The notes under the pieces are model-generated. The model was not told the DNA's origin and searched no databases. It saw only the letters and a program-made list of their open reading frames with translations. Position numbers and translations under genes: made by a program. From Pseudomonas taiwanensis (GTDB taxonomy: Bacteria > Pseudomonadota > Gammaproteobacteria > Pseudomonadales > Pseudomonadaceae): a stretch of 64,000 nucleotides of DNA. Location: NCBI RefSeq assembly GCF_013393345.1, contig NZ_QJRF01000040.1:1-64000 (forward strand), written 5' to 3'. Position 1 is the first letter of the stretch. Each line of letters starts with the position of its first letter. Shown piece by piece: positions 1-64,000 of this stretch.

Positions 1-1367
1 GCGTTGACCCACACGGTGCCGGCCTCGATGCGCGGAACCAGGTTCATCGCCTTGGACAGGTCGTTGGTCCACAGGCTGGCGGCCAGGCCGTACACGCTGT
101 CGTTGGCCAGTTCGATCATGGCGTCCTCATCGGTGAAGGGGATCACCGACAGCACCGGGCCGAAGACTTCCTCGCGCGACACGGTCATCTCGTGGTTCAC
201 GTCGGCCAGCACAGTGGGCTGGACGAAGAAGCCGTCGCCTTCCAGACGCTCGCCACCGGCGACCACGCGGGCGCCTTCCTGGCGGGCCAGGTCGATGTGC
301 TTGAGCACGTTCTGCTGCTGCTTGAATGACACCAGCGGGTTGATCGCCGCGTCCTGGTCCATGCCCGGACCGATGGACAGGCCCTTCACCGCAGCGGCCA
401 GACCCTGAACGAAAGGCTCGTAGATGGACTGGTGCACGTAGAAGCGCGAGGCCGCGGCGCAGACCTGGCCGTTGTTCAGCAGGCCGCCGAGCAGCGCGCC
501 CTGCACGGCCTTCTCCACATCGGCATCGGCCAGCAGGATCATCGGGTTCTTGCCACCCAGCTCCAGGGCGAAGCGGGTCATGTTCTCCATGCAGGCCACG
601 CCGACGCTCTTGCCCACGGCGGTGGAACCGGTGAAGGACACCTTGCTGATCAGCGGGTGCGACGCCAGGGCGTTGCCCACGGTGCTGCCGCCGCCGGTGA
701 CGACGTTGAACACGCCGGCCGGGATGCCCGCTTCGAAGGCCAGTTCGGCCAGGCGCAGGGCGGTCAGCGGGGTTTCGCTGGCGGGCTTGATGACCACGGT
801 GCAGCCGGTAGCCAGCGCCGGCATGGCCTTCCAGGTGGTGATCATCAGCGGGAAGTTCCACGGCACGATGCCGGCAACCACGCCCACCGGCTCACGACGA
901 GCGAAGGCGGTGAAGCGCGAGCCCGGCGGGATCGGGATGGACACGTCCATGGTCTGACCTTCGATCTTGGTCGCCCAGCCGGCCATGTAGCGCATGAACT
1001 CGACGGTGGCGCCGACGTCCAGCATGCGCGACATGTTGATCGACTTGCCCTGGCTCAGGGTTTCCAGCTGGGCCAGTTCCTCGGCGTTCTCCTCCACCAG
1101 GGCGGCGAAACGCAGCAGGATGCGCTCGCGGTCAGCCGGACGCAGGCCGGACCAAGCGCCTGATTCAAAGGCGTGGAAGGCGGACTGCACGGCCTGGTCG
1201 ACATAGTCGAGCGATACATCCGGCACGGTGGCGATGGGCTCGCCCGTGGCCGGATTCACGACCTTCGTGGTCGGGCCTTCCGGCAGCACCCACTGGCCAT
1301 CGATGAAGCAACCGTGGCGGCGCTCCAGGAATGCCGCCACCTGCGGCAGGATCTCAACCTTGCTCAT
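1..1367 (-). CDS. NAD(P)-dependent aldehyde dehydrogenase, phenylacetaldehyde-dehydrogenase-like (3' end outside window)
   Basis: Oxidises an aldehyde to the acid in the cytoplasm. About 455 residues are visible, close to the usual 490-500, and the gene runs off the left edge. Seen: an N-terminus of the FeaB/StyD type (ILPQVAAFL then CFIDGQW), the cofactor-binding stretch VPWNFPL, the FTGSTAVGK loop, the LELGGKNP motif with the catalytic-base glutamate, and the nucleophile Cys in NNGQVCAAA. The ATG is preceded by AAGAGGA. It is the last gene of a leftward series after the flavin oxidase and the outer-membrane protein, so it probably oxidises the aldehyde that the oxidase releases. The exact substrate cannot be read from sequence; the FeaR-like regulator nearby would also fit an aryl aldehyde. 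Confidence 0.92.
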   Translation of the reverse strand, partial: MSKVEILPQVAAFLERRHGCFIDGQWVLPEGPTTKVVNPATGEPIATVPDVSLDYVDQAVQSAFHAFESGAWSGLRPADRERILLRFAALVEENAEELAQLETLSQGKSINMSRMLDVGATVEFMRYMAGWATKIEGQTMDVSIPIPPGSRFTAFARREPVGVVAGIVPWNFPLMITTWKAMPALATGCTVVIKPASETPLTALRLAELAFEAGIPAGVFNVVTGGGSTVGNALASHPLISKVSFTGSTAVGKSVGVACMENMTRFALELGGKNPMILLADADVEKAVQGALLGGLLNNGQVCAAASRFYVHQSIYEPFVQGLAAAVKGLSIGPGMDQDAAINPLVSFKQQQNVLKHIDLARQEGARVVAGGERLEGDGFFVQPTVLADVNHEMTVSREEVFGPVLSVIPFTDEDAMIELANDSVYGLAASLWTNDLSKAMNLVPRIEAGTVWVN

Positions 1368-1460
1368 GTTCGGTCCTCTTGATGTTGAAGGGACGTTGCC
1401 TCGTTTTCCGGGCAAGGCAACGCCATCGGCAGAAGTGCCGGGTGTCTGGAAAGTGGGGAA

Positions 1461-2375
1461 TCAGAAAATCTTGACCAGGCGCAAGTTGACGCGAAAGTCT
1501 TCCTTCGGGCCGTTGCGAACCTCCAGGTCCTGGCCCACCTGGCCCATGAGCTGCACAGTTGGAGCGACCATACGGGCAACCGACAGCAGATAGCGTTTGG
1601 TGTTGAGCGAGTCGTCGAGGTCGACGCCGTTCAAGCGATTCTCGCCGCCTGTCGTGTGGAAGTAGCTCGCACCGACGAAGCTGCCTGGCGAGAAGTCGTA
1701 GCGAAGGTGGGTTTGCAGCTCGAAGATGTGGGACTGCTTGCGGGTCATCCCGGCGAAGTCGTCGTTCTCGCCGAAGAAATCCCACTCTGCGGTGACCTCG
1801 CCTGAGAGGCTCCCGAACAGCGACTGGGTGTAAGACGTGTGGAGCACGCCTTTCCAGCGGTTCTCACCGATGTTGACCGGACCATCGTCAGCGTCGTAGT
1901 TGCCGAGGGGAGGGGCGATCCAGGCGCCGAACGACAGGTAGCGTCTGCGCGCAGGATCATTGACGAGCCAGAACGCGCTACCGATGAGGGGATCGCCCAC
2001 GCCGCTGGCGCTTGTGTCCGCAGCACCTTTCATTCGCAGGCTGCCGAACGGGACTATGACCTGCGGTGCGGCCAGCAGCGGTCCGAGTTCGACGTAATGC
2101 ACGGCGCGAAAGGCCGCGATGTCGTTGTCCAGCCCGAACCCCGGCGTGTCTTGCTTGTGGTCGTTCAGATAAACGTCGTTGCGTTCGGCATGGTTGTAGT
2201 AGAGGACGGCCAGGTTGGTGCCGGCGGGAAATGCGACGTAATCGCCGGGATCGGTGGCGATGACACCTGCGCTGGCACTGGCACCGTACAGGGCACTCAG
2301 CAGCAGGAGGGTGCGAATCAGGCGTTTCACCCGTTTTGCAGGCGGAGTTGGAGCGGGGGCGTTGCTGGATTTCAT
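1461..2375 (-). CDS. outer-membrane transporter of the MetA-pathway (Phenol_MetA_deg) family
   Basis: A 304-residue predicted outer-membrane beta-barrel. The N-terminus is basic, followed by a hydrophobic stretch (LIRTLLLLSALYGASASA) that reads as a signal peptide cleaved near residue 36. The rest is rich in alternating aromatic/polar strands and ends in Phe (LVKIF), the usual outer-membrane C-terminal signature. Features such as GVGDPLIGSAFWL and LSFGAWIAPPLG match the family often annotated 'MetA-pathway of phenol degradation', encoded beside aromatic or other xenobiotic catabolic genes and presumed to carry hydrophobic substrates. It sits 64 bp after the flavin oxidase and 93 bp before the aldehyde dehydrogenase, all leftward. 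The ribosome binding site is weak, so the exact start is uncertain. Confidence 0.8.
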   Translation of the reverse strand: MKSSNAPAPTPPAKRVKRLIRTLLLLSALYGASASAGVIATDPGDYVAFPAGTNLAVLYYNHAERNDVYLNDHKQDTPGFGLDNDIAAFRAVHYVELGPLLAAPQVIVPFGSLRMKGAADTSASGVGDPLIGSAFWLVNDPARRRYLSFGAWIAPPLGNYDADDGPVNIGENRWKGVLHTSYTQSLFGSLSGEVTAEWDFFGENDDFAGMTRKQSHIFELQTHLRYDFSPGSFVGASYFHTTGGENRLNGVDLDDSLNTKRYLLSVARMVAPTVQLMGQVGQDLEVRNGPKEDFRVNLRLVKIF

Positions 2376-2439
2376 TGTTGCGACTCACTTTCTTGGATTT
2401 GTTTTGAGTGGCGACGTCAATGACTGCTGGTGGCGCGTG

Positions 2440-3690
2440 CTACGGGTGGAACACCGTGGAAAGGGAGTCGTAGTCGTCCTGCTTCATCAGTTCGTGAAGC
2501 TGGCGACGACGCACGCCCATGTTCCCGCCGTCGAACAGGGGAAAGGCGAGGGCATCCTGGAGTAGCGAGGCGAGGGGCGACGTGGCATGGTCATAGCTGT
2601 CGATGCCGACGACGCGCATCAGCTCGGTGATGACCCGCACGGCGGTTTCCGAGCCGAACACCTTGGCGTGCAGGGCGAGTTCCAGGGCTTCGGGGGCTTG
2701 TCGGTCGAGTGCGAAGCAGGCCCGGTAGCTGAGGCTGCGCACGGCCTCAATGGCTGCCTTGGCATCTGCCAATGCATAGCCCACGGCCTGATGTTCGATG
2801 ACGGGAACAGGGCCACCCCGTCGTTGGGTCCTGGCGAAGTGCAAGGTGAAGTCGAACGCCGCGCGCAGGACACCAAGCGACATGACGCCGACCAGGGCTG
2901 CGGTCGCCGAGAAGCTGGCGTCCACCACCTGTAGCCCCTGACCGACTCCGCCGACGACGTTGCCTTCGGGAACCCGCACCTGATCCAGGGTGAAGTTGGA
3001 TGTCAGGTGGCCTCGGTGCCCTGGGGATTCGTGATAGCGATTGACCCGGAAACCTGCGGCCGGTCCCGGTACGAGGAGAACGGAAACGCCGTTCTGCGGC
3101 GCTACACCGGCATCAGTGCGGCACACGACGCAAAGCAGGTCAGCCCCCTTGCCGTCCCACCCCGAAGCGCCAGAGATCCATTGCTTGGCTCCGTCGATAA
3201 CCCACTGCTGGCCGTCCAGACGAGCACGGGTGCGAACACCGCCGCCCACTGCATCGGAGTGGTAGTTCGCGCTGCCGCCCGGCTCACTGGATGCAAGCGC
3301 CGCCAGCGGTGCACCACGGCATTCGAGGAAGGGCGCGACGAAGGTCTTTTGCTGCTCCGGGGTGCCGGCCAGGAAGATCGGCATCAGGCCCAGTAGGTTG
3401 GCAAACGCCGTCAGCGGGACATTGGCGTCTTCGGCGTAGAACTCTTCAGCGACTATGGCCATGTCGACCATGCCGCCACCTTCTCCGCCGAAGGGTTGCG
3501 GGATCAACCGGCGCAAGAATCCTTCGCGAACCAATTCCTCATAGAACGGGCGGGTCGCCAGGAAGCGGCTTTCCGGGGTGGGCAAGTAGTGGATGGCTTC
3601 CCTGACCTGGCTCAGGGTTTCCCGGGCGAACCGGCGCGCGGCGGCTTTCAGCTCCGCCTGAGCATCTGTCAGGGTGAAATCGATCGACAT
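2440..3690 (-). CDS. acyl-CoA dehydrogenase-fold flavoprotein, probable nitroalkane oxidase
   Basis: A 416-residue FAD protein with the acyl-CoA dehydrogenase fold: helical N-domain, middle beta-domain (LAALASSEPGGSANY, KQWISGASG) and C-terminal helical bundle. The position of the usual catalytic glutamate (YEG in acyl-CoA dehydrogenases) reads FDGGNMGVRRRQ, giving Asp387 and Arg394. In Fusarium nitroalkane oxidase the catalytic pair is Asp402/Arg409, also seven residues apart in a nearly identical motif. The stretch around ATAALVG (Thr263) corresponds to the Ser276 region, and VIEHQAVGYAL also matches my memory of that enzyme. Expected reaction: nitroalkane + O2 to aldehyde or ketone, nitrite and H2O2. 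It is first in the leftward series; GGAGAG precedes the ATG. The alignment is from memory; a plain acyl-CoA dehydrogenase is the alternative. Confidence 0.78.
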   Translation of the reverse strand: MSIDFTLTDAQAELKAAARRFARETLSQVREAIHYLPTPESRFLATRPFYEELVREGFLRRLIPQPFGGEGGGMVDMAIVAEEFYAEDANVPLTAFANLLGLMPIFLAGTPEQQKTFVAPFLECRGAPLAALASSEPGGSANYHSDAVGGGVRTRARLDGQQWVIDGAKQWISGASGWDGKGADLLCVVCRTDAGVAPQNGVSVLLVPGPAAGFRVNRYHESPGHRGHLTSNFTLDQVRVPEGNVVGGVGQGLQVVDASFSATAALVGVMSLGVLRAAFDFTLHFARTQRRGGPVPVIEHQAVGYALADAKAAIEAVRSLSYRACFALDRQAPEALELALHAKVFGSETAVRVITELMRVVGIDSYDHATSPLASLLQDALAFPLFDGGNMGVRRRQLHELMKQDDYDSLSTVFHP

Positions 3691-3816
3691 GAGACGACTC
3701 TCCGAAAGGGCACTGGAACCGGGGAAAGCCGCTGGATATGCGGCTTCCCCTCAAACCGGATGCTACGGAAGGTCGGGAGTGGGCTCTTCGCCGTGGAGGA
3801 ACGGCTTTATTGACTG

Positions 3817-4818
3817 TCAGCGCAGTGCGAGAGCGGGCTGCTTTGCGTGCAGGGCTCGATAGTCCCGTGCAGTCAATTGGAAGCGATTGCGGAAGGTGCG
3901 GCTGAAGTGGGCGGCGTTTTCGAAGCCCCAGGAATAGGCCAGGTAACTGATGGAGTAGGTGTCGGCGGGCAGGTTTGCGAGGTCGCGCGCACAGCCGTCC
4001 AGGCGCATTTCCTGGATATGCCGGGCAACGGTTGTGCGGGTTCCCTGGAACAGTTGGTGGAGGTAACGCACCGAGATGCCCAGCGCCCTGGCAATGGCCT
4101 CGGGACAGAGCTCGGGCTGGCGGATATGTTCGGCGATGTACGCATAGGCCCGGTTGAGGTGGTAGGTCTGCAGATTGCTCGCGGCGATGGGAGCTCGGTC
4201 GCTCAGCTCGCTCAGGGCACCGCCCAGCAGGTCGAGGGTGCTGCCGGCCATGTAGCGGAAGGTCGAGGGCTGGATTGCATGGCGCTCATCGAGCAGTGAT
4301 CGCAAGTGCCCCGTCAGCAGGCGACCTACCCCACGGCCACCGTCCACGCGCAGGGCCGTGATTCTTTCGGCGCCTTTCACATAGCGCTGGAACAGGTCCC
4401 GGGGCAAGCGCACGACCAGCTGTTGCAGGTCGCCACTGAACTCCCAGCGAAACGGCTGGGTGCAATCGTAAAGCGCGCCGTCTCCGGGTTTGAGTACTAC
4501 GCTGCGGTCGCTCTGGGTCAGACGCCCTTCGCCCTGCAGTTGCAGGCTGTAGAGAAAGGCATCGTCCGTGCCCTGGCGGATGTGCGCGCGGTCGTGTGCG
4601 CAGTGACAGCTGACCGATGTCACGCGACTGAGATACAGCTCACCGAACATCTGCTCGATCAGCGTGGCCTTAAGCCTGTGCTCGGGCTGCAAGGTGATGC
4701 GCAACGGCGCACAACTGCGCTCGACGGCCGCCTCCCAGGCATCCACCTCGTCGAAGAAGAACTCGTCGAGGGTGGAGGAGGGCCGCTGGCTTGAACTGGC
4801 CGGGAGTACTTCGCTCAT
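3817..4818 (-). CDS. AraC-family transcriptional activator, FeaR-like
   Basis: A 333-residue regulator. The N-terminal two-thirds resemble the AraC-binding-like domain of FeaR-type activators (for example LYSLQLQGEGRL and LKPGDGALYD). The C-terminal ~100 residues form the double helix-turn-helix: first helix pair around LCPEAIARALGISVRYLHQLF, second around ISYLAYSWGFENAAHFSRTFRNRF. An excellent ribosome binding site (GAGGAAA) precedes the ATG. It lies just upstream of, and in the same direction as, the flavin oxidase / porin / aldehyde dehydrogenase genes. FeaR activates phenylethylamine oxidase and phenylacetaldehyde dehydrogenase genes in E. coli, so local control of this aldehyde-forming pathway is the natural inference. 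The operator was not identified. Confidence 0.88.
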   Translation of the reverse strand: MSEVLPASSSQRPSSTLDEFFFDEVDAWEAAVERSCAPLRITLQPEHRLKATLIEQMFGELYLSRVTSVSCHCAHDRAHIRQGTDDAFLYSLQLQGEGRLTQSDRSVVLKPGDGALYDCTQPFRWEFSGDLQQLVVRLPRDLFQRYVKGAERITALRVDGGRGVGRLLTGHLRSLLDERHAIQPSTFRYMAGSTLDLLGGALSELSDRAPIAASNLQTYHLNRAYAYIAEHIRQPELCPEAIARALGISVRYLHQLFQGTRTTVARHIQEMRLDGCARDLANLPADTYSISYLAYSWGFENAAHFSRTFRNRFQLTARDYRALHAKQPALALR

Positions 4819-5002
4819 CTGCGTATTTCCTCACACCGTATCTCGACTAGGGGGCATTGCCGTTGCTCTGCGTTCGGTCGCACTCCGCGAGTTTCCACTC
4901 GGGCGAGAGGCGCTTGTCAATGCTGTGCATTGAGAGTCAAGCAAGTCGTTCACCGTCAGCAAAGTGAGCTTTCCGCCAGCGCATAAGATTGCCGTGCCGG
5001 CG

Positions 5003-5395
5003 CTATGAAACTGACGATTCCGCTTTCTGCAGATTCCGCTCGAGTTCATCCAGTGCGGCGGAATTTCGCGCTGCCCAGTCATAGAGCTCGCGCAGTGGCT
5101 CGACGAAGGTTTCCCCCAGCGGGGTCAGCGAATACTCGACCCGGGGAGGAACGACGTTGAACACTTCGCGATGCACCAGACCGCTGTTTTCCACGTCCCG
5201 CAAGGTCTGCGTGAGCATCTTCTTGGAAATGCCAGGGAGGGTTCGCTCCAGTTGTCCGGTCCGCAGCGCGCCGTGGCTCAACGCGTAGATGACCATGGAG
5301 GTCCACTTGCCATTGAGGATGTAGTGGATGCGTCGCTGCGGGCAGTTTTCCCTGAGTACGAATGCCGATTCGGCGTGTTCAGTGGTTGCGTTCAT
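5003..5395 (-). CDS. HxlR-family winged-helix regulator
   Basis: A 130-residue MarR/HxlR-type regulator. The characteristic N-terminal Cys (RENCPQRR) is followed by the winged helix: LNGKWTSMVIYAL, LRTGQLERTLPGISKKMLTQTL, and the wing VFNVVPPRVEYSLTPLG. The Cys at this place is the redox or aldehyde sensor in several HxlR members (YodB, QorR, HypR). It is divergent from a quinone-oxidoreductase-like gene, the same arrangement as QorR/Qor, which suggests repression of that gene until an electrophile or oxidant modifies the Cys. I chose the ATG at 5395; a TTG four codons upstream is possible. Confidence 0.88.
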   Translation of the reverse strand: MNATTEHAESAFVLRENCPQRRIHYILNGKWTSMVIYALSHGALRTGQLERTLPGISKKMLTQTLRDVENSGLVHREVFNVVPPRVEYSLTPLGETFVEPLRELYDWAARNSAALDELERNLQKAESSVS

Positions 5396-5437
5396 TGTGG
5401 TTACCAAAAGGTGCCTATAGAACTAGTTGGTATCTAC

Positions 5438-5453
5438 GGCACAAAAAAGTGCC
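5438..5453. promoter_or_regulatory. dyad in the HxlR/oxidoreductase divergent promoter
   Basis: In the 199-bp divergent region GGCAC and GTGCC flank six A residues, giving a perfect 5-bp inverted repeat. A further copy of GTGCCTA lies at 5411-5417, and GTGCCTA recurs at 5449-5455. Such repeats between an HxlR gene and its target are typical operator material, but no binding consensus was matched. Confidence 0.35.
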
Positions 5454-5594
5454 TACTTACTTAAATGACCATACGGTGATTAGGATGGTACCACTTGATT
5501 GGTGACCTCAACTGAAAGTCGCCAAACGGTCAGCGCAAGACCTCCAACAGGAGCTGGCTTGCGAACACATTCAACCTGATTGCGAGATACCACC

Positions 5595-6629
5595 ATGAAA
5601 GCAGCTGTCATCCACGCCTTTGGCGGCCCCGAACAAATCCGACTCGAAGACGTCCCCACGCCGGTTCCCGGTCCGGGTGAAGTCCTGGTGAAGGTGCTGG
5701 CTGCCGGCATCAACCGCCTGGATCACTACGTGCGTCTTGGCCAGATTGCGCCCCAGTTGGCTTTCCCGCACATCCTCGGCTCCGACGCGGTGGGCGAAGT
5801 GGCTGAATTGGGCGCTGGTGTGACCGGCTTCAGCGTTGGCGAGCGGGTAATCTCGATGCCGGGGTATCCGCTGGATGCGGCGGAAGCGCAGGTTCGCCCC
5901 GTCACCAACGCGGCCAGCTATGCCATTCCCGGTATCCACGTGCCAGGGACCTATGCGCAGTACATCGTCGTGAATGAGCGCTGGCTGCTTCGGGATACAA
6001 CGGGGCTCCCGGTCGAGCAGATTGCGGCGCTGCCCGTTGCCCTGCTCATCGCGATCCGCTCCGTACAGATCGTCGGCGAAGTGAAGGCGGGTGATCGGGT
6101 GCTCATCCATGCGGGGGCGTCCAGCACCGGCATCATGAGTATCCAGGTAGCCCGTGCGCTGGGAGCGCGCGTGGCGGTCACCGTTCAGAGCGAGTCCTCG
6201 GCAGCGCTTGCGGCCAGCCTGGGCGCCGAACTGGTCATCAACAGCAACGAAGAAGATTTCGTCGAAGCACTCGGCAAGTGGACGGAGGGGAAGGGTGTCG
6301 ACGTTGCGATCGACAATCTGGGTGGCGATGTACTGGCCCGGACTATCGAGGCGGTCCGGCCGATGGGCATCATCGTGGCCATGGGGTTCATGGCGGGCAG
6401 CGAAGTCACCTTCGACATCAGGAGCTTTTTCTTCACCCAGAAGCAGCTGCGCGGAACACTGGTAGGCGATATCGAAGACTTCGCCGCCTGGCTCGACCCG
6501 ATCAGGGAAGGCAAGGTCAAGCCGGTGATCGACAGCGTCCTGCCCCTGTCCCGCGCGGCGGAAGCTCACGAACGCATCGCCAGCAACCAGGCGCGCGGGA
6601 GCATCATCCTCCTGCCCTGGGCGGAATGA
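5595..6629 (+). CDS. zinc-independent alcohol dehydrogenase-like / NAD(P)H:quinone oxidoreductase family protein
   Basis: A 344-residue MDR-superfamily protein. The N-terminus MKAAVIHAFGGPEQ and the Rossmann motif HAGASSTGIMSIQVARALGA are standard. The GHE zinc motif is replaced by GSDAVGEV and the structural-zinc Cys cluster is absent, which places it with quinone or enone reductases rather than zinc alcohol dehydrogenases. Predicted cytoplasmic NADPH-dependent reduction of a quinone or enone. I chose the ATG at 5595 over an upstream TTG because it starts the family N-terminus. It is divergent from the HxlR gene. Its stop overlaps the next start (ATGA), so the two proteins are probably co-translated. 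Confidence 0.88.
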   Translation: MKAAVIHAFGGPEQIRLEDVPTPVPGPGEVLVKVLAAGINRLDHYVRLGQIAPQLAFPHILGSDAVGEVAELGAGVTGFSVGERVISMPGYPLDAAEAQVRPVTNAASYAIPGIHVPGTYAQYIVVNERWLLRDTTGLPVEQIAALPVALLIAIRSVQIVGEVKAGDRVLIHAGASSTGIMSIQVARALGARVAVTVQSESSAALAASLGAELVINSNEEDFVEALGKWTEGKGVDVAIDNLGGDVLARTIEAVRPMGIIVAMGFMAGSEVTFDIRSFFFTQKQLRGTLVGDIEDFAAWLDPIREGKVKPVIDSVLPLSRAAEAHERIASNQARGSIILLPWAE

Positions 6630-7129
6630 TGATCCTGCCTGGGGAAGGGCGCATCGCTGATCCGGCGATGCAGCGCCTAATCGCGCTCGGCATCGGCCTG
6701 CCCAAACCACCACAACCGCTAGGTGCCTACCTGGCGGTTGTCGAGGCTGGAACGACACTGCACGTTTCGATGCAAGGGCCGGTGATTGATGGACGACCGA
6801 TGCTGACCGGATTGCTCGGGCGAGAACTTTCGATTGAAGAGGGCCGCATCGCGGCCCGGCTTTCCGTGCTCAATTCGCTCGCCCAGTTGCACCAGCACCT
6901 GGGCGGCTTCGAACGCATTCGACAGGTAATTCGCCTGGAGGCATACGTGGCCTGCGACGAAGGTTTCGTGGCACACCCGCAGGTGGTGGACGGCGCGTCC
7001 GAACTCCTGGCCAGCATCTTTGAGCAGCGGGCCGGCCATGTGCGCTCGGTATGCGGGGTTCGCAACCTGCCAGCTAACCTGCCCGTGGCCATTGCCCTTA
7101 GCTTCGAACTGGCAGGTGCGGAGCACTAG
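6626..7129 (+). CDS. RidA/YjgF-family protein
   Basis: A 167-residue YjgF/YER057c/UK114 protein, longer than the classical ~125-residue RidA and resembling the YjgF-like-1 subgroup. Seen: VEAGTTLHVSMQGP in the first strands, the central helix AARLSVLNSLAQLHQHL, RIRQVIRLEAYVAC, and near the C-terminus RSVCGVRNLPANLPVAIALSF, where the substrate-carboxylate Arg usually lies. It overlaps the preceding oxidoreductase by four bases. Subgroup members act on enamines/imines or have unknown roles, so the partner reaction is inferred only from context. Confidence 0.85.
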   Translation: MMILPGEGRIADPAMQRLIALGIGLPKPPQPLGAYLAVVEAGTTLHVSMQGPVIDGRPMLTGLLGRELSIEEGRIAARLSVLNSLAQLHQHLGGFERIRQVIRLEAYVACDEGFVAHPQVVDGASELLASIFEQRAGHVRSVCGVRNLPANLPVAIALSFELAGAEH

Positions 7130-7347
7130 CAGCGGTAAAGTGTTGCACTGAAATTTCCAGAAGCATTTCTCCGCTCGCTCAGCCGGGCCTGTTCATCAGA
7201 TTTCATCTTGGATGGTTAATTTCTGACCTAGCCTTTTTGCAGCACAGAATAAGCAGCCGGCCCGCCAATCAGGGCACCCGGGGCAGTAAATCCCGCACCG
7301 GGTTGCACCGCACGCCCCGCAGTCAATCGAGCCTCCCCTCGAACCAT

Positions 7348-10300
7348 ATGGACATGAGTGACCGGCTCATGAAAGGGCGGTTGGCCCTTGCGCCGGCGGC
7401 AGACAAACAACCTCCAGGCGATGGCATTGGCATGGGCAAGAGTTCGTCGATCTTGTGGGACGATGGTGAACGCACCTACTGCCGTGAGCTTCGCGCGGGC
7501 GAGGAGGGTGGACAGAGCGTTCTGATAGCACGCCTGGTCACCGAACACCCTTCGCCTGCCGCCCTTGATCGGCTCACCCATGAATTCAGTCTGAAGGACG
7601 ATCTGGACGGCGCCTGGGCGGTGCGCCCACTGGAATTGGTGCGCGAGGCGGGTCGGCCCTGCCTGGTGTACGAGGACCCGGGTGGCGAGTTGCTGTCCGA
7701 ACTGCTCGCCGCGCCCATGGAGACCGGGGATTTCCTGCATCTTGCCGTGGGCATCGCCGGGGCATTGTCCAGATTCCACCAGCGCGGCCTGATCCATAAG
7801 GACCTCAAACCCGCGCATATCCTGGTGAACTGCAGCGACGGCCAGGCCCGGCTCAGCGGATTCGGCCTGGCCTCGCGGCTGCCTCGGGAGCGGCAGGCGC
7901 CTGAAGCGCCGGAAACCATCGCCGGCACACTGGCCTACATGGCGCCGGAGCAGACCGGCCGGATGAACCGCTCGATCGATTCACGCAGTGACCTGTATGC
8001 GCTTGGCGTCACGCTTTACCAGATGCTGACTGGAACCTTGCCGTTCCAGGCCGGCGATGCCATGGAATGGGTGCATTGCCACATTGCTCGCAAGGCTATT
8101 CCGCCCCACGAGCGGGTGGCAACCGTTCCGGCCATGGTTTCCCGCATCGTGATGAAGCTGCTCGCGAAGACGGCCGAAGACCGTTACCAGACTGCCGCCA
8201 GCCTGGAGCATGACTTGCACCAATGCCTGGCCGACTGGCAGCGCCAGCGTCGCATCGATGAGTTTCCCCTGGATGAACGTGGCACGCCTGACCAGTTGCT
8301 GATCCCCGAGAAGTTGTACGGGCGGGAGCACGAAGTGGACGCCCTGGTTGCGGCCTTCCATCGCATCGTCAACAGCAGCTCGCCGGAACTGGTGCTGGTC
8401 TCCGGCTATTCCGGCATCGGTAAGTCCTCGGTCGTCAACGAACTGCACAAGGTGCTGGTGGCGCAGCACGGGCTCTTCGCGTCGGGCAAGTTCGACCAGT
8501 ACCAACGCGACATCCCTTATTCGACGCTGGTTCAGGCGTTCCAGAGCCTGCTGCGTCCGCTCCTGGGCAAGCGCGACAGCGAGCTGGCCCGCTGGCGCAC
8601 GGCCTTGTCTGACGCGCTGGAACCCAATGCGCGGCTGATGACCGATCTGCTCCCCGAACTGAAGCTGATCATTGGCGAGCCACCACCCGTGCCGGAGCTG
8701 GACGCGCCCCAGGCAAAACGCCGGTTCCTGCTGGTATTTCAACGTTTCATCGGTGTATTTGCCCAGGCCGAGCATCCCCTGGCGCTGTTTCTCGATGACT
8801 TGCAATGGCTCGATACGGCGACGCTCGATCTGCTGGAAGAACTGCTGACGAGTTCGGACCTCCGCCATCTGATGCTCATTGGCGCCTATCGCGATAACGA
8901 AGTGGATGCGCTCCACCCCCTGACGGGCAAGCTCCAGGCCATAAGGAATGCTGGCGGCCGGATCGAGCAAATCAGCCTGTCCCCCCTGTCAGCCGAGCAC
9001 ATCACCCAGCTGCTCGCCGAATCGCTCCATTGCGGCCAGGAGCGCATCGAACCGCTGGCCCGGCTGATGCACGACAAGACCGCCGGCAATCCCTTCTTCG
9101 TCATCCAGTTCCTCCACGCCCTGGTCGACGGAGGACTGCTGGCCTTCGATCACGAGGTGGAGCAGTGGGTCTGGGACGCCCGGCGAATCCACGCCAAGGG
9201 GTACACGGAAAACGTCGTTGACCTGATGGTGGAAAAGCTGAGCCGCTTGCCGGCCGAGACTCAGCAGGCTTTGCAGCAGCTGGCCTGCCTGGGCAATGTC
9301 GCGAAGACCCGCACGCTGGCTTCCGTGCTCGGCATCAAGCGCTCCCAGGTACAGGCCTTACTTTGGGAGGCGATTCGCCAGGAAGTGGTCGAGAGGGTGG
9401 AGGGTGCCTATGCCTTCGTACACGACCGCATCCACGAGGCCGCGTATTCGCTGATCGCCGAAACTTCCCGTGCCGAAGCGCATTTGCGCATCGGCCGGAT
9501 GCTTGTCAAACAGACGCCGAAGGAAAGCTGGGAGGAGGCGATTTTCGAGATCGCCGGCCAACTCAATCGCGGCGCTGGGCTGATCACCGACCGCGAAGAG
9601 CGGGAGCAGTTGGCAGAGATCAACCTTCTGGCTGGGCGGCGCGCCAAGGCCGCGACGACATTCGCTTCGGCGCTCACCTATCTCGCGGCGGGTGCCAATC
9701 TGCTGGATGAAGCGTCCTGGGAGCGCCGACATGAGTTGGCGTTCGCACTGGAGCTGAATCGCGCCGAATGCGAGTTCCTCACCGGCCAACTGATGATTGC
9801 CGACGAACGACTGGCGGCCCTGACCAACCGTGTCGCCGGTCCGGTCGAATGGGCCAGGGTGGCGTGTGTGCGGATGGATGTGTGCCTGCTGCTCAACCAG
9901 AGCGATCGTGCGGTCTCGGTGTGCCTCGATTTCCTGCGGCATGTGGGCATCGAATGGTCACCTACGCCTGCGGACGAGGTGGTGCGCGGCGAGTATGAGC
10001 GCATCTGGACCGGGCTCGCCGGAAGGCCGATCGAAGGCCTCATCGACCTGCCATTGATGGAGGATCCCATTGCCCTTGCGACCGTCGAGGCGCTGGTCAA
10101 GCTGACGTCACCCGCCTTGCATGCGAATTCGAACCTGGCTTCCCTGACGATCTGCAAGGCGATCACGCTCAGCATCGAGCATGGCAACTGCGATGCCTCG
10201 TGCGTGGCCTACGCCACTGTGCCCCGGATTACCGGCCGGCGCTTCGGCGACTATGAGGCCGGGTATCGATTTGGCGAGCTCGCCTGCAAACTCGTCGAGC

Positions 10301-12927
10301 GCCTGGGGCTCCAGCGCTACGAGGCGCGCACCTACTTCTGCTTCTCGGTCTTCGTGGCGCGCTGGGCGCAGCCCATCCGGAGCTGTTCGGACCAGTTACA
10401 GCGTGTCTTTGCCACGGCTAACCGGATCGGCGACCTGCCGTTTGGCGCCTTTTCGCGCAACTGCCTCGTCTCGAACCTGCTGTTCGCCGGTGAGCGATTG
10501 CCCGAGCTGCAAGTGGAGGCTGAGCGGGGCCTGGCCTATGCCCGCAAGATTCGTTTCGGACTCGTCATCGGCTTTATTGAAAACCAGCTTGCGCTGATCC
10601 GGACACTGAGGGGCCTCACGCCCACCTTCGGCTGCCTGGACGATGAGCATTTCAATGAGGCCCAGGCTGAGGAGCGCATAGCGAACGTCTCGCGGCTGCT
10701 CGCGTGCTGGCATTGGGTGCGGAAACTCCAGGCCCGCTACCTGGCGGGAGATATCGAGGCCGCGATGGAAGCAGCGTCGCAGGCGGAAGAGGTGCTCTGG
10801 GCGTCCCATTCCTTCATCGAGGAGGCCGAGTATTTCTTCTACGCCGCCCTGGCCAGGGCGGCGCTGTGCGACAGCATCCCGGCCGGTGATCGCGAACAGC
10901 ACCTGGATGCCCTGGTCGCACACCAGCAACAGCTGCAAAGCTGGGTAGCGCTCTGTGCCGAGAATTTCGCCAGCCGCGCCCTGCTGGTAAGCGCTGAAAT
11001 AGCCCGCATAGAAGGCCGCCGCGTGGATGCCGAACTGCTCTATGAACAGGCCATCCAGTCGGCGCAGGAAAGCGGTTTCGACCAGATCGAAGCGCTGGCC
11101 AATGAGCTCGCGTCGCGGTTCTACGCATCGGCTGGGTTCCACAAGATCGCCCGCCTGTACCTGCAGGATGCCCGCTACGCCTACGTGCGCTGGGGGGCGA
11201 CGGGCAAGGTGCGGCAGCTCGAGCAAGCGCATCCGTTCCTGAAGGCGGACGACCCAGCCCCTGGCCCGACGAGCACCATTGCCACGCCGGTGGAGCACCT
11301 GGACCTCGCGACCGTGATCAAGGTGTCACAGGCGGCTTCCAGTGAAATCGTTCTGGAAAGATTGATCGACATGGTCATGCGCACGGCCATTGAACAGGCC
11401 GGCGCGGAACGTGGGTTACTGGTGCTGTCGGACGCCGGCGAGGCACGCATAGCGGCAGAAGCGACCATGGGAGGCGAGGCCGCCGAGCTGCAACTTCGCG
11501 ATAGTCCGGTGAGTGCGGACATGCTGCCGGAGTCGATCCTTTTCCATGTCCTGCGCGCCCACGAGAGCATCGTGCTGGATGATGCCTCGGCCGAACCCGG
11601 CTTTGCTGCGGACACCTACATCCGCACGCGTCACTGCCGCTCGATTCTCTGCCTGCCGCTGATGAACCAGGCGAAACTCATCGGTGCCCTTTACCTGGAA
11701 AACAACCTCACGGCCCGCGTATTCAGCCCGACGCGCATCGCCGTGCTGAAGCTGGTTGCCTCGCAAGCCGCGATTTCCCTGGAGAACGCTCGCCTGTACC
11801 GCGAAGTGGCGGAGCGCGAAGCGAAGATCCGGCGTCTGGTGGATGCCAACATCATCGGCATCGTGGTCTGGAATGCCAGTGGCGGCCTGATCGATGCCAA
11901 CGATGCCTTTCTCCGCATCATCGGCTATGCGCGCGAGGACCTGTCGGCGGGCCGCCTGCGCTGGCGGGACCTGACGCCGCCGGAGTTCATGGCGATCAGT
12001 GAACGCTCCCTGGCGAGTGCGTTGCAAACAGGGCGGGCGCAGCCCTATGAGAAGGAATACATCAGGAAAGATGGCAGCCGCGTGCCAGTGGTCGTCGGCC
12101 TGGCTTCCTTCGAAGGGAGCCGGAAGGAAGGTGTCGCCTTCGTTTTGGACCTGACCGAACGCAAGCAGGCCGAAGAAAAGGTCCGTGGGAGCGAGCGGCG
12201 CTACCGCGAAGTGCAGACGGAACTGGCACACGCCAACCGCGTCGCCACCATGGGCCAGCTGACGGCCACCATCGCCCACGAAGTCAATCAACCCATCGCA
12301 GCGACCATCCTCAACGCCCAGGTCGCCCAGCGGCTACTCGGTGCCTCATCACCCGACCTCGGCGAAGTCGGAAACACGATTGGGCGAATCATCAGGGATG
12401 GCAACCGGGCGGCAGATGTCATCGGGCGCATCCGCGAGTTGCTGCGCAAGGCACCCTCCCAGAAGCTGCCAATGGACATCAACGAGGCGATTCTAGAAAT
12501 GGTGGAGTTCACCCGCGGCCAGGCCTCCAAGGGCAAGGCCCTGGTGAAGCTGCAACTGGCAGAGGGCCTGCCGCGCATCGAGGGCGACCGTGTCGAACTG
12601 CAACAGGTACTCCTCAATCTGATCATCAATGCACTGGAAGCGATGAGCGACATCGGGGATGGCGGGCGGCAGCTCGTCATCAGCACGGTCGAGGACGGTG
12701 GCGGTTACGTGCGGGTGGCGGTGAGCGATTCAGGTCCGGGTTTCGCCTCGGAGCCGGAGCAGATCTTCGCACCGTTCTACACCACGAAATCCGCTGGCCT
12801 GGGCATGGGCTTGTCGATCTGCCGCTCGATCATCGACGCCCATGGTGGCCAATTGTGGGCGAGCGGAAACGACCCCCGCGGCGCGACGGTCCAGTTCACG
12901 GTTCCCGTTCATAACGCGGCTTCCTGA
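7348..12927 (+). CDS. hybrid sensor: degenerate Ser/Thr kinase - AAA ATPase - GAF - PAS - histidine kinase
   Basis: About 1,859 residues. Domain order: protein-kinase-like domain (~40-290) with catalytic loop HKDLKP (His150, Asp152) and APE-like YMAPEQ; AAA/STAND ATPase with Walker A GYSGIGKSS (~353) and Walker B LALFLDDLQWLD (~480); a long helical region (~650-1320); GAF (~1330-1490); PAS (~1495-1610); HisKA with phospho-acceptor His1644 in IAHEVNQP; HATPase_c with N box NLIINALEAM and G boxes DSGPGF and GLGMGL. The DFG aspartate is replaced (LSGFG, Gly171) and the beta-3 lysine is not evident, so the kinase domain may only bind ligand. No receiver gene is adjacent. The start is uncertain: no clear ribosome binding site, and in-frame TTG/ATG codons lie on both sides. 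Confidence 0.9.
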   Translation: MDMSDRLMKGRLALAPAADKQPPGDGIGMGKSSSILWDDGERTYCRELRAGEEGGQSVLIARLVTEHPSPAALDRLTHEFSLKDDLDGAWAVRPLELVREAGRPCLVYEDPGGELLSELLAAPMETGDFLHLAVGIAGALSRFHQRGLIHKDLKPAHILVNCSDGQARLSGFGLASRLPRERQAPEAPETIAGTLAYMAPEQTGRMNRSIDSRSDLYALGVTLYQMLTGTLPFQAGDAMEWVHCHIARKAIPPHERVATVPAMVSRIVMKLLAKTAEDRYQTAASLEHDLHQCLADWQRQRRIDEFPLDERGTPDQLLIPEKLYGREHEVDALVAAFHRIVNSSSPELVLVSGYSGIGKSSVVNELHKVLVAQHGLFASGKFDQYQRDIPYSTLVQAFQSLLRPLLGKRDSELARWRTALSDALEPNARLMTDLLPELKLIIGEPPPVPELDAPQAKRRFLLVFQRFIGVFAQAEHPLALFLDDLQWLDTATLDLLEELLTSSDLRHLMLIGAYRDNEVDALHPLTGKLQAIRNAGGRIEQISLSPLSAEHITQLLAESLHCGQERIEPLARLMHDKTAGNPFFVIQFLHALVDGGLLAFDHEVEQWVWDARRIHAKGYTENVVDLMVEKLSRLPAETQQALQQLACLGNVAKTRTLASVLGIKRSQVQALLWEAIRQEVVERVEGAYAFVHDRIHEAAYSLIAETSRAEAHLRIGRMLVKQTPKESWEEAIFEIAGQLNRGAGLITDREEREQLAEINLLAGRRAKAATTFASALTYLAAGANLLDEASWERRHELAFALELNRAECEFLTGQLMIADERLAALTNRVAGPVEWARVACVRMDVCLLLNQSDRAVSVCLDFLRHVGIEWSPTPADEVVRGEYERIWTGLAGRPIEGLIDLPLMEDPIALATVEALVKLTSPALHANSNLASLTICKAITLSIEHGNCDASCVAYATVPRITGRRFGDYEAGYRFGELACKLVERLGLQRYEARTYFCFSVFVARWAQPIRSCSDQLQRVFATANRIGDLPFGAFSRNCLVSNLLFAGERLPELQVEAERGLAYARKIRFGLVIGFIENQLALIRTLRGLTPTFGCLDDEHFNEAQAEERIANVSRLLACWHWVRKLQARYLAGDIEAAMEAASQAEEVLWASHSFIEEAEYFFYAALARAALCDSIPAGDREQHLDALVAHQQQLQSWVALCAENFASRALLVSAEIARIEGRRVDAELLYEQAIQSAQESGFDQIEALANELASRFYASAGFHKIARLYLQDARYAYVRWGATGKVRQLEQAHPFLKADDPAPGPTSTIATPVEHLDLATVIKVSQAASSEIVLERLIDMVMRTAIEQAGAERGLLVLSDAGEARIAAEATMGGEAAELQLRDSPVSADMLPESILFHVLRAHESIVLDDASAEPGFAADTYIRTRHCRSILCLPLMNQAKLIGALYLENNLTARVFSPTRIAVLKLVASQAAISLENARLYREVAEREAKIRRLVDANIIGIVVWNASGGLIDANDAFLRIIGYAREDLSAGRLRWRDLTPPEFMAISERSLASALQTGRAQPYEKEYIRKDGSRVPVVVGLASFEGSRKEGVAFVLDLTERKQAEEKVRGSERRYREVQTELAHANRVATMGQLTATIAHEVNQPIAATILNAQVAQRLLGASSPDLGEVGNTIGRIIRDGNRAADVIGRIRELLRKAPSQKLPMDINEAILEMVEFTRGQASKGKALVKLQLAEGLPRIEGDRVELQQVLLNLIINALEAMSDIGDGGRQLVISTVEDGGGYVRVAVSDSGPGFASEPEQIFAPFYTTKSAGLGMGLSICRSIIDAHGGQLWASGNDPRGATVQFTVPVHNAAS

Positions 12928-12948
12928 CGACCACGGGAAGGGCAAGGC

Positions 12949-13746
12949 TCAGCTGAAACACTCTTCGTCCAGGCTGTAGCGGCCCACGCGGCGCACCGGC
13001 CCTCGCATCAGGACCTCAAAGTTGTCATCCAGCACGATCTGGATCAGTCCGCCGGGCATATGGACATTAACCTGCGGCTCCACAAGTCCCAGTCGCCGGC
13101 TGACCGCTGCTGCCGCACAGCTGCTGGTACCCGAGGACAACGTATAGCCAACGCCTCGCTCCCAGATGCGGACTTCCAGGTTGTGGCGGTCGATCACTTT
13201 CACGAACTGCACATTGGTGCGGTTGGGGAAGGGTTCGAGATGCTCGATGACCGGCCCGAGGGCGCGCGCGGTTGGTTCATCGGGTTGATCCATGAAAATC
13301 ACACAGTGCGGATTACCCATGGAGACCGGATACAGCCGCAGCTCGCATCCCTGCACATTCACTTCCAGGACGTTCCTGTCCGGGAGCTGCGCACGCCCCA
13401 TGCGAATGGCAACGTTCCGGCCCTCATCAAGGACCTGGCACGACACCACGCCACCGGCCGTATGAACCTGGAATTCGCCTGCGGCAACTTGGCCGCGATC
13501 CCAGAGGTAGCGGCAGAAAATCCGCAGTCCATTGCCACTTTTCTCCGCTTGGGAACCGTCGGTGTTGTAGATGATCACGCTGGGCATTTCGCCCTGCGTG
13601 AGCACCGGGACAAGGATGCCGTCCGCCCCGAGTCCCCTATGTCGATCACAGGTCCGCGAGATTTCCGCCGGCGAAAGAGCGAAAGGGAGCTCGCCTGCAT
13701 AAACCAGGTAATCGTTACTGGCAGCGTGGTACTTGAAGAAATCCAT
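12949..13746 (-). CDS. diaminopimelate epimerase-like protein with both catalytic Cys replaced by Ser
   Basis: A 265-residue DapF-fold protein that starts at the family-typical MDFFKYHAASND; an ATG/GTG 22 codons upstream is less likely. Conserved: RHRGLGADG, NTDGS, SMGNPHCVI (His147) and WERGVG (Glu196). In DapF the two active-site thiols are in CGNG and ACGSG; here they read KSGNG (Ser70) and SSGTSSC (Ser205). A thiol-based two-base racemisation therefore cannot work in the usual way. Possibilities are an epimerase acting with alkoxides, a dehydratase/isomerase as seen for Cys-to-Thr/Ser variants of the related proline racemases, or a binding protein. It converges with the large sensor kinase gene and is divergent from the exported decarboxylase-like gene. 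I would not call it dapF. Confidence 0.82.
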   Translation of the reverse strand: MDFFKYHAASNDYLVYAGELPFALSPAEISRTCDRHRGLGADGILVPVLTQGEMPSVIIYNTDGSQAEKSGNGLRIFCRYLWDRGQVAAGEFQVHTAGGVVSCQVLDEGRNVAIRMGRAQLPDRNVLEVNVQGCELRLYPVSMGNPHCVIFMDQPDEPTARALGPVIEHLEPFPNRTNVQFVKVIDRHNLEVRIWERGVGYTLSSGTSSCAAAAVSRRLGLVEPQVNVHMPGGLIQIVLDDNFEVLMRGPVRRVGRYSLDEECFS

Positions 13747-13839
13747 GGTGATCTTCTGTTCGCAAGGTGCAGCGAGAGTAGGCAAGGCCGCAGGTGCGAA
13801 CAAGCTATGCACGGGAATTCGATGCCCTCAGAGAAGTGC

Positions 13840-13870
13840 TTGACCTTAAAGTTAAGTTAAACGTTAGCGT
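13840..13870 (+). promoter_or_regulatory. MerR-type promoter of the ADC-family gene
   Basis: A -35 hexamer TTGACC (13840-13845) and a -10-like TAGCGT (13865-13870) are separated by 19 bp, the over-long spacing characteristic of MerR-activated promoters. The spacer contains TTAAAG and a second TTAA (spacer positions 1-6 and 12-15). The same -35, 19-bp spacer and TAGNGT recur beside the merR gene at 15477. The coding start lies about 60 bp downstream. Confidence 0.65.
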
Positions 13871-13928
13871 TCTCTTCGCGCGTTCCACAGGGAACAACGG
13901 CATAACGTACTTAGCGGAGAGTCAGCAG

Positions 13929-14936
13929 ATGAAACGAGGCAGTTTTGCGGCAGTGGTGGGGATATTCATGAGTGCCGTTTCAGCTTTCGCATTGGCGGGA
14001 AGTTCGCCCGACGCCAAGGAATCGGGAAACGTGATGATCAACGTCGGGGGCCATGAAGTTCCTGTCGTTGCCGGTGGTCTGTATGACCGCTTCCGCTCCA
14101 ATCCTCCGCTTGCCACCATCGAATCCGAAGCCCCCGGCGTCGACCTGAGCTGGTTCAGGGGGCTCAAGAAAACCAAGGTCGACATTGGGTTCGAATCCTA
14201 CTCACCCAATTTCTACTACAAGAACAATCGGATCACCGCGGTCTACACGGCGGACATAAGCAAGCTGAGAGCCCTGATACCTGCTGAAGTCCTGGAGAAG
14301 GTCCAGCCGCTGCAGGTCTGGCCGGGCAGGGGGCTGGTCGCGCTTACCGCCTACGCCTATGAGTACTGCGATAACGACAGCTACAACGAAATCGCCCTGT
14401 CCATCGTCACCAACAAACCGGGATCATCGAACCTCGGCCCAGTCTCGCTGGTCGGTCAGTCGCGGTCCGGGGATTTCTGGGGGTACGTGCTGAAACTCCC
14501 GGTGAATACCGAGCTTGCCCGGGTACGGGGCGTGGTCGGCTACAACTTGCCGAAGTGGCTGACGGGTATCAACCGCCGGGAGAGTGACAAGTCCGTGACC
14601 TTCGAGATCGTCGATAACGAAACAGGCAAGGTTGATGTTGTCTTCGAGGGAGAGAAGTTGAGTGCGCCTTCAGCTGAAGTGGAACTGGTGACCAACAGCT
14701 TCACGAACATCGATAAGAAAGGTGGGTTGACCTACGGCTATGCGGTATCCCGGCAATTGAGCCACGCATCCAGCACGCGTGCAGAGTCGGTCAATCTCAC
14801 GCTGAATGGTGGCAGCCTTTCCACCTTCATGAAGTCCCTGGATCTGGGAAAAATGATGAAGTACGAGTACGTGCCGCAGTTCCAAAGCGCGCTCTATGCA
14901 CCCGAATCCCTGCAATCGATGCTGGACAGTGAGTAG
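13929..14936 (+). CDS. exported acetoacetate decarboxylase-family (ADC) protein
   Basis: A 335-residue protein. Residues 1-~23 (MKRGSFAAV then a hydrophobic run ending AFALAG) form a Sec signal peptide, which is unusual because characterised ADC enzymes are cytosolic. The mature part has ADC-family landmarks: ITAVYTADISKLRALIPAEV, the central SVTFEIVDN strands, and GVVGYNLPKWL, where the Schiff-base lysine would be expected. The ATG follows GGAGAG. The gene lies behind a 19-bp-spacer promoter and is followed by a strong bidirectional hairpin. Decarboxylation of a beta-keto acid in the periplasm is possible but not shown; a binding role is equally open. Confidence 0.78.
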   Translation: MKRGSFAAVVGIFMSAVSAFALAGSSPDAKESGNVMINVGGHEVPVVAGGLYDRFRSNPPLATIESEAPGVDLSWFRGLKKTKVDIGFESYSPNFYYKNNRITAVYTADISKLRALIPAEVLEKVQPLQVWPGRGLVALTAYAYEYCDNDSYNEIALSIVTNKPGSSNLGPVSLVGQSRSGDFWGYVLKLPVNTELARVRGVVGYNLPKWLTGINRRESDKSVTFEIVDNETGKVDVVFEGEKLSAPSAEVELVTNSFTNIDKKGGLTYGYAVSRQLSHASSTRAESVNLTLNGGSLSTFMKSLDLGKMMKYEYVPQFQSALYAPESLQSMLDSE

Positions 14937-14963
14937 TCGCTACGGCCTTGCGTCAATGGGTTC

Positions 14964-14988
14964 AAGTCAGGCCATCGCGGCCTGACTT
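14964..14988. terminator. bidirectional hairpin between ADC-family gene and merR
   Basis: A perfect 10-bp stem (AAGTCAGGCC / GGCCTGACTT) with a 5-nt loop lies between the converging ADC-family and merR genes. The T-tract is weak on both strands, so termination efficiency is uncertain. Confidence 0.7.
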
Positions 14989-15009
14989 GGCTTGTTCGGA
15001 AACACTGCC

Positions 15010-15477
15010 TCAGTCTTCTCGAACCGGCTGACGAGAACCCGCTGCCCCATTCGCTTCCTTACGGAGGCGATTCAGTACCCGCTGCGTATTCTCCCCGCAC
15101 TGCATGCCTTCCGGCTTGCTCTCGATGACTTCGATGGTGACCAGCAACTGCGCCTTGTTCTGCTCCAGACGCGCTTGCATGGCCTCGATCTCGGCCACCT
15201 TGCGCTTGAGACTGTCCAGCAGTTCCCCGTGCTGCCAGTTGTTCTGTCCGATCGGCAGGAGATTGCGGATTTCCTCCAGCGAAAAGCCTGCGGCCTGGGC
15301 CCCGGTAATGATCTCCAGGATCAGTACCGCGTCCTGCCCATAATCGCGATAGCCGTTGGCCTTGCGATCAACCGAAGTGATCAGGCCACTGGACTCGTAG
15401 AAGCGGATGCGAGAGGCCGCCAGGCCGCTCAGTTTTGCCAGTTCACCAATTCTCACGCTGCACCTCGGCAGAATCAT
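15010..15477 (-). CDS. MerR-family transcriptional regulator
   Basis: A 155-residue MerR regulator. The winged helix is at the N-terminus (VRIGELAKLSGL, RIRFYESSGLI, NGYRDYG), followed by GFSLEEIRNLL and a coiled dimerisation helix (VAEIEAMQARLEQNKAQLL). The C-terminus carries a single Cys (EGMQCGE), so a metal site is unlikely. Two starts are possible: the ATG at 15477, whose codon abuts the -35 of the divergent promoter, or a GTG at 15456 with a better ribosome binding site (CGAGGTG) that begins exactly at the family N-terminus. It probably controls its own divergent neighbour and the ADC-family gene, since both carry the same elongated-spacer promoter. Confidence 0.88.
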   Translation of the reverse strand: MILPRCSVRIGELAKLSGLAASRIRFYESSGLITSVDRKANGYRDYGQDAVLILEIITGAQAAGFSLEEIRNLLPIGQNNWQHGELLDSLKRKVAEIEAMQARLEQNKAQLLVTIEVIESKPEGMQCGENTQRVLNRLRKEANGAAGSRQPVRED

Positions 15478-15507
15478 TGACCTTAAAGCTTACTTTAATC
15501 CTAGAGT
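15477..15507 (+). promoter_or_regulatory. MerR-type promoter of the alpha/beta hydrolase gene
   Basis: TTGACC (15477-15482), a 19-bp spacer and TAGAGT (15502-15507). The spacer contains a perfect dyad TTAAAG-CTTA-CTTTAA (15483-15498), which is the expected position of a MerR dimer on an underwound promoter. The first 12 bases are identical to the promoter at 13840. Confidence 0.72.
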
Positions 15508-15634
15508 CCAATAGCGGCCAAGCGACTCAACGGCAACGCCAGCCGCGTTTTCCAGGCATCGCCCGCCATGCGCGGTATCGATTGGCGAGCGCATCTCCAA
15601 TTGCAGACCTCCACATCAGACAGGAGAAGCGAAC

Positions 15635-16465
15635 ATGGGATACGTCACAACGAAGGATGGAGTCGAGATCTTCTACAAGGACTGGGGACCGCGCGATGCG
15701 CAGGTGATCTACTTCCATCACGGCTGGCCGCTCAGCTCGGACGACTGGGATGCGCAGATGCTGTTCTTCCTGGCCCAGGGCTTTCGCGTAGTGGCCCACG
15801 ATCGACGCGGCCATGGCCGCTCCAGCCAGGTCTGGGATGGCCACGACATGGATCATTACGCCGATGACACGGCAGCGGTCGTGAACCACCTCGGCGTGCA
15901 GGGAGCCGTCCATGCCGGCCACTCCACAGGCGGTGGCGAGGTCGTTCGCTACATCGCACGGCATCGTGAAGATCCCGTTGCGAAAGCCGCCCTCATCAGT
16001 GCGGTGCCGCCGCTGATGGTGAAGAGCGCGAGCAATCCCGAGGGGCTTCCCAAGGATGTCTTCGACGGCCTGCAGGCCCAGTTGGCCGCCAACCGCGCGC
16101 AGTTCTTTCGGGATGTCCCGGCCGGTCCCTTCTATGGCTACAACCGACCAGGTGCCACGCCGTCGGAGGGCATCATCCAGAACTGGTGGCGGCAGGGCAT
16201 GATGGGCAGCGCCAAGGCGCATTACGATGGCATCGTCGCCTTCTCCCAGACCGACTTCACCGAAGACCTCAAGAGCATCACCATCCCCGTCCTGGTGCTG
16301 CATGGCGACGACGACCAGATCGTGCCTTATGAGAACACCGGCGTGTTGTCGGCGAAGCTGCTCAAGAACAGCACCCTGAAGATCTATCCGGGGTTCTCAC
16401 ACGGCATGCCCACCATCAACGCCGACACCATCAACGCCGATCTGCTCGCCTTCATCCGAAGCTGA
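15635..16465 (+). CDS. alpha/beta hydrolase, non-haem chloroperoxidase/arylesterase-like
   Basis: A 276-residue alpha/beta-hydrolase of the cofactor-free haloperoxidase/esterase group. Seen: oxyanion region HHGWPLS, strand-turn HDRRGHGRS, nucleophile elbow GHSTGGGE, catalytic acid in LHGDDDQIVPYE and catalytic His in GFSHGMP. No signal peptide, so cytoplasmic. The ATG is preceded by CAGGAGAAG. It is transcribed divergently from merR behind a 19-bp-spacer promoter and is probably induced by that regulator. The substrate is probably an ester or a peracid-forming carboxylate, but this cannot be determined from sequence. Confidence 0.88.
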   Translation: MGYVTTKDGVEIFYKDWGPRDAQVIYFHHGWPLSSDDWDAQMLFFLAQGFRVVAHDRRGHGRSSQVWDGHDMDHYADDTAAVVNHLGVQGAVHAGHSTGGGEVVRYIARHREDPVAKAALISAVPPLMVKSASNPEGLPKDVFDGLQAQLAANRAQFFRDVPAGPFYGYNRPGATPSEGIIQNWWRQGMMGSAKAHYDGIVAFSQTDFTEDLKSITIPVLVLHGDDDQIVPYENTGVLSAKLLKNSTLKIYPGFSHGMPTINADTINADLLAFIRS

Positions 16466-16472
16466 GTTTCAT

Positions 16473-16502
16473 GGGAGCCAGGGAGTTCACTTCCTGGCTC
16501 CC
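16473..16502. terminator. hairpin after the alpha/beta hydrolase gene
   Basis: A perfect 10-bp stem GGGAGCCAGG / CCTGGCTCCC with a 10-nt loop, seven bases after the stop codon. There is no T-tract, so it may be a Rho-assisted or mRNA-protecting hairpin. Confidence 0.55.
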
Positions 16503-16729
16503 GACGGGTTCCACAGGTTGTTGTCGCGGGGAGCCACTTTCGCTTTGGGTATGAACGCCCGAGCGAAACCTTTTTTCTACCGTTCGATGTGGCCCGACTT
16601 TGCTCGATAGCCGGTAGCGTTAGTAAATGGATTTTTGACTCAGGTCCATGAAGGGCCGAACTTGCATTGTCTGCCTGTTTCCCTTCCGACAGAATTGTCT
16701 GATCCCGTTTCCAACTCGAGGTTCGAAAG

Positions 16730-17152
16730 ATGCGTAAATCACTCTCGGCACTTGCACTCAGTATTCTGGCTTCGCAGTACGTAGCCGCCGATGAAACGAC
16801 CAACACCGCGGTGGGCGGCGGCATCGGCGGGGCCGTGGGGAGTGTCGTTGGCCAGGCCGTCGGCGGAAGCACTGGCGCTGCGATCGGTGCCGGTCTGGGC
16901 GGCGCAGCAGGCGGGGCGGTGAGTGCGAAGGATGGCAAGAAGACCGAAGCAGCGATCGGCGGTGGTCTCGGTGCGGCCGGCGGCCAGGTGATCGGCAATA
17001 AGGTAGGGGGCTCCACCGGTGGCGCAATCGGCGCCGGTCTGGGCGGGGCTGCTGGCAGTGCTATCGGCAACAACCTGGCCGATGACGATGATCACCACGA
17101 CAATCACAAAGCCAGCCACAAACATAAACACAAGCACAAACACAACGACTGA
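16730..17152 (+). CDS. glycine-zipper protein with His/Lys/Asp-rich tail
   Basis: A 140-residue protein. The N-terminus MRKSLSALALSILASQYVAA reads as a signal peptide. The body is a tandem glycine zipper in which GGSTGxAIGAGLGGAAGxA occurs twice (around residues 45 and 97), a pattern that inserts into or associates with membranes in YMGG/Gly-zipper proteins. The last ~23 residues are hydrophilic: four Asp, then eight His interleaved with Lys (KHKHKHKH), a likely metal-binding or phosphate-binding tail. It is monocistronic. The function is unknown; a stress-induced envelope protein is the most likely guess. Confidence 0.8.
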   Translation: MRKSLSALALSILASQYVAADETTNTAVGGGIGGAVGSVVGQAVGGSTGAAIGAGLGGAAGGAVSAKDGKKTEAAIGGGLGAAGGQVIGNKVGGSTGGAIGAGLGGAAGSAIGNNLADDDDHHDNHKASHKHKHKHKHND

Positions 17153-17233
17153 TCCCTGGCGTCGTTGCACAAAAGCCCGCCTCTTTGGCGTAATGCTGTT
17201 CAGTTAGCCCCGCCAACGAGGTGTCGCTGTTGT

Positions 17234-17301
17234 TGTAGGAGCGAGCTTGCTCGCGAAGCTTTCCGGGATATCGCCCATTCGCCAGCAAGCTGGCTCCTAC
17301 A
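17234..17301. repeat. REP palindrome pair
   Basis: The left arm TGTAGGAGCGAGCTTGCTCGCGAA and a right arm of the related CCAGCAAGCTGG subtype face each other. This is the common Pseudomonas REP arrangement, here located inside the MITE-like element. Confidence 0.85.
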
Positions 17302-17323
17302 GCGTTTCCCCGCTGCAGAAACC

Positions 17324-17363
17324 AAGAACGCCGCTCACCCGGTGAGGGATTAGCGGCGTTCTT
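17324..17363. terminator. 12-bp perfect hairpin inside the element
   Basis: AAGAACGCCGCT and its exact complement are separated by 16 nt that contain a smaller CACC/GGTG pair. It has no T-tract. It may be a terminator or simply a structural part of the element. Confidence 0.45.
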
Positions 17364-17400
17364 ATGTGAACTGCATTACGCCTCTTTGGCGGGCTTTTGC

Positions 17401-17656
17401 ATTTCACGGGATTGCCTTGCCAGAAGCGGAAAACGCCCCTGATCCGCAGATTTTCCTCCCTTCAAGTTGCGCCTCCAACGCCTCTGACTAGGCTTCGGCA
17501 TGAAACTCCGAACTGGCAAAGGCCATCTGCAGACGGCAGGAGAATCAACTATCGCACTGCGTCCGATTTATCGCTGTCACGAGATGTACTTACAAACATC
17601 GGCAGTGAGGCAGACGCAGCTTTGCGTACCCACTTCACACTGACCAAGGGGGCTCC
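17401..17656. other. intergenic region upstream of the FadL-type gene
   Basis: About 255 bp of non-coding sequence between the insertion element and the FadL-type gene; it must hold that gene's promoter. I see no convincing promoter hexamers or operator. Confidence 0.5.
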
Positions 17657-18880
17657 ATGGAAAGTGCATCGTTCCGGGTGTTGGCCGGCGTACTGGTTTC
17701 CCTGTGCACGTCGTCCGCGTTTGCCGGCTCGGCGGGATTTGCGGGCATCGCTGCCAGTGCCGACAGCGCTGAAACCGCCAGCGACAACCCGGCCGGCATG
17801 TCCAGGCTGGACAAACCCGCTGCGACGATCAGCCTGATGCAGGCCACCGGGTTTGGAACGTTCGAAGTGGACGAGGGGCAGACCACTACCAGCGGGGGAG
17901 ATCCCGATAACGACCTCAACCCGGTGATGATTCCGCAGGCCTATTACGTTCGGCCATTCACAGAGTCCCTCCATGGAGGCATCTCGCTGACCATTCCGTC
18001 CGGATTTGGCTCCGAATACGGCTCCGATTGGGCTGGCCGCTACTACACCGACAGTTACTCGCTGGTCTATGTCGCCGTGACTCCGGCGTTGTCCTGGCGA
18101 ATCAACGAGCAATGGTCGATCGGTGCTTCCGTGGGTATCAACTACATCTCGTCCCAGTCTGAAGTTGCCATCAACACGCTCGTACCCGGCGCTGCCGATG
18201 GAAAGCTCGAGGCCGACCTCGATGGCGTCGGGACCAACTTCAGCCTCTCGCTGTTGTGGGAAATGACCGCGAAAACCCGATTCGGCCTGGTGTACACAAG
18301 CGAATCCAAGACGGATATCGATGGCGACCTCAAGTTCCGCAACACGGGCCCGGTAATTGGCGGATTACTCGAACGGGGCATCCTGGGCGACAAGATCGAG
18401 GTGGAGCAGGTCATGCCTCAGCGCATCATCGGCGGCATCTATCACGAACTGGATTCCGGGGCGTTCATCGTTGCGGACCTCGCCTGGGTGGAATTCTCCC
18501 GGTTCGGCACCAACTCGGTTTCTCTGGATGGCGAAACGATCGACGTGGAAGACAGCGGCTTCAACAACTTCTGGGCCGGTACCCTGGGCTACGGTTTTCC
18601 CGCCAACGGCGGCCTGCGTTACACCCTCGACACCTTCTACGTGCAGGCGCCAGTCGATGACAGCAAACGAACGCTGGCCATGCCGCTGGACCGTATGTGG
18701 GGAATAGGCGCTGGGGTCCAGGTCGATCATGGCAATGGCAAGGCGGTGGAGTTCAACCTGCATCTGGTGGACTTTGGCGAGTCGCCTGTGGATACCGGGC
18801 CGTCTGCCGTGCGTGGGCGTGTCGCGGGGGAGACCGAGCATCCATACGCCGTCATCATTTCCGGGGCGTACCACTTCTAA
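17657..18880 (+). CDS. FadL/OmpP1/TodX-family outer-membrane porin
   Basis: A 407-residue outer-membrane channel for hydrophobic substrates. A signal peptide ends near residue 23 (SSAFAGSAGFAG). The next segment ASADSAETASDNPAGMSRL is the FadL N-terminal hatch pattern with the conserved NPAG (an NPA-type plug motif). The protein continues as amphipathic strands (LVYVAVTPALSWRI, IGASVGINY, FIVADLAWVEFSRF) and ends in Phe (SGAYHF). AAGGGGG precedes the ATG. It stands alone between non-coding regions. Long-chain fatty acids or hydrophobic xenobiotics are the expected cargo. Confidence 0.9.
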   Translation: MESASFRVLAGVLVSLCTSSAFAGSAGFAGIAASADSAETASDNPAGMSRLDKPAATISLMQATGFGTFEVDEGQTTTSGGDPDNDLNPVMIPQAYYVRPFTESLHGGISLTIPSGFGSEYGSDWAGRYYTDSYSLVYVAVTPALSWRINEQWSIGASVGINYISSQSEVAINTLVPGAADGKLEADLDGVGTNFSLSLLWEMTAKTRFGLVYTSESKTDIDGDLKFRNTGPVIGGLLERGILGDKIEVEQVMPQRIIGGIYHELDSGAFIVADLAWVEFSRFGTNSVSLDGETIDVEDSGFNNFWAGTLGYGFPANGGLRYTLDTFYVQAPVDDSKRTLAMPLDRMWGIGAGVQVDHGNGKAVEFNLHLVDFGESPVDTGPSAVRGRVAGETEHPYAVIISGAYHF

Positions 18881-18960
18881 GGGATGGCCCCGGGCCTTAC
18901 AGACAGCAATCTGAAGAACGATTCGTTGGCTTCGCTTGGCTCAGTGCCAATCCGGGTGAA

Positions 18961-18998
18961 CAGCAAGGGTTTCGCAGGCTCAACCCATCCTACGTTGC
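18961..18998. repeat. dispersed repeat, copy 1 (GGGTTTCGC / CAACCCATCCTACG family)
   Basis: A 38-bp segment nearly identical (about two differences) to 58408-58445, nearly 40 kb away. Related inverted arms occur at 22433-22516. It is a short intergenic palindromic repeat family distinct from REP. Confidence 0.7.
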
Positions 18999-19044
18999 GG
19001 AGATAGGTGGGACGCGGAGCAGCGACCGAGGCATCGCATCCAGC

Positions 19045-19070
19045 GCGCGCTGCCATTCATGGCAGCGCGC
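19045..19070. terminator. 12-bp hairpin between FadL-type and BKACE genes
   Basis: GCGCGCTGCCAT and its exact complement are separated by 2 nt, in the gap between two converging genes. It is probably a bidirectional terminator, although no T-tract follows on either strand. Confidence 0.55.
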
Positions 19071-19113
19071 AGCGGGAAATGGTCGACCATTCCATGGCTG
19101 ACCAACCCGAGCA

Positions 19114-20169
19114 TCAGGTGTGCTGCGTGAAGCCGACCTGACCCGGTTTGCGGTTGGGCGCGAAGCCGTTCCTCGCCAGGGTCTCGTCGGCGTCCTTGTA
19201 GAAGGTGCCGATCTTGTAGATCTTGCGAGCTTCCTCGCCATTGGCCACTTCACGACCGAACTCGCGGGAAATTCGCACCAGCTGTTCGATCTGCTCCACG
19301 GTCGTCATCTTGGCGGTCTGGCGCTGGTTCCAGATGTTGTCCTCGATGCCGCAGCGCACGTGGAGGCCGAGGGCGATGGCCATCATGTTCAGCGGCAGCA
19401 CATTGCGCATGCTGGTCTCCAGCGTCAGCACCGAACCATCCGGGCAGGCGCGCACGAAGTTGGCCAGGTCGTACGGATTCGGCGAGTCGAAGCCGCCGCC
19501 GATGGCCACCCAGGTGAGGATCAGCGGCACGTTGCACGCGCCACGGCGCATCATGCGCTCGACGGTATTGAGTTGGGTGATGTTGGCCAACTGGAAGTGA
19601 GTCTGGATGCCGTTGGCCGAAAGGCGGCGAATGTGCTCCTCGACCCAGGCAGGACCGGCGGGAATGGTCATTTCCTGGTAGGCCTTGAGCATCACCGGGT
19701 CTTCCAGCGAAGTGCCGCGAATGTCGGCGGCGGTCATCTGCTCGCAGACGTTCATCTGGTTGGTGTTGATCGCGATGGTCACCTGATCCGGGGTCGGGGT
19801 CAGCTCGGCCAGCATGTGGCGGGTGTCGTCGGACAGCCACTTGGCAACGTCGCCGTCGTTCTCGGGGGCAAAGGAGATCGAGCCGCCGACCTGGAGGATG
19901 ATCCCCGGGCAGGCTTCGCGGATGCCCGCCAGCAGCTCGTTGAACTTGGACAGGCGCTTGGAGCCCTTGCCGTCTTCTTCTCGCACGTGGACGTGCAGCA
20001 CGGTGGCGCCGGCGTTGTAGCAGTCCACGGCTTTCTGGATCTGCGCCTCCATGCTCACCGGGATGTCTTCCGGGAAGTCGGACGGCATCCACTCGGGGCC
20101 ATAGGGGGCGGCGGTGATTACCAGCTTTTCCATGTTTTCGACAAACAGGGAACCATCGATAAAGTTCAT
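19114..20169 (-). CDS. BKACE (DUF849) 3-keto-acid cleavage enzyme
   Basis: A 351-residue TIM-barrel enzyme of the beta-keto-acid cleavage family (formerly 3-keto-5-aminohexanoate cleavage enzyme). Family reaction: a beta-keto acid plus acetyl-CoA gives a CoA ester plus acetoacetate. Seen: LVITAAPYGPE, the Zn-ligand motif VLHVHVREEDGKGS, LTPTPDQVTIAIN, and near the C-terminus LGLHVRCGIEDNIW. The ATG follows CCCAGGAGT; an internal ATG at codon 13 would start at the family core. It follows the TauD-type gene in the same leftward operon. The keto-acid substrate is unknown; in other BKACE enzymes it includes dehydrocarnitine. Confidence 0.9.
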   Translation of the reverse strand: MNFIDGSLFVENMEKLVITAAPYGPEWMPSDFPEDIPVSMEAQIQKAVDCYNAGATVLHVHVREEDGKGSKRLSKFNELLAGIREACPGIILQVGGSISFAPENDGDVAKWLSDDTRHMLAELTPTPDQVTIAINTNQMNVCEQMTAADIRGTSLEDPVMLKAYQEMTIPAGPAWVEEHIRRLSANGIQTHFQLANITQLNTVERMMRRGACNVPLILTWVAIGGGFDSPNPYDLANFVRACPDGSVLTLETSMRNVLPLNMMAIALGLHVRCGIEDNIWNQRQTAKMTTVEQIEQLVRISREFGREVANGEEARKIYKIGTFYKDADETLARNGFAPNRKPGQVGFTQHT

Positions 20170-20218
20170 GACTTACTCCTGGGATCGGCGATCTAGTGGT
20201 TGTTGTGCGGTTCGATGA

Positions 20219-21067
20219 TCAGAAGGGCTTGTCGCCGATGATTCCGGCGCGTTCCATCTTGCGGACACAGGGCGGGTAATCCATCGCGGCGTAGTGCTGG
20301 GTAGAGCGGTTGTCCCAGATGGCCATGCTGTTCTTCTTCCAGCGCCAGCGGACCTGGTATTCCGGGATGTAGGCCTGGCTGACGAGGTAACGCATCAGGT
20401 CGCTGCCGCCCATGCTGTAGTCCTGGCCGTAGCGCACGCGCTCGGGCGTGTGGAAGTTGGTGAAGTGGGTAGTGAACGCATTGACGAAGAGGATATTTTC
20501 GCCGGTTTCCGGGTGGGTGCGCACCACGGGGTGCTCCGGGTCCGGATACATGGCCTTGAGCGCCAGGCGCTTCTCGATAGGCATGGCCGCGCCGAAGCTC
20601 GCCTCGATGCTGTGGCGGGCGCGCAGGCCCTCGATGCGTTGCTTCACGTCTTCCGGCAGCTTCTTGTAGGCCAACGCCATGTTTGCCCACAGGGTGTCAC
20701 CGCCTACCGACGGCCCTTCCACGCAGCGCAGCACGCAACCCATGGGCGGCGCGTCGCGCCAGGTGGCGTCGGTGTGCCAGGCGTTCTCGTAGCGGTCGTT
20801 GGGTTGGCCCGGTTCCTTGTAGATGCGCACCAGGCCCGGATGCTCCGGGTCGCTGCCGGCCACCGGGTGGTCTTCCAACTCGCCGAAGCGGCGGGCAAAA
20901 GCCACATGCTCGGCACGGCTGATGTCCTGGTCCCGCAGGAACAGCACTTTGTGCTTGAGCAGGAGCTGGCGGATTTCGGCGAAGAGACCGTCGTCGTATG
21001 CCGCATCCGCGAGATTCACGCCGATAAGCTCGGCCCCGATACTGCAAGTCAGTTGTTCTACGCGCAT
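20219..21067 (-). CDS. TauD/TfdA-family Fe(II)/2-oxoglutarate dioxygenase
   Basis: A 282-residue dioxygenase. The facial triad is visible as His and Asp in WHTDATW and the distal His in WDNRSTQHYA; the 2-oxoglutarate-binding Arg is probably in the C-terminal PPCVRKMER. Such enzymes hydroxylate a C-H bond, often next to a sulfonate, ether or quaternary amine, releasing CO2 and succinate. GAGGAGAAC precedes the ATG. It lies 49 bp upstream of the BKACE gene, so the two probably act in one pathway: hydroxylation, then (after a dehydrogenase not present here) keto-acid cleavage. The substrate is unknown. Confidence 0.88.
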   Translation of the reverse strand: MRVEQLTCSIGAELIGVNLADAAYDDGLFAEIRQLLLKHKVLFLRDQDISRAEHVAFARRFGELEDHPVAGSDPEHPGLVRIYKEPGQPNDRYENAWHTDATWRDAPPMGCVLRCVEGPSVGGDTLWANMALAYKKLPEDVKQRIEGLRARHSIEASFGAAMPIEKRLALKAMYPDPEHPVVRTHPETGENILFVNAFTTHFTNFHTPERVRYGQDYSMGGSDLMRYLVSQAYIPEYQVRWRWKKNSMAIWDNRSTQHYAAMDYPPCVRKMERAGIIGDKPF

Positions 21068-21506
21068 CTTGTTGTTCTCCTCTGGCGAAGTTATTTCGGC
21101 CGGGCGAGCTGCTGGGGAGCGGGGCCCTCAGCTCAGGCCGTGAGGAGGAATCTAGGGATGGAGAGGGGGGCGGCGACCATTCATTTGGCGACAGGTTCTT
21201 CGCAGTTCATGTCATGTCCCCAGCCGCCGATGCAGGATCTTGAGTGCCATTGATCTGGGTCAGTTTTTGCGGGGGGAGGCAACTGGCTGCCGTTAGTCGA
21301 TACGCCGAAAACAAGCCTGCGGGGGAGGGGAACCAGTGAGCGTGCGTTGTGCTCCCTGCCTGTGCCGATTACGGTCGTTGGCGAACTGCTCCACCCCGCC
21401 GATTGCGAGCGCTCGTAGGGGACAGCAGCGGCCACGCGTTTCTCGGCTTGCACGGGGCTCATGACGATTGATAGCCTTCCGGACCTAAAAACCAGCAGGC
21501 CTGGGT
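21068..21506. other. divergent promoter region, TauD-type / AraC-type
   Basis: 439 bp without a credible gene between the leftward dioxygenase operon and the rightward AraC regulator. It should contain both promoters and the AraC operator. I see no clear hexamers or direct repeats. A 93-codon leftward frame (21181-21462) has no ribosome binding site or family features. Confidence 0.5.
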
Positions 21507-22388
21507 ATGGTAATCAGGGTTGTCGAAGCACAAGAAGTAGATCAGCAGCGGATAGCCATTCCTGGTTGGGAGCAGCAGTACACACAGATGTCTGCCGGGC
21601 GATTCTCGGGCCGAATCCTGCATGCCGAAGTCGAGGGGATCGAGCTTTATGAGGAGCAAATGAACCTTCGTGTGGAGCAGGAGTTCCACGCTCCGCCCGA
21701 CGCCCTGGTCTTCAGCTTCGACATGTCGGAGAACACGCTCTACCTGCTCGATGGCGAGACTCGCAACGCCTGGGTCACGCCGGAGAACTATCGCGAGGTG
21801 GCGGTGGTGATCAAGCAGGCGGCGCAATGGGGGCAGCCGCTTGATGCGTTCGCCGACCTGGTGCTCACGCCTCTTCGATCCAATAACTGCAGGTCAGTCG
21901 CAGCATCGCTCAGCGATATGCTCACTGGCGCATTCGACGGCCAACGCCATATGGATGCCCCAGGTGTTGCGCAGACCATCGTCTCCGACTGTTTCTACTT
22001 GCTCTGCGAAGCGCCAATCGGTGACGGGCGCCGGTCGCGCTCTACCGTCCAGGCCAAGCGAGTTGTTCAACGGGTCAAGGAAGTGGTCGACGACTGTCCA
22101 GAAGAGAGCTTCGGGATGGCCGAGTTGGCCGCGAAAGCCGGTGTATCGCCACGCAGCCTTCAGCAATCCTTCCTGCGTTATGCCGGCATCCCACCTATTG
22201 TGTGGCTTAGAAATCGACGACTGAACGCTGCTCGCCGCGATTTGCTAGGGGCCGCCGAATCGGGCGTCACCGTGGCCGAGGTGGCCATGAAATGGTCATT
22301 CTGGCACCTGGGCCGCTTCTCCCAGTCCTACCACGCCCTCTTCGGCGAGTACCCCAAGACCACCGTCAAGCAGGGCGGCCGGGCCTGA
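21507..22388 (+). CDS. AraC-family transcriptional regulator (EutR/OruR-like)
   Basis: A 293-residue regulator. The N-terminal ~190 residues are a sensory domain (EAQEVDQQRIAIPGWEQQY, LVFSFDMSENTLYLLDG). The C-terminal AraC helix-turn-helix region has SFGMAELAAKAGVSPRSLQQSF and VTVAEVAMKWSFWHLGRFSQSYHALFGEYP. The overall pattern resembles the regulators of ethanolamine or choline-type catabolism. It is divergent from the TauD/BKACE operon and is therefore its most likely activator. The gene ends just before a palindromic repeat region. Confidence 0.87.
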   Translation: MVIRVVEAQEVDQQRIAIPGWEQQYTQMSAGRFSGRILHAEVEGIELYEEQMNLRVEQEFHAPPDALVFSFDMSENTLYLLDGETRNAWVTPENYREVAVVIKQAAQWGQPLDAFADLVLTPLRSNNCRSVAASLSDMLTGAFDGQRHMDAPGVAQTIVSDCFYLLCEAPIGDGRRSRSTVQAKRVVQRVKEVVDDCPEESFGMAELAAKAGVSPRSLQQSFLRYAGIPPIVWLRNRRLNAARRDLLGAAESGVTVAEVAMKWSFWHLGRFSQSYHALFGEYPKTTVKQGGRA

Positions 22389-22432
22389 TCTCGGACGCAG
22401 TCCGCTGCTGCAGAGGCAGCCTTGGCGTAGAA

Positions 22433-22516
22433 CCGTAGGATGGCGTGAAGCGAAGCGATACCCATCAATCGCGATCGCCGCAGCATGGGTATCGTGCAGG
22501 CTCCACCCATCCTACA
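22433..22516. repeat. long imperfect palindromic repeat between converging genes
   Basis: Nested inverted arms: GTAGGATGG with CCATCCTAC outside and GATACCCAT with ATGGGTATC inside. The right half (from CAGCATGGGT) matches the dispersed repeat at 18961 and 58408. It probably also ends transcription from both sides. Confidence 0.7.
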
Positions 22517-22528
22517 AGGGCCGATCTA

Positions 22529-26326
<3,798 letters not shown>

Positions 26327-26630
26327 ACAAGCCTCGGAAAATTCATGGTTTCGGATTGAGGACGCGACTGCAGCATGCTGCTGCAAGACCGCGGCGCCAG
26401 TTTCGATCGCACAGGCGCCCCCGTTCTATCCACTTTCCGCATACATGACCGAGCGTGTGGCGCTCCCTTGCTGCCACGGGAAAAAGGGCAGATTCATTTT
26501 CCCGCTCTGATGTCCTGCTTCCTGTGGGGCGTCGCTGCGCTCAGCACCAACCTACGAAGACGGAGGCCACGGGATTGACCGTGACCGCCGGATTAGAAGC
26601 AGGGAGCGCAGGGCAAGGGGAGGGTGGCAC
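26327..26630. other. intergenic region upstream of the polyamine operon
   Basis: 304 bp between the ligase start and the end of the SRAP gene; it should hold the polyamine-operon promoter. Around 26520-26565 a degenerate copy of the GGGTTTCGC/CAACCCATCCTACG repeat is suggested (GCGTCGCTGCGCTCAGCACCAACCTACG). I see no clear sigma-54 or sigma-70 motif. Confidence 0.45.
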
Positions 26631-27356
26631 TCACGACTGACTGATGGGTGATTCCAGAACCTCTGATCGCCTGAGCGGAACGATAAGCTCCGGGCAGTCA
26701 TTGTTGGTGTTGTCCACCGCCGTCGACACGGGATATGAGTCAAAGACCTCGCGACTGTGTGCCATTGCACAGTTCACTTGCTCGAAGGTGGCCGTGGACG
26801 ATAACCAGAGCTGCCATTGCTCAGGTTCGAGGATGACCGGCATCCGGGGATGGATATGGGAGATCGGTGCCGACGACTCCTTGGTCAGCACTGCGCATGA
26901 CAGTACCGCGTAACCGCGTGGTCCGATCCAACTTGCCCAGAGTCCAGCCATGGCCAACAGTTTGCGTTCCGCGGCGTGCAGATAGTACGGCTGCTTGACC
27001 CATTGGCAGGCCCGGTAACGCGTCTGTTCGTGCTCACTCCAGGCGAACCAGCCTGTCGCCGGCATCAAGCAGCGGTAGCTACGTATGCTGTCGTGCCAAA
27101 AGGGTTTGATCCAGGCATCTTCGCTGCGCGCGCTGAAGGTCATCAGCGGAGGATTCTCCTGGCTCCACCATTCAGGCACCAGGCCCCAGCGGGCAGCGAC
27201 CACTTCCAAACCGGCCTGATCATCCAGACGGAGCATGGGAACCTGGGTGGTCGGGGTTGCGTTGAAGCTGGGCATCCAGATGCCGGCATTGAGGGGGCTG
27301 ACGTGCCAGAAGTCTTCGATGGCGCGTTGCGTCGGGGTGACATAGCGTTCGCACAT
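26631..27356 (-). CDS. SRAP-domain protein (YedK/HMCES family) with altered active site
   Basis: A 241-residue SRAP protein. The start at 27356 gives Met-Cys2 (MCERYV); Cys2 becomes the N-terminal nucleophile that forms thiazolidine crosslinks with abasic sites in single-stranded DNA. GGAGGGATT precedes the ATG. Conserved: MTFSARSED, PATGWFAWSEHE and HIHPRMPV. Compared from memory with E. coli YedK, Asn75 becomes Ser (FSAR for INAR) and Glu105 becomes Ala (GWFAW for GWFEW), whereas Cys2 and the active-site His remain. Glu105 and Asn75 help form or resolve the crosslink, so this protein may crosslink without the usual release, or have another role. Confidence 0.87.
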   Translation of the reverse strand: MCERYVTPTQRAIEDFWHVSPLNAGIWMPSFNATPTTQVPMLRLDDQAGLEVVAARWGLVPEWWSQENPPLMTFSARSEDAWIKPFWHDSIRSYRCLMPATGWFAWSEHEQTRYRACQWVKQPYYLHAAERKLLAMAGLWASWIGPRGYAVLSCAVLTKESSAPISHIHPRMPVILEPEQWQLWLSSTATFEQVNCAMAHSREVFDSYPVSTAVDNTNNDCPELIVPLRRSEVLESPISQS

Positions 27357-27783
27357 GGCAATCCCTCCGAAAACAACCTCCTGGGTACTGCGCAGGGCCA
27401 CAAAAAAACCGCGGTTGCGAGCAGCACCGCGGCAAAGTAATCAGCAAGGTGATCCATCCAGCCTTGGCGGGGCCGACGCCCAGGCTGTTGGCAATGCCCG
27501 GTGTGCAAGGGCATAAGCGCAAGCTTAGGTCCGTATGTATACCTGCATGTTTGTAGGTGACCGACGGCAGAAGGGCTGAAATGCGCGCGCTCTGAAGGTC
27601 TCGATTCGGAAGGAATGGCCGCCTCACCGCTGCGAGTCGGTGAGGCGGCCGAAGGAGCCGCAGACTGAGGCTCAGCCACAGTCCGCCTGCCCTGGCGGAG
27701 CGGGCCAGGGGCTCCGATGGAATAGAGAGCGGCAGGGCGAAAGCGTTCAGGGAATATTTCGTGAGCTTCCGGCGGATCGGGGC
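27357..27783. other. intergenic region with a 12-bp hairpin
   Basis: 427 bp between the SRAP gene start and the end of the ABC transporter operon. A perfect 12-bp stem GGCCGCCTCACC / GGTGAGGCGGCC (27617-27628 and 27639-27650, 10-nt loop) lies about 130 bp behind the permease stop and probably ends that transcript. Downstream of it should be the SRAP promoter. The long leftward frame across 27143-27787 has no family features. Confidence 0.5.
27617..27650 (-). terminator. hairpin behind the ABC transporter operon
   Basis: A 12-bp perfect stem with a 10-nt loop and no following T-tract. Its position behind the last permease gene suggests a terminator or 3'-end stabiliser. Confidence 0.5.
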
Positions 27784-28431
27784 TCAATGCCTCGTCTTGC
27801 GCTCAAGCAGGCGCACGCCGAGCGAAAGCGGGTAACAGAGCACGAAGTACATCGCCCCCACCAGGACATAGATCTCCAGCGGCATGAAATACACCGAGCT
27901 CAGATCCTGTGCCCGGAGCATCAGGTCCGGCGCGGCGATCAACGAGGCCACCGAGGTGTCCTTGAGTAGCGAGATCGCCACGTTGCCAATAGGCGCCAGT
28001 ACGATGCGAATCGCTTGCGGTAGCACTACCCAGCGCAGGATTTTCATGCGGGTCATGCCGATAGCCTTTGCCGCTTCCACTTGCCCTTTGGGAACGGCCT
28101 GCAGGCCCGCTCGGTAGATCTCCGAGAGGTAGGCCGCGGCGTTCAGACCCAGCCCGATCATGGCTGCCTGGAACGAGCTGAAGTGAATGCCCACTTCGGT
28201 CAGGGTGAAGTAGACGATGAACAGCTGCACCAGGGCAGGGGTGCCACGGAATACTTCGATGTAGATCAGCGCGGCGCGGCGCAACACGGCGCTGCCCGAG
28301 AGCCGTGCCAGTGCCACCAGCAGACCGACCAGCAGGCCGATCACCAGCGCACCGAACGCCAGTTGCAACGTGGCCCAGGCCGCCACCAGCAGTTCCGCCT
28401 GCGCCGCGCTCCAGAGTTCTGCGTAGCCCAT
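27784..28431 (-). CDS. polar amino-acid ABC transporter permease (HisM/GlnP type)
   Basis: A 215-residue inner-membrane protein with about five hydrophobic segments and the EAA loop that contacts the ATPase (EAAKAIGMTRMKILRWVVLPQAIRIVLAP). The N-terminal FGALVIGLLVGLLVALARLS and YIEVFRGTPALVQLFIVYF motifs are typical of the HisMQ family. It starts one base after the stop of the other permease gene. The two form a heterodimeric channel served by the binding protein and ATPase upstream. Confidence 0.92.
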   Translation of the reverse strand: MGYAELWSAAQAELLVAAWATLQLAFGALVIGLLVGLLVALARLSGSAVLRRAALIYIEVFRGTPALVQLFIVYFTLTEVGIHFSSFQAAMIGLGLNAAAYLSEIYRAGLQAVPKGQVEAAKAIGMTRMKILRWVVLPQAIRIVLAPIGNVAISLLKDTSVASLIAAPDLMLRAQDLSSVYFMPLEIYVLVGAMYFVLCYPLSLGVRLLERKTRH

Positions 28432-28432
28432 G

Positions 28433-29113
28433 TCAGTTCTCCTTGGCGATGCTGAGGCGTCGTTCGGTGCGAGCCGCCCAGTGGGAGAGCGCCAGGCTCA
28501 GCACCAGATAGATGATGGCCAGCAGGAAGTAAATAGTGTTGGTCTGGTAGGTCTCGCTGACCAGCATCCGCGCCTTGAAGGTGAGCTCCGGGACGGCCGC
28601 AGCCGATGCCAGCGACGTGTCCTTGAGCAAGCCGATGGCGAAGTTGGCCATTCCCGGAATCGCCACCTTGAATGCCTGGGGCAGCACGATGATGCGCAGC
28701 GCCATACGGCGCGTCATGCCGATGGAGAAGGCGGCTTCGCTCTGGCCACGGTCGATGGTGAGAATGCTGGAGCGAAACACCTCCGAGAGGATCGCCGCAC
28801 CGTTCAGGCCGAAGCCGATGATTGCGGCACCGATGGCGGGCAGCGTGATACCGATGTAGGTCAGGCCAAAGTAGAGGATGAACAGCTGCGTCAGGATGGG
28901 GATGTTGCGGAATACCTCCAGGTACAGGCTGGCAATCAGGCCGAGGGCAGGATTGCGGGACAGTCGCATCAGGGCCAGGCAGAAACCCAGGACCGCGGCG
29001 ACCACGAATGCGGCCCCCGTCAGACCTATGGTCGTCAGGGCGCCGATGCCAAGTACCTTGAGGAAGTAGGGCAACAGTTCGAGCGTTCTTTCGAGACCAC
29101 TGACTTCCAGCAT
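28433..29113 (-). CDS. polar amino-acid ABC transporter permease (HisQ type)
   Basis: A 226-residue inner-membrane partner of the following permease. Landmarks: YLEVFRNIPILTQLFILYF and the EAA loop SEAAFSIGMTRRMALRIIVLPQAFKVAIPG. Several hydrophobic helices span the sequence. It lies three bases after the ATPase gene and one base before the second permease, so the three are clearly one translational unit. Confidence 0.92.
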   Translation of the reverse strand: MLEVSGLERTLELLPYFLKVLGIGALTTIGLTGAAFVVAAVLGFCLALMRLSRNPALGLIASLYLEVFRNIPILTQLFILYFGLTYIGITLPAIGAAIIGFGLNGAAILSEVFRSSILTIDRGQSEAAFSIGMTRRMALRIIVLPQAFKVAIPGMANFAIGLLKDTSLASAAAVPELTFKARMLVSETYQTNTIYFLLAIIYLVLSLALSHWAARTERRLSIAKEN

Positions 29114-29116
29114 CGA

Positions 29117-29899
29117 TCAGTGCTCCTTCACGGCGCAGATGAACGCGCGAGTGCGCTCGACCTGGCTGTCGCGGAATATCTGCTGGGGTGGTCCCTGTTC
29201 GACGATGTTGCCGTCGGCCATGAAAATCACCTGGTCGGAGACGCTTTCGGCGAAGCGCATTTCGTGGGTCACGATGATCATGGTCATGCCTTCTTCGGCG
29301 AGCTTGCGCATCACCGCGAGCACTTCGCCCACCAGCTCCGGATCGAGCGCCGAGGTGGCCTCGTCGAAGAGCATCAGCTTGGGCCGCATCGCCAGCGCGC
29401 GGGCGATGGCGATGCGTTGCTGCTGCCCACCGGAGAGCTGGTCCGGATAGGCGTCTCGCTTGGCCAGCATGCCCACCTTCTTCAGCAGGTCCTCGGCCTG
29501 TTCGATGGCCTCGGCGCGATCCCGTTGCTGGACCTTGAGCGGACCCAGGATGATGTTTTCCAGCACGCTGAGGTGGGGGAACAGGTTGAAGCGCTGGAAC
29601 ACCATGCCGATCTCGGCACGCATCCGTGCCAGGTCCTTGTCACCCATGGGCACCTTGCGGGTGCCCACCTGGCGCTGGCCGATCAGTTCATTGTCGATGT
29701 AGATGCTGCCTCGGGTTGGCTCCTCCAGGTAGTTGATGCAGCGGAGCAGGGTGGTCTTACCGGACCCGCTGGGCCCGATAAGGGAGATTTTCTGGCCCTG
29801 TTGCACATTGAGGTCGATGCCTTTGAGGACGTCCAGGTGGCCATAGGACTTGTGCAGCCCTTCGATTCGTACCAGCGGAGTGGATTCAGCCATGAGCAT
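29117..29899 (-). CDS. amino-acid ABC transporter ATPase
   Basis: A 260-residue ABC ATPase: Walker [11 protein letters not shown]-loop [15 protein letters not shown], signature [15 protein letters not shown], Walker [15 protein letters not shown] and H-loop VTHEMRFAE. It closely matches GlnQ/HisP proteins. Two ATG codons are possible at the start (29899 or 29893). It sits 41 bp after the binding-protein gene and directly before the permeases. Confidence 0.94.
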
Positions 29900-29940
29900 T
29901 TCCCGTGGTTGAGGTGACGAGTGCGGTCAGCAACCGGATC

Positions 29941-30906
29941 TCAAGAGAAGGCCTGGCTGAAATCGCGCAAGGGGTGCTCGAAGGGCCCGATCAGATTGCC
30001 TTTCTCGTCCCGGTCCACGCCGATGCGCTGGTCCTTGGGCAGGGGCACGAGGTAATCGGGGTTCTTGATGCCGTACTTGGCGAGGACCGGGCGGACCTGG
30101 TCGGTGCTCTTCAGCCAGCGCAGCCCCTGGTTCACGGCATCGAACAAGTCCTGGTTTTCTGGATGGATGCCCCATATCGCCTCGAACTTGGCGGTCAGGC
30201 TGGGGAACTTCTCGTCGAACTGGATGGGCACCTGCTTCAGCTTGAGGCTGGGGTCCTGGAGGATCATGTAGTCGATGGTCGGCGCATCCAGGACGGCGAA
30301 GTCCAGGCGCCCGGCGCGTACGTCGCGCAGGCAGGCGTCGGTGCTGTCGTAGAGCTTCACCTCCTTCACGCCTTCCACCCTTTTCATGTCCGGAATGATG
30401 AAGTAGCCGGTGTTACTACCCAGGGTCCGGCCCTTCAGGTCGGAGATGGTGAGGGTGTCCTTGAACGGCTCGTCCTCGCGCATGATCACGTAGGCGCCGG
30501 TGTAGAACACGGCATCGGTCAGCAGCAGGATTTTCGAGCGCATGGGATTCCATGCGAAGTTGCCGCCGAACCAGTCGGCACGCCCGGACCGGACGGCTTC
30601 GATCACGGCGGGGAAGCCCATGGTCAGGACGTCGAGCTTGAGTTCGAGACGGTCGGCGATGAGTTTCAGGAGTTCGAGGTCGGTGCCGATCGGCTGCCCG
30701 TCGCGCACGGCGCCAAGGGGCATGTCACCCAGGCAGGCCGCCGTCAGGTAGCCGGGGCGAATGGTCTTGATCGGTTTGTCGGCCGCCTGGACGGCGGGAA
30801 GGCGTCCCATGGCGCTGCCGAGCAGGACAGCCATTGAGCCGTAACCCGTGACTTTCAGCAGGTTGCGCCGCGAAATACCCCGTGCGTCGAATTTGAAGTC
30901 GGACAT
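29941..30906 (-). CDS. ABC transporter substrate-binding protein with Tat-type signal
   Basis: A 321-residue family-3 solute-binding protein. The N-terminus ISRRNLLKVTGYGSM carries the twin-arginine motif SRRNLLK, followed by a hydrophobic run ending at AVQAADKP, so export as a folded protein is likely. The mature domain has IGTDLELLKLIADRL, FPAVIEAVRSGRADW, LKGRTLGSNTGYF and RAGRLDFAVLDAP. Amino-acid binding proteins of this family usually use Sec signals. It is the first ABC gene after the permease gene and shares its direction. The ligand is not identifiable. Confidence 0.9.
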   Translation of the reverse strand: MSDFKFDARGISRRNLLKVTGYGSMAVLLGSAMGRLPAVQAADKPIKTIRPGYLTAACLGDMPLGAVRDGQPIGTDLELLKLIADRLELKLDVLTMGFPAVIEAVRSGRADWFGGNFAWNPMRSKILLLTDAVFYTGAYVIMREDEPFKDTLTISDLKGRTLGSNTGYFIIPDMKRVEGVKEVKLYDSTDACLRDVRAGRLDFAVLDAPTIDYMILQDPSLKLKQVPIQFDEKFPSLTAKFEAIWGIHPENQDLFDAVNQGLRWLKSTDQVRPVLAKYGIKNPDYLVPLPKDQRIGVDRDEKGNLIGPFEHPLRDFSQAFS

Positions 30907-30988
30907 AGATCACCTGTGTGCGAATGGTTGTGGAGACTGATACAGCCGTACAACACGAGGCCATCCCTGGCCCAACCTTCCCGGGGCG

Positions 30989-32422
30989 TCAGGATCGTGG
31001 GGTTACGCCAGCCAGGTTGGCGTTGGCACGGGCGAGAGGCTTGTCGCCCTCCGCGCGCCGACGTTTGAGCAACAGATAGCAGCCAGACACCACGGCAAGA
31101 CTCACCAGGCTGGCCAGGAATTGCGTCCGCAGGGATTCCTGGAAGGCCATGGCGGCAAGGACACCGGCAATCACCGCTACCACAGCATAGGAAAGCCAGG
31201 GGAACAGCCACATGCGGAGGGTCAGCCGCGCTGGCTCCGTGGCCTCGATGCGGCGGCGCACGCGGATTTGCGCCAGGGCGACCGCCAGGTACACGAAGAG
31301 CATCACCGCGCCGGACGCATTCACCAGGAAGAGGAACACGCCCTGGGGCGAAATGATCGCCGCCATGATCGCGATGTAGCCGATCACGCTGCTCAGCAGC
31401 ACGGCCGCCCGCGGCACTTTGCGCCCGGTCAGGGTGGACAGTCTGGCCGGAGCGTCACCGCGCTGGCTGAGGCCGAAGAGAATCCGCGATGACACATACA
31501 GCCCGGAGTTCAGTGCCGAGAGCACGGCCACCAGGACCACGGCTTCCATGATCATCGACGCGCCGGGGATGCGCATGACATCCAGCGCCGACACGAATGG
31601 CGAATGCCCGGCCACGATCTGGCCCCAGGGCACCACGCAGACGATCAGGAAGATCGAGCCGACATAGAAGGTGATCACGCGGAAGATCACCGAGCGGGTC
31701 ATGTTCGCGACGTTCTTGGAGGGATCGTCCGACTCGGCAGCAGCGATGGTGGCGATCTCCGCGCCACCCACGGCGAAGATCACCGTCGGTACCCCTGCCA
31801 GGATCGCGCTCACGCCAAAGGGCATGAAACCGCGGTCGTTCACCAGGTTGTCGAGCAGCGCGCCGGTGCTGGGCGCAAATCCGAAGAGGTAGGCTGCCGT
31901 CACACCGATGAAGACGATGATCGCGAAGACCTTCAGCGACGCGAACCAGTATTCGAACTCACCGTAGGATTTCACGGACAAGCAGTTGATGGCGGTCATG
32001 ATCGCCAGCAGAGCCAAGCCGATCGTCCACGCCGGCAGCGGAATCCACTGCTCGAGGATGTTGGCGCCGACCACGGCCTCCACCGCGACGACGATTACCC
32101 AGAAGTACCAGTACAACCATCCGCTGGTGAATCCGACCCAGTTGCCCAGGCCGATGCGGGCGTACTCGGTGAACGAGCCGACGCCGGGCAGGGCCACTGC
32201 CATCTCGCCGAGCATGCGCATCACCAGCATCACGACGATGCCAGCGGCGAGATAACTGAGGAACGCCGCCGGGCCGATGGCCTGGATGGTGGCGCTGCTG
32301 CCGACGAAAAGACCCGCGCCGATAATGCCGCCGAGGGAGATCATCGTGATGTGACGCTGACGCAGGGCACCGCTGAGACGTTGCTCGCCAGCCTTGCCAG
32401 GGGTTTGTCCGGTGTCGTTCAT
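30989..32422 (-). CDS. APC-superfamily amino-acid permease (GabP/AnsP-like)
   Basis: A 477-residue transporter with about twelve membrane helices. Helix 1 has the AAT-family signature RHITMISLGGIIGAGLFVGS; further landmarks are FTSGWLYWYFWVIVVAVEAVVGANI and IFAVGGAEIATIAAAESDDPSKNV. It belongs with the proton-coupled GABA, asparagine and D-serine/D-alanine/glycine permeases. It is the first leftward gene facing the MocR regulator across a 336-bp region, and 82 bp upstream of the ABC transporter genes, possibly in one transcript. Confidence 0.9.
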   Translation of the reverse strand: MNDTGQTPGKAGEQRLSGALRQRHITMISLGGIIGAGLFVGSSATIQAIGPAAFLSYLAAGIVVMLVMRMLGEMAVALPGVGSFTEYARIGLGNWVGFTSGWLYWYFWVIVVAVEAVVGANILEQWIPLPAWTIGLALLAIMTAINCLSVKSYGEFEYWFASLKVFAIIVFIGVTAAYLFGFAPSTGALLDNLVNDRGFMPFGVSAILAGVPTVIFAVGGAEIATIAAAESDDPSKNVANMTRSVIFRVITFYVGSIFLIVCVVPWGQIVAGHSPFVSALDVMRIPGASMIMEAVVLVAVLSALNSGLYVSSRILFGLSQRGDAPARLSTLTGRKVPRAAVLLSSVIGYIAIMAAIISPQGVFLFLVNASGAVMLFVYLAVALAQIRVRRRIEATEPARLTLRMWLFPWLSYAVVAVIAGVLAAMAFQESLRTQFLASLVSLAVVSGCYLLLKRRRAEGDKPLARANANLAGVTPRS

Positions 32423-32758
32423 TGGATGGCCTCCGCCATGACATTCAGTAGGGAAGGGCAGGGTGAAGCCGAGAAGGATTTAACGCGGGGGAAGCTGCAC
32501 ACCGGGTATCCTGTTGCGCCCGCCAAGGCGCTGGGGCTGCGGTGCGACGGGGTTGCCGAGGGCATGCCTGGCTTTAGGTATACGAGAGTCATGTGCGTGT
32601 CCGTTGAGGCTGAAGCTATTTTTATTGTGATGCATGACAAGCATTACAACTCCACACTAACTACCACATTTTAGCTTGTCAATCGCCTTTGTATCGGATA
32701 AAAAGCAATACAAGTTTGCTATTTGTCTCGCTGATGGCATGACAAACAAGGAAGCACC
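32423..32758. promoter_or_regulatory. divergent promoter region with three TGACAA-type boxes
   Basis: 336 bp, noticeably AT-richer than its neighbours from about 32600. TGACAAGC (32635-32642), GCTTGTCA (32674-32681, inverted) and TGACAAAC (32740-32747) form an inverted pair and a direct copy. Arrays of this sort between a MocR gene and its target are typical MocR operators. They lie so that both the permease and the mocR promoters could be controlled. Confidence 0.55.
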
Positions 32759-34177
32759 ATGAGCCAATTCGAACAATTGCTGGGCGAGCTGAAGGCCAAT
32801 GCGGGATTGCACCGGGACTCGGCGGAAACCCTTTACGCCCAACTGGCAGACGCGCTGTCTGAAGCGATTCGTAGCGGAAAGCTCAAGCCGGGCGACCGAC
32901 TGCCACCGCACCGTGAGTTCGCCAGCGCGCTGGAGCTCAACATCACCACCATTACCAAGGCGATGGCTGTGCTGCAGCAGAAAGGCCTGGTGGAAAGCCG
33001 GCCCGGGCGGGGTACGCAGGTCGCCCAACCGCGTCACCCAGCGGCGCAGTTCCAGTCGGCACCCAGCAATGACCCGGGAACGGTCGACCTGAGTGTCAAC
33101 CGACCCGCCACCGATGGCTTCAACCGGGTGCTCGCGCAATTGCTGCCGCGTCTGTCCAGCGATTCGCGCTTCGTCGACATGAAGGACTACCACCCTTCTG
33201 AAGGCCCGCTCTGGGCGCGGGAAGCCGCGGCGCAATGGCTGCGCCACACCGGCGTGCAGGCCGAAGCAGGCCAGGTACTGATTGTCGAAGGGGCGCAGCA
33301 CGGCATTGCCAGCACGTTGCGGAGCCTGACCAACAGCGGCGACGTCATCCTGGCCGACAGTGTTACCTACCAGGGCATCAATGCGCTCTGCCGTTCCTTG
33401 GGGCTGATCCTGGTCGGGGTCGACTCCGATGCGCGGGGTATGTGTCCGGATGCATTGCGCGAGGCCTGTACCGAACATCAGCCGCGACTGCTGTTCCTGG
33501 TGCCGTCGATCCACAACCCGACCGCCATCACCCTGGACACCGAGCGCCGCGAGGAGCTGGCAGCGGTGATCCGCGAGACCAACCTGCTGGTCATAGAGGA
33601 TGACGTCTACCGGCCCTTGCTGGACCAGTCGCCGCCACCCATTGCTTCAATGCTGCCGGAACGGACTATCTACGTGTCCGCCCTGTCGAAATGCATTGCG
33701 CCAGGCTTGCGCATGGGCTTCCTCATGGCGCCGCAGGGGTTGGTGCAGGACATCGCCGCCATGCAGCGCATCGATTGCTGGAGCACGTCACCCTTCACCG
33801 CGCTCATTGCTACTCGCCTGATCGAAGACGGTCACGCCGAGGAGTTGGTTGCGGAACAGCGCGAAGAGCTGCGCAGCAGGCAAGCACTATTGGCCGCTCA
33901 CCTCGACGGGCTGGAGTTCCAACACAGCGCCACCGGTACCCATGCCTGGCTGATCCTGCCTGAGCCCTGGACCGGGTCGCGCTTCGCACGTCTTTGCCAG
34001 GACCGCGGCGTGGTCCTGCTCGCAGGCGGCGCCTTCACCCTTCGCCCTGAACTCTCCCCGCAGGCGGTGCGCATCAATATCTCGGCTGCGCTGTCGCGGG
34101 AGCAATTGGTCAAGGCCCTCAAGGAAATCAGCCAGCTGGCGCGCCAGGGGCATCTCTACATGCACAACCGGATCTGA
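32759..34177 (+). CDS. MocR-type (GntR winged helix + aminotransferase domain) regulator
   Basis: A 472-residue regulator. The N-terminal winged helix spans ~1-80 (LYAQLADALSEAIRSGKLKPGDRLPPHREFA), and the class-I aminotransferase-like domain follows (VEGAQHGIASTL, VPSIHNPTAITLD, IEDDVYRPLL). The PLP-binding lysine lies in VSALSKCIAPGLRMGF. MocR proteins sense PLP adducts of amino acids or amines. It faces the amino-acid permease and starts the rightward MocR / oxidase / RidA series, so its effector is probably the substrate of that pathway. Confidence 0.92.
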   Translation: MSQFEQLLGELKANAGLHRDSAETLYAQLADALSEAIRSGKLKPGDRLPPHREFASALELNITTITKAMAVLQQKGLVESRPGRGTQVAQPRHPAAQFQSAPSNDPGTVDLSVNRPATDGFNRVLAQLLPRLSSDSRFVDMKDYHPSEGPLWAREAAAQWLRHTGVQAEAGQVLIVEGAQHGIASTLRSLTNSGDVILADSVTYQGINALCRSLGLILVGVDSDARGMCPDALREACTEHQPRLLFLVPSIHNPTAITLDTERREELAAVIRETNLLVIEDDVYRPLLDQSPPPIASMLPERTIYVSALSKCIAPGLRMGFLMAPQGLVQDIAAMQRIDCWSTSPFTALIATRLIEDGHAEELVAEQREELRSRQALLAAHLDGLEFQHSATGTHAWLILPEPWTGSRFARLCQDRGVVLLAGGAFTLRPELSPQAVRINISAALSREQLVKALKEISQLARQGHLYMHNRI

Positions 34178-34181
34178 GGAC

Positions 34182-35426
34182 ATGACACAACCGATTCATT
34201 GTGAAATCGCAGTTATCGGCGCAGGCGTTGTCGGCGTTGCCACCGCGCTGTGGTTGCGCCGCCAGGGCTATGAGGTGCTGTTGCTCGAGCGTGAGGGCGT
34301 GGCATCCGGGGCCTCCTACGGTAATGCCGGCACCCTGGCGCCCTATGGTGTGATGCCGATCGCCCAGCCTTCATTGCTGAAGGCCATCCCGTCGCTGTTG
34401 TTTTCGCCAGGCTCTCCCTTTGTCATCAACTGGAAGCGACTGCCCCAGTTGATGCCCTGGCTGCTGCGATTTCTCAATGAATGCCGTGCGTCGCGCTGTG
34501 AGTCCAACACTCAGGCGTTGGCCCGGATTCTCCAGCGAACTTACAGCGGTTACGCGCCGCTGCTGGAGGACAGTCCCCAAGCGAACCAGCACCTGCGTCA
34601 CAACGGCTGCCTCTACCTCTATGGCTCCGAGGCAAGCTTCGCCGGTGCCCAAGCGGCTATCGAGCTGCGGCGTTCCTTGGGCATCGCCCAGCAAGAGCTG
34701 AGTGCCGCCGAGGTGGACCAACTGGAGCCGCATCTCGCCGGCAGTGCAGTGGCTGGTCTCCTGTTCCCAGACTCCTCGCACATGGATGACCCGCGAGCCT
34801 TCATCGAAGCATTGGCGGCGCCCCTGGTTGCCGAGGGTGTGCTGCAGGCGGCGACCGTCATTGACATCCAACGCCAGGCAGCCGGGCTTTACCTGACCTG
34901 TGCCGAAGGCGCGGCCTATCGTGCTGACCGTGTCGTGGTCTGTGGCGGTGCCTGGTCCGCCGCGCTGGCGCAACAGGTCGGCGACCGCATCCCGCTGGAT
35001 ACGGAGCGCGGTTACCACATCGAGTTCGACCTGCCGGAAGCCTTGCTGAATCGCCCCTGCTGCCCGGTGGAAAGCGCGTTCTACATGACCCCTATGGCAG
35101 GTCGTCTGCGGGTAGCGGGAACGGTGGAGCTAGGTTCGATCAAGGACCCGGCCAACCCCGCACGCTTCGACTACCTGGAACACCATGTACGGCGAGTACT
35201 GGGGCTGACGGTGCCGGTCGCGCGCAGATGGCTGGGCTTTCGTCCGTCCCTTCCGGACTCCTTGCCCGTCATCGGCCCTTCGCCCAATGAGCCTCGACTG
35301 ATCTACGCCTTCGGTCATCAGCACCTGGGCCTCACGCTGGCAGGGGCGACCGGCCAGTTGGTGGCGGATTGCATCGCAGGCAAGCCCCCGCGCTGGCTGG
35401 ACAGTTTTTCAGTGCAACGTTTCTGA
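34182..35426 (+). CDS. DadA-like FAD-dependent amino-acid dehydrogenase/oxidase
   Basis: A 414-residue DAO-family flavoenzyme similar to the small subunit of D-amino acid dehydrogenase. The FAD-binding start is IAVIGAGVVGVATALWLRRQGY; GASYGNAGTLAPYGVMP and, near the end, FRPSLPDSLPVIGPSPNEPRLIYAFGHQHLGLT are family signatures. It oxidises an amine or D-amino acid to an imine, passing electrons to the membrane quinone pool or O2. It starts four bases after mocR and is followed by a RidA gene that would hydrolyse the imine. Confidence 0.9.
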   Translation: MTQPIHCEIAVIGAGVVGVATALWLRRQGYEVLLLEREGVASGASYGNAGTLAPYGVMPIAQPSLLKAIPSLLFSPGSPFVINWKRLPQLMPWLLRFLNECRASRCESNTQALARILQRTYSGYAPLLEDSPQANQHLRHNGCLYLYGSEASFAGAQAAIELRRSLGIAQQELSAAEVDQLEPHLAGSAVAGLLFPDSSHMDDPRAFIEALAAPLVAEGVLQAATVIDIQRQAAGLYLTCAEGAAYRADRVVVCGGAWSAALAQQVGDRIPLDTERGYHIEFDLPEALLNRPCCPVESAFYMTPMAGRLRVAGTVELGSIKDPANPARFDYLEHHVRRVLGLTVPVARRWLGFRPSLPDSLPVIGPSPNEPRLIYAFGHQHLGLTLAGATGQLVADCIAGKPPRWLDSFSVQRF

Positions 35427-35454
35427 ACCGCACCCTTTCACGGGAGAACCCGCT

Positions 35455-35802
35455 ATGGAAAGAATCGAACGCGCCCGCACCAATTCGCGCATGAGCCAGA
35501 TCGTCATTCACGGCAACACCGTGTACCTGGCCGGGCAGGTCGGTGAACCGCACCACGAAGTCGCCGAACAGACCCGCGATGCCCTGGCACGGCTCGACAC
35601 GTTGCTTGAGGAAGCCGGCTCATCACGGGAAAAACTGCTTCAAGTCACCATCTGGCTTGCCGATATGAGCGACTTCACGGCGATGAATGCCGTCTGGGAT
35701 GCGTGGGTGCCAGCCGGCCATGCTCCCGCCAGGGCATGCGGGGAGGCCAAGTTGGCCGATCCCGCGTTGCGGGTGGAGGTGATCGCCTGCGCGTCGCGTT
35801 GA
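35455..35802 (+). CDS. RidA-family imine/enamine deaminase
   Basis: A 115-residue YjgF/RidA protein of normal size. Seen: VIHGNTVYLAGQVG, EQTRDALARLDTLLEEAG, LQVTIWLADMSDF, and the C-terminal PARACGEAKLADPALRVEVIACA, which holds the substrate-binding Arg and the Glu of the active site. GGGAGAA precedes the ATG. It lies 28 bp after the flavin oxidase, which makes imines, so the two form a production-and-clearance pair. Confidence 0.92.
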   Translation: MERIERARTNSRMSQIVIHGNTVYLAGQVGEPHHEVAEQTRDALARLDTLLEEAGSSREKLLQVTIWLADMSDFTAMNAVWDAWVPAGHAPARACGEAKLADPALRVEVIACASR

Positions 35803-35916
35803 CGGCTACACCCGCAATTGGTCCGTCTTGTCGCGCCAGGCGATGAGGGTGGCAGTGCTGGACTACCATCACCTTTCCAGCACCCATTCTCACCGCCACC
35901 CTTGGAGGCCTCGCGC

Positions 35917-36225
35917 ATGACTGATCGTTACTCCGGGACCCGTGAGATTGCAGAAGACCGGGCTGTTGCCGGGGCCGCATTGATTCCGGTTCCTCTGCGG
36001 GAAATGATCGATGGCCTGGATTCGGGCGCGATCAAGCCTTTTTATGCGGCCGTGGCCAACCTTGCCTTCTCGGCGGCCGACCAGTGCGAAGAGTACGACG
36101 GCTATTGCATTGGCCTGATCGACGCTGCCTACCAGCGAGGCGAACTCGGCATCGTGGAGCGCGACGAGTTGCGAAATTTCGTCATTGCCCTGTGCGCGGA
36201 TCGCAAGGGCAAGCCATCGGCGTAA
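35917..36225 (+). CDS. small conserved-type hypothetical protein
   Basis: A 102-residue soluble protein starting at an ATG with an excellent ribosome binding site (TTGGAGG, 8-nt spacing). The sequence is helical and acidic: REMIDGLDSGAIKPFYAAVANLAFSAADQCEEYDGYCIGLIDAAYQRGEL. No signal peptide, membrane segment or motif I recognise; three Cys are scattered (QCEEYDGYC and ALCAD). It is probably transcribed separately from the RidA gene and lies before the REP element that closes the region. Function unknown. Confidence 0.7.
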   Translation: MTDRYSGTREIAEDRAVAGAALIPVPLREMIDGLDSGAIKPFYAAVANLAFSAADQCEEYDGYCIGLIDAAYQRGELGIVERDELRNFVIALCADRKGKPSA

Positions 36226-36264
36226 GCGGTGACTGGTCCCCGCGATGCTCCGGGGCGATTCTTG

Positions 36265-36329
36265 TGTAGGAGCGAGCTTGCTCGCGAAAGATCGCGCTCG
36301 GACTTTTCGCGAGCAAGCTCGCTCCTACA
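36265..36329. repeat. REP palindrome pair behind algA
   Basis: Two perfect 25-bp inverted arms (36265-36289, 36305-36329) with a 15-nt loop, the standard Pseudomonas REP core. It stands between the converging hypothetical and algA genes, 27 bp after the algA stop, and can act as a 3' stabiliser or terminator of the whole alginate transcript. Confidence 0.92.
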
Positions 36330-36356
36330 GGTTCGGCCCCGCCCCGACAGGTTTCG

Positions 36357-37799
36357 TCAACGGTGGGGCGTGATCCCGACCGTCTCGTGCTCTTCGCGGC
36401 CGTAGACGTCGTCCAGGCGCGTGATGTCGTCCTCGCCGAGGTAGCTGCCGGTCTGCACCTCGATCAGCACCAGGGGAATCTTGCCGGGGTTGGAGAGGCG
36501 GTGGACCGACGTGATGGGAATGTCGGTGGACTGGTTCTCGGTGAGCAGGAAGACCTTGTCGTCACAGGTCACCTCGGCAGTGCCGGAAACCACTATCCAG
36601 TGCTCGGCGCGGTGGTGGTGCATCTGCAGCGATAGCCGGCCGCCGGGTTTCACGGTGATGTGCTTCACCTGGAAGCGTCCGCCGGTGTCCACGGAGTCGT
36701 AGTAGCCCCACGGCCGATAGACCTGGCAGTGGTTTTCGACTTCGCTGCGGCCTTCGGCCTTGAGCTTCTCGACCAGTTGCTTGACCTTCTGCACGTGATT
36801 CTTGTTGGCGACCATGATGGCGTCCTTGGTTTCCACCACCACCACGTCCTCCATGCCGATGATCGAGACCAGCTTGCCGTTGCCGTGCACCAGGCAGTTG
36901 TGGCTGTCCTGCACCACCACGTCGCCCTTGATGACATTGCCGTCGGCGTCCTTGTCGTGGACGTCCCAGATGGATGCCCAGCAGCCCACATCGCTCCAGC
37001 CGGCATCCAGGGGCACCACGCAGGCGCGCGCGGTCTTTTCCATCACCGCGTAGTCGATGGAGTTGTCAGGGCAGCAGGCAAAGGTGGCTTCGTCGATGTC
37101 GATATGGTCCTCATGGCATTTGCTGCGTTCCAGGGCCAACCGGCAGGTGTCGTGGATGTCGGATTCGTGGCGCTTCAGCTCTTCCAGGTAGCGACTGGCG
37201 CGGAACAGGAACATGCCGCTGTTCCAGAAGTAGTCGCCGGATTCGACGAATTCCCGGGCGCGCTCGGCGTTGGGTTTTTCCACGAACTGGGCGACCCGGC
37301 AGATTCCTTCAGGCAGTGCCGGATCCTGTTCGGAGCGAATGTAGCCGTAGCCGGTTTCCGGCCGGGTTGCCGGTACGCCGAACAGCACCAGCTCGCCTTG
37401 CTCGGCGGCACTGGTGGCAAGCTCCAACGCCTCGCGGAAGGCTTCCAGGTCCTCCAGGACATGGTCCGAAGGCAGGACCAGCAGCAGATCGTCGCGCCCT
37501 TCGCTGATCAGTTGCATGGCGGCCATGGCCACGGCCGGCGCGGTATTGCGGCCGAAAGGTTCGAGCACGACCGCATGGGGCGTGATCGCTATCTCGTCGA
37601 GCTGTTCCTGGACAATGAAGCGGTGGTCCTTGTTGCACACCAGGATAGGCGCTTGCATGCCATCGAATGTCAGGCGCTGGAGGGTCTGCTGGAACAGCGT
37701 GTGCTCGCCGGTGAGGGCGAGAAACTGCTTGGGAAACTGTCGGCGGGACAGCGGCCAGAGCCTTGAGCCGCTACCACCGGAAAGCACAATGGGAATCAT
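36357..37799 (-). CDS. algA: bifunctional mannose-6-phosphate isomerase / mannose-1-phosphate guanylyltransferase AlgA
   Basis: A 480-residue cytoplasmic enzyme that supplies GDP-mannose for alginate. The N-terminal nucleotidyltransferase domain starts IPIVLSGGSGSRLWPLSRR, the GTP-binding pyrophosphorylase loop. VLPSDHVLED and FVEKPNAERA are the metal and sugar-binding segments. The C-terminal ~130 residues form the type-II PMI cupin (RPWGYYDSVD, QMHHHRAEHWIVVSGTAEV). It is the last gene of the alginate operon, 50 bp after algF, and is followed by a REP pair. Confidence 0.97.
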   Translation of the reverse strand: MIPIVLSGGSGSRLWPLSRRQFPKQFLALTGEHTLFQQTLQRLTFDGMQAPILVCNKDHRFIVQEQLDEIAITPHAVVLEPFGRNTAPAVAMAAMQLISEGRDDLLLVLPSDHVLEDLEAFREALELATSAAEQGELVLFGVPATRPETGYGYIRSEQDPALPEGICRVAQFVEKPNAERAREFVESGDYFWNSGMFLFRASRYLEELKRHESDIHDTCRLALERSKCHEDHIDIDEATFACCPDNSIDYAVMEKTARACVVPLDAGWSDVGCWASIWDVHDKDADGNVIKGDVVVQDSHNCLVHGNGKLVSIIGMEDVVVVETKDAIMVANKNHVQKVKQLVEKLKAEGRSEVENHCQVYRPWGYYDSVDTGGRFQVKHITVKPGGRLSLQMHHHRAEHWIVVSGTAEVTCDDKVFLLTENQSTDIPITSVHRLSNPGKIPLVLIEVQTGSYLGEDDITRLDDVYGREEHETVGITPHR

Positions 37800-37849
37800 G
37801 GTTCATCTCCTGCTGGTGAGTTCAAAATGCCGCGCTGGGCTATGAATTT

Positions 37850-38497
37850 TCAGTTGTTGGAGAGCGGTCGCTTGACCCACACGGGAGCGAGCTTTCCGGA
37901 GCTGCCGGTGACGTACAGGCACACCACTTCACCGCGCGTGAGCGCGACCGGTTTCAGGTCGCTGACCTTCTGATTCCCGGCGAACAGCGCGAGGTTGACC
38001 TTGACCGGGTTGATTTCGCGGTCGCCGGCGCTTTGCGGCGCCACGTTCTCGACCACCGCAGTCTTGCCGTCGGCGGTTTTCACGCTGAGTGGCGTATCGG
38101 TGAGGTTCTGCACCCTGAGCAGGGCCTTCTGCTTGTTGCGGAACGGTTTTTCCTCCACCAGGCGGGGCTGGCCGCTGGGCAGGTTGACCAGGGTGTAGTA
38201 GCGATCCGCGCCGAGCTGGAGCGACATGTTCTGGCTGCCGACCTTGGCGCTGTAGTTGCCGCCCGGCATGAAGCTGAAGTCCGTGCTGGCCAGGGGGCCG
38301 ACGTCTTCAAGGCTGGCCGTGCCCACCTGGGCACTGACTTCCTGGTTGCTGGCGTTGTACAGCCGCACGAAGGTCGATCCCTTGGGTGCGGCGGGACCAT
38401 AGAGGGCGGCGTCGTCAGCCTGTACCTGCCAGCAGCAGAGGCTGGCGAACAACAGGGCACTGGAGGCGATAAGTCGAGGATGGTTGTGCGGCTTCAT
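37850..38497 (-). CDS. algF: alginate O-acetylation periplasmic protein AlgF
   Basis: A 215-residue exported protein; the known AlgF has 216. The signal peptide MKPHNHPRLIASSALLFASLCCWQVQA is followed by ALYGPAAPKGSTFVRLYNAS. It works in the periplasm with AlgI, AlgJ and AlgX to add O-acetyl groups to mannuronate. I chose the ATG at 38497, whose codon overlaps the stop of algJ (ATGA), over a long upstream extension that runs through algJ in another frame. No catalytic triad is seen, in line with a structural or adaptor role. Confidence 0.96.
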   Translation of the reverse strand: MKPHNHPRLIASSALLFASLCCWQVQADDAALYGPAAPKGSTFVRLYNASNQEVSAQVGTASLEDVGPLASTDFSFMPGGNYSAKVGSQNMSLQLGADRYYTLVNLPSGQPRLVEEKPFRNKQKALLRVQNLTDTPLSVKTADGKTAVVENVAPQSAGDREINPVKVNLALFAGNQKVSDLKPVALTRGEVVCLYVTGSSGKLAPVWVKRPLSNN

Positions 38498-39666
38498 GGT
38501 TGGCTTCTCCCGGGGGATATGGAGTCGGCGGTAACGGTCTGGTGGGGGCCGGTCGAACCGGCGGAGACCAGCTGGGCGATCCATTCCCTTTCGAACTGGC
38601 TCAGGTCGGGGGACATCGGCAGGTAGCGCTCCGGGAACTCCCAGATCACCCACTGCGGTGGGGCGTCCTTGAATGCGTCGGTTTGCAGGTACTCGAGCAT
38701 CGGCGGCAGCGGCCCTTGTCCGCTTTCCGCGAAATCGAGGATGTCGCTGCCCAGGGCCTGGCGCAGGGCACCGGGGAAGTTCCATTCGGGGTTGGCGCTG
38801 TAGCTGGTGCCGACCAGGGCCACCGGCACCTGGACATCGGCGAACAGCGCCGCTGATGCATCTGGATTCGCATCAAGCGCGTGGGTGGTGCGCGGCTTGA
38901 ACTGGTCGGGTGCTGGCAACAGGGCAGTGAACAGCGGATCGAGCGGCAGGAACCGCGCCAGATCGCCCAGGTAGGACTTGTTCGCGGCCTGTACGGTGGT
39001 GAACCGCTGGCGATCACCCGTCAGCGGTGCCTTGCGTTGCACGGCCCGCGCCACCTCCCGGGCGACCAGATCGGCACCCTGGGGTGTCCAGTGGGTGTCG
39101 GTACGCAGGAACAGCAGCCCTTTGTCCTTTTCGCGCAGCAGGCTGGCCAGCAGGTCGGGCGCGAGGATATCGGCGTGTTGCGCGGCCGCGTGCAGCCGGC
39201 GGTACAACCCGAGCTGCTGCTGGGCCGGCTGTTCTTCGTCGAGGTATTCCGGATACAGGCGTGCTTTCGCCGGCACTATCACCAGCAGCAGCTTCACACC
39301 GCGTTCTTCGAGTCGCCGGTCGATGCCCCGGATCAGGCCCAGATTGGCCTCGATCTGCTGTTCGCCACGGGGCAGGGGGTTGAACTCTTCATCGCTGAAC
39401 AGCCAGTCCTGCCGGCCCAGCACCACGCCGGGGCGGCCTTCGCCGAACAGGCTGTAGTCCAGCGCCGCCCATAGATTCGTGCCCAGGCGCTTCAGTGGGA
39501 ATTCGGCTTCGTAGTGGTCCTCTACCGCTTTGGCCATCTTGCCGTCGTGCAGGGAGGCGTTGGCCGGCAGTCGCAGGTCCAGCAGCCCGCGCACCGACCA
39601 GGCGCCCAGGACCAGCAGGACGGCGAGGAACAGGGCGATGTAGGCATTGCGGGACAAACGGATCAT
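38494..39666 (-). CDS. algJ: alginate O-acetyltransferase AlgJ
   Basis: A 390-residue SGNH-like protein anchored by one N-terminal membrane helix (YIALFLAVLLVLGAW), facing the periplasm. The catalytic Asp-His pair is in LRTDTHWTPQGADL and the Ser in VGTSYSANPEWNFPG. It transfers acetyl groups delivered across the membrane by AlgI; AlgX does the final transfer to polymer. It is separated from algI by nine bases and overlaps algF. Confidence 0.96.
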   Translation of the reverse strand: MIRLSRNAYIALFLAVLLVLGAWSVRGLLDLRLPANASLHDGKMAKAVEDHYEAEFPLKRLGTNLWAALDYSLFGEGRPGVVLGRQDWLFSDEEFNPLPRGEQQIEANLGLIRGIDRRLEERGVKLLLVIVPAKARLYPEYLDEEQPAQQQLGLYRRLHAAAQHADILAPDLLASLLREKDKGLLFLRTDTHWTPQGADLVAREVARAVQRKAPLTGDRQRFTTVQAANKSYLGDLARFLPLDPLFTALLPAPDQFKPRTTHALDANPDASAALFADVQVPVALVGTSYSANPEWNFPGALRQALGSDILDFAESGQGPLPPMLEYLQTDAFKDAPPQWVIWEFPERYLPMSPDLSQFEREWIAQLVSAGSTGPHQTVTADSISPGRSQP

Positions 39667-39675
39667 GGCTCTGCC

Positions 39676-41175
39676 TCAGAACTGGAAGTAAAGGAAGGGT
39701 GAGTAGCTCTGCGCCGAGAGCTTGAGTACCGAGGCGCAGAACAGCAGGAGCAGGAGCGGGCGCTGCACCGCGCCGACCCAGGCCAGCGCCCGTTCACCCA
39801 GGGCGCGTCGTGGCACGGGAGGCATGGGCGGCGCTTCGTCCGCGGCGGTCTCAGCGGCGACCTTCGGCGCGCCGTGGGCCAGCGGCCGTGTATAGAAATC
39901 GTGCAGCCCGAACAGCGCCAGGCTGGCGTAGGCGATCAGCAGGGTGACCAGTTGCAGGTCGGTGAAGCCGACCCGGCCGAGCTCCGACAACTGCCAGCCA
40001 CTGAAACCGAACATCGCCTGGTACATGCGTCCGGCGACGTGGAGATTCTCGGCGCGGAACAGGACCCAGCCGAGTATCACCAGCAGGAAGGTGAAAACCC
40101 ATTTCAGCGGGTTGAAACGCCGGGGCGCGGCGTCGACGCCCAGCGCGCGCTCGATGGCCAGCCAGGTGCCATGCCAGGCGCCCCAGATCACGAAGGTGAA
40201 GTTCGCGCCGTGCCAGAGGCCGCCCAGCAGCATGGTCAGGACCAGGTTGCGGTAGGTCTGGAAGGTGGTGCCGCGATTGCCGCCCAGGCTGACGTACAGG
40301 TAATCACGTAGCCAGGTCGACAGGCTGATGTGCCAGCGCCGCCAGAATTCGGTGATCGACTGGCTGATATAGGGCTGCTTGAAGTTTTCCAGGAAGCGGA
40401 AGCCCATCATCAGGCCCAGCCCGATGGCCATGTCGCTGTAGCCGGAGAAGTCGAAGTACAGCTGCGCGGTGTAGGCCAGGGCGCCGAGCCAGGCATCCGC
40501 CGCACTGGGGTTTTCCAGGGCGAAGCAGTGGCTGACCAGCGGCGCCAGCGTGTCGGCGATGAAAACCTTCTTGATGAAACCCTGCATGAAGCGCGTACAG
40601 CCCTCGGCGAATTTGTCGAGGCTGTGGGTGCGATGGTGGAACTGGCCGGCAAGGTCGCGGAAGCGCAGCACCGGGCCGGCGATGAGGTGCGGGAAGATCG
40701 CCACGAAGGCTGCGAAGTCGATGAGCCGGTGGGTTGCCGGCGTGTCGCCACGGTACACGTCGATGATGTAGCTGATGGATTCGAAGATGTAGAACGAAAT
40801 ACCGATGGGCAGGAGGATGTGGGTGAGCACGAAGGGCGCCATCCCCAGGGAGGTGATGATGGCGTTGAGGCTGTCGACGCCGAAGTTGGCGTACTTGAAG
40901 TAGCCGAGGACGCAGAGGTCGACCACTACGCCGAGCGTCAGCCAGTGTCGCGCGGGTTTCGTGCGTACGCCGGCCGCGCCGATGCGCAGACCGATCCAGT
41001 AGTTGAAGATCGTGACCGCCGCGAACAGCGCCAGGAAGTCGACTCGCCACCAGGCGTAGAAGAGATAGCTGGCGATCAGCAGCAGCAGGTTGTGAAAACG
41101 CGGCCCGCTCAGGTAGTACAAGCCGAGGAAGGTCGGCAGGAACAGGAACAGGAATACGTTGGATGAAAACACCAT
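39676..41175 (-). CDS. algI: membrane-bound O-acyltransferase AlgI
   Basis: A 499-residue MBOAT integral membrane protein with about eleven helices. It starts at MVFSSNVFLFLFLP, preceded by GGAGGAAA; the in-frame ATG five codons upstream overlaps that ribosome binding site and is less likely. MBOAT core residues are visible: FWRRWHISLSTWLRDYLYV and the conserved His in GGLWHGANFTFVIWG. It takes acetyl from a cytoplasmic donor across the inner membrane to AlgJ/AlgX. Confidence 0.97.
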   Translation of the reverse strand: MVFSSNVFLFLFLPTFLGLYYLSGPRFHNLLLLIASYLFYAWWRVDFLALFAAVTIFNYWIGLRIGAAGVRTKPARHWLTLGVVVDLCVLGYFKYANFGVDSLNAIITSLGMAPFVLTHILLPIGISFYIFESISYIIDVYRGDTPATHRLIDFAAFVAIFPHLIAGPVLRFRDLAGQFHHRTHSLDKFAEGCTRFMQGFIKKVFIADTLAPLVSHCFALENPSAADAWLGALAYTAQLYFDFSGYSDMAIGLGLMMGFRFLENFKQPYISQSITEFWRRWHISLSTWLRDYLYVSLGGNRGTTFQTYRNLVLTMLLGGLWHGANFTFVIWGAWHGTWLAIERALGVDAAPRRFNPLKWVFTFLLVILGWVLFRAENLHVAGRMYQAMFGFSGWQLSELGRVGFTDLQLVTLLIAYASLALFGLHDFYTRPLAHGAPKVAAETAADEAPPMPPVPRRALGERALAWVGAVQRPLLLLLFCASVLKLSAQSYSPFLYFQF

Positions 41176-41333
41176 CCGCGTTTCCTCCATTGAAGAACTG
41201 TCAGGGCCAAGCGGCCCACCCGTTTCTCCCCTGGTTCAAGGTGTTGCGCCCGTCGCTTCTTGGGTTGCGATCGGGTTACCGCCTGTCTCTGTCACGTCCT
41301 TCACCGCGCCCGCCGTGCGCAGCCCCGTGACGG

Positions 41334-42443
41334 TCAACCGTTGTTCGATTTCTCCGCCGCTTTCGGGTCGAACAGCCGCGTCAGGTCACCGCCGAGGCGG
41401 AAATTCATGAGCGGCTGCATGGAGTGTTTCCACTTGAGGGTTTCATCGCTGCAGCGATAGAGCGTGCAGTAGGGCTCCAGCCAGGTGAACTTGCCGTTCT
41501 CCTTGAGCTCGCCAACGGACTGGCCTGTACCGGTCTTGTCCGCAAACACATCAGGGTCTTCGACGCCCTGCATCACCCGCTCGGCAAGCCGGCGCAGCGC
41601 GGCATTGTGGTCATCGCGCAAATCGACGCCATTGGCCTGGGCGAACGCCGCGACCATCGCCAAGGGCGGCAGGCTGTAGTTGTGGTAGGCGAGGGCGCGT
41701 TTTTGCCGCCGGAGTTCGTTGGGCAGGAAACCATCGGCGTCGACCTGGCCGGCGGCAACCTGGAACTGTTTCACCGACCAGTCGAACAGGTCGCGGCGGT
41801 CGGTCGCCACGGCGCTGGCCATGACCGACCAGGCGGCCCAGTAGGAGTGATTGTTGATCTCCTTGAGCGGCAGGTTGCTCCAGTCCTTGACCGTCTGCTC
41901 GGCCAGTCGGGCGAACCAGGCCTCGATCTCCTGGCTCTGCCGGGCGTAAGGCGCCAGTGGACGTGAGCGGGAGAATTTCAGCCGCAACCAGGCCGAGGAC
42001 ATGCTGCCCAGCGCCCATTTGCGCATGGACTTGCCGGTGTGATTGAAGTCGGTGGAGAGCAGGGCGCCGGCGCGGGACCAGTCACCGAGCCACTGCAGGG
42101 TGCATTGCAGGCTCTCCGGCTTGGCGTCGCGCATGTAGCGCATCACCTGCTTGTTGACTCCGCGTTCGAGGTCGTTGATGGCCTTGGTCTTCTCGCGGAA
42201 GTCCTTCTCGGCGTCGCGGTTCAGCGTTGCACGGGCCTTGTTCGAGCCTTCGTACTTGCTGCGGAACACCAGGGCGCTGGTGTAGGGCGGCGGCGTGGGC
42301 TGGTCGCACTTGCGCGGCTCGACTTTCCTGTCCTTCTCGATGGCCGCGTAGTAACCGGGCGGCGGCACCAGGCCGGCGCCCAGCGTCGCTGCCGGTACCA
42401 GCAGGAGCGGAAGGAGAAGAAACAGGCCGGCTGAGCGCATCAT
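41334..42443 (-). CDS. algL: periplasmic alginate lyase AlgL
   Basis: A 369-residue polysaccharide lyase family 5 protein. The signal peptide is [23 protein letters not shown] and the mature protein starts [10 protein letters not shown]. Catalytic and substrate residues sit in [10 protein letters not shown] (Lys), NNHSYWAAW (Asn/His), RALAYHNY (Arg/Tyr). It degrades alginate that escapes into the periplasm by beta-elimination. Two adjacent ATG codons are possible (42443 or 42440; GAGGA upstream). It follows algX by seven bases, and a 158-bp gap with no visible gene separates it from algI. Confidence 0.95.
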
Positions 42444-42450
42444 CGGGTCC

Positions 42451-43872
42451 TCACGGCTCGGTCTGGGCGGTGTGTTGGGCCGGACCGGCATTGCGATTGC
42501 GCTGGCAGACCTTCACTTCGACTTCCTGCGGCGGGCTGCCTGCAGGCGGGCCCTGCAGCTCCAGGGACAGCAGGACCATGTCGGCCCAGTCCGAATCGGT
42601 GCGCAGCTCGAAGGCGAAGCGGCCATCGGTGTCGACAGTCTTCGGCTTGTCGAGCTTGAGGGTTTCGCGCCGGCCGTTGAGGTGCCAGAGGGTCGCTTGC
42701 ATGGTTTTCACCGTGGGATCGGCGTAGCGCACATCCACCTGATACTGCGCGTTGCGCACGTTCTTCAGGCCACCGCCGCCATTGACCAGGACCTCGTTGG
42801 TGCCCGGCCGCAGCTTGGTCTTCGCCGAGAGCACCGCCGGCTTGCCGACGCAGCCGTTGTCGAGCATGGCGAACAGCTGCCGGTAGGTACTTTCCTGGTC
42901 GAGACGGTAGAGCGGGGAGAACTCCCAGATGATGATCTTCGGCGGGTTTTCGCGGAACTCCTTGCTACCCAGCAATTGCAGCAGGGCGCCTTCGAAGCCG
43001 CCGCCCGGTACGGCGGCGTTGTAGATGTCGGCGCTCAGGTATTCGGAGAGGAAGCCGTCGAAGTTGTAGTTCTGCGCGCTCTGGCTGGTACCAATCAGGT
43101 AGATCTGCGGATCGCCGGCCTCGCTGAACAGCGCTTCACCGTCGCTTGCGTCCTTGGGTTCGGTGGCGAACTGGTCCATGTACTCGATGGCATAACTGCC
43201 CCCGCAGAGCTGGGAGGCGACGTTGTGCAGCGTGCCTTTCTTGCCCATGCGCCCGACCACCTTGCTGGCGAATTCCCGCTTGGGAATGCCCTTGTAGGCG
43301 GGCATCTGCTTGACCGTCTCGGCCACCAGCTTGGCGGTGCGCTGTGCGCCATAGGGCGTCCAGTGCTGGTCGCCGCGGAAGAAGAAGGCGTGGTCTTCCT
43401 GCTCATTGGCCAGCACCGAAAGATCGGGAACGGTGTAACCCATGTCGCGGAAGCGACCGAGCATGGCGCGGTAGTTGGTCAGAGCGCGCTGGTAGTTGAA
43501 GCTGGCCATTTCCGCCGGGTCGAGCTTGTTGCGATTGATCAGGCCACGGGTCGGTTGATAGACCATCACCAGTTCGATGCCCTTGCGCTGGAAGGCGTCG
43601 TGCAGCTGTTGCAGGCGTCGATAGCCGGCGGAGGTGGTCTGGAACTCGGTGCGCAGGTCTTCGCGGGTGCGGAACAGCCAGTCGCCCTGGGCTTCCACCA
43701 GGGTGACGAAGTTCTGCTGGTAGCTGGTGGTGTAGCGGCTGGCGTCGTGCGCCGCCGGGCAGAGACTGCAGCAGGGTGCCGCGTGGTAGACCGGGCCCTC
43801 GGCCTGTACCGTGCCGGCTGTGGCGAGCAGCAGGAGCGCCAGTGGCAGGTGCATCGATTGGCTTGCGTTCAT
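42451..43872 (-). CDS. algX: alginate acetyltransferase/scaffold AlgX
   Basis: A 473-residue periplasmic protein: signal peptide to about residue 25 ([11 protein letters not shown]), SGNH-like catalytic domain ([11 protein letters not shown] with Asp/His; [15 protein letters not shown] with Ser) and a C-terminal carbohydrate-binding module. It performs terminal O-acetylation of alginate and ties AlgK/MucD-type partners to the export complex. I chose the ATG at 43872 (TGAGG nine bases upstream) over a TTG three codons earlier. It lies 11 bp after algG. Confidence 0.96.
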
Positions 43873-43883
43873 GGTGCTCAACC

Positions 43884-45458
43884 TCAGGGTTGAAGTTTGG
43901 TCCCACTGTCTACCAGGTCGATCCGGACGGCTTTCTGCTGGCGTACCAGCAGGTCGAGGATTTCTTCCTGGCGTTCGCCGAGAATGCCGCTGAAGGTGAT
44001 GCCCGACGTCTTGCCCGGGATCGACATGTCCACCCGGTACAGCTCGAGGGACAGCGGCGTGTCCACCGCCAGCGGGCCGCTGCCGTTACCGGCAAGCTGG
44101 CCGCCGACCACGACCATCGACACCTTGGTTTCGTAAGGGTCGAGCTTGAGGTCGCGGTGCTGGTCGGTGAGGTCCTTGATATGCCCGTACACGCCGCTCA
44201 GGCCGTTGCCGAGGACGAGGTTCTCGTACAGGCGGATGTTCACGCTGTTGCGCAGGCGGATGCCGTGGCGCGTATTGCCGACGACCTTGTTGCCCCACAG
44301 GAGGTTGTTCGAACTCTCGTAGAGGGTGATGCCGTCGGCCTCGTTCTGGAACACCTCGTTATAGGCCAGCACGTTATTGGTGCTGTCGCGGTCGAGGACG
44401 ATGCCGGAAATCTTGTTGTCGAAGATCTGGTTGTTGAAGATCCAGCTGTCGTTCACTTCGCGGGAAATGATCAGGCCGTGCTTCTTGTGGGTGCCGGAGA
44501 TGGTGTTGTGGGCAATGATCAGGCGATGGGAACGGTCGTGGGGGTCGATGCCGTAGACCTGGTTGTCGCGGTAGGTGTTGCCCTTGATCACGACATCGTC
44601 GGCCTCGAAGCAATAGAAGCCGAACCACATGTCGCTGAATTCCGAGTCCAGCAACCAGGCGCTCGGCGCGGTGCGGCCCATGCGCTTGCGCATCGAGGGC
44701 GTGTACTGGGAAATGCTCAGGCCATAGGACTTGTCGCCGTTGTAGCCCAGGTTGCTGAAGCGGCTCTTGACGATATAGGTCTCGGTGCCACCCCAGGACA
44801 GCACGAACGGGCGGAACTCCTTGTCCTTGCGGAACACCGAAGCGGCGTTGGCCTTTTCATTCCAGCCGATGAGGGTGCTGTCGGTCACGAACAGCTTGCC
44901 GTCGTTGACCAGGAACGCGCCGCGGTCCTGGGACAGGCGCAGGGTCGTCTTGTCGATGTGCAGGGTGGCGCCGCGCGCAACGACTATGGGCAGGCGAGCC
45001 AGGTAGGTGTCGTCTCCGGTGGCGCGAAAATACTGTTTGGGCAGTTTCTTGGCCAGGGTCGCCAGGTCGACGTAACCGCCTTCGATGAAGATCGCCTGGG
45101 GCATGCCGCCCTGACGCCGAACCCATTCGGCGAGGCGGTTGTTGCCACCGACGAACTGCTTGAGGACAGGCTGCTGGAGCATCCGGCGGGTGCTGACGCG
45201 GCCAGGCTTGCTGCGCTTGATCTTGTCCTGGACAGCGTTGGCGGTGTAACCGGAAAGGTCAGGAAGCTTGGGCGCGCTGAGGGTCAGCTTTTCTGTGGGT
45301 GAACTGGTAACGGTGTAAGTCGGGGCCGGCGGGGCGGCCGCGGTGGTTTTCTTCGCGGAGGAAGAGCTCGGTGACGCGGCCAACACGATACTGGTCAGCA
45401 GTGAGCCGACCAGCAGGGGTAAGGCCAGGGAGCAGATATTGCGCCACCGGCTGTTCAT
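43884..45458 (-). CDS. algG: mannuronan C5-epimerase AlgG
   Basis: A 524-residue periplasmic enzyme that converts some mannuronate residues in the polymer to guluronate. A signal sequence (ICSLALPLLVGSLLTSIVLAA) is followed by a Ser/Ala/Pro-rich linker and a right-handed beta-helix with repeated Asn/Ile rungs (NNQIFDNKISGIVLDRDS, NEADGITLYESSNNLLWGN). The catalytic motif is YGIDPHDRSHR. It lies 14 bp after algE. Confidence 0.97.
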   Translation of the reverse strand: MNSRWRNICSLALPLLVGSLLTSIVLAASPSSSSAKKTTAAAPPAPTYTVTSSPTEKLTLSAPKLPDLSGYTANAVQDKIKRSKPGRVSTRRMLQQPVLKQFVGGNNRLAEWVRRQGGMPQAIFIEGGYVDLATLAKKLPKQYFRATGDDTYLARLPIVVARGATLHIDKTTLRLSQDRGAFLVNDGKLFVTDSTLIGWNEKANAASVFRKDKEFRPFVLSWGGTETYIVKSRFSNLGYNGDKSYGLSISQYTPSMRKRMGRTAPSAWLLDSEFSDMWFGFYCFEADDVVIKGNTYRDNQVYGIDPHDRSHRLIIAHNTISGTHKKHGLIISREVNDSWIFNNQIFDNKISGIVLDRDSTNNVLAYNEVFQNEADGITLYESSNNLLWGNKVVGNTRHGIRLRNSVNIRLYENLVLGNGLSGVYGHIKDLTDQHRDLKLDPYETKVSMVVVGGQLAGNGSGPLAVDTPLSLELYRVDMSIPGKTSGITFSGILGERQEEILDLLVRQQKAVRIDLVDSGTKLQP

Positions 45459-45472
45459 TCATCACCCTCCCA

Positions 45473-46921
45473 TCAGAAGCGCCAGATCACATCCACGAAG
45501 GCCCTGTGCATGCTGGAGTCGACGTTGCTGCCATCGTAGGCATCGCCCGCGAAGAACAGACCGCCACGGAAACGCACCAGCGCCGAGGGTTCGTCGATGG
45601 CCTGGCTCATGGATTCCGGCAACAGGCCTTCCTTGAAGTACTTGGTCAGCACCAGGTCGACCTCCTGGCCGATGTCCTTGTCGTCCGAGGTCAGCGCCGC
45701 GTTGATGCCGCTGTCACCCACCGGCTGGTCGCCATCGTCGCGCCAGAAGCGGTGGTAGACCAGGCTCGCGTCGTACTCATCGCGCAGCTGCCAGGAACCG
45801 AACAGGGTTGCGACCTGCAGGTTGCTCAGCTCGCCACGGAACGCCTCGCCGAAACGGTGCACCCGCGAACGCGTGCCGGTGAAGCTGTTGCGGTTGCTTT
45901 CCAGACCGGTCTGCTGGAAGTTCTCGTCGCCGTCATCACCGCCGCCACTGCCTTGTGCATAGGCAATGCCGGCCTGCCAGTTCGGATCGAGGCGGAAGCG
46001 CACGCCGAGGTCGGTACCCCAGGCACTGACATCGGCGCTCTGCTTGCCGCTGGCGATGGGTTGACCGCCGGGACCTGCGGCGGTCAGCAACTGGTCGCGG
46101 TCGCCATCCAGCCAGATCAGGCTGGCCCAGTAGTTGATCGCATTCTCGTTGCGCCAGTTGAAGGCATCGCTATTGGCTTGCAGGCCGACCCAGGTCAGGT
46201 CACCGGTGGTGTCCTTGTCCAGATCGTCGACGACTTCGCCGGGGCTCGGCAGGTCGCCGTCGTCACGGCTGTGGTGGACGTTGAGACCCACCCAGTGGCC
46301 CGGCGTCCATTGCGTGGCGATATCGCCGTAGATGTGCAGACGGTCTTCGTCTTCCGGCGCCAGCTCGTCGATATCAGTGCGGTACTCGGAGAAGCGCTCA
46401 GCCAGGCCCAGGTGCGCGCGGAGCAGGGTGGTATCGAAGGTCCAGTTCAGGGCTTCGATATTGGTGTCGCGCCAGAGGCTGTCGTCATTGCGCAGGCGCT
46501 GGCGGCCGAAGCGCATTTCCTCGCCGGGGTAGGCCGTAAGGCCGCCATAGCCGATCCAGAACTCGCGCATGGCCAGGTAGCTGTCGTCGGCCTGGCGATC
46601 GTTGTTACCGCCGCCACCGGTGTCTTCCTCGAGATCGGTGCTCTGCAGGGTGTCCGTTTCGATGGTGTCGGTAGCCGCCACCGCTTGCGCCATGGCGTAG
46701 GCGCTCCAGTCTCCCCGCTGGAAGAACAGCCACGGCCGCACATCGATACCTATACCACTGACATCCCCGCCGTTGCGGGTACCCAGGTCCCGGTCGTCTT
46801 CCGACTGGGCGGTGACCTTAATATCGACTCCAAATGGTTTTTCGGGTGCTTCCGCCCACGCTGAAGCGCCGTGAATCAGCGGAAGTGCCAGGCCAACGCG
46901 AATCCATTTTTCTAGTTTCAT
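45473..46921 (-). CDS. algE: alginate outer-membrane export porin AlgE
   Basis: A 482-residue beta-barrel. The signal peptide [23 protein letters not shown] is followed by strands rich in Arg and acidic loops ([43 protein letters not shown]). The protein ends in Phe (VDVIWRF). It forms the selective outer-membrane channel for the alginate polyanion. Its gene starts 54 bp after algK. The loop [12 protein letters not shown] is low-complexity and may vary among species. Confidence 0.96.
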
Positions 46922-46975
46922 GGTCTTATCCAGTAGGGACGAAGGTCGGAGAAACTCCCGACGGCCGCCTGGCTG

Positions 46976-48343
46976 TCAGTACATCTCCCCATCTGCAGCA
47001 GCTCGTAGCATAGTGCCAGCGCCCCGAAACTGCTGTTCTTCTTGCAGTTTCTTCTGTGCGTCAGTTCTCTGGATCGGTGAAAGCTGCTGCCCCACCTGGG
47101 CGGCCAGCGCCGGCGCCTCGGCCCTGCCGGCCTGCACCGCGAGCTGGCTGAAGACATAGGCGTTGACCAGGTCGGCTTGCACGCCACGGCCCTGGCTGAA
47201 CATCTGCGCCAGTGCGTAATCGGCGTTGGCATGCCCGCTACGGGCGGCGCGAAGCAGGTGATCCAGCGCCTTGTCCGGTTCGACCTCGCCGAGGAAGCCG
47301 CGCCGGTAGATCTGGCCAAGGTAATAGTCGGCGCTGGGCTCGGTGGGGGCGGCCTTGAGCAGGTGCTGCTCGGCCTTGGCCGGGTCCTGCGGCACCAGTT
47401 TGCCTTCGTAATAGAGCTTTCCGAGCAACAGTTCCGCGCGCGGCGAACCCGCTGCGCGACCGCGCTCGAGGTAATCCAGCATCTGGTCGACGTCGGCGGC
47501 TTCAGGGGCCTCGTACATTAGCCGGGCCAGGCTCACCCAGGCTTCGGGATAGGTCGGCGCGATGGGTTCCAGCAAGGCCTTGGCCGATTCCATGTCCGGC
47601 GGGCCGAGCGTTGGGTCGGTCATCACCCGCGCGACCGCGTCGAGCCGTTGGGGCGGGACCTGGCCGCTGCGGTATGCCGCTTGCAGCTTGGCGATCAGTG
47701 CCTTCTGTTTCTCCGGCTGCCCGCGCTTCTGGTAAACCGTTGCCAGTTCCACATAGCAGGCATCCTCTACCGCCAAGCGGGCCTCGCAGATACGTTCGAT
47801 ATCGTCCAGGTGCTGGTCGTAGGTCCCCTGTGCCCGGTAGAGCAGGATCTGTGCCATTTCCGCCTGTGGCTGGCCGTCGGCGCGCCACTGGCTGATCTGC
47901 TGCTGCATGTTGACCTCGGGGAAGGTCTGCGGATGCTGGACGTAGAGCACGGTCAGCGGCAGCACGGTATTGCGCTCGCCCGCGGCCATGGCGTCCTTCA
48001 GCAGGGTTTCGGCTTCGCGCTGTTCGGCTTCGGTAGAACCCGGTTTGCTGGCCAGCAGGCGCCCCAGTCGCGCGGCGGCACGGGGCGAATTGGCGGCGGC
48101 CTGGCGATAGGTGGCCTCGGCGGCACGCAGTTGCGCCGGGTCGCCGGATTGCAGCTGGATGTCGGCAAGCCCGACCTGGGCATCGACATAGCCGAGATCA
48201 GCGAGCTGCTGATAGTTCTGCAGGGCAGTGCCGGTATCGCCCCGGGCCATCGCCTCCTGGGCCAGGCGTTGGTCGGGAAGCCCGCTGCAGCCTGCCAGCC
48301 CCAGCGTGCCGAGTAGCAGCCAGATTGCGTGTGAACTAGTCAC
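46976..48343 (-). CDS. algK: alginate secretion lipoprotein AlgK
   Basis: A 455-residue outer-membrane lipoprotein. The lipobox LGLAGC follows a short hydrophobic signal (IWLLLGTLGLAGC), with Ser after the lipidated Cys. The body is TPR/Sel1 repeats (YQQLADLGYVDAQVGLADIQL, LLGKLYYEGKLVPQDPAKAEQHL, HANADYALAQMFSQGRGV). It helps AlgE reach the outer membrane and scaffolds AlgX. The start codon is GTG, with GGAGAA upstream, overlapping the end of alg44 by eight bases. Confidence 0.95.
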   Translation of the reverse strand: MTSSHAIWLLLGTLGLAGCSGLPDQRLAQEAMARGDTGTALQNYQQLADLGYVDAQVGLADIQLQSGDPAQLRAAEATYRQAAANSPRAAARLGRLLASKPGSTEAEQREAETLLKDAMAAGERNTVLPLTVLYVQHPQTFPEVNMQQQISQWRADGQPQAEMAQILLYRAQGTYDQHLDDIERICEARLAVEDACYVELATVYQKRGQPEKQKALIAKLQAAYRSGQVPPQRLDAVARVMTDPTLGPPDMESAKALLEPIAPTYPEAWVSLARLMYEAPEAADVDQMLDYLERGRAAGSPRAELLLGKLYYEGKLVPQDPAKAEQHLLKAAPTEPSADYYLGQIYRRGFLGEVEPDKALDHLLRAARSGHANADYALAQMFSQGRGVQADLVNAYVFSQLAVQAGRAEAPALAAQVGQQLSPIQRTDAQKKLQEEQQFRGAGTMLRAAADGEMY

Positions 48344-49520
48344 GGCTCAGTTCTCCAACGAGCCTGGAGGAGCGGACTTCGTCCATCAACCAGGCGAATG
48401 AGGGACCACGGCTGGCACTCACTTCCACCGGCCTGCCGACCAGGTCGTTATCCAGCGGCTCGTCAGGCTCGATGCGTACGCGGATGTCGGCGGTGAGGTC
48501 ATTGCTGCGGGTAGGGTTCAGGTTGCTGCTGGTCACCCTGCCGGTGCGTGCCTGCGTTTCCCCGGCCACCGTGAAACTGATGCGGCTGCCGGGTGCAACC
48601 GAGTTCAGCTTGGAGTAGGGGAACAGCGCCTCGACGCTGGCGACGCTGCCGCGCGGTGCGAGTTCGAAGACCACATCCCCCTTGCTGGCGTACTGCCCGT
48701 CCGCCACCAGTTGGCGTACGAGTGTGCAGTTGCAGGGGCTGGTCAGTGTTCCCTTCATCTGCTGGCGCAACAGCTCTTCGATACGCGCCGGCTGGACATT
48801 GTTGTTCAGCTGGCCCTTGAGCAATTCCAGCATCGAGGTATTGAAGGTGGCGATGGGCGCACCTTTGCTCACCATCTGGTTCTCGCCGATCAGGCTCTGC
48901 ACCACACCTTCGCGCGGCATGGTCACCTGGACGCTGGGCACGCTGACCTTGGCTGAGAGGGCGTGGGTGATGAAGTACAGCTCGTACAGGGACTTGCCGA
49001 TGAAGCCGAAGGCCGCCAAGCCGATGGCCAGCACGGCCAGGCTGAGGATCAGGGCCTTCATCCGGCCGAGCATGCCCAGGCTCTTGCGGCCCTTGTCTCC
49101 ACGGGCCGGGCTGAAATTGTTGCGCTGCAGGGTGGTCAACAACTCGCCGACGCTCACCAGCTCCCCGGAGAGGTGGGCGGTGATCAGGTGGCGCAGGGTA
49201 GTGATGTCCCGTGGATCGAGGTTGTGGAACTGGCACCCGACCCGGCCGCTGTCCGCGGCAATGGAGCGCACCTGGAACTCCACCGGCATGGTCAGGCCCA
49301 GGTTGTCGATGCTGAACACCAGCATTCCGTGCTGGTGATCACCGACCTTCAGCGTCGGTTTCACCGGCACGAAGCTGAACCCGCCGGCGGAAAGCTCCAG
49401 CAGGGGATGCTCTTCCTTCGGGCGATTCCTGAATGCGAAGCGAATCCTCGCGGGTATGCGAACCCGGGCATGCTGTCGCTGGATTTCCGATTCGTGTACG
49501 ACGTTGAGGGCTGTGTTCAT
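48336..49520 (-). CDS. alg44: c-di-GMP receptor Alg44
   Basis: A 394-residue inner-membrane protein. The N-terminal PilZ domain carries both c-di-GMP motifs: RQHARVRIP (RxxxR, ~15-20) and LELSAGGFSF. One membrane helix (MKALILSLAVLAIGLAAFGFI) is followed by a periplasmic HlyD-like part (VQVTMPREGVVQSLIGENQMVSKG). Binding of c-di-GMP activates the polymerase Alg8. It starts 27 bp after alg8 and overlaps algK. A Cys pair (SPCNC) in the periplasmic domain is notable. Confidence 0.96.
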   Translation of the reverse strand: MNTALNVVHESEIQRQHARVRIPARIRFAFRNRPKEEHPLLELSAGGFSFVPVKPTLKVGDHQHGMLVFSIDNLGLTMPVEFQVRSIAADSGRVGCQFHNLDPRDITTLRHLITAHLSGELVSVGELLTTLQRNNFSPARGDKGRKSLGMLGRMKALILSLAVLAIGLAAFGFIGKSLYELYFITHALSAKVSVPSVQVTMPREGVVQSLIGENQMVSKGAPIATFNTSMLELLKGQLNNNVQPARIEELLRQQMKGTLTSPCNCTLVRQLVADGQYASKGDVVFELAPRGSVASVEALFPYSKLNSVAPGSRISFTVAGETQARTGRVTSSNLNPTRSNDLTADIRVRIEPDEPLDNDLVGRPVEVSASRGPSFAWLMDEVRSSRLVGELSRD

Positions 49521-49547
49521 TAAGGTCTTCCTATCCCATGGGATGGT

Positions 49548-51029
49548 TCAAACCACCAGCAGCAGGGTGGCGACGAACAGACTGGCGGCCGAAAAGGTCA
49601 TGGAGCGTGATGACCAGGTGTTGAACCAGTTCTGGAAACGGCCCAGGTCGCGGTTCAGCGTGGTTTGCTGGCGCGTCCAGGACTGACGGTCGAGGTGGAA
49701 GAACACGTAGATCTTCACGACCGCGCCGACCACCTGGTTGTAATAAAGGAGCAGGGGGTAGGCAGGGCCGATGTGATGGCCGGTGACGGACAGCAGCAGG
49801 GTCAGGATGAGTCGCGTCATGCCGATCCACAGCAGGTAGATCAGCAGGTAAACGATGCTGTACTTGAGGCTGGCGATGATCGCCACCGTCAGGCCGAGCA
49901 GGCAGGTCCACATCGATATGCGCTGGTCGAGCAGCACGACACTGGCGAACCAGCCGAGTTTCCGCGGGCCGAGCGCCATCGCCCGCGAGTTCTGTCGCAG
50001 GTTGTTGCCGTACCAGCGGAACATCAGTTTGCGGGTGGACTTGAAGAAGCTTTTTTCCGGCGGGTGCTCGACCGTGTTGATGGCGGCATCTGGCACATAG
50101 AAGGTCTCGTAGCCCAGCCGCATCAGACTGAACCAGCTGGACTTGTCGTCGCCGGTGAGGAAGCGGAAGCGTCCCAGGCGCCAGTGTTCGAGGTGATCAT
50201 TCTCGACATCGGCAATGAACTCGGGATTGGTCACCACGGAGGCGCGGAACGCCGACATCCGCCCGGTCATGGTCAACACGCGCCGGGACAGGGCCATCGA
50301 GCACATATTGAGATGGCGCTGGGCGAAGCGCAGCTTGTGCCACTGGCTCATGAAGTAGCCGCCGCGGACCTCGCAGAATTCGTTGGTGGTGAGCCCGCCG
50401 ACCTTGGGGAACAGGCGGAAGTACGGCACGGTCTTGGCGAATACGCCGGGTTCGAGGACGCTGTCACCGTCCACCACCATCACCACCGCCTCATCGTCCG
50501 GCAGGTGCCGGGAAATGGCGCGGAAGCCATTGGCGAGGCCATCACGCTTGCCGGTGCCGGCGATGCGTACGAAGTGCAGATTGACGGTGCTTGGCGGCGC
50601 GTAGTGGGTCCAGAGGCTGCGAATCAGCATCTCGTCCGACAGTTCGACGATGGAACAGATCAGGGTCGTCGGATGGCCATAGGCGATGGCTTCCTCGATG
50701 ACGGAGCGGTAGACCTGGGCGGTGGTGAGGGCATCGATGCGGAAACTGGTGACCAGCACGCACACGTGTGGCGGGCTGTCGTTGGCCATGAGCCGTTTCG
50801 CCTGGTGCCGGTAGCGCGGAAAGAAAACGTAGAGGAACAAGGTTCCGCGCACGAAATGCACGAACCCCATGGAGTAACGCCAGATGCCGACAGCCCCGAG
50901 CAGCAGGACGAAGTCCCGGGAAAGGGGGTCGAACAGGGTTTGCGGAACGGCCAGGGCAAGACCCATTAGAAGGCTGAGGTAAAACAGCCAGCCTGCGGTA
51001 TTGATGAAACCCTGTGTAAGCCTCTCCAT
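49548..51029 (-). CDS. alg8: alginate polymerase Alg8 (GT2 glycosyltransferase)
   Basis: A 493-residue inner-membrane family-2 glycosyltransferase. It uses GDP-mannuronate to extend poly-mannuronate. Seen: an N-terminal membrane pair ([15 protein letters not shown]), cytoplasmic catalytic domain with [14 protein letters not shown] (DxD), [17 protein letters not shown] and the LRQNSR segment in the QxxRW position, then C-terminal helices ([19 protein letters not shown]). I chose the ATG at 51029, which gives the usual length, over a TTG ten codons upstream. It is separated from algD by 206 bp. Confidence 0.96.
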
Positions 51030-51235
51030 TTGTCCGTGTCCATGAGCGGGTTCAGACAAGGCGAACGATCGCGTCGCCTACGGGTTCTGGCCTCCGCACT
51101 GTTCAACCGGTCGACTGCGATCTGCAGGCGCGGCACCGGGTGTTGCGGTCCACCTCGGCGCTGCCAGCAGATCCGAATACGTCGACGGGGCGGTGCACAG
51201 GCATGGCCAGCTGCGTGCACCGCCGCGTCATGTCA
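51030..51235 (-). promoter_or_regulatory. algD-alg8 intergenic region with a 10-bp hairpin
   Basis: 206 bp without a gene. GGCGGTGCAC / GTGCACCGCC form a perfect 10-bp stem with a 16-nt loop (51189-51198, 51215-51224), starting 12 bases after the algD stop. No T-tract follows, so partial termination or RNA processing is more likely than complete stop. Confidence 0.55.
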
Positions 51236-52546
51236 TCACCAACAGATGCCTTCGCTGCTTTCGTTGCTGGTGTGCTCCATGAAGCCCACCAGATCGACGA
51301 TGTTCTTGCCCTCGGGAACGTTCTGGGCAAGGGTGCGGAAGCGTTCATCGCCATTGCCGAGCACGATGATCTGCGCGTGCTCGATGACCCGGTCCAGGTC
51401 GCTGTCGAGCAACGAGGACACGTGCGGGATTTTCGACTCGATGTAGTCCTTGTTCGCCCCGTGGACCCGTGCGTACTCGACATTGGAGTCATAGATGCGC
51501 AAGTCGAAGCCCTTGCCGATCAACATTTCGGCGAGCTCCACCAACGGGCTTTCGCGCAGGTCATCGGTGCCCGCCTTGAAACTCAGGCCGAGCAGGGCGA
51601 CCTTGCGCTTGTCGTGGGCGGCGATCAGGTCGAAGGCATGCCGCACCTGCACGCCATTGCTGTGCATCAGTGCGCCAATGAGTGGCGACTCGAGGTCCAG
51701 TTGCCCTGCGCGGTAGGAGAGGGCGCGCACGTCCTTGGGCAGGCAGGAGCCGCCGAAGGCGAAGCCCGGACGCATGTAGTACCTGGAAAGGTTGAGTCGC
51801 TGGTCCCGGCAGACCACGTCCATCACTTCACGGCCGTCGACCCCCACCGCCTTGGCGATGTTGCCGATCTCATTGGCGAAGGTGACCTTGGTCGCATGCC
51901 AGACATTGCAGGTGTACTTGATCAGTTCCGCGACATCGATGCTCTTGCGCACGATGGGGGCGTCGAGCTCTTTGTAGAGGGACTCCAGCACGTCGCCGGA
52001 ATGGCGGTCCAGCTCACCGATCACCGTCATTGGCGGGAAGTTGTAATCCTGGATCGCAGTGCTTTCCCGGAGGAACTCGGGGTTGACCGCAATACCGAAA
52101 TCAACCCCGGCCTGCTTGCCCGAGCAGTCTTCGATGATCGGGATGACCACATTCCTGACCGTTCCGGGCAACACGGTGCTGCGCACCACTATCGTGTGGA
52201 ACTCGGCCTTGTCGCGGATGGCGAAACCGATTTCGCGGCAGACGCCTTCGATGTAATTGAGCGACAGATCGCCATTCTTCTTGCTGGGCGTGCCAACGCA
52301 GATGAGGGAGACGTCACTGGAGGAAACTGCTTCGAATACGTCGACGGTGCCGCGCAAATTACCGTTCTGGGTGCCCTGTTGCAGAAGTTCTTGCAGCCCC
52401 GGCTCGACGATGGGTGACTTTCCCTGGTTGATCAACTCCACTTTTGCGGAAGAAACATCTACACCTATTACTTGATGGCCCCGTGATGCCAAACAGCCGG
52501 CACAAACCGCCCCTACATACCCGAGTCCAAAAATGCTCAGTCGCAT
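51236..52546 (-). CDS. algD: GDP-mannose 6-dehydrogenase AlgD
   Basis: A 436-residue NAD-dependent enzyme that commits GDP-mannose to GDP-mannuronate, the first gene of the alginate operon. Seen: N-terminal Rossmann FGLGYVGAVCAGCLASRGHQVIGVD, the catalytic Cys in FGGSCLPKDVRAL, conserved GTPSKKNGDLSLNYI and VNPEFLRESTAIQDY. An excellent ribosome binding site (AAGGAGAAGAGGAA) precedes the ATG. It is transcribed from an AlgU-like promoter about 250 bp upstream through a long untranslated leader. Confidence 0.98.
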   Translation of the reverse strand: MRLSIFGLGYVGAVCAGCLASRGHQVIGVDVSSAKVELINQGKSPIVEPGLQELLQQGTQNGNLRGTVDVFEAVSSSDVSLICVGTPSKKNGDLSLNYIEGVCREIGFAIRDKAEFHTIVVRSTVLPGTVRNVVIPIIEDCSGKQAGVDFGIAVNPEFLRESTAIQDYNFPPMTVIGELDRHSGDVLESLYKELDAPIVRKSIDVAELIKYTCNVWHATKVTFANEIGNIAKAVGVDGREVMDVVCRDQRLNLSRYYMRPGFAFGGSCLPKDVRALSYRAGQLDLESPLIGALMHSNGVQVRHAFDLIAAHDKRKVALLGLSFKAGTDDLRESPLVELAEMLIGKGFDLRIYDSNVEYARVHGANKDYIESKIPHVSSLLDSDLDRVIEHAQIIVLGNGDERFRTLAQNVPEGKNIVDLVGFMEHTSNESSEGICW

Positions 52547-52795
52547 TTCCTCTTCTCCTTGTTCTACTTGTCATTGAAATCAAGCATCTGGCGCCGAACA
52601 AAGTTCAAATAAAAGTCTACCCGGCGCACGTATCTGTCAGTTCATGCGCGCAATATTTTCAAACTGATCAGCAAGGTAAGTAACAGGGTCGCGAAGTGAG
52701 CTTCCGCCATATTACTTATTGCTCTTGTTGTCGCTCTTTTGGTGAACGCGTAAGGCATTTTCTCCTTAGGGTGAGGGCGGGTCGAATTATAGATG

Positions 52796-52823
52796 TGTGA
52801 GTGACGCCAGAGCGGCAAAGTTC
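52796..52823 (-). promoter_or_regulatory. AlgU (sigma-22)-type promoter of algD
   Basis: On the minus strand GAACTT (52823-52818) is followed after 17 bp by TCACA (52800-52796). The AlgU/RpoE consensus is GAACTT-N16/17-TCnnA. Transcription would start near 52788 and give a leader of about 240 nt. A second GAACTT at 52601-52606 lacks a matching -10. Confidence 0.72.
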
Positions 52824-53076
52824 AGGCCGCGTGTCGTCGTTCTTAAAACAAATCGCTATCGTCTCTAGTGCCGCAAGAAAGGAACGGCAGCGCCCCAAAA
52901 ACCGAAGGATTCCAGGGTTTTAGTGGGTGATTACTGGGGCGGCGGCGCCATGGAAATATTATTGGCAGCAAGTGCGATAAATTCTTTTGGCGCCATTATT
53001 CAAGCGACTTCCCGGTCGCTTCGGTATCAAGCTGCGTTTTATATGTTGGCTGCGGGTGAATAGGAGCCTTTTTTGC

Positions 53077-53102
53077 AAGTTGTATCTTTTTCGATACAAC
53101 TT
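53077..53102. other. perfect hairpin AAGTTGTATC / GATACAACTT
   Basis: Ten-bp arms with a 6-nt loop in the far-upstream part of the algD region, 30 bp behind the stop of the AraC-type gene. Neither strand has a following T-tract, so it may be a weak terminator of the AraC gene or a dyad operator. Confidence 0.5.
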
Positions 53103-53132
53103 GAAGTACTCCGAAATAGTTCCAGAAATCTT

Positions 53133-54149
53133 TTAAACGGTTGTGCGCCGTTGGACTAGAAGCTCGCGTCGACGAGCGCTGGGTGTCACGTCGAACCAGC
53201 GGCGGCAGGCACGGTTGAACACGCTCTGTTCGCTGTAACCGAGCATGCCGGCGATCTGTGACAGGGGAATATCGCGCTCCGTCAGGTAGAAGTCGGCGCG
53301 TTCTCGACGGATTTCCTCCACCAGGTCCTCGAATCGGTGACCCAGTTCGGCCAGTTGCCGCTGCAGCGTGCGCTCATGCAGGCCGAGTTGCTCGGCCACC
53401 AGGGGAAGGCGGCACTGCTGGGTTGGCAGCAAGCGAAGCACCAGTCGGCGGACATGTTCCAGCAGATCCGATGAACCCAGCAGATGCACCTGGCTGAGGT
53501 ACTGCACAAGGGCGCGGTGCAGCGCCGGATCATGCTTCTCGATGCGCTGGGCCAGCTGACGCTCGGTCACCACCAGTGCATTGCAGGGTTGGCCGAGATA
53601 GGCCTCGCAACCGAAGTAACGCCGGTAGCGTGCCAGCGGCAGTGAACTGCTGCCGGAGAGCTGCACCGCCCGGGCGCTGAAGCTCGGTCCGCAGAGCAGC
53701 TTCATGGTGCTGTGCGCAACGCCCATGGCCAGTTCCACCATTTGCCGCTGCGGGCCGCGCATGCGCAGCTCGATGACCAGGCGCGGCGCATCCGGCTCGC
53801 TGCGGTCCAGGTCGAGGTGGATGCCGGAGCTGTGGTAGCCGATGAAACGAATGATCTCCCCCAGGGCATGGCCAACCGTCACGGCGTTGCGGGCAATCAG
53901 CGCAATCGGACCGAGCACGACGAGGCTCTGGTATTCGGCCATGCGCAGGCCGAAGTCAGGGCAGTCCAGCGTCTCGGCCGAGTACTCCAGCAGATCGATG
54001 AGGGATCGGAAGGGCACCCGGGCATCCTCGTCGTCGAGCAGTTCCGGACGGATGCGGAAACGCGAGAGGAGGAGGGCAGGGTCATGTCCGAGCTGGCTGA
54101 CGAGTTCACGAAAGCCGCCGAACGAGGTGGTTCTAATGAAGGGTTCCAT
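53133..54149 (-). CDS. AraC-family regulator with Arabinose_bd-type N-domain
   Basis: A 338-residue regulator of the type seen with OruR/OxyR-like catabolic controllers. The N-terminal domain (GFRELVSQLGHDPALLLSRF, VPFRSLIDLLEYSAETLDCPDFGLRMAEYQ) matches the arabinose-binding-like family. The C-terminal AraC domain has CRLPLVAEQLGLHERTLQRQL and IPLSQIAGMLGYSEQSVFNRACRRW. I chose the ATG at 54149; a TTG five codons earlier is less likely. It is divergent from the GMC dehydrogenase / alkyl sulfatase genes and is their probable regulator. Confidence 0.9.
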   Translation of the reverse strand: MEPFIRTTSFGGFRELVSQLGHDPALLLSRFRIRPELLDDEDARVPFRSLIDLLEYSAETLDCPDFGLRMAEYQSLVVLGPIALIARNAVTVGHALGEIIRFIGYHSSGIHLDLDRSEPDAPRLVIELRMRGPQRQMVELAMGVAHSTMKLLCGPSFSARAVQLSGSSSLPLARYRRYFGCEAYLGQPCNALVVTERQLAQRIEKHDPALHRALVQYLSQVHLLGSSDLLEHVRRLVLRLLPTQQCRLPLVAEQLGLHERTLQRQLAELGHRFEDLVEEIRRERADFYLTERDIPLSQIAGMLGYSEQSVFNRACRRWFDVTPSARRRELLVQRRTTV

Positions 54150-54244
54150 GTCGCCCAAGATCAATTAAGTGTCATGAAAGATCAATCCTTATCTGGCCGA
54201 AGCGTCGAAAAATCCAATGGCTACTCCCCACTTCGGAGCAAACC

Positions 54245-55831
54245 ATGGAGTTCGACTACATCATCGTCGGTGCCGGCTCGGCCGGCTGCGTGCTGGCCAA
54301 TCGTCTGAGTGCCGACCCCAGCGTTTCCGTGTGCTTGCTCGAAGCCGGCCCACGTGACTGGTCGCCGCTGATCCATGCGCCGGCCGGCGTCGCCGCCATC
54401 CTGCCCACCCGCCACGTCAACTGGGCATTCGATACCGTGCCGCAACCGGGCCTGGGCAATCGCCGTGGCTACCAGCCACGGGGCAAGGTGCTCGGCGGCA
54501 GCAGTTCGATCAACGGCATGATCTACATCCGTGGCCATCACAGCGACTACGACGAATGGGCCGCCCTCGGCAATGACGGCTGGTCCTTTGCCGAGGTGCT
54601 CCCGTACTTCCGCAAGAGCCAACTGCACCACCGCGGCGCAAGCGATTTCCATGGCGGGGAGGGTGAGCTCTACGTCGGCCAGGTCGAGGCCCATGCCGCC
54701 ACCCAGGCCTTCATCGAAGCCGGGCAGAAAGCCGGGCATCGCTACAACGCTGACTTCAATGGCGCCGAGCAGGAAGGCATCGGCCAGTACGACGTGACCA
54801 TCCGCGATGGCCGCCGCTGGAGCACCGCTACGGCCTTCCTCAAACCCATCCGCGACCAGCGCAGCAATCTCACCGTACTGACCGGCGCCCATGCCGAGCG
54901 CATCCTGCTGAAGGGCAAGCAGGCAACTGGCGTGCAGGTCCGCGTCAAAGGCAGCTCACTGTCGCTGAAGGCCCGCCGGGAGGTGCTGCTCAGCACCGGC
55001 GCGTTCGGCAGTCCACAACTGCTGATGCTCTCGGGTATCGGCCCGGAATCCGAACTCAAGCCCCTGGGCATTGCCGTACAACACGAAATGCCCGGCGTGG
55101 GGCAGAACCTGCAGGATCACCCCGACGTGGTCCTCGGCTACCAGAGCACCGACAACTCCCTGATGGGCTATTCCCTGGGCGGCAGCCTGAAGATGGGTTC
55201 GGCCCTGGCCCAGTACCTCGCGCGCAGGCGCGGTCCGCTGGCCAGCAACTTCGCCGAAGGCGGTGGCTTCCTCAAGACGCGCGAGGACCTGATCCGGCCG
55301 GACATCCAGTTGCACTCGGTGGTGAGCCTGCTGGACGACCACAACCGCAAGATGCACTGGGGCCACGGCTTCAGCTGCCACGTCTGTGTGCTGCGGCCCA
55401 AGAGCATCGGCAGCGTCGGCCTGCAATCGGCCGACCCGGCAGCCCCGCCGCGCATCGATCCGAATTTCCTCGGCGACGACGATGACGTGCAGACCCTGCT
55501 CAAGGGCTATCGCATGGCCCGCGAGATCGTTGCCCAGGCGCCCATGGCGCGTTTCGGCCTCAGGGACAAGTTCAGCGACGGCCTGCACAGCGACGAGCAA
55601 CTGATCGACCTGCTGCGCCGCCGCACCGACTCCATCTATCACCCCGTGGGCACCTGCCGCATGGGTAATGACGAGCATGCGGTGGTGGATAGCCAGTTGC
55701 GTGTGCGGGGCATCCAGGGCCTGCGGGTCGTGGACGCTTCGATCATGCCGACCCTGGTCGGCGGCAACACCAATGCACCCACCATCATGATCGCCGAGCG
55801 CGCGGCGGAATGGATCGCGCGTCCCCAATAA
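54245..55831 (+). CDS. GMC-family alcohol dehydrogenase (AlkJ/choline-dehydrogenase-like)
   Basis: A 528-residue FAD enzyme of the GMC family. The dinucleotide fold DYIIVGAGSAGCVLANRL and GMC signature 1 (GKVLGGSSSINGMIYIRG) and 2 (STGAFGSPQLLMLSGIGP) are complete. The catalytic His is in YHPVGTCRMG and the second His/Asn position is VGGNTNAPT. It oxidises an alcohol to aldehyde, feeding the respiratory quinone pool. It starts the rightward series; the sulfatase follows after 20 bp, so the fatty alcohol released by that enzyme is the likely substrate. PEG or choline-type alcohols remain possible. Confidence 0.92.
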   Translation: MEFDYIIVGAGSAGCVLANRLSADPSVSVCLLEAGPRDWSPLIHAPAGVAAILPTRHVNWAFDTVPQPGLGNRRGYQPRGKVLGGSSSINGMIYIRGHHSDYDEWAALGNDGWSFAEVLPYFRKSQLHHRGASDFHGGEGELYVGQVEAHAATQAFIEAGQKAGHRYNADFNGAEQEGIGQYDVTIRDGRRWSTATAFLKPIRDQRSNLTVLTGAHAERILLKGKQATGVQVRVKGSSLSLKARREVLLSTGAFGSPQLLMLSGIGPESELKPLGIAVQHEMPGVGQNLQDHPDVVLGYQSTDNSLMGYSLGGSLKMGSALAQYLARRRGPLASNFAEGGGFLKTREDLIRPDIQLHSVVSLLDDHNRKMHWGHGFSCHVCVLRPKSIGSVGLQSADPAAPPRIDPNFLGDDDDVQTLLKGYRMAREIVAQAPMARFGLRDKFSDGLHSDEQLIDLLRRRTDSIYHPVGTCRMGNDEHAVVDSQLRVRGIQGLRVVDASIMPTLVGGNTNAPTIMIAERAAEWIARPQ

Positions 55832-55851
55832 CAACAACGAGGAAGCATTTC

Positions 55852-57831
55852 ATGCACCGACCCCTACGACGTCTCGCGGCCGCTGGCCTCTGCTTCACAC
55901 TGCTGGCCAGCGCTATCGCCCAGGCTGCACCAGTACCTGCCAAACCGGCCACCGAAACGACGCGTGCCGTCAACCAGGCTGTGCTGGACAAGTTGCCCTT
56001 CGCCGACCGCGAGGACTTTGCCAATGCCGAGCGCGGGTTCATCGCCAAGCCCGAGACGCTGACCATCAAGGACGCCAGCGGCAAGGTGGTCTGGGACCTG
56101 GAGAGTTACAAGAAATTCATCGCGCTGGACACCCCGGCACCTGACACCGTCAACCCCAGCCTCTGGCGCAATGCCCAGTTGAACGTGCAGTACGGCCTGT
56201 TCAAGGTGACCGACCGCATCTACCAGGTGCGTGGCTATGACGTCTCCAACATCACCTTCATCCAGGGTGACACCGGCTGGATCGTGTTCGACCCGCTGCT
56301 GAGCAAGGAAACTGCGAAAGCCGCCTTCGACCTGGTCACCGAGCATCTGGGCAAGAAGCCCGTGGTCGGGGTGGTCTACAGCCATTCCCACATCGACCAC
56401 TTCGGCGGCGTCCGCGGGATAGTCGACGAGGCCGACGTCAAGGCCGGCAAGGTGCGGATCGTCGCCCCCGAAGAGTTCTCCGAGCACGCCGTCAGCGAAA
56501 ACGTCATCGCTGGCAACGCCATGGCCCGCCGTGCGGTGTACATGTTCGGCGCGCTGCTGCCGCGCAATGCCCAGGGCGGTGTGAATGCCGGGCTCGGCCA
56601 GACCGTTTCGACCGGGACCACGTCGCTGATCCAGCCCACCGAATTCGTCTCGAAAACCGGCCAGGAAGTGACCATCGATGGCGTCCGGATGGTGTTCCAG
56701 ATGACCCCGGGTACCGAAGCGCCGGTGGAAATGCACACCTGGTTCCCGCAGTTCAAGGCGCTGTGGATGGCGGAGAACACGACCAACACCATGCACAACA
56801 TTGTGACCCTGCGCGGCGCGCAGGTGCGCGATGCCCTGCAATGGTCCAAATACATCGGCGAAGCCATCGATCTCTACGGCGACCAGGCCGAAGTGAAGTT
56901 CCAGAGCCACCACTGGCCGGTCTGGGGCAACGCGCAGATCGACGATTACCTGAAGAAGCAGCGGGCCATCTACAAGTACATCCACGACCAGACCGTGCGC
57001 ATGATGAACGAGGGCCTGACCAGCGAAGAAATCGCCGAGGCGATCAAGCTGCCGCCGGAGCTGGAGTCCTTCTGGCCGGGGCGTGGCTACTACGGCACCC
57101 TCAAGCACAATTCCAAGGCGGTCTATCAGCGCTACATGGGCTGGTACGACGGCAACCCGGTGAACCTCGACAAGCTGCCGCCGCAGCCGGCGGCGAAGAA
57201 GTACGTCGAATACATGGGCGGCTCGGCCGAGGTGCTGAAGAAGGCCAGGGCTGACTTCGCCAAGGGCGAGTACCGCTGGGTGGCCGAAGCGGCGAAGCAG
57301 GTGGTGTTCGCCGAACCGGACAACACCGAGGCCAAGAACCTGATGGCTGATGCTTTCGAGCAGATGGGCTACCAGGCCGAGTCCGGTCCCTGGCGTTCGG
57401 TTTACTTGCAGGGCGCCTATGAGCTGCGTAACGGCGTGCCGACCCTGGGCAACACGGTCACCGCCAGCCCGGACGTGATCCAGGCCATGACTCCGGAAAT
57501 GCTCTTCGACTACCTGGCCGTGCGCCTGAATGGCGAGCGCGCGGCGGGCAAGAAGCTGGTGCTCAACTTTAACTTCACCGACCTCGGCAAGCACTACGCC
57601 CTGACCGTGGAGAATGGCGTACTCACGTACGAGCCCACGGCCAGCGACAAGGCTGATGTGGGCCTGACCATGCGCAAGGGCACTCTGGAAGACATCCAGC
57701 TGGGCAAGGCGACCCTGGAGCAGAAAGTGGCCTCTGGTGAGCTGAAATTCGACGGTCGCCAGCAGGCCTTTGGTGAGTTCATGGGGTTGCTCGACACGTT
57801 CAACTTCTGGTTCAACATCGTCACGCCATGA
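55852..57831 (+). CDS. alkyl sulfatase, SdsA1-like (metallo-beta-lactamase fold)
   Basis: A 659-residue exported sulfatase; SdsA1 of P. aeruginosa has about 658. The signal peptide is LAAAGLCFTLLASAIAQAA. The metallo-beta-lactamase domain has the binuclear zinc motif YSHSHIDHFGG, then MWMAENTTNTMHN and FQSHHWPVWGN. An alpha-helical dimerisation region follows and an SCP2-like C-terminal domain (GKKLVLNFNFTDLGKHYALTVENG). It splits primary alkyl sulfates such as dodecyl sulfate into alcohol and sulfate in the periplasm. GAGGAAG precedes the ATG at 55852. Confidence 0.94.
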   Translation: MHRPLRRLAAAGLCFTLLASAIAQAAPVPAKPATETTRAVNQAVLDKLPFADREDFANAERGFIAKPETLTIKDASGKVVWDLESYKKFIALDTPAPDTVNPSLWRNAQLNVQYGLFKVTDRIYQVRGYDVSNITFIQGDTGWIVFDPLLSKETAKAAFDLVTEHLGKKPVVGVVYSHSHIDHFGGVRGIVDEADVKAGKVRIVAPEEFSEHAVSENVIAGNAMARRAVYMFGALLPRNAQGGVNAGLGQTVSTGTTSLIQPTEFVSKTGQEVTIDGVRMVFQMTPGTEAPVEMHTWFPQFKALWMAENTTNTMHNIVTLRGAQVRDALQWSKYIGEAIDLYGDQAEVKFQSHHWPVWGNAQIDDYLKKQRAIYKYIHDQTVRMMNEGLTSEEIAEAIKLPPELESFWPGRGYYGTLKHNSKAVYQRYMGWYDGNPVNLDKLPPQPAAKKYVEYMGGSAEVLKKARADFAKGEYRWVAEAAKQVVFAEPDNTEAKNLMADAFEQMGYQAESGPWRSVYLQGAYELRNGVPTLGNTVTASPDVIQAMTPEMLFDYLAVRLNGERAAGKKLVLNFNFTDLGKHYALTVENGVLTYEPTASDKADVGLTMRKGTLEDIQLGKATLEQKVASGELKFDGRQQAFGEFMGLLDTFNFWFNIVTP

Positions 57832-58328
57832 GGCTCGCGACAGTCGGTCTGGCGGCGCTGCTATGCAGCGTCGCCCCGGCCAGCCTGGCCTGCGGCTACG
57901 ACGGCATGGCAATGGACCTGAGCCTGGCGCACCCGGCGTCGCTGGGGGTGGCGCTTGCCGTCAACCAGGCCTATCAGGACAAGCTGATCGCCAAGCCCTT
58001 GCCGCTGCCCGGCGGCTTCGGCATGCGCCGCGCCCTCAAGGCCCTGGATCGTGTTGCCAACCTGCTGCCGCCGAGCGGGGAAGACTTCAGCCTGCTGTTG
58101 GTGGAGCCAGGGCTGTGGACGCGCTTCGAGCTACGCGATGGCCATTGGCGGTTTACCCCGCACACCGTCGCTCCGGCCGCAGGCGAGAACGCGGTAATAG
58201 TCGGGGAGGGGATTCTGCTGGCGTTGCTGGATGGCAAGCTGAACGGGCCGCAGGCCCTGGAGCGTGGGTTGGTGCATATGGAAGGCAACCTTCAGGCTTG
58301 GCCGTCGGGCTCAACGTCGAACATGTAG
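57828..58328 (+). CDS. small exported SCP2-like hypothetical protein
   Basis: A 166-residue protein that overlaps the sulfatase stop by four bases (ATGA), so it is translationally coupled. The signal peptide MRLATVGLAALLCSVAPASLA is followed by Cys (ACGYDG). The C-terminal NAVIVGEGILLALLDGKLNGPQALERGLVHMEGN resembles the end of SCP2-type lipid-binding domains such as that in SdsA1. It may bind or hand over the released fatty alcohol, but this is inference. Its TAG stop is part of the following REP sequence (GTAGGAGCG), a sign that the REP trimmed or defined the gene end. Confidence 0.7.
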   Translation: MRLATVGLAALLCSVAPASLACGYDGMAMDLSLAHPASLGVALAVNQAYQDKLIAKPLPLPGGFGMRRALKALDRVANLLPPSGEDFSLLLVEPGLWTRFELRDGHWRFTPHTVAPAAGENAVIVGEGILLALLDGKLNGPQALERGLVHMEGNLQAWPSGSTSNM

Positions 58329-58405
58329 GAGCGAGGGGGGCGCCGAGTTCTTGCTCGCGAACAGCCCGGGCGCGATCTTTTTCGCGAGCAAGCTCGCTCC
58401 TACAA
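58324..58405. repeat. REP pair with a 14-nt insertion in the left arm
   Basis: The right arm (to 58405) is a standard REP core. The left arm TGTAGGAGCGAG is interrupted by a 14-nt insertion (58336-58349, GC-rich) before CTTGCTCGCGAA continues. The arms face each other. Confidence 0.8.
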
Positions 58406-58665
58406 ACAGCATGGGTTTCGCAAGCTCAACCCATCCTACGTTGCTGCGAATTGAGGGTGTTATCAGGCCCGTGCGGAACTTGAATAACACGGCCGTTCGT
58501 CCATTACTGGGAAAAACATGAAACCACCGGCTGTGCTTGTTACTCAGTGAGAGTGTCAGCCACATGGTCATCTTTCCCGCTTTGCCAGGATCGGTAGCCG
58601 CTACGGCCGGGGAGTCATATGCCAACGAGCGCGCTTTCGCTTGCTCGCCAACTGAGGAGGTGCAT
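58329..58665. other. intergenic region with repeats
   Basis: 337 bp: the interrupted REP pair, a copy of the dispersed 38-bp repeat (58408-58445), then about 200 bp that must hold the promoter of the DUF2795 gene. The region 58446-58660 shows no clear promoter hexamers. Confidence 0.55.
58408..58445. repeat. dispersed repeat, copy 2 (GGGTTTCGC / CAACCCATCCTACG family)
   Basis: Nearly identical to 18961-18998 (about two differences over 38 bp). It lies next to the REP pair. Confidence 0.72.
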
Positions 58666-58860
58666 ATGCCCAGGAAGCCCCCGACCAACTTGGCGTCCTT
58701 TCTCAAGGGCATGCACTTTCCCGCTGGCCGGGCCCAGATGATCGAGTGCGCTCGGCAACAGGGGGTTCCCCCGAAGGTGATGGAGGCATTGGAAAGCCTG
58801 CCGGACCAGGAGTACCAGAGCATGGCGGACGTGATGCAAGGATACTGCGCCGCCGAATGA
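58666..58860 (+). CDS. DUF2795-family small protein
   Basis: A 64-residue protein with an excellent ribosome binding site (TGAGGAGGTGC). The sequence PRKPPTNLASFLKGMHFPAGRAQMIECARQ and ALESLPDQEYQSMADVMQGY matches the DUF2795 pattern: 'FL.G..FP....L...A....AP..V...L..LPD..Y.S..DV'. No function is established for the family. It lies 66 bp before the ClpP-like gene and may be co-transcribed. Confidence 0.8.
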   Translation: MPRKPPTNLASFLKGMHFPAGRAQMIECARQQGVPPKVMEALESLPDQEYQSMADVMQGYCAAE

Positions 58861-58926
58861 CCGGCGTTGCGCCATCCCCGCGGTGGCGGTGGGAAGTCGC
58901 GGGAGGCGGTCCGCCAGGAGAGCGAC

Positions 58927-59478
58927 GTGAAAACTCATATCGTGCATTTCACGGCCCCGATCAACTCGTACACCTGTGGCCAGTTGATCGACAAATGTAC
59001 CCAGGCGATCCAGCAAGGCGCTGACGAACTGGTCATCAAGATCGCGACCATGGGGGGGGAGTGCAGCTATGGCTTCTCCCTGTACAACTTCCTCATTGGG
59101 CTGCCAGTGCCGGTCAAGACGCACAACCTCGGCACGGTCGAATCCATGGGAAACATCATCTTCCTCGCCGGCGAGTACCGGACGGCCTGCCATTACAGCA
59201 AGTTTCTCCTGCACCCCTTCCACTGGACCTTGAATGGCGCGGTCGACCACGCGCGCATCTCCGAATATGCGATGAGCCTCGACTACGACCTGCTGCTGTA
59301 CTCCAGCATTGTCGACGAGCGCACCCGAGGAGCCGCTACGCCGATCAATGTCCTGGAATGCCTGACGGCGTCCCCGAAGATTCTCAATGCGGAGGACGCG
59401 CTCGAAGCCGGGCTGATCCACGCGGTCGACTGCATCGGCATGCCGCCCGAGTCGGTGAGCTGGTGCGTGCATTCCTGA
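58927..59478 (+). CDS. ClpP-like serine protease
   Basis: A 183-residue protein of the ClpP/crotonase-fold protease family. The GTG start at 58927 is chosen because AGGAG lies six bases upstream and the sequence begins directly with the family's first strand. The nucleophile is Ser73 in GTVESMGNIIFLAG, and the His is one of those in SKFLLHPFHW (96 or 99), about 25 residues later as in ClpP. A Thr/Gly-rich oxyanion loop TMGGECSYG precedes it. It lacks the ClpP processing propeptide. The role is unknown; no ClpX/A partner is adjacent. Confidence 0.82.
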   Translation: MKTHIVHFTAPINSYTCGQLIDKCTQAIQQGADELVIKIATMGGECSYGFSLYNFLIGLPVPVKTHNLGTVESMGNIIFLAGEYRTACHYSKFLLHPFHWTLNGAVDHARISEYAMSLDYDLLLYSSIVDERTRGAATPINVLECLTASPKILNAEDALEAGLIHAVDCIGMPPESVSWCVHS

Positions 59479-59506
59479 TGGCTCTGCACGCTCGTGAAGC
59501 CGAACA

Positions 59507-59530
59507 TGTAGGAGCGAGCTTGCTCGCGAA
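59507..59530. repeat. single REP arm
   Basis: TGTAGGAGCGAGCTTGCTCGCGAA without a facing partner, between the converging ClpP-like and ligase genes. Confidence 0.85.
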
Positions 59531-59574
59531 CAGCCGAAGGCTGACCCGAAGGGCGCTCGGCCAGCCTGACCCGC

Positions 59575-62124
59575 TCAGACCATCCCCAGCCGCTTGCGCA
59601 TGGCCTTGGTAATGGTCTGACGGTTCGCCTCGAAGTCCGCCCAGGGCGATTCGCCGGCTTCGTCCAGACGTTTGCGCAGGTTTCGGATGGTCCAGTCATG
59701 GGCGCCCTTGAGTCCACCGAGCTCTTCGAAGAACACCGGCACGGAAACCGGTAACCCTTCGCGCGCCCGCGCCGAATAGGCGGCGACAGTCGTCGCGCCC
59801 AGGCCGTTGCGCAGATAGTCGATGAAGATCTTGCCCACGCGGTTCTTCGGGCCGGACTTGGCCGAGAACCGTTGCGGCAGGTGTCGGGCCATGTGGGTGG
59901 CAATGGCGTGGCTGAAAGCCTTCACCTGGTCCCAGTCCTCCTTGGGCTTCAGCGGGACCACCAGGTGCATGCCCTTGCCGCCGCTGGTCTTGAGGAATGC
60001 CCGGAGTCCCAGTTCATCCAGCACGGTCAGCACCAGTTGGGTCGCCTCGACCATGGCTTTCCACGGCAACGCCGGGTCCGGGTCGAGATCGAGGATGAAG
60101 CGGTCGGGATGGGCGAGATCGGTACTGGTGGCGTTCCAGGTATGCAGCTCGACCGTGCCCATCTGCACTGCGCCGACCAGCGCCTCGACACTGTTGATCA
60201 CCATGGCGGGCTGGCCTGCACGGGATTTCTCCAGCACCTCCAGGGCGTCTATGCCAAGGTTTTCGCCGCTCTTCTGGAAGAAGTGCTCGCCAGCGATGCC
60301 ATCGGGCGCCCGTACCAGTGCGACGGGCCGGTCCCGCAGTTCGGGCAGCAACCAGTCGGCGATCTCCGCGTAATACTCGACCAGCTCCAGTTTGCTGGCG
60401 CCAATGCTGGCGTCGATGATCCGCTCGGGATGGGTGATGCGGAATTTCCCCGCCGTCTTTCGGGCGGGTTCCTTCGCTGGGCTCGCTTTGCCGCCGGGTT
60501 TCGTGGGCACTACATGGCTGGCTTTCTCGCGAGTAATGGCGCTGGCCGGTTTATCGCTGCGCAGCCCATGGAACACCGCGTGGCGCACGAGCCCCTCGCG
60601 GGTCATCTCGGCAAAGGAGACTTCGGCCAGCAGCTCGGGCTTCAGCCAATGCACGCCCCTCACTTCGCTTCCGGTAGGGGGATGGGCGAGCGGCGATTTC
60701 TTCACCTCCAGGGGCTTCATCCGGGCCTGCACCCGCGCGAGGCTCGCCTGATCGAAGCCGGTGCCTACCTTGCCGGCATAGCGCAGCTCGCCGCTGTCCT
60801 CGTCGTGAAGCGCCAGGAGAAGCGCACCGAAGTGGCTGCGGCTGCCCTTGGGTTCGGTATGGCCGACGATCACGAATTCCTGGCGCTGCTTGCACTTGAG
60901 CTTGATCCAGTCCGGGCTGCGACGGGATTGGTAGAGGCTCCCCGCGCGTTTGCCGATCAGTCCTTCCAGTTTCATCCGGCAGGCGCTTTCCAACAGGGAC
61001 TCGGGGTCCTCGGAGAGATCGGCCGAGTAGCGCAAAGGCGAGTCCTCGTTGTGCTCCAGCAACTTTTCCAGGGCAGCGCGCCGTTGTTCCAGGGGCACGC
61101 CCCGCAGGTCCTTGCCATCGAGGTAGAGCAAGTCGAAGACGTAGTAGAGGATGGCCTCGCTGCGTGCCGTCTCGAAGGCGTTCTGCAAGGCCTGGAAGTC
61201 CGGTGTGCCGTCCTCGTCTGTGACAATCGCCTCGCCATCCAGCCACGCGCTGTCCAGCGCCAATCCCGCCAGGGCCTTGGCCTGGCGAGGCAGCTTGGCG
61301 GTCCAGTCCTTGCCATTGCGGGTGAGCAACTGCACCTCGCCATCCTCGATGCGGGCGAGCAGTCGGTAACCGTCGAACTTGACTTCATAGCGCCAGTCCC
61401 CGGTCGGCGGCCCGTCTACGAGGGTGGCCAGCTGGGGCTTGATGGTCTCGGGTAGTGCCGCTGCAACGCTTCCTGCCAGGGCTTTCTCCCGGGGCTGTTT
61501 GTTTGCCGCCTTGCGCGGCTGCTTGGGTGCCTTCTTTCCTTTCGCCTTGGGCAGTAGGGTACGTTCGCTGAGGACGCTCTCCGGACGCGCTTCGGTAATG
61601 TCCAGTTCACTCTCGGGTTGGGCGGCATCGTCGCGGTGCTTGATGAGGAACCATTGCTCCTGCTTGCCCGGCATGTGCGTCCGCACCAGGTTCCAGATAC
61701 CGCTGAGTTTTTCGCCACGCAGTTCGAACTTCAGCTTGCCCTTGGCATAACCGGCGATGGGATCGTCCTGGGGAATCCAGATGCCCCGGTCCCAGACGAT
61801 GACGTCGCCGGCACCATAATGGCCCTCCGGGATGTGTCCTTCGAAGTCGGCGTAATCCAGCGGGTGGTCTTCGACATGGATCGCAAGGCGCTTCGCCTGC
61901 GGGTCCAGGCTGGGGCCCTTGGGCACTGCCCAGCTCTTGAGCGTGCCGTCCAGTTCCAGGCGGAAGTCGTAGTGCAGGCGCGTGGCGGCGTGCTTCTGGA
62001 TGCAGTACTGCAATGCCCCGGCGGGTTCTTTGCGTTTCCCCCGCGCACGGCGTGGCTGGCCGGCCGGTTCCGGGGTGGCATCGAAGTCGCGCTTGCGCTT
62101 GTAGTCGTCGAGAGCATCAGTCAC
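59575..62124 (-). CDS. ligD: ATP-dependent DNA ligase D (PE-LIG-POL)
   Basis: An 849-residue multidomain non-homologous end-joining enzyme in the Pseudomonas order. Phosphoesterase domain ~40-150 (LHYDFRLELDGTLKSWAVPKG, HVEDHPLDYADFEG). Ligase ~215-520 with adenylated Lys in YEVKFDGYR (~248) and LDGEAIV. Primase/polymerase ~555-849 with the catalytic acidic motif ILDLDPDPALPWKAM and GGKGMHLVVPL. It processes and seals broken DNA ends with Ku. No ku gene is in the window. The leftward gene faces the ClpP-like gene. Confidence 0.96.
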   Translation of the reverse strand: MTDALDDYKRKRDFDATPEPAGQPRRARGKRKEPAGALQYCIQKHAATRLHYDFRLELDGTLKSWAVPKGPSLDPQAKRLAIHVEDHPLDYADFEGHIPEGHYGAGDVIVWDRGIWIPQDDPIAGYAKGKLKFELRGEKLSGIWNLVRTHMPGKQEQWFLIKHRDDAAQPESELDITEARPESVLSERTLLPKAKGKKAPKQPRKAANKQPREKALAGSVAAALPETIKPQLATLVDGPPTGDWRYEVKFDGYRLLARIEDGEVQLLTRNGKDWTAKLPRQAKALAGLALDSAWLDGEAIVTDEDGTPDFQALQNAFETARSEAILYYVFDLLYLDGKDLRGVPLEQRRAALEKLLEHNEDSPLRYSADLSEDPESLLESACRMKLEGLIGKRAGSLYQSRRSPDWIKLKCKQRQEFVIVGHTEPKGSRSHFGALLLALHDEDSGELRYAGKVGTGFDQASLARVQARMKPLEVKKSPLAHPPTGSEVRGVHWLKPELLAEVSFAEMTREGLVRHAVFHGLRSDKPASAITREKASHVVPTKPGGKASPAKEPARKTAGKFRITHPERIIDASIGASKLELVEYYAEIADWLLPELRDRPVALVRAPDGIAGEHFFQKSGENLGIDALEVLEKSRAGQPAMVINSVEALVGAVQMGTVELHTWNATSTDLAHPDRFILDLDPDPALPWKAMVEATQLVLTVLDELGLRAFLKTSGGKGMHLVVPLKPKEDWDQVKAFSHAIATHMARHLPQRFSAKSGPKNRVGKIFIDYLRNGLGATTVAAYSARAREGLPVSVPVFFEELGGLKGAHDWTIRNLRKRLDEAGESPWADFEANRQTITKAMRKRLGMV

Positions 62125-62197
62125 GGCGGGCCTCCTGATTGAGGAGAGGCAAGGCGCTCGATAAGGTTCAGGCTGATTCGCGAATGGCGAGGCGCAT

Positions 62198-63529
62198 CTA
62201 TTCCTTGTGATAACGGAGCAGGGGCTGCACGGTGACCCCGTGAATCAGGATGCTCATGGCCACCACGCTGAGCACCATGTCGCTGAGCAGGCGCCGTTCC
62301 AGCCCGGCGGGGCCTTCATTGAGGACGAAGCAGAGGTAGAAGAGACTGCCGATGCCGCGTATGCCGAACCAGCCGATGAGCAGGCGGTGCGGCGGCGGAA
62401 TCCGTGGCGCATGGATAAACAGCATGACGGCGGCGGGGCGTACCAGCAGGAACAGGCCGATGGCGACGATCACCGCCTCCCAGCGCCAATGGGCGTAGAG
62501 GAGGGCGCCGAGCAGGGTGACCAGCAGCACTTCCAGGGCGCGTTCCAGCAGATTGCCGAAGGCGAGGATATCCACCATCAGCGCGCTGGCTGCAATCTGC
62601 GGATGGCGTTCCTTGTCATCGCCGAACTCGATGATCGCCTGGCCATGGCTCGGCTCGCGATTCTCCGCGCCGAGGGTACATTCTTCCGCCGGAACCGCGC
62701 CGCTGGTCCCGACTTCGGCCTGCCGCATCCCCAGCCCCGCCGCGAAGGTGCCGAGGAATCCCCAGGCACCGATGCTTTCGGTCGCGACGTAGGAAAGGGC
62801 GATGACCGCCAGGGCAAGGAAGGTGTTGGGCGAAACCGCCATGTCCGTATGCCGCGCGCGCAGGTGGATGCCCAGTTGCCCAACCAGACGCCCGAACCAG
62901 AAACCGAGCAGAAGACCCGCCGGAATCGCCCAGAGCACGTAGCGCAGCAGCCAGATCAGCGCCTCCTCGGTCGGCACGTTGGCGGGTGTTTCAAAGGCGA
63001 GGAGCATCAACCCGGCCATCACGAAAGGGAAGGCGATGCCGTCGTTCAGGCCTGCTTCGCCGGTGAGGGCGAAGCGCATCGGATCGGTATCGCCCGCGTC
63101 GTTCACCTGGATCAGGTTGGCCAGCACCGGGTCAGTGGGCGAGAGAATGGCGGCCAGCAGCAGGGAGAGTCCGGGACTAAGATCCAGCGCGAAGTGCAGG
63201 AACACGGCAAGGCCGAGGATTGTTGCGACCAGTACTGGCCCGGCCAGCAACCCAGCCGGCCGCCATTCGGGTGCGCGAAAGGGCAGGCGTAGCCTCAGAC
63301 CGGAAAGAAACAGCGAGATCAGCACCGTCGCTTCCACCAGATGTTCCAGCCAGGGGCCGACGGTAAGCACATCTTCCCCCCACAGCCCGAGGCCAGCCGG
63401 TCCTATGAACAGGCCGAACAGCAGGTAGAGGGCGGAGGTGGAGATCGGCAGGAGCCGGACATAGGCGGAAGCGAGACCCACGATGAGCAGAATGCTGCCC
63501 AGTACCAGCATCCACAGGAAGAACGTCAT
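62198..63529 (-). CDS. cation:proton antiporter (CPA1/NhaP-like)
   Basis: A 443-residue membrane protein with about twelve helices. The ND motif of the electroneutral CPA1 group is in FALTGEAGLNDGIAFPF; LAAILSPTDPVLANL and WGFLGTFAAGLGMRQ are conserved core segments. A hydrophilic loop (~280-310) is Glu/Asp-rich. It exchanges Na+ or K+ for H+ across the inner membrane, for pH or osmotic balance. It is 73 bp upstream of ligD in the same direction; no functional link is apparent. Confidence 0.9.
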   Translation of the reverse strand: MTFFLWMLVLGSILLIVGLASAYVRLLPISTSALYLLFGLFIGPAGLGLWGEDVLTVGPWLEHLVEATVLISLFLSGLRLRLPFRAPEWRPAGLLAGPVLVATILGLAVFLHFALDLSPGLSLLLAAILSPTDPVLANLIQVNDAGDTDPMRFALTGEAGLNDGIAFPFVMAGLMLLAFETPANVPTEEALIWLLRYVLWAIPAGLLLGFWFGRLVGQLGIHLRARHTDMAVSPNTFLALAVIALSYVATESIGAWGFLGTFAAGLGMRQAEVGTSGAVPAEECTLGAENREPSHGQAIIEFGDDKERHPQIAASALMVDILAFGNLLERALEVLLVTLLGALLYAHWRWEAVIVAIGLFLLVRPAAVMLFIHAPRIPPPHRLLIGWFGIRGIGSLFYLCFVLNEGPAGLERRLLSDMVLSVVAMSILIHGVTVQPLLRYHKE

Positions 63530-63559
63530 GGTGAATGGGCTACGCCTGGCGCGAAGCGG

Positions 63560-64000
63560 TCAGCTCAGCGGGTGGGCAGCTGCCAGCGCCTGGGCTTGTT
63601 GCAGGCGGTGCACGAAAACCGGTAGCGCGGTGCGGGCGAAATCCTGCAGTTCCAGGTCATCGATATCCTCGGCCGAATCCAGCAAGGCCACTACGGCCTC
63701 GTTGGCGGCGACCTGGCTGGTAGCAAAAGCGGCATCGAAGCGTTCGGGTTCGATACTTTGCAACTCGGTCAGCTCCGTGCCAGCGCCCGACTCGCAGAGG
63801 AATTGCGGGCATTTGCGCCCGGCCAGGGACTGCAGGGCGCCGCTGACGCGGCACTGCTCCACCATGGCGACCATGGCGAAGGCGCGAACATCGGCGGAGG
63901 GGCTTTTCTGCAGGGCGATCTCGGCGGCTTGCATACCGACTTCGCCAGCAGCGAGCGCCTGGGCACAGAAGGCTCCGGATTCGGGGTCGATTTCAGTAAC
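63560..64000 (-). CDS. DUF4142-like protein (5' end outside window)
   Basis: At least 146 residues. The visible part is helical, with DUF4142-type features: FCAQALAAGEVGMQAAEIALQKSPSADVRAFAMVAMVEQC and the repeated pattern around ERFDAAFATSQVAANEAVVALL. The reading frame continues past the window edge, so start and any signal peptide are unseen; an internal ATG (63934) is probably not the true start. The family is usually periplasmic and ferritin-like in shape, of unknown function. It ends 30 bp before the antiporter gene. Confidence 0.65.
   Translation of the reverse strand, partial: VTEIDPESGAFCAQALAAGEVGMQAAEIALQKSPSADVRAFAMVAMVEQCRVSGALQSLAGRKCPQFLCESGAGTELTELQSIEPERFDAAFATSQVAANEAVVALLDSAEDIDDLELQDFARTALPVFVHRLQQAQALAAAHPLS

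Follow-up and report, generated by a model that had tools for sequence, protein, structure and literature searches.

The window is a 64,000-nucleotide stretch of a Pseudomonas taiwanensis genome that opens with four genes on the minus strand, all present as open frames as the first-pass annotation had proposed. An AraC-family regulator of 333 residues (3817..4818; PF14525 and HTH_18 family matches) is followed by a nitroalkane-oxidase-type flavoprotein of 416 residues (2440..3690), a probable outer-membrane channel of 304 residues (1461..2375) and an aldehyde dehydrogenase (3..1367; open frame and PF00171 match) of the StyD or phenylacetaldehyde dehydrogenase type. The dehydrogenase lacks its C terminus because contig C33 begins at base 1 of the window. 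The earlier label 'hydrophobic-compound porin' for the channel is approximate; the protein matches PF13557 (Phenol_MetA_deg) with 91 bits against a cut-off of 22, and this family is itself a putative one. An HxlR regulator (5003-5407, minus strand), a zinc-type oxidoreductase (5580-6629, plus strand) and a YjgF-like protein (6626-7129, plus strand) flank the cluster. They are possible members of it, and similar genes also adjoin the cluster in genome G003.

Among proteins of solved structure, the closest relatives of the flavoprotein are two fungal nitroalkane oxidases, 3mkh, which we take to be the Podospora anserina enzyme (43.2% identity, 308 bits), and the Fusarium enzyme (38.6% identity, 279 bits). 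The best acyl-CoA dehydrogenase scores 154 bits, and on this comparison the match to nitroalkane oxidase (308 bits vs 154) exceeds chance. A profile search also ranks nitroalkane oxidases first (425 and 413 bits), by a small margin over acyl-CoA dehydrogenases (379 bits) and with a profile that contained two acyl-CoA dehydrogenases from the same genome and one row from a neighboring acyl-CoA-dehydrogenase-like clade. Seventeen NCBIfam models match the flavoprotein, none at its cut-off, and the nitronate monooxygenase family is absent from its family matches. The AlphaFold model of the protein has a pLDDT of 92.5 and a pTM of 0.91. A midpoint-rooted tree was calculated from 51 of 55 rows following the removal of one fragment, one truncated sequence and two near-duplicates. 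The flavoprotein, 32 other bacterial proteins and the two fungal nitroalkane oxidases form one group (33 bacterial and two fungal rows; support 98/94). The six acyl-CoA-dehydrogenase-fold proteins that the window's genome contributes to the tree, and the ten rows of the neighboring clade, fall outside it. The first-pass annotation had held that clustering with true acyl-CoA dehydrogenases would refute a nitroalkane-oxidase-type enzyme; the tree instead places the protein with the fungal nitroalkane oxidases. An arrangement with the bacterial rows as a clade without the fungal rows is not rejected by the AU test (p = 0.205), which leaves the position of the fungal enzymes within the bacterial group uncertain. 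The relatives used draw on 11 of the 21 plasmid records in the oxidase list (five Agrobacterium vitis, four Paraburkholderia and one unlisted record were omitted), with one protein taken for Shinella and two for Sulfitobacter where a record had several places; L062 (genome G1036) and L063 (genome G1139), 35-36% identical, were left out.

Asp402 is the catalytic base of the Fusarium nitroalkane oxidase, and Arg409, Ser276 and Ser171 are further positions with roles in this enzyme. The computed alignment places Asp387 (codon 2530..2532, minus strand) and Arg394 (codon 2509..2511, minus strand) exactly on Asp402 and Arg409, a correspondence that the first-pass annotation had proposed. Ser171 is retained in the flavoprotein, and the Ser276 position, which is Ser in 3mkh, is occupied by Thr263 with retention of the hydroxyl. 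The 35 bacterial rows, which include near-duplicates (L009 and the window, L037 and L038, L050 and L051), all have Arg at the Arg409 position; the Asp402 position is Asp in 26, Glu in seven and Gly in two, and the Ser276 position is Thr in 23, Ser in ten and Ala in two. Asp402 alone was rejected as a diagnostic residue because all ten neighboring-clade rows that reach the site share it, combined with Gln at the Arg409 position. Arg409 is the better marker of the nitroalkane oxidase type in these alignments; the exception is L007, one of the six own-genome acyl-CoA-dehydrogenase-fold proteins in the tree, which combines the Arg with Ala at the base position. DGGNxGxRR can serve as a sequence marker for the Asp-type members of the group. 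The flavoprotein has neither of the acyl-CoA dehydrogenase traits considered, a Glu base followed by an E-I-Q-R-type motif and a place among these enzymes in the tree. A simple acyl-CoA dehydrogenase identity was rejected on the solved relatives, the residues and the tree, and the sequence evidence supports the interpretation of the locus as a candidate nitroalkane-oxidation cluster.

The oxidase occurs in 3 of 18 genomes of the genus and 8 of 398 of the family, the window's own genome included. Its third-position G+C of 0.76 is near the lower quartile of the 37 open reading frames in the window (lower quartile 0.773, median 0.812), and base composition was rejected as a sign of recent transfer. 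The patchy distribution and the tree are better arguments for transfer. Phage records (five of eight listed) contain only distant acyl-CoA dehydrogenases that are 26-29% identical.

The regulator had been described as FeaR-like or FeaR-type. It is a FeaR-like AraC protein and not FeaR proper, with 179.5 bits in the NCBI FeaR model (cut-off 199) compared to 370.7 for the genome's true FeaR on contig C70, to which it is 26% identical. The genome contains only two FeaR-like AraC proteins at 1e-8. At 26 of 33 loci, in other genera including Rhodococcus as well, the oxidase has a FeaR-like AraC gene within 4 kb, vs none of 20 own-genome control stretches and one of seven loci of the neighboring clade; the four reference AraC proteins behind these counts all came from oxidase loci, which biases them toward such loci, and some stretches in this and the other 4-kb counts stop at contig ends. 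A conserved block, CCTTCCGTAGCATC (3759..3772, minus strand), lies upstream of the oxidase gene and is shared in an alignment by five Pseudomonadaceae loci that consist of two near-identical pairs and one more. The window contains no second exact copy of it; two weaker matches fall within the kinase gene at 7237-12927. In G003 the block recurs exactly in front of the oxidase gene, with the regulator gene 3.1 kb distant. The block is a candidate regulator or promoter element. The cluster probably encodes a nitroalkane oxidase as part of a regulated catabolic operon whose substrate is a primary arylalkyl (or alkyl) nitro compound.

The StyD model NF045735 is the top-scoring model for the dehydrogenases of both the window and G003, although the incomplete window copy (604 bits) and the full-length G003 copy (678 bits) score below its cut-off of 850. 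A second dehydrogenase copy on C70 is 96% identical to the product of 3..1367, and the last 1002 of 1365 nucleotides compared are identical. Its neighbors are FeaR, paaX, paaN, paaH, paaI, 3-oxoadipyl-CoA thiolase and paaK. The near identity to a copy beside FeaR and phenylacetate genes makes phenylacetaldehyde, or its 4-hydroxy form, the likeliest aldehyde, and 2-phenylnitroethane is therefore the likeliest single substrate; its assignment as the main natural substrate is tentative, at somewhat less than even odds. G003 has paaK on the strand of the oxidase, ~8 kb upstream of it, and paaK and paaZ lie 5-7 kb from the Novosphingobium oxidase with transposase genes in between. An aldehyde dehydrogenase is found within 4 kb at 11 of 33 oxidase loci, 4 of 20 control stretches and two of seven neighboring-clade loci. 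The Rhodococcus wratislaviensis gene (L010) is split over two open frames, and the clusters of G080 and G149 are without a dehydrogenase, with related ones encoded elsewhere in both genomes. Three Pseudomonadaceae oxidase loci (L022, L040 and L041) have no AraC or aldehyde dehydrogenase match and carry LysR-type and permease genes instead. The low dehydrogenase count and these three neighborhoods make it probable that members of the group differ in their substrates. The cluster could accordingly hold a true nitroalkane oxidase for another primary nitroalkane (aliphatic, indolic or 4-hydroxyphenyl), with the dehydrogenase as a handy broad-range enzyme. This version of the nitroalkane oxidase reading draws on the 22 loci without a dehydrogenase match within 4 kb and on the wide variation of oxidase neighbors; it is rather unlikely given the phenylacetate gene links, two in the window lineage and one in Novosphingobium, and the links to aldoxime dehydratase.

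PF13557 channel homologues lie within 4 kb of the oxidase at 8 of 33 loci. The window's channel is 32% identical to the transporter of L117 and L118, two aldoxime-dehydratase/nitrile-hydratase clusters, and the Shinella channel is 79% and 70% identical to the L117 and L118 transporters. Agrobacterium (L034) encodes an aldoxime dehydratase 2.4 kb from its oxidase; in G1301 (L075) the distance is 0.2 kb, and an amidase and CbtA are encoded there as well. A search of the window's genome for aldoxime dehydratase gave no match. The enzyme is found in 7 of the 22 oxidase-bearing genomes searched, and in all five such genomes of the G720 order compared to 19 of 352 over the cut-off in the order sample and none of 14 controls. 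No probability is quoted for this co-occurrence because 9 of the 19 and four of the five fall in one genus (g124). Aldoxime dehydratase is encoded on 28 of 72,556 plasmid records, and four of the 25 listed are also in the oxidase list, all from Agrobacterium. The aldoxime dehydratase, amidase and CbtA neighbors and the 79% identity of the Shinella channel would fit a bacterial group whose substrate is not a nitroalkane but some other N-O compound that has an acidic α C-H, for example an aldoxime or a further aldoxime/nitrile intermediate. This is improbable: the fungal Asp/Arg pair is retained, 15 of the 22 oxidase-bearing genomes have no aldoxime dehydratase match, and the nitrite reductase genes nirB and nirD lie with cysG upstream of the oxidase on the Shinella plasmid, nirD at a distance of ~6 kb. 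An acyl-CoA dehydrogenase that resembles nitroalkane oxidase, for example one for aryl-acyl-CoA, would fit the common superfamily, the name 'acyl-CoA dehydrogenase family protein' in the plasmid records that annotate group members and the presence of acyl-CoA ligase genes no more than 8 kb away in L030 and L032, and is very improbable in view of the solved relatives, residues and tree, the failure of all 17 NCBIfam models to reach cut-off, and the lack of a reported match to the Sulfitobacter ETF-β probe at the 33 oxidase loci, unlike in neighboring-clade Sulfitobacter.

The favored nitroalkane oxidase reading suggests a route through the cluster, in part by analogy to the fungal enzymes. A hydrophobic nitro compound would enter by way of the PF13557 channel in the outer membrane. 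The flavoenzyme would remove the α proton with Asp387 as the base and Arg394 beside it, and the nitronate would form a flavin N5 adduct that yields nitrite and the aldehyde, with FAD re-oxidized by O2 to give H2O2. The StyD-like dehydrogenase would convert the aldehyde, presumably phenylacetaldehyde or the 4-hydroxy form, to an acid that enters phenylacetate degradation, and the FeaR-like AraC protein would activate the operon. Two papers describe a flavin N5 adduct in the Fusarium enzyme (PMC3509576, PMC7662398), which is also the subject of PMC12417419. PMC4446944 reports that tobacco expressing maize CYP79A61 emits 2-phenylnitroethane with phenylacetaldoxime and phenylacetaldehyde, and PMC11469922 lists the three compounds together for Plumeria flowers. 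Soil and plant-associated bacteria may have a mobile pathway in common that is directed at nitrogenous defense volatiles of plants; we give this proposal somewhat less than even odds. Aldoxime dehydratase and nitrile-hydrolyzing enzymes would form its aldoxime arm. In its nitro arm the bacterial nitroalkane oxidase would convert 2-phenylnitroethane to phenylacetaldehyde and nitrite, and the pathway would have FeaR-like regulation and a common type of outer-membrane channel. Such a pathway would give nitroalkane oxidases of the acyl-CoA dehydrogenase fold a physiological role.

To our knowledge, nitroalkane oxidases of this fold have been studied only from fungi and with model substrates, and we know of no natural substrate. 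Nitronate monooxygenase has an FMN fold unrelated to that of the flavoprotein, and the Streptomyces 'nitroalkane oxidase' named in print is presumably of this type. Nitronate monooxygenase (2-nitropropane dioxygenase) also degrades nitroalkanes according to PMC11510023 and PMC9552603. A 'nitroalkane oxidase from Streptomyces' (PMC11510023) and a 'nitroalkane oxidase' encoded by many haloarchaea (PMC12029414) are mentioned in statements that do not name the protein family, and these mentions bear against novelty. Open literature searches found no such bacterial operon. What is new is a candidate physiological substrate for nitroalkane oxidase supplied by bacterial cluster context. With its regulator, channel and matching dehydrogenase, the cluster opens the natural-substrate question to tests in Pseudomonas and singles out a first compound, and the finding sharpens the family label on the annotated plasmid records.

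The locus resembles the aldoxime dehydratase-nitrile hydratase-amidase clusters of Agrobacterium vitis (L117) and Rhizobium (L118) in its related channel and AraC regulator. It differs from them in that its genome has no aldoxime dehydratase match, and their AraC proteins are of a different type (22.7% identity over 119 residues between those of L117 and the window). The FeaR-FeaB system converts 2-phenylethylamine and tyramine to phenylacetate. The cluster shares with it a FeaR-like regulator and a dehydrogenase nearly identical to the neighbor of the true FeaR in the genome, but a nitroalkane-oxidase-type enzyme takes the place of the amine oxidase and the regulator shares only 26% identity with FeaR and scores below the model cut-off. 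The closest known enzymes are the Fusarium oxysporum nitroalkane oxidase (PDB 2c0u and variants) and 3mkh, with homology over nearly the whole length and the D402/R409 pair in common. Unlike these fungal enzymes, the flavoprotein is bacterial, has Thr at the Ser276 position and is encoded in a cluster with a regulator, an aldehyde dehydrogenase and a probable outer-membrane channel.

The window opens with four genes, all transcribed right to left, that occupy its initial 4.8 kb. Open frames and family matches identify an AraC-type regulator (3817-4818, minus strand), a 416-residue flavoprotein of the acyl-CoA-dehydrogenase fold (2440-3690, minus strand), a PF13557 protein (1461-2375, minus strand) and an aldehyde dehydrogenase (from 1367 down to 3, minus strand). 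The set of regulator, flavoprotein, channel-type protein and aldehyde dehydrogenase proposed in the first-pass annotation is present as open frames. The aldehyde dehydrogenase lacks its end part because contig C33 of the 6.69-Mb source genome begins with the first base of the window. Among named records, Pseudomonas sp. BN411 comes closest, at 99% for the flavoprotein. In both the window (5003-7129) and the one-contig genome G003 (L021:3490-5555), the cluster is accompanied by genes for an HxlR regulator, a zinc-type oxidoreductase and a YjgF-like protein. Positions 7237-12927 of the window encode an 1896-residue hybrid signaling protein with protein kinase, AAA_16, GAF, PAS, HisKA and HATPase domains.

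The top solved-structure matches of the flavoprotein are the nitroalkane oxidases 3mkh (308 bits) and Fusarium 2c0u (279 bits), both nearly full length, versus 154 bits for the highest-scoring acyl-CoA dehydrogenase. It is 43.2% identical to 3mkh and 38.6% to 2c0u; the two fungal enzymes share 43.7% identity with each other and 23.5-24.7% with two acyl-CoA dehydrogenases of the window's genome. The AlphaFold model (26 rows) is confident, with a mean pLDDT of 92.5 and a pTM of 0.91. The proposed match of Asp387/Arg394 to Asp402/Arg409 of the Fusarium enzyme holds in a computed alignment, which also pairs Ser173 with Ser171 and Thr263 with Ser276; these four residues have roles in the Fusarium enzyme. 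Among 35 bacterial proteins from 33 loci, Arg409 (Fusarium numbering) is kept in all 35, position 402 is Asp in 26, Glu in 7 and Gly in 2, and position 276 is Thr in 23, Ser in 10 and Ala in 2. A neighboring clade of acyl-CoA-dehydrogenase-like proteins combines Asp402 with Gln409 (10 rows), and the six acyl-CoA-dehydrogenase-fold proteins of the window's genome kept in the tree have Glu402 in five cases and Ala402 in one, the latter with Arg at 409.

The Glu402 proteins form a sub-branch (L033, L048, L077:7041-8258, L078:11220-12437, L081, L082 and L083), six of whose seven members come from a Rhodococcus plasmid or the order of the Rhodococcus genome G779. The two Gly402 rows are also the two Ala276 rows (L077:11200-12432 in G1135 and L078:6952-8196 in G977; GGGNLGVRRR), and each has an intact Glu-type paralog near it with two AraC genes intervening. 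The Gly402/Ala276 protein may be an inactive or altered partner of the Glu-type paralog.

In a midpoint-rooted maximum-likelihood tree of 51 rows, whose outer rows sit on long branches, the 33 bacterial rows and two fungal enzymes form a single group (support 98/94) separate from the ten-row neighboring clade and the six own-genome proteins. Clustering with true acyl-CoA dehydrogenases was checked, and the flavoprotein falls instead with the fungal nitroalkane oxidases. The fungal enzymes are nested within the bacterial group in the best tree, but the AU test does not reject an alternative that unites all bacterial rows in a single clade (p-AU 0.205). Beyond BN411, the closest kin of the window protein are from Pseudomonadaceae (78-79%), followed by a Rhizobium plasmid (65%); Rhodococcus wratislaviensis has a relative at 62%. 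The oxidase has a patchy spread, occurring in 3 of 18 genus and 8 of 398 family genomes (E 1e-55, own genome included). A distinct Pseudomonadaceae lineage (L022, L040, L041) has LysR-type and cytosine/purine-type permease genes alongside, the LysR domain being checked in L022 only and the permease in L040 only; neither AraC nor aldehyde dehydrogenase was matched at these three loci. Genome G015 holds both lineages.

Paired acyl-CoA-dehydrogenase-like genes occur in Sulfitobacter, Paraburkholderia, G1396 and Shinella p2 (L035, L036, L076, L116). Those of L035, L036 and L076 belong to the neighboring clade (Asp402, Gln409), and the Shinella p2 pair is tentatively read as a member from its gene layout. 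ETF, Rrf2 regulator and truncated hemoglobin genes are close to the Sulfitobacter pair, and ribA and nirBD to the Shinella p2 pair. These genes may represent a further pair of flavoenzymes linked to nitro compounds or nitrogen oxides.

Genes within 4 kb were counted at 33 oxidase loci, 7 neighboring-clade loci and 20 control stretches, the latter drawn from around the 35 other acyl-CoA-dehydrogenase-fold matches in the window's genome. A FeaR-like AraC gene is present at 26/33, 1/7 and 0/20, respectively, counts that are biased toward the oxidase loci by reference proteins taken from them. The corresponding values are 11/33, 2/7 and 4/20 for aldehyde dehydrogenase, 8/33, 0/7 and 0/20 for the PF13557-type channel and 2/33, 0/7 and 0/20 for aldoxime dehydratase. 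Rhodococcus L010 and L033 likewise combine regulator, oxidase and dehydrogenase, with no channel match at either. The L010 dehydrogenase (R. wratislaviensis, L010:5062-6740) is in two open frames, reflecting either a broken gene or a sequencing error. In G003, a frame of about 254 residues (L021:7200-7964) without a Pfam match separates the regulator from a second aldehyde dehydrogenase.

At 1e-8, the window's AraC protein and FeaR proper are the only FeaR-like regulators in the genome. Alignment of the upstream regions of five Pseudomonadaceae oxidase loci revealed a common block, CCTTCC(G/A)TAGCATC, and a second around GTCAA-AAA, which on sequence conservation are candidate regulatory elements. 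The first block occurs once without mismatch in the window, where two weaker copies also fall within a kinase gene. It is exact ahead of the G003 oxidase, and a copy with two mismatches directly follows the G003 regulator gene 3.1 kb off (0.23 matches expected by chance in this locus at ≤2 mismatches). The stretch of own-genome contig C70 that carries a second aldehyde dehydrogenase has no match at ≤3 mismatches.

This second dehydrogenase (L018:3-1367, at the start of C70) is 96% identical to the window copy (3-1367). All 54 nucleotide differences fall in the first 363 of 1365 positions and the remaining 1002 are identical, which looks like recent gene conversion that probably also broke the assembly at the window start. 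The C70 copy adjoins FeaR (370.7 bits, cut-off 199), paaX, paaN, paaH, paaI, 3-oxoadipyl-CoA thiolase and paaK. On the single G003 contig, paaK and the oxidase share a strand, with paaK about 8 kb upstream, and the full-length dehydrogenase has phenylacetaldehyde dehydrogenase as its top model, with a score under the cut-off. Novosphingobium has paaK and paaZ 5-7 kb from the oxidase with transposase genes intervening.

Aldoxime dehydratase lies 2.4 kb from the oxidase on Agrobacterium tumefaciens pAtAF1_95 (611 bits to 3w08; two AraC genes between) and 0.2 kb away in G1301, with amidase and CbtA near. Shinella nirB, nirD and cysG are upstream of the oxidase (nirD about 6 kb away) and aptly fit handling of nitrite. 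2-Phenylnitroethane appears with phenylacetaldoxime, phenylacetaldehyde and benzyl cyanide among the emissions of tobacco expressing maize CYP79A61 (PMC4446944) and is listed alongside them for Plumeria flowers (PMC11469922). The paa, aldoxime dehydratase, channel and nir links serve as clues to the substrate; 2-phenylnitroethane is a tentative choice as main substrate, at somewhat under even odds.

The flavoprotein is probably a nitroalkane oxidase within a catabolic operon. Its homology, residue matches and gene associations are observed, and we infer all chemical and regulatory steps. A nitro compound would enter via the PF13557-type channel, Asp387 would abstract a proton and a flavin N5 adduct would form; PMC3509576 and PMC7662398 report such an adduct for the Fusarium enzyme. 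Nitrite and aldehyde would be released and FAD re-oxidized by O2. The aldehyde dehydrogenase would convert the aldehyde to an acid that joins the paa route.

Nitroalkane oxidase of this kind is known from fungi, and a Streptomyces enzyme of that name is presumably nitronate-monooxygenase-like. No bacterial operon of such make-up was found in searches of open-licence literature. Nitroalkane oxidases are mentioned for Streptomyces (PMC11510023) and haloarchaea (PMC12029414), in passages that give no protein family. An A. vitis aldoxime-dehydratase/amidase/nitrile-hydratase cluster encodes a channel protein that is 79% identical to the one near the Shinella oxidase and 32% identical to that of the window.
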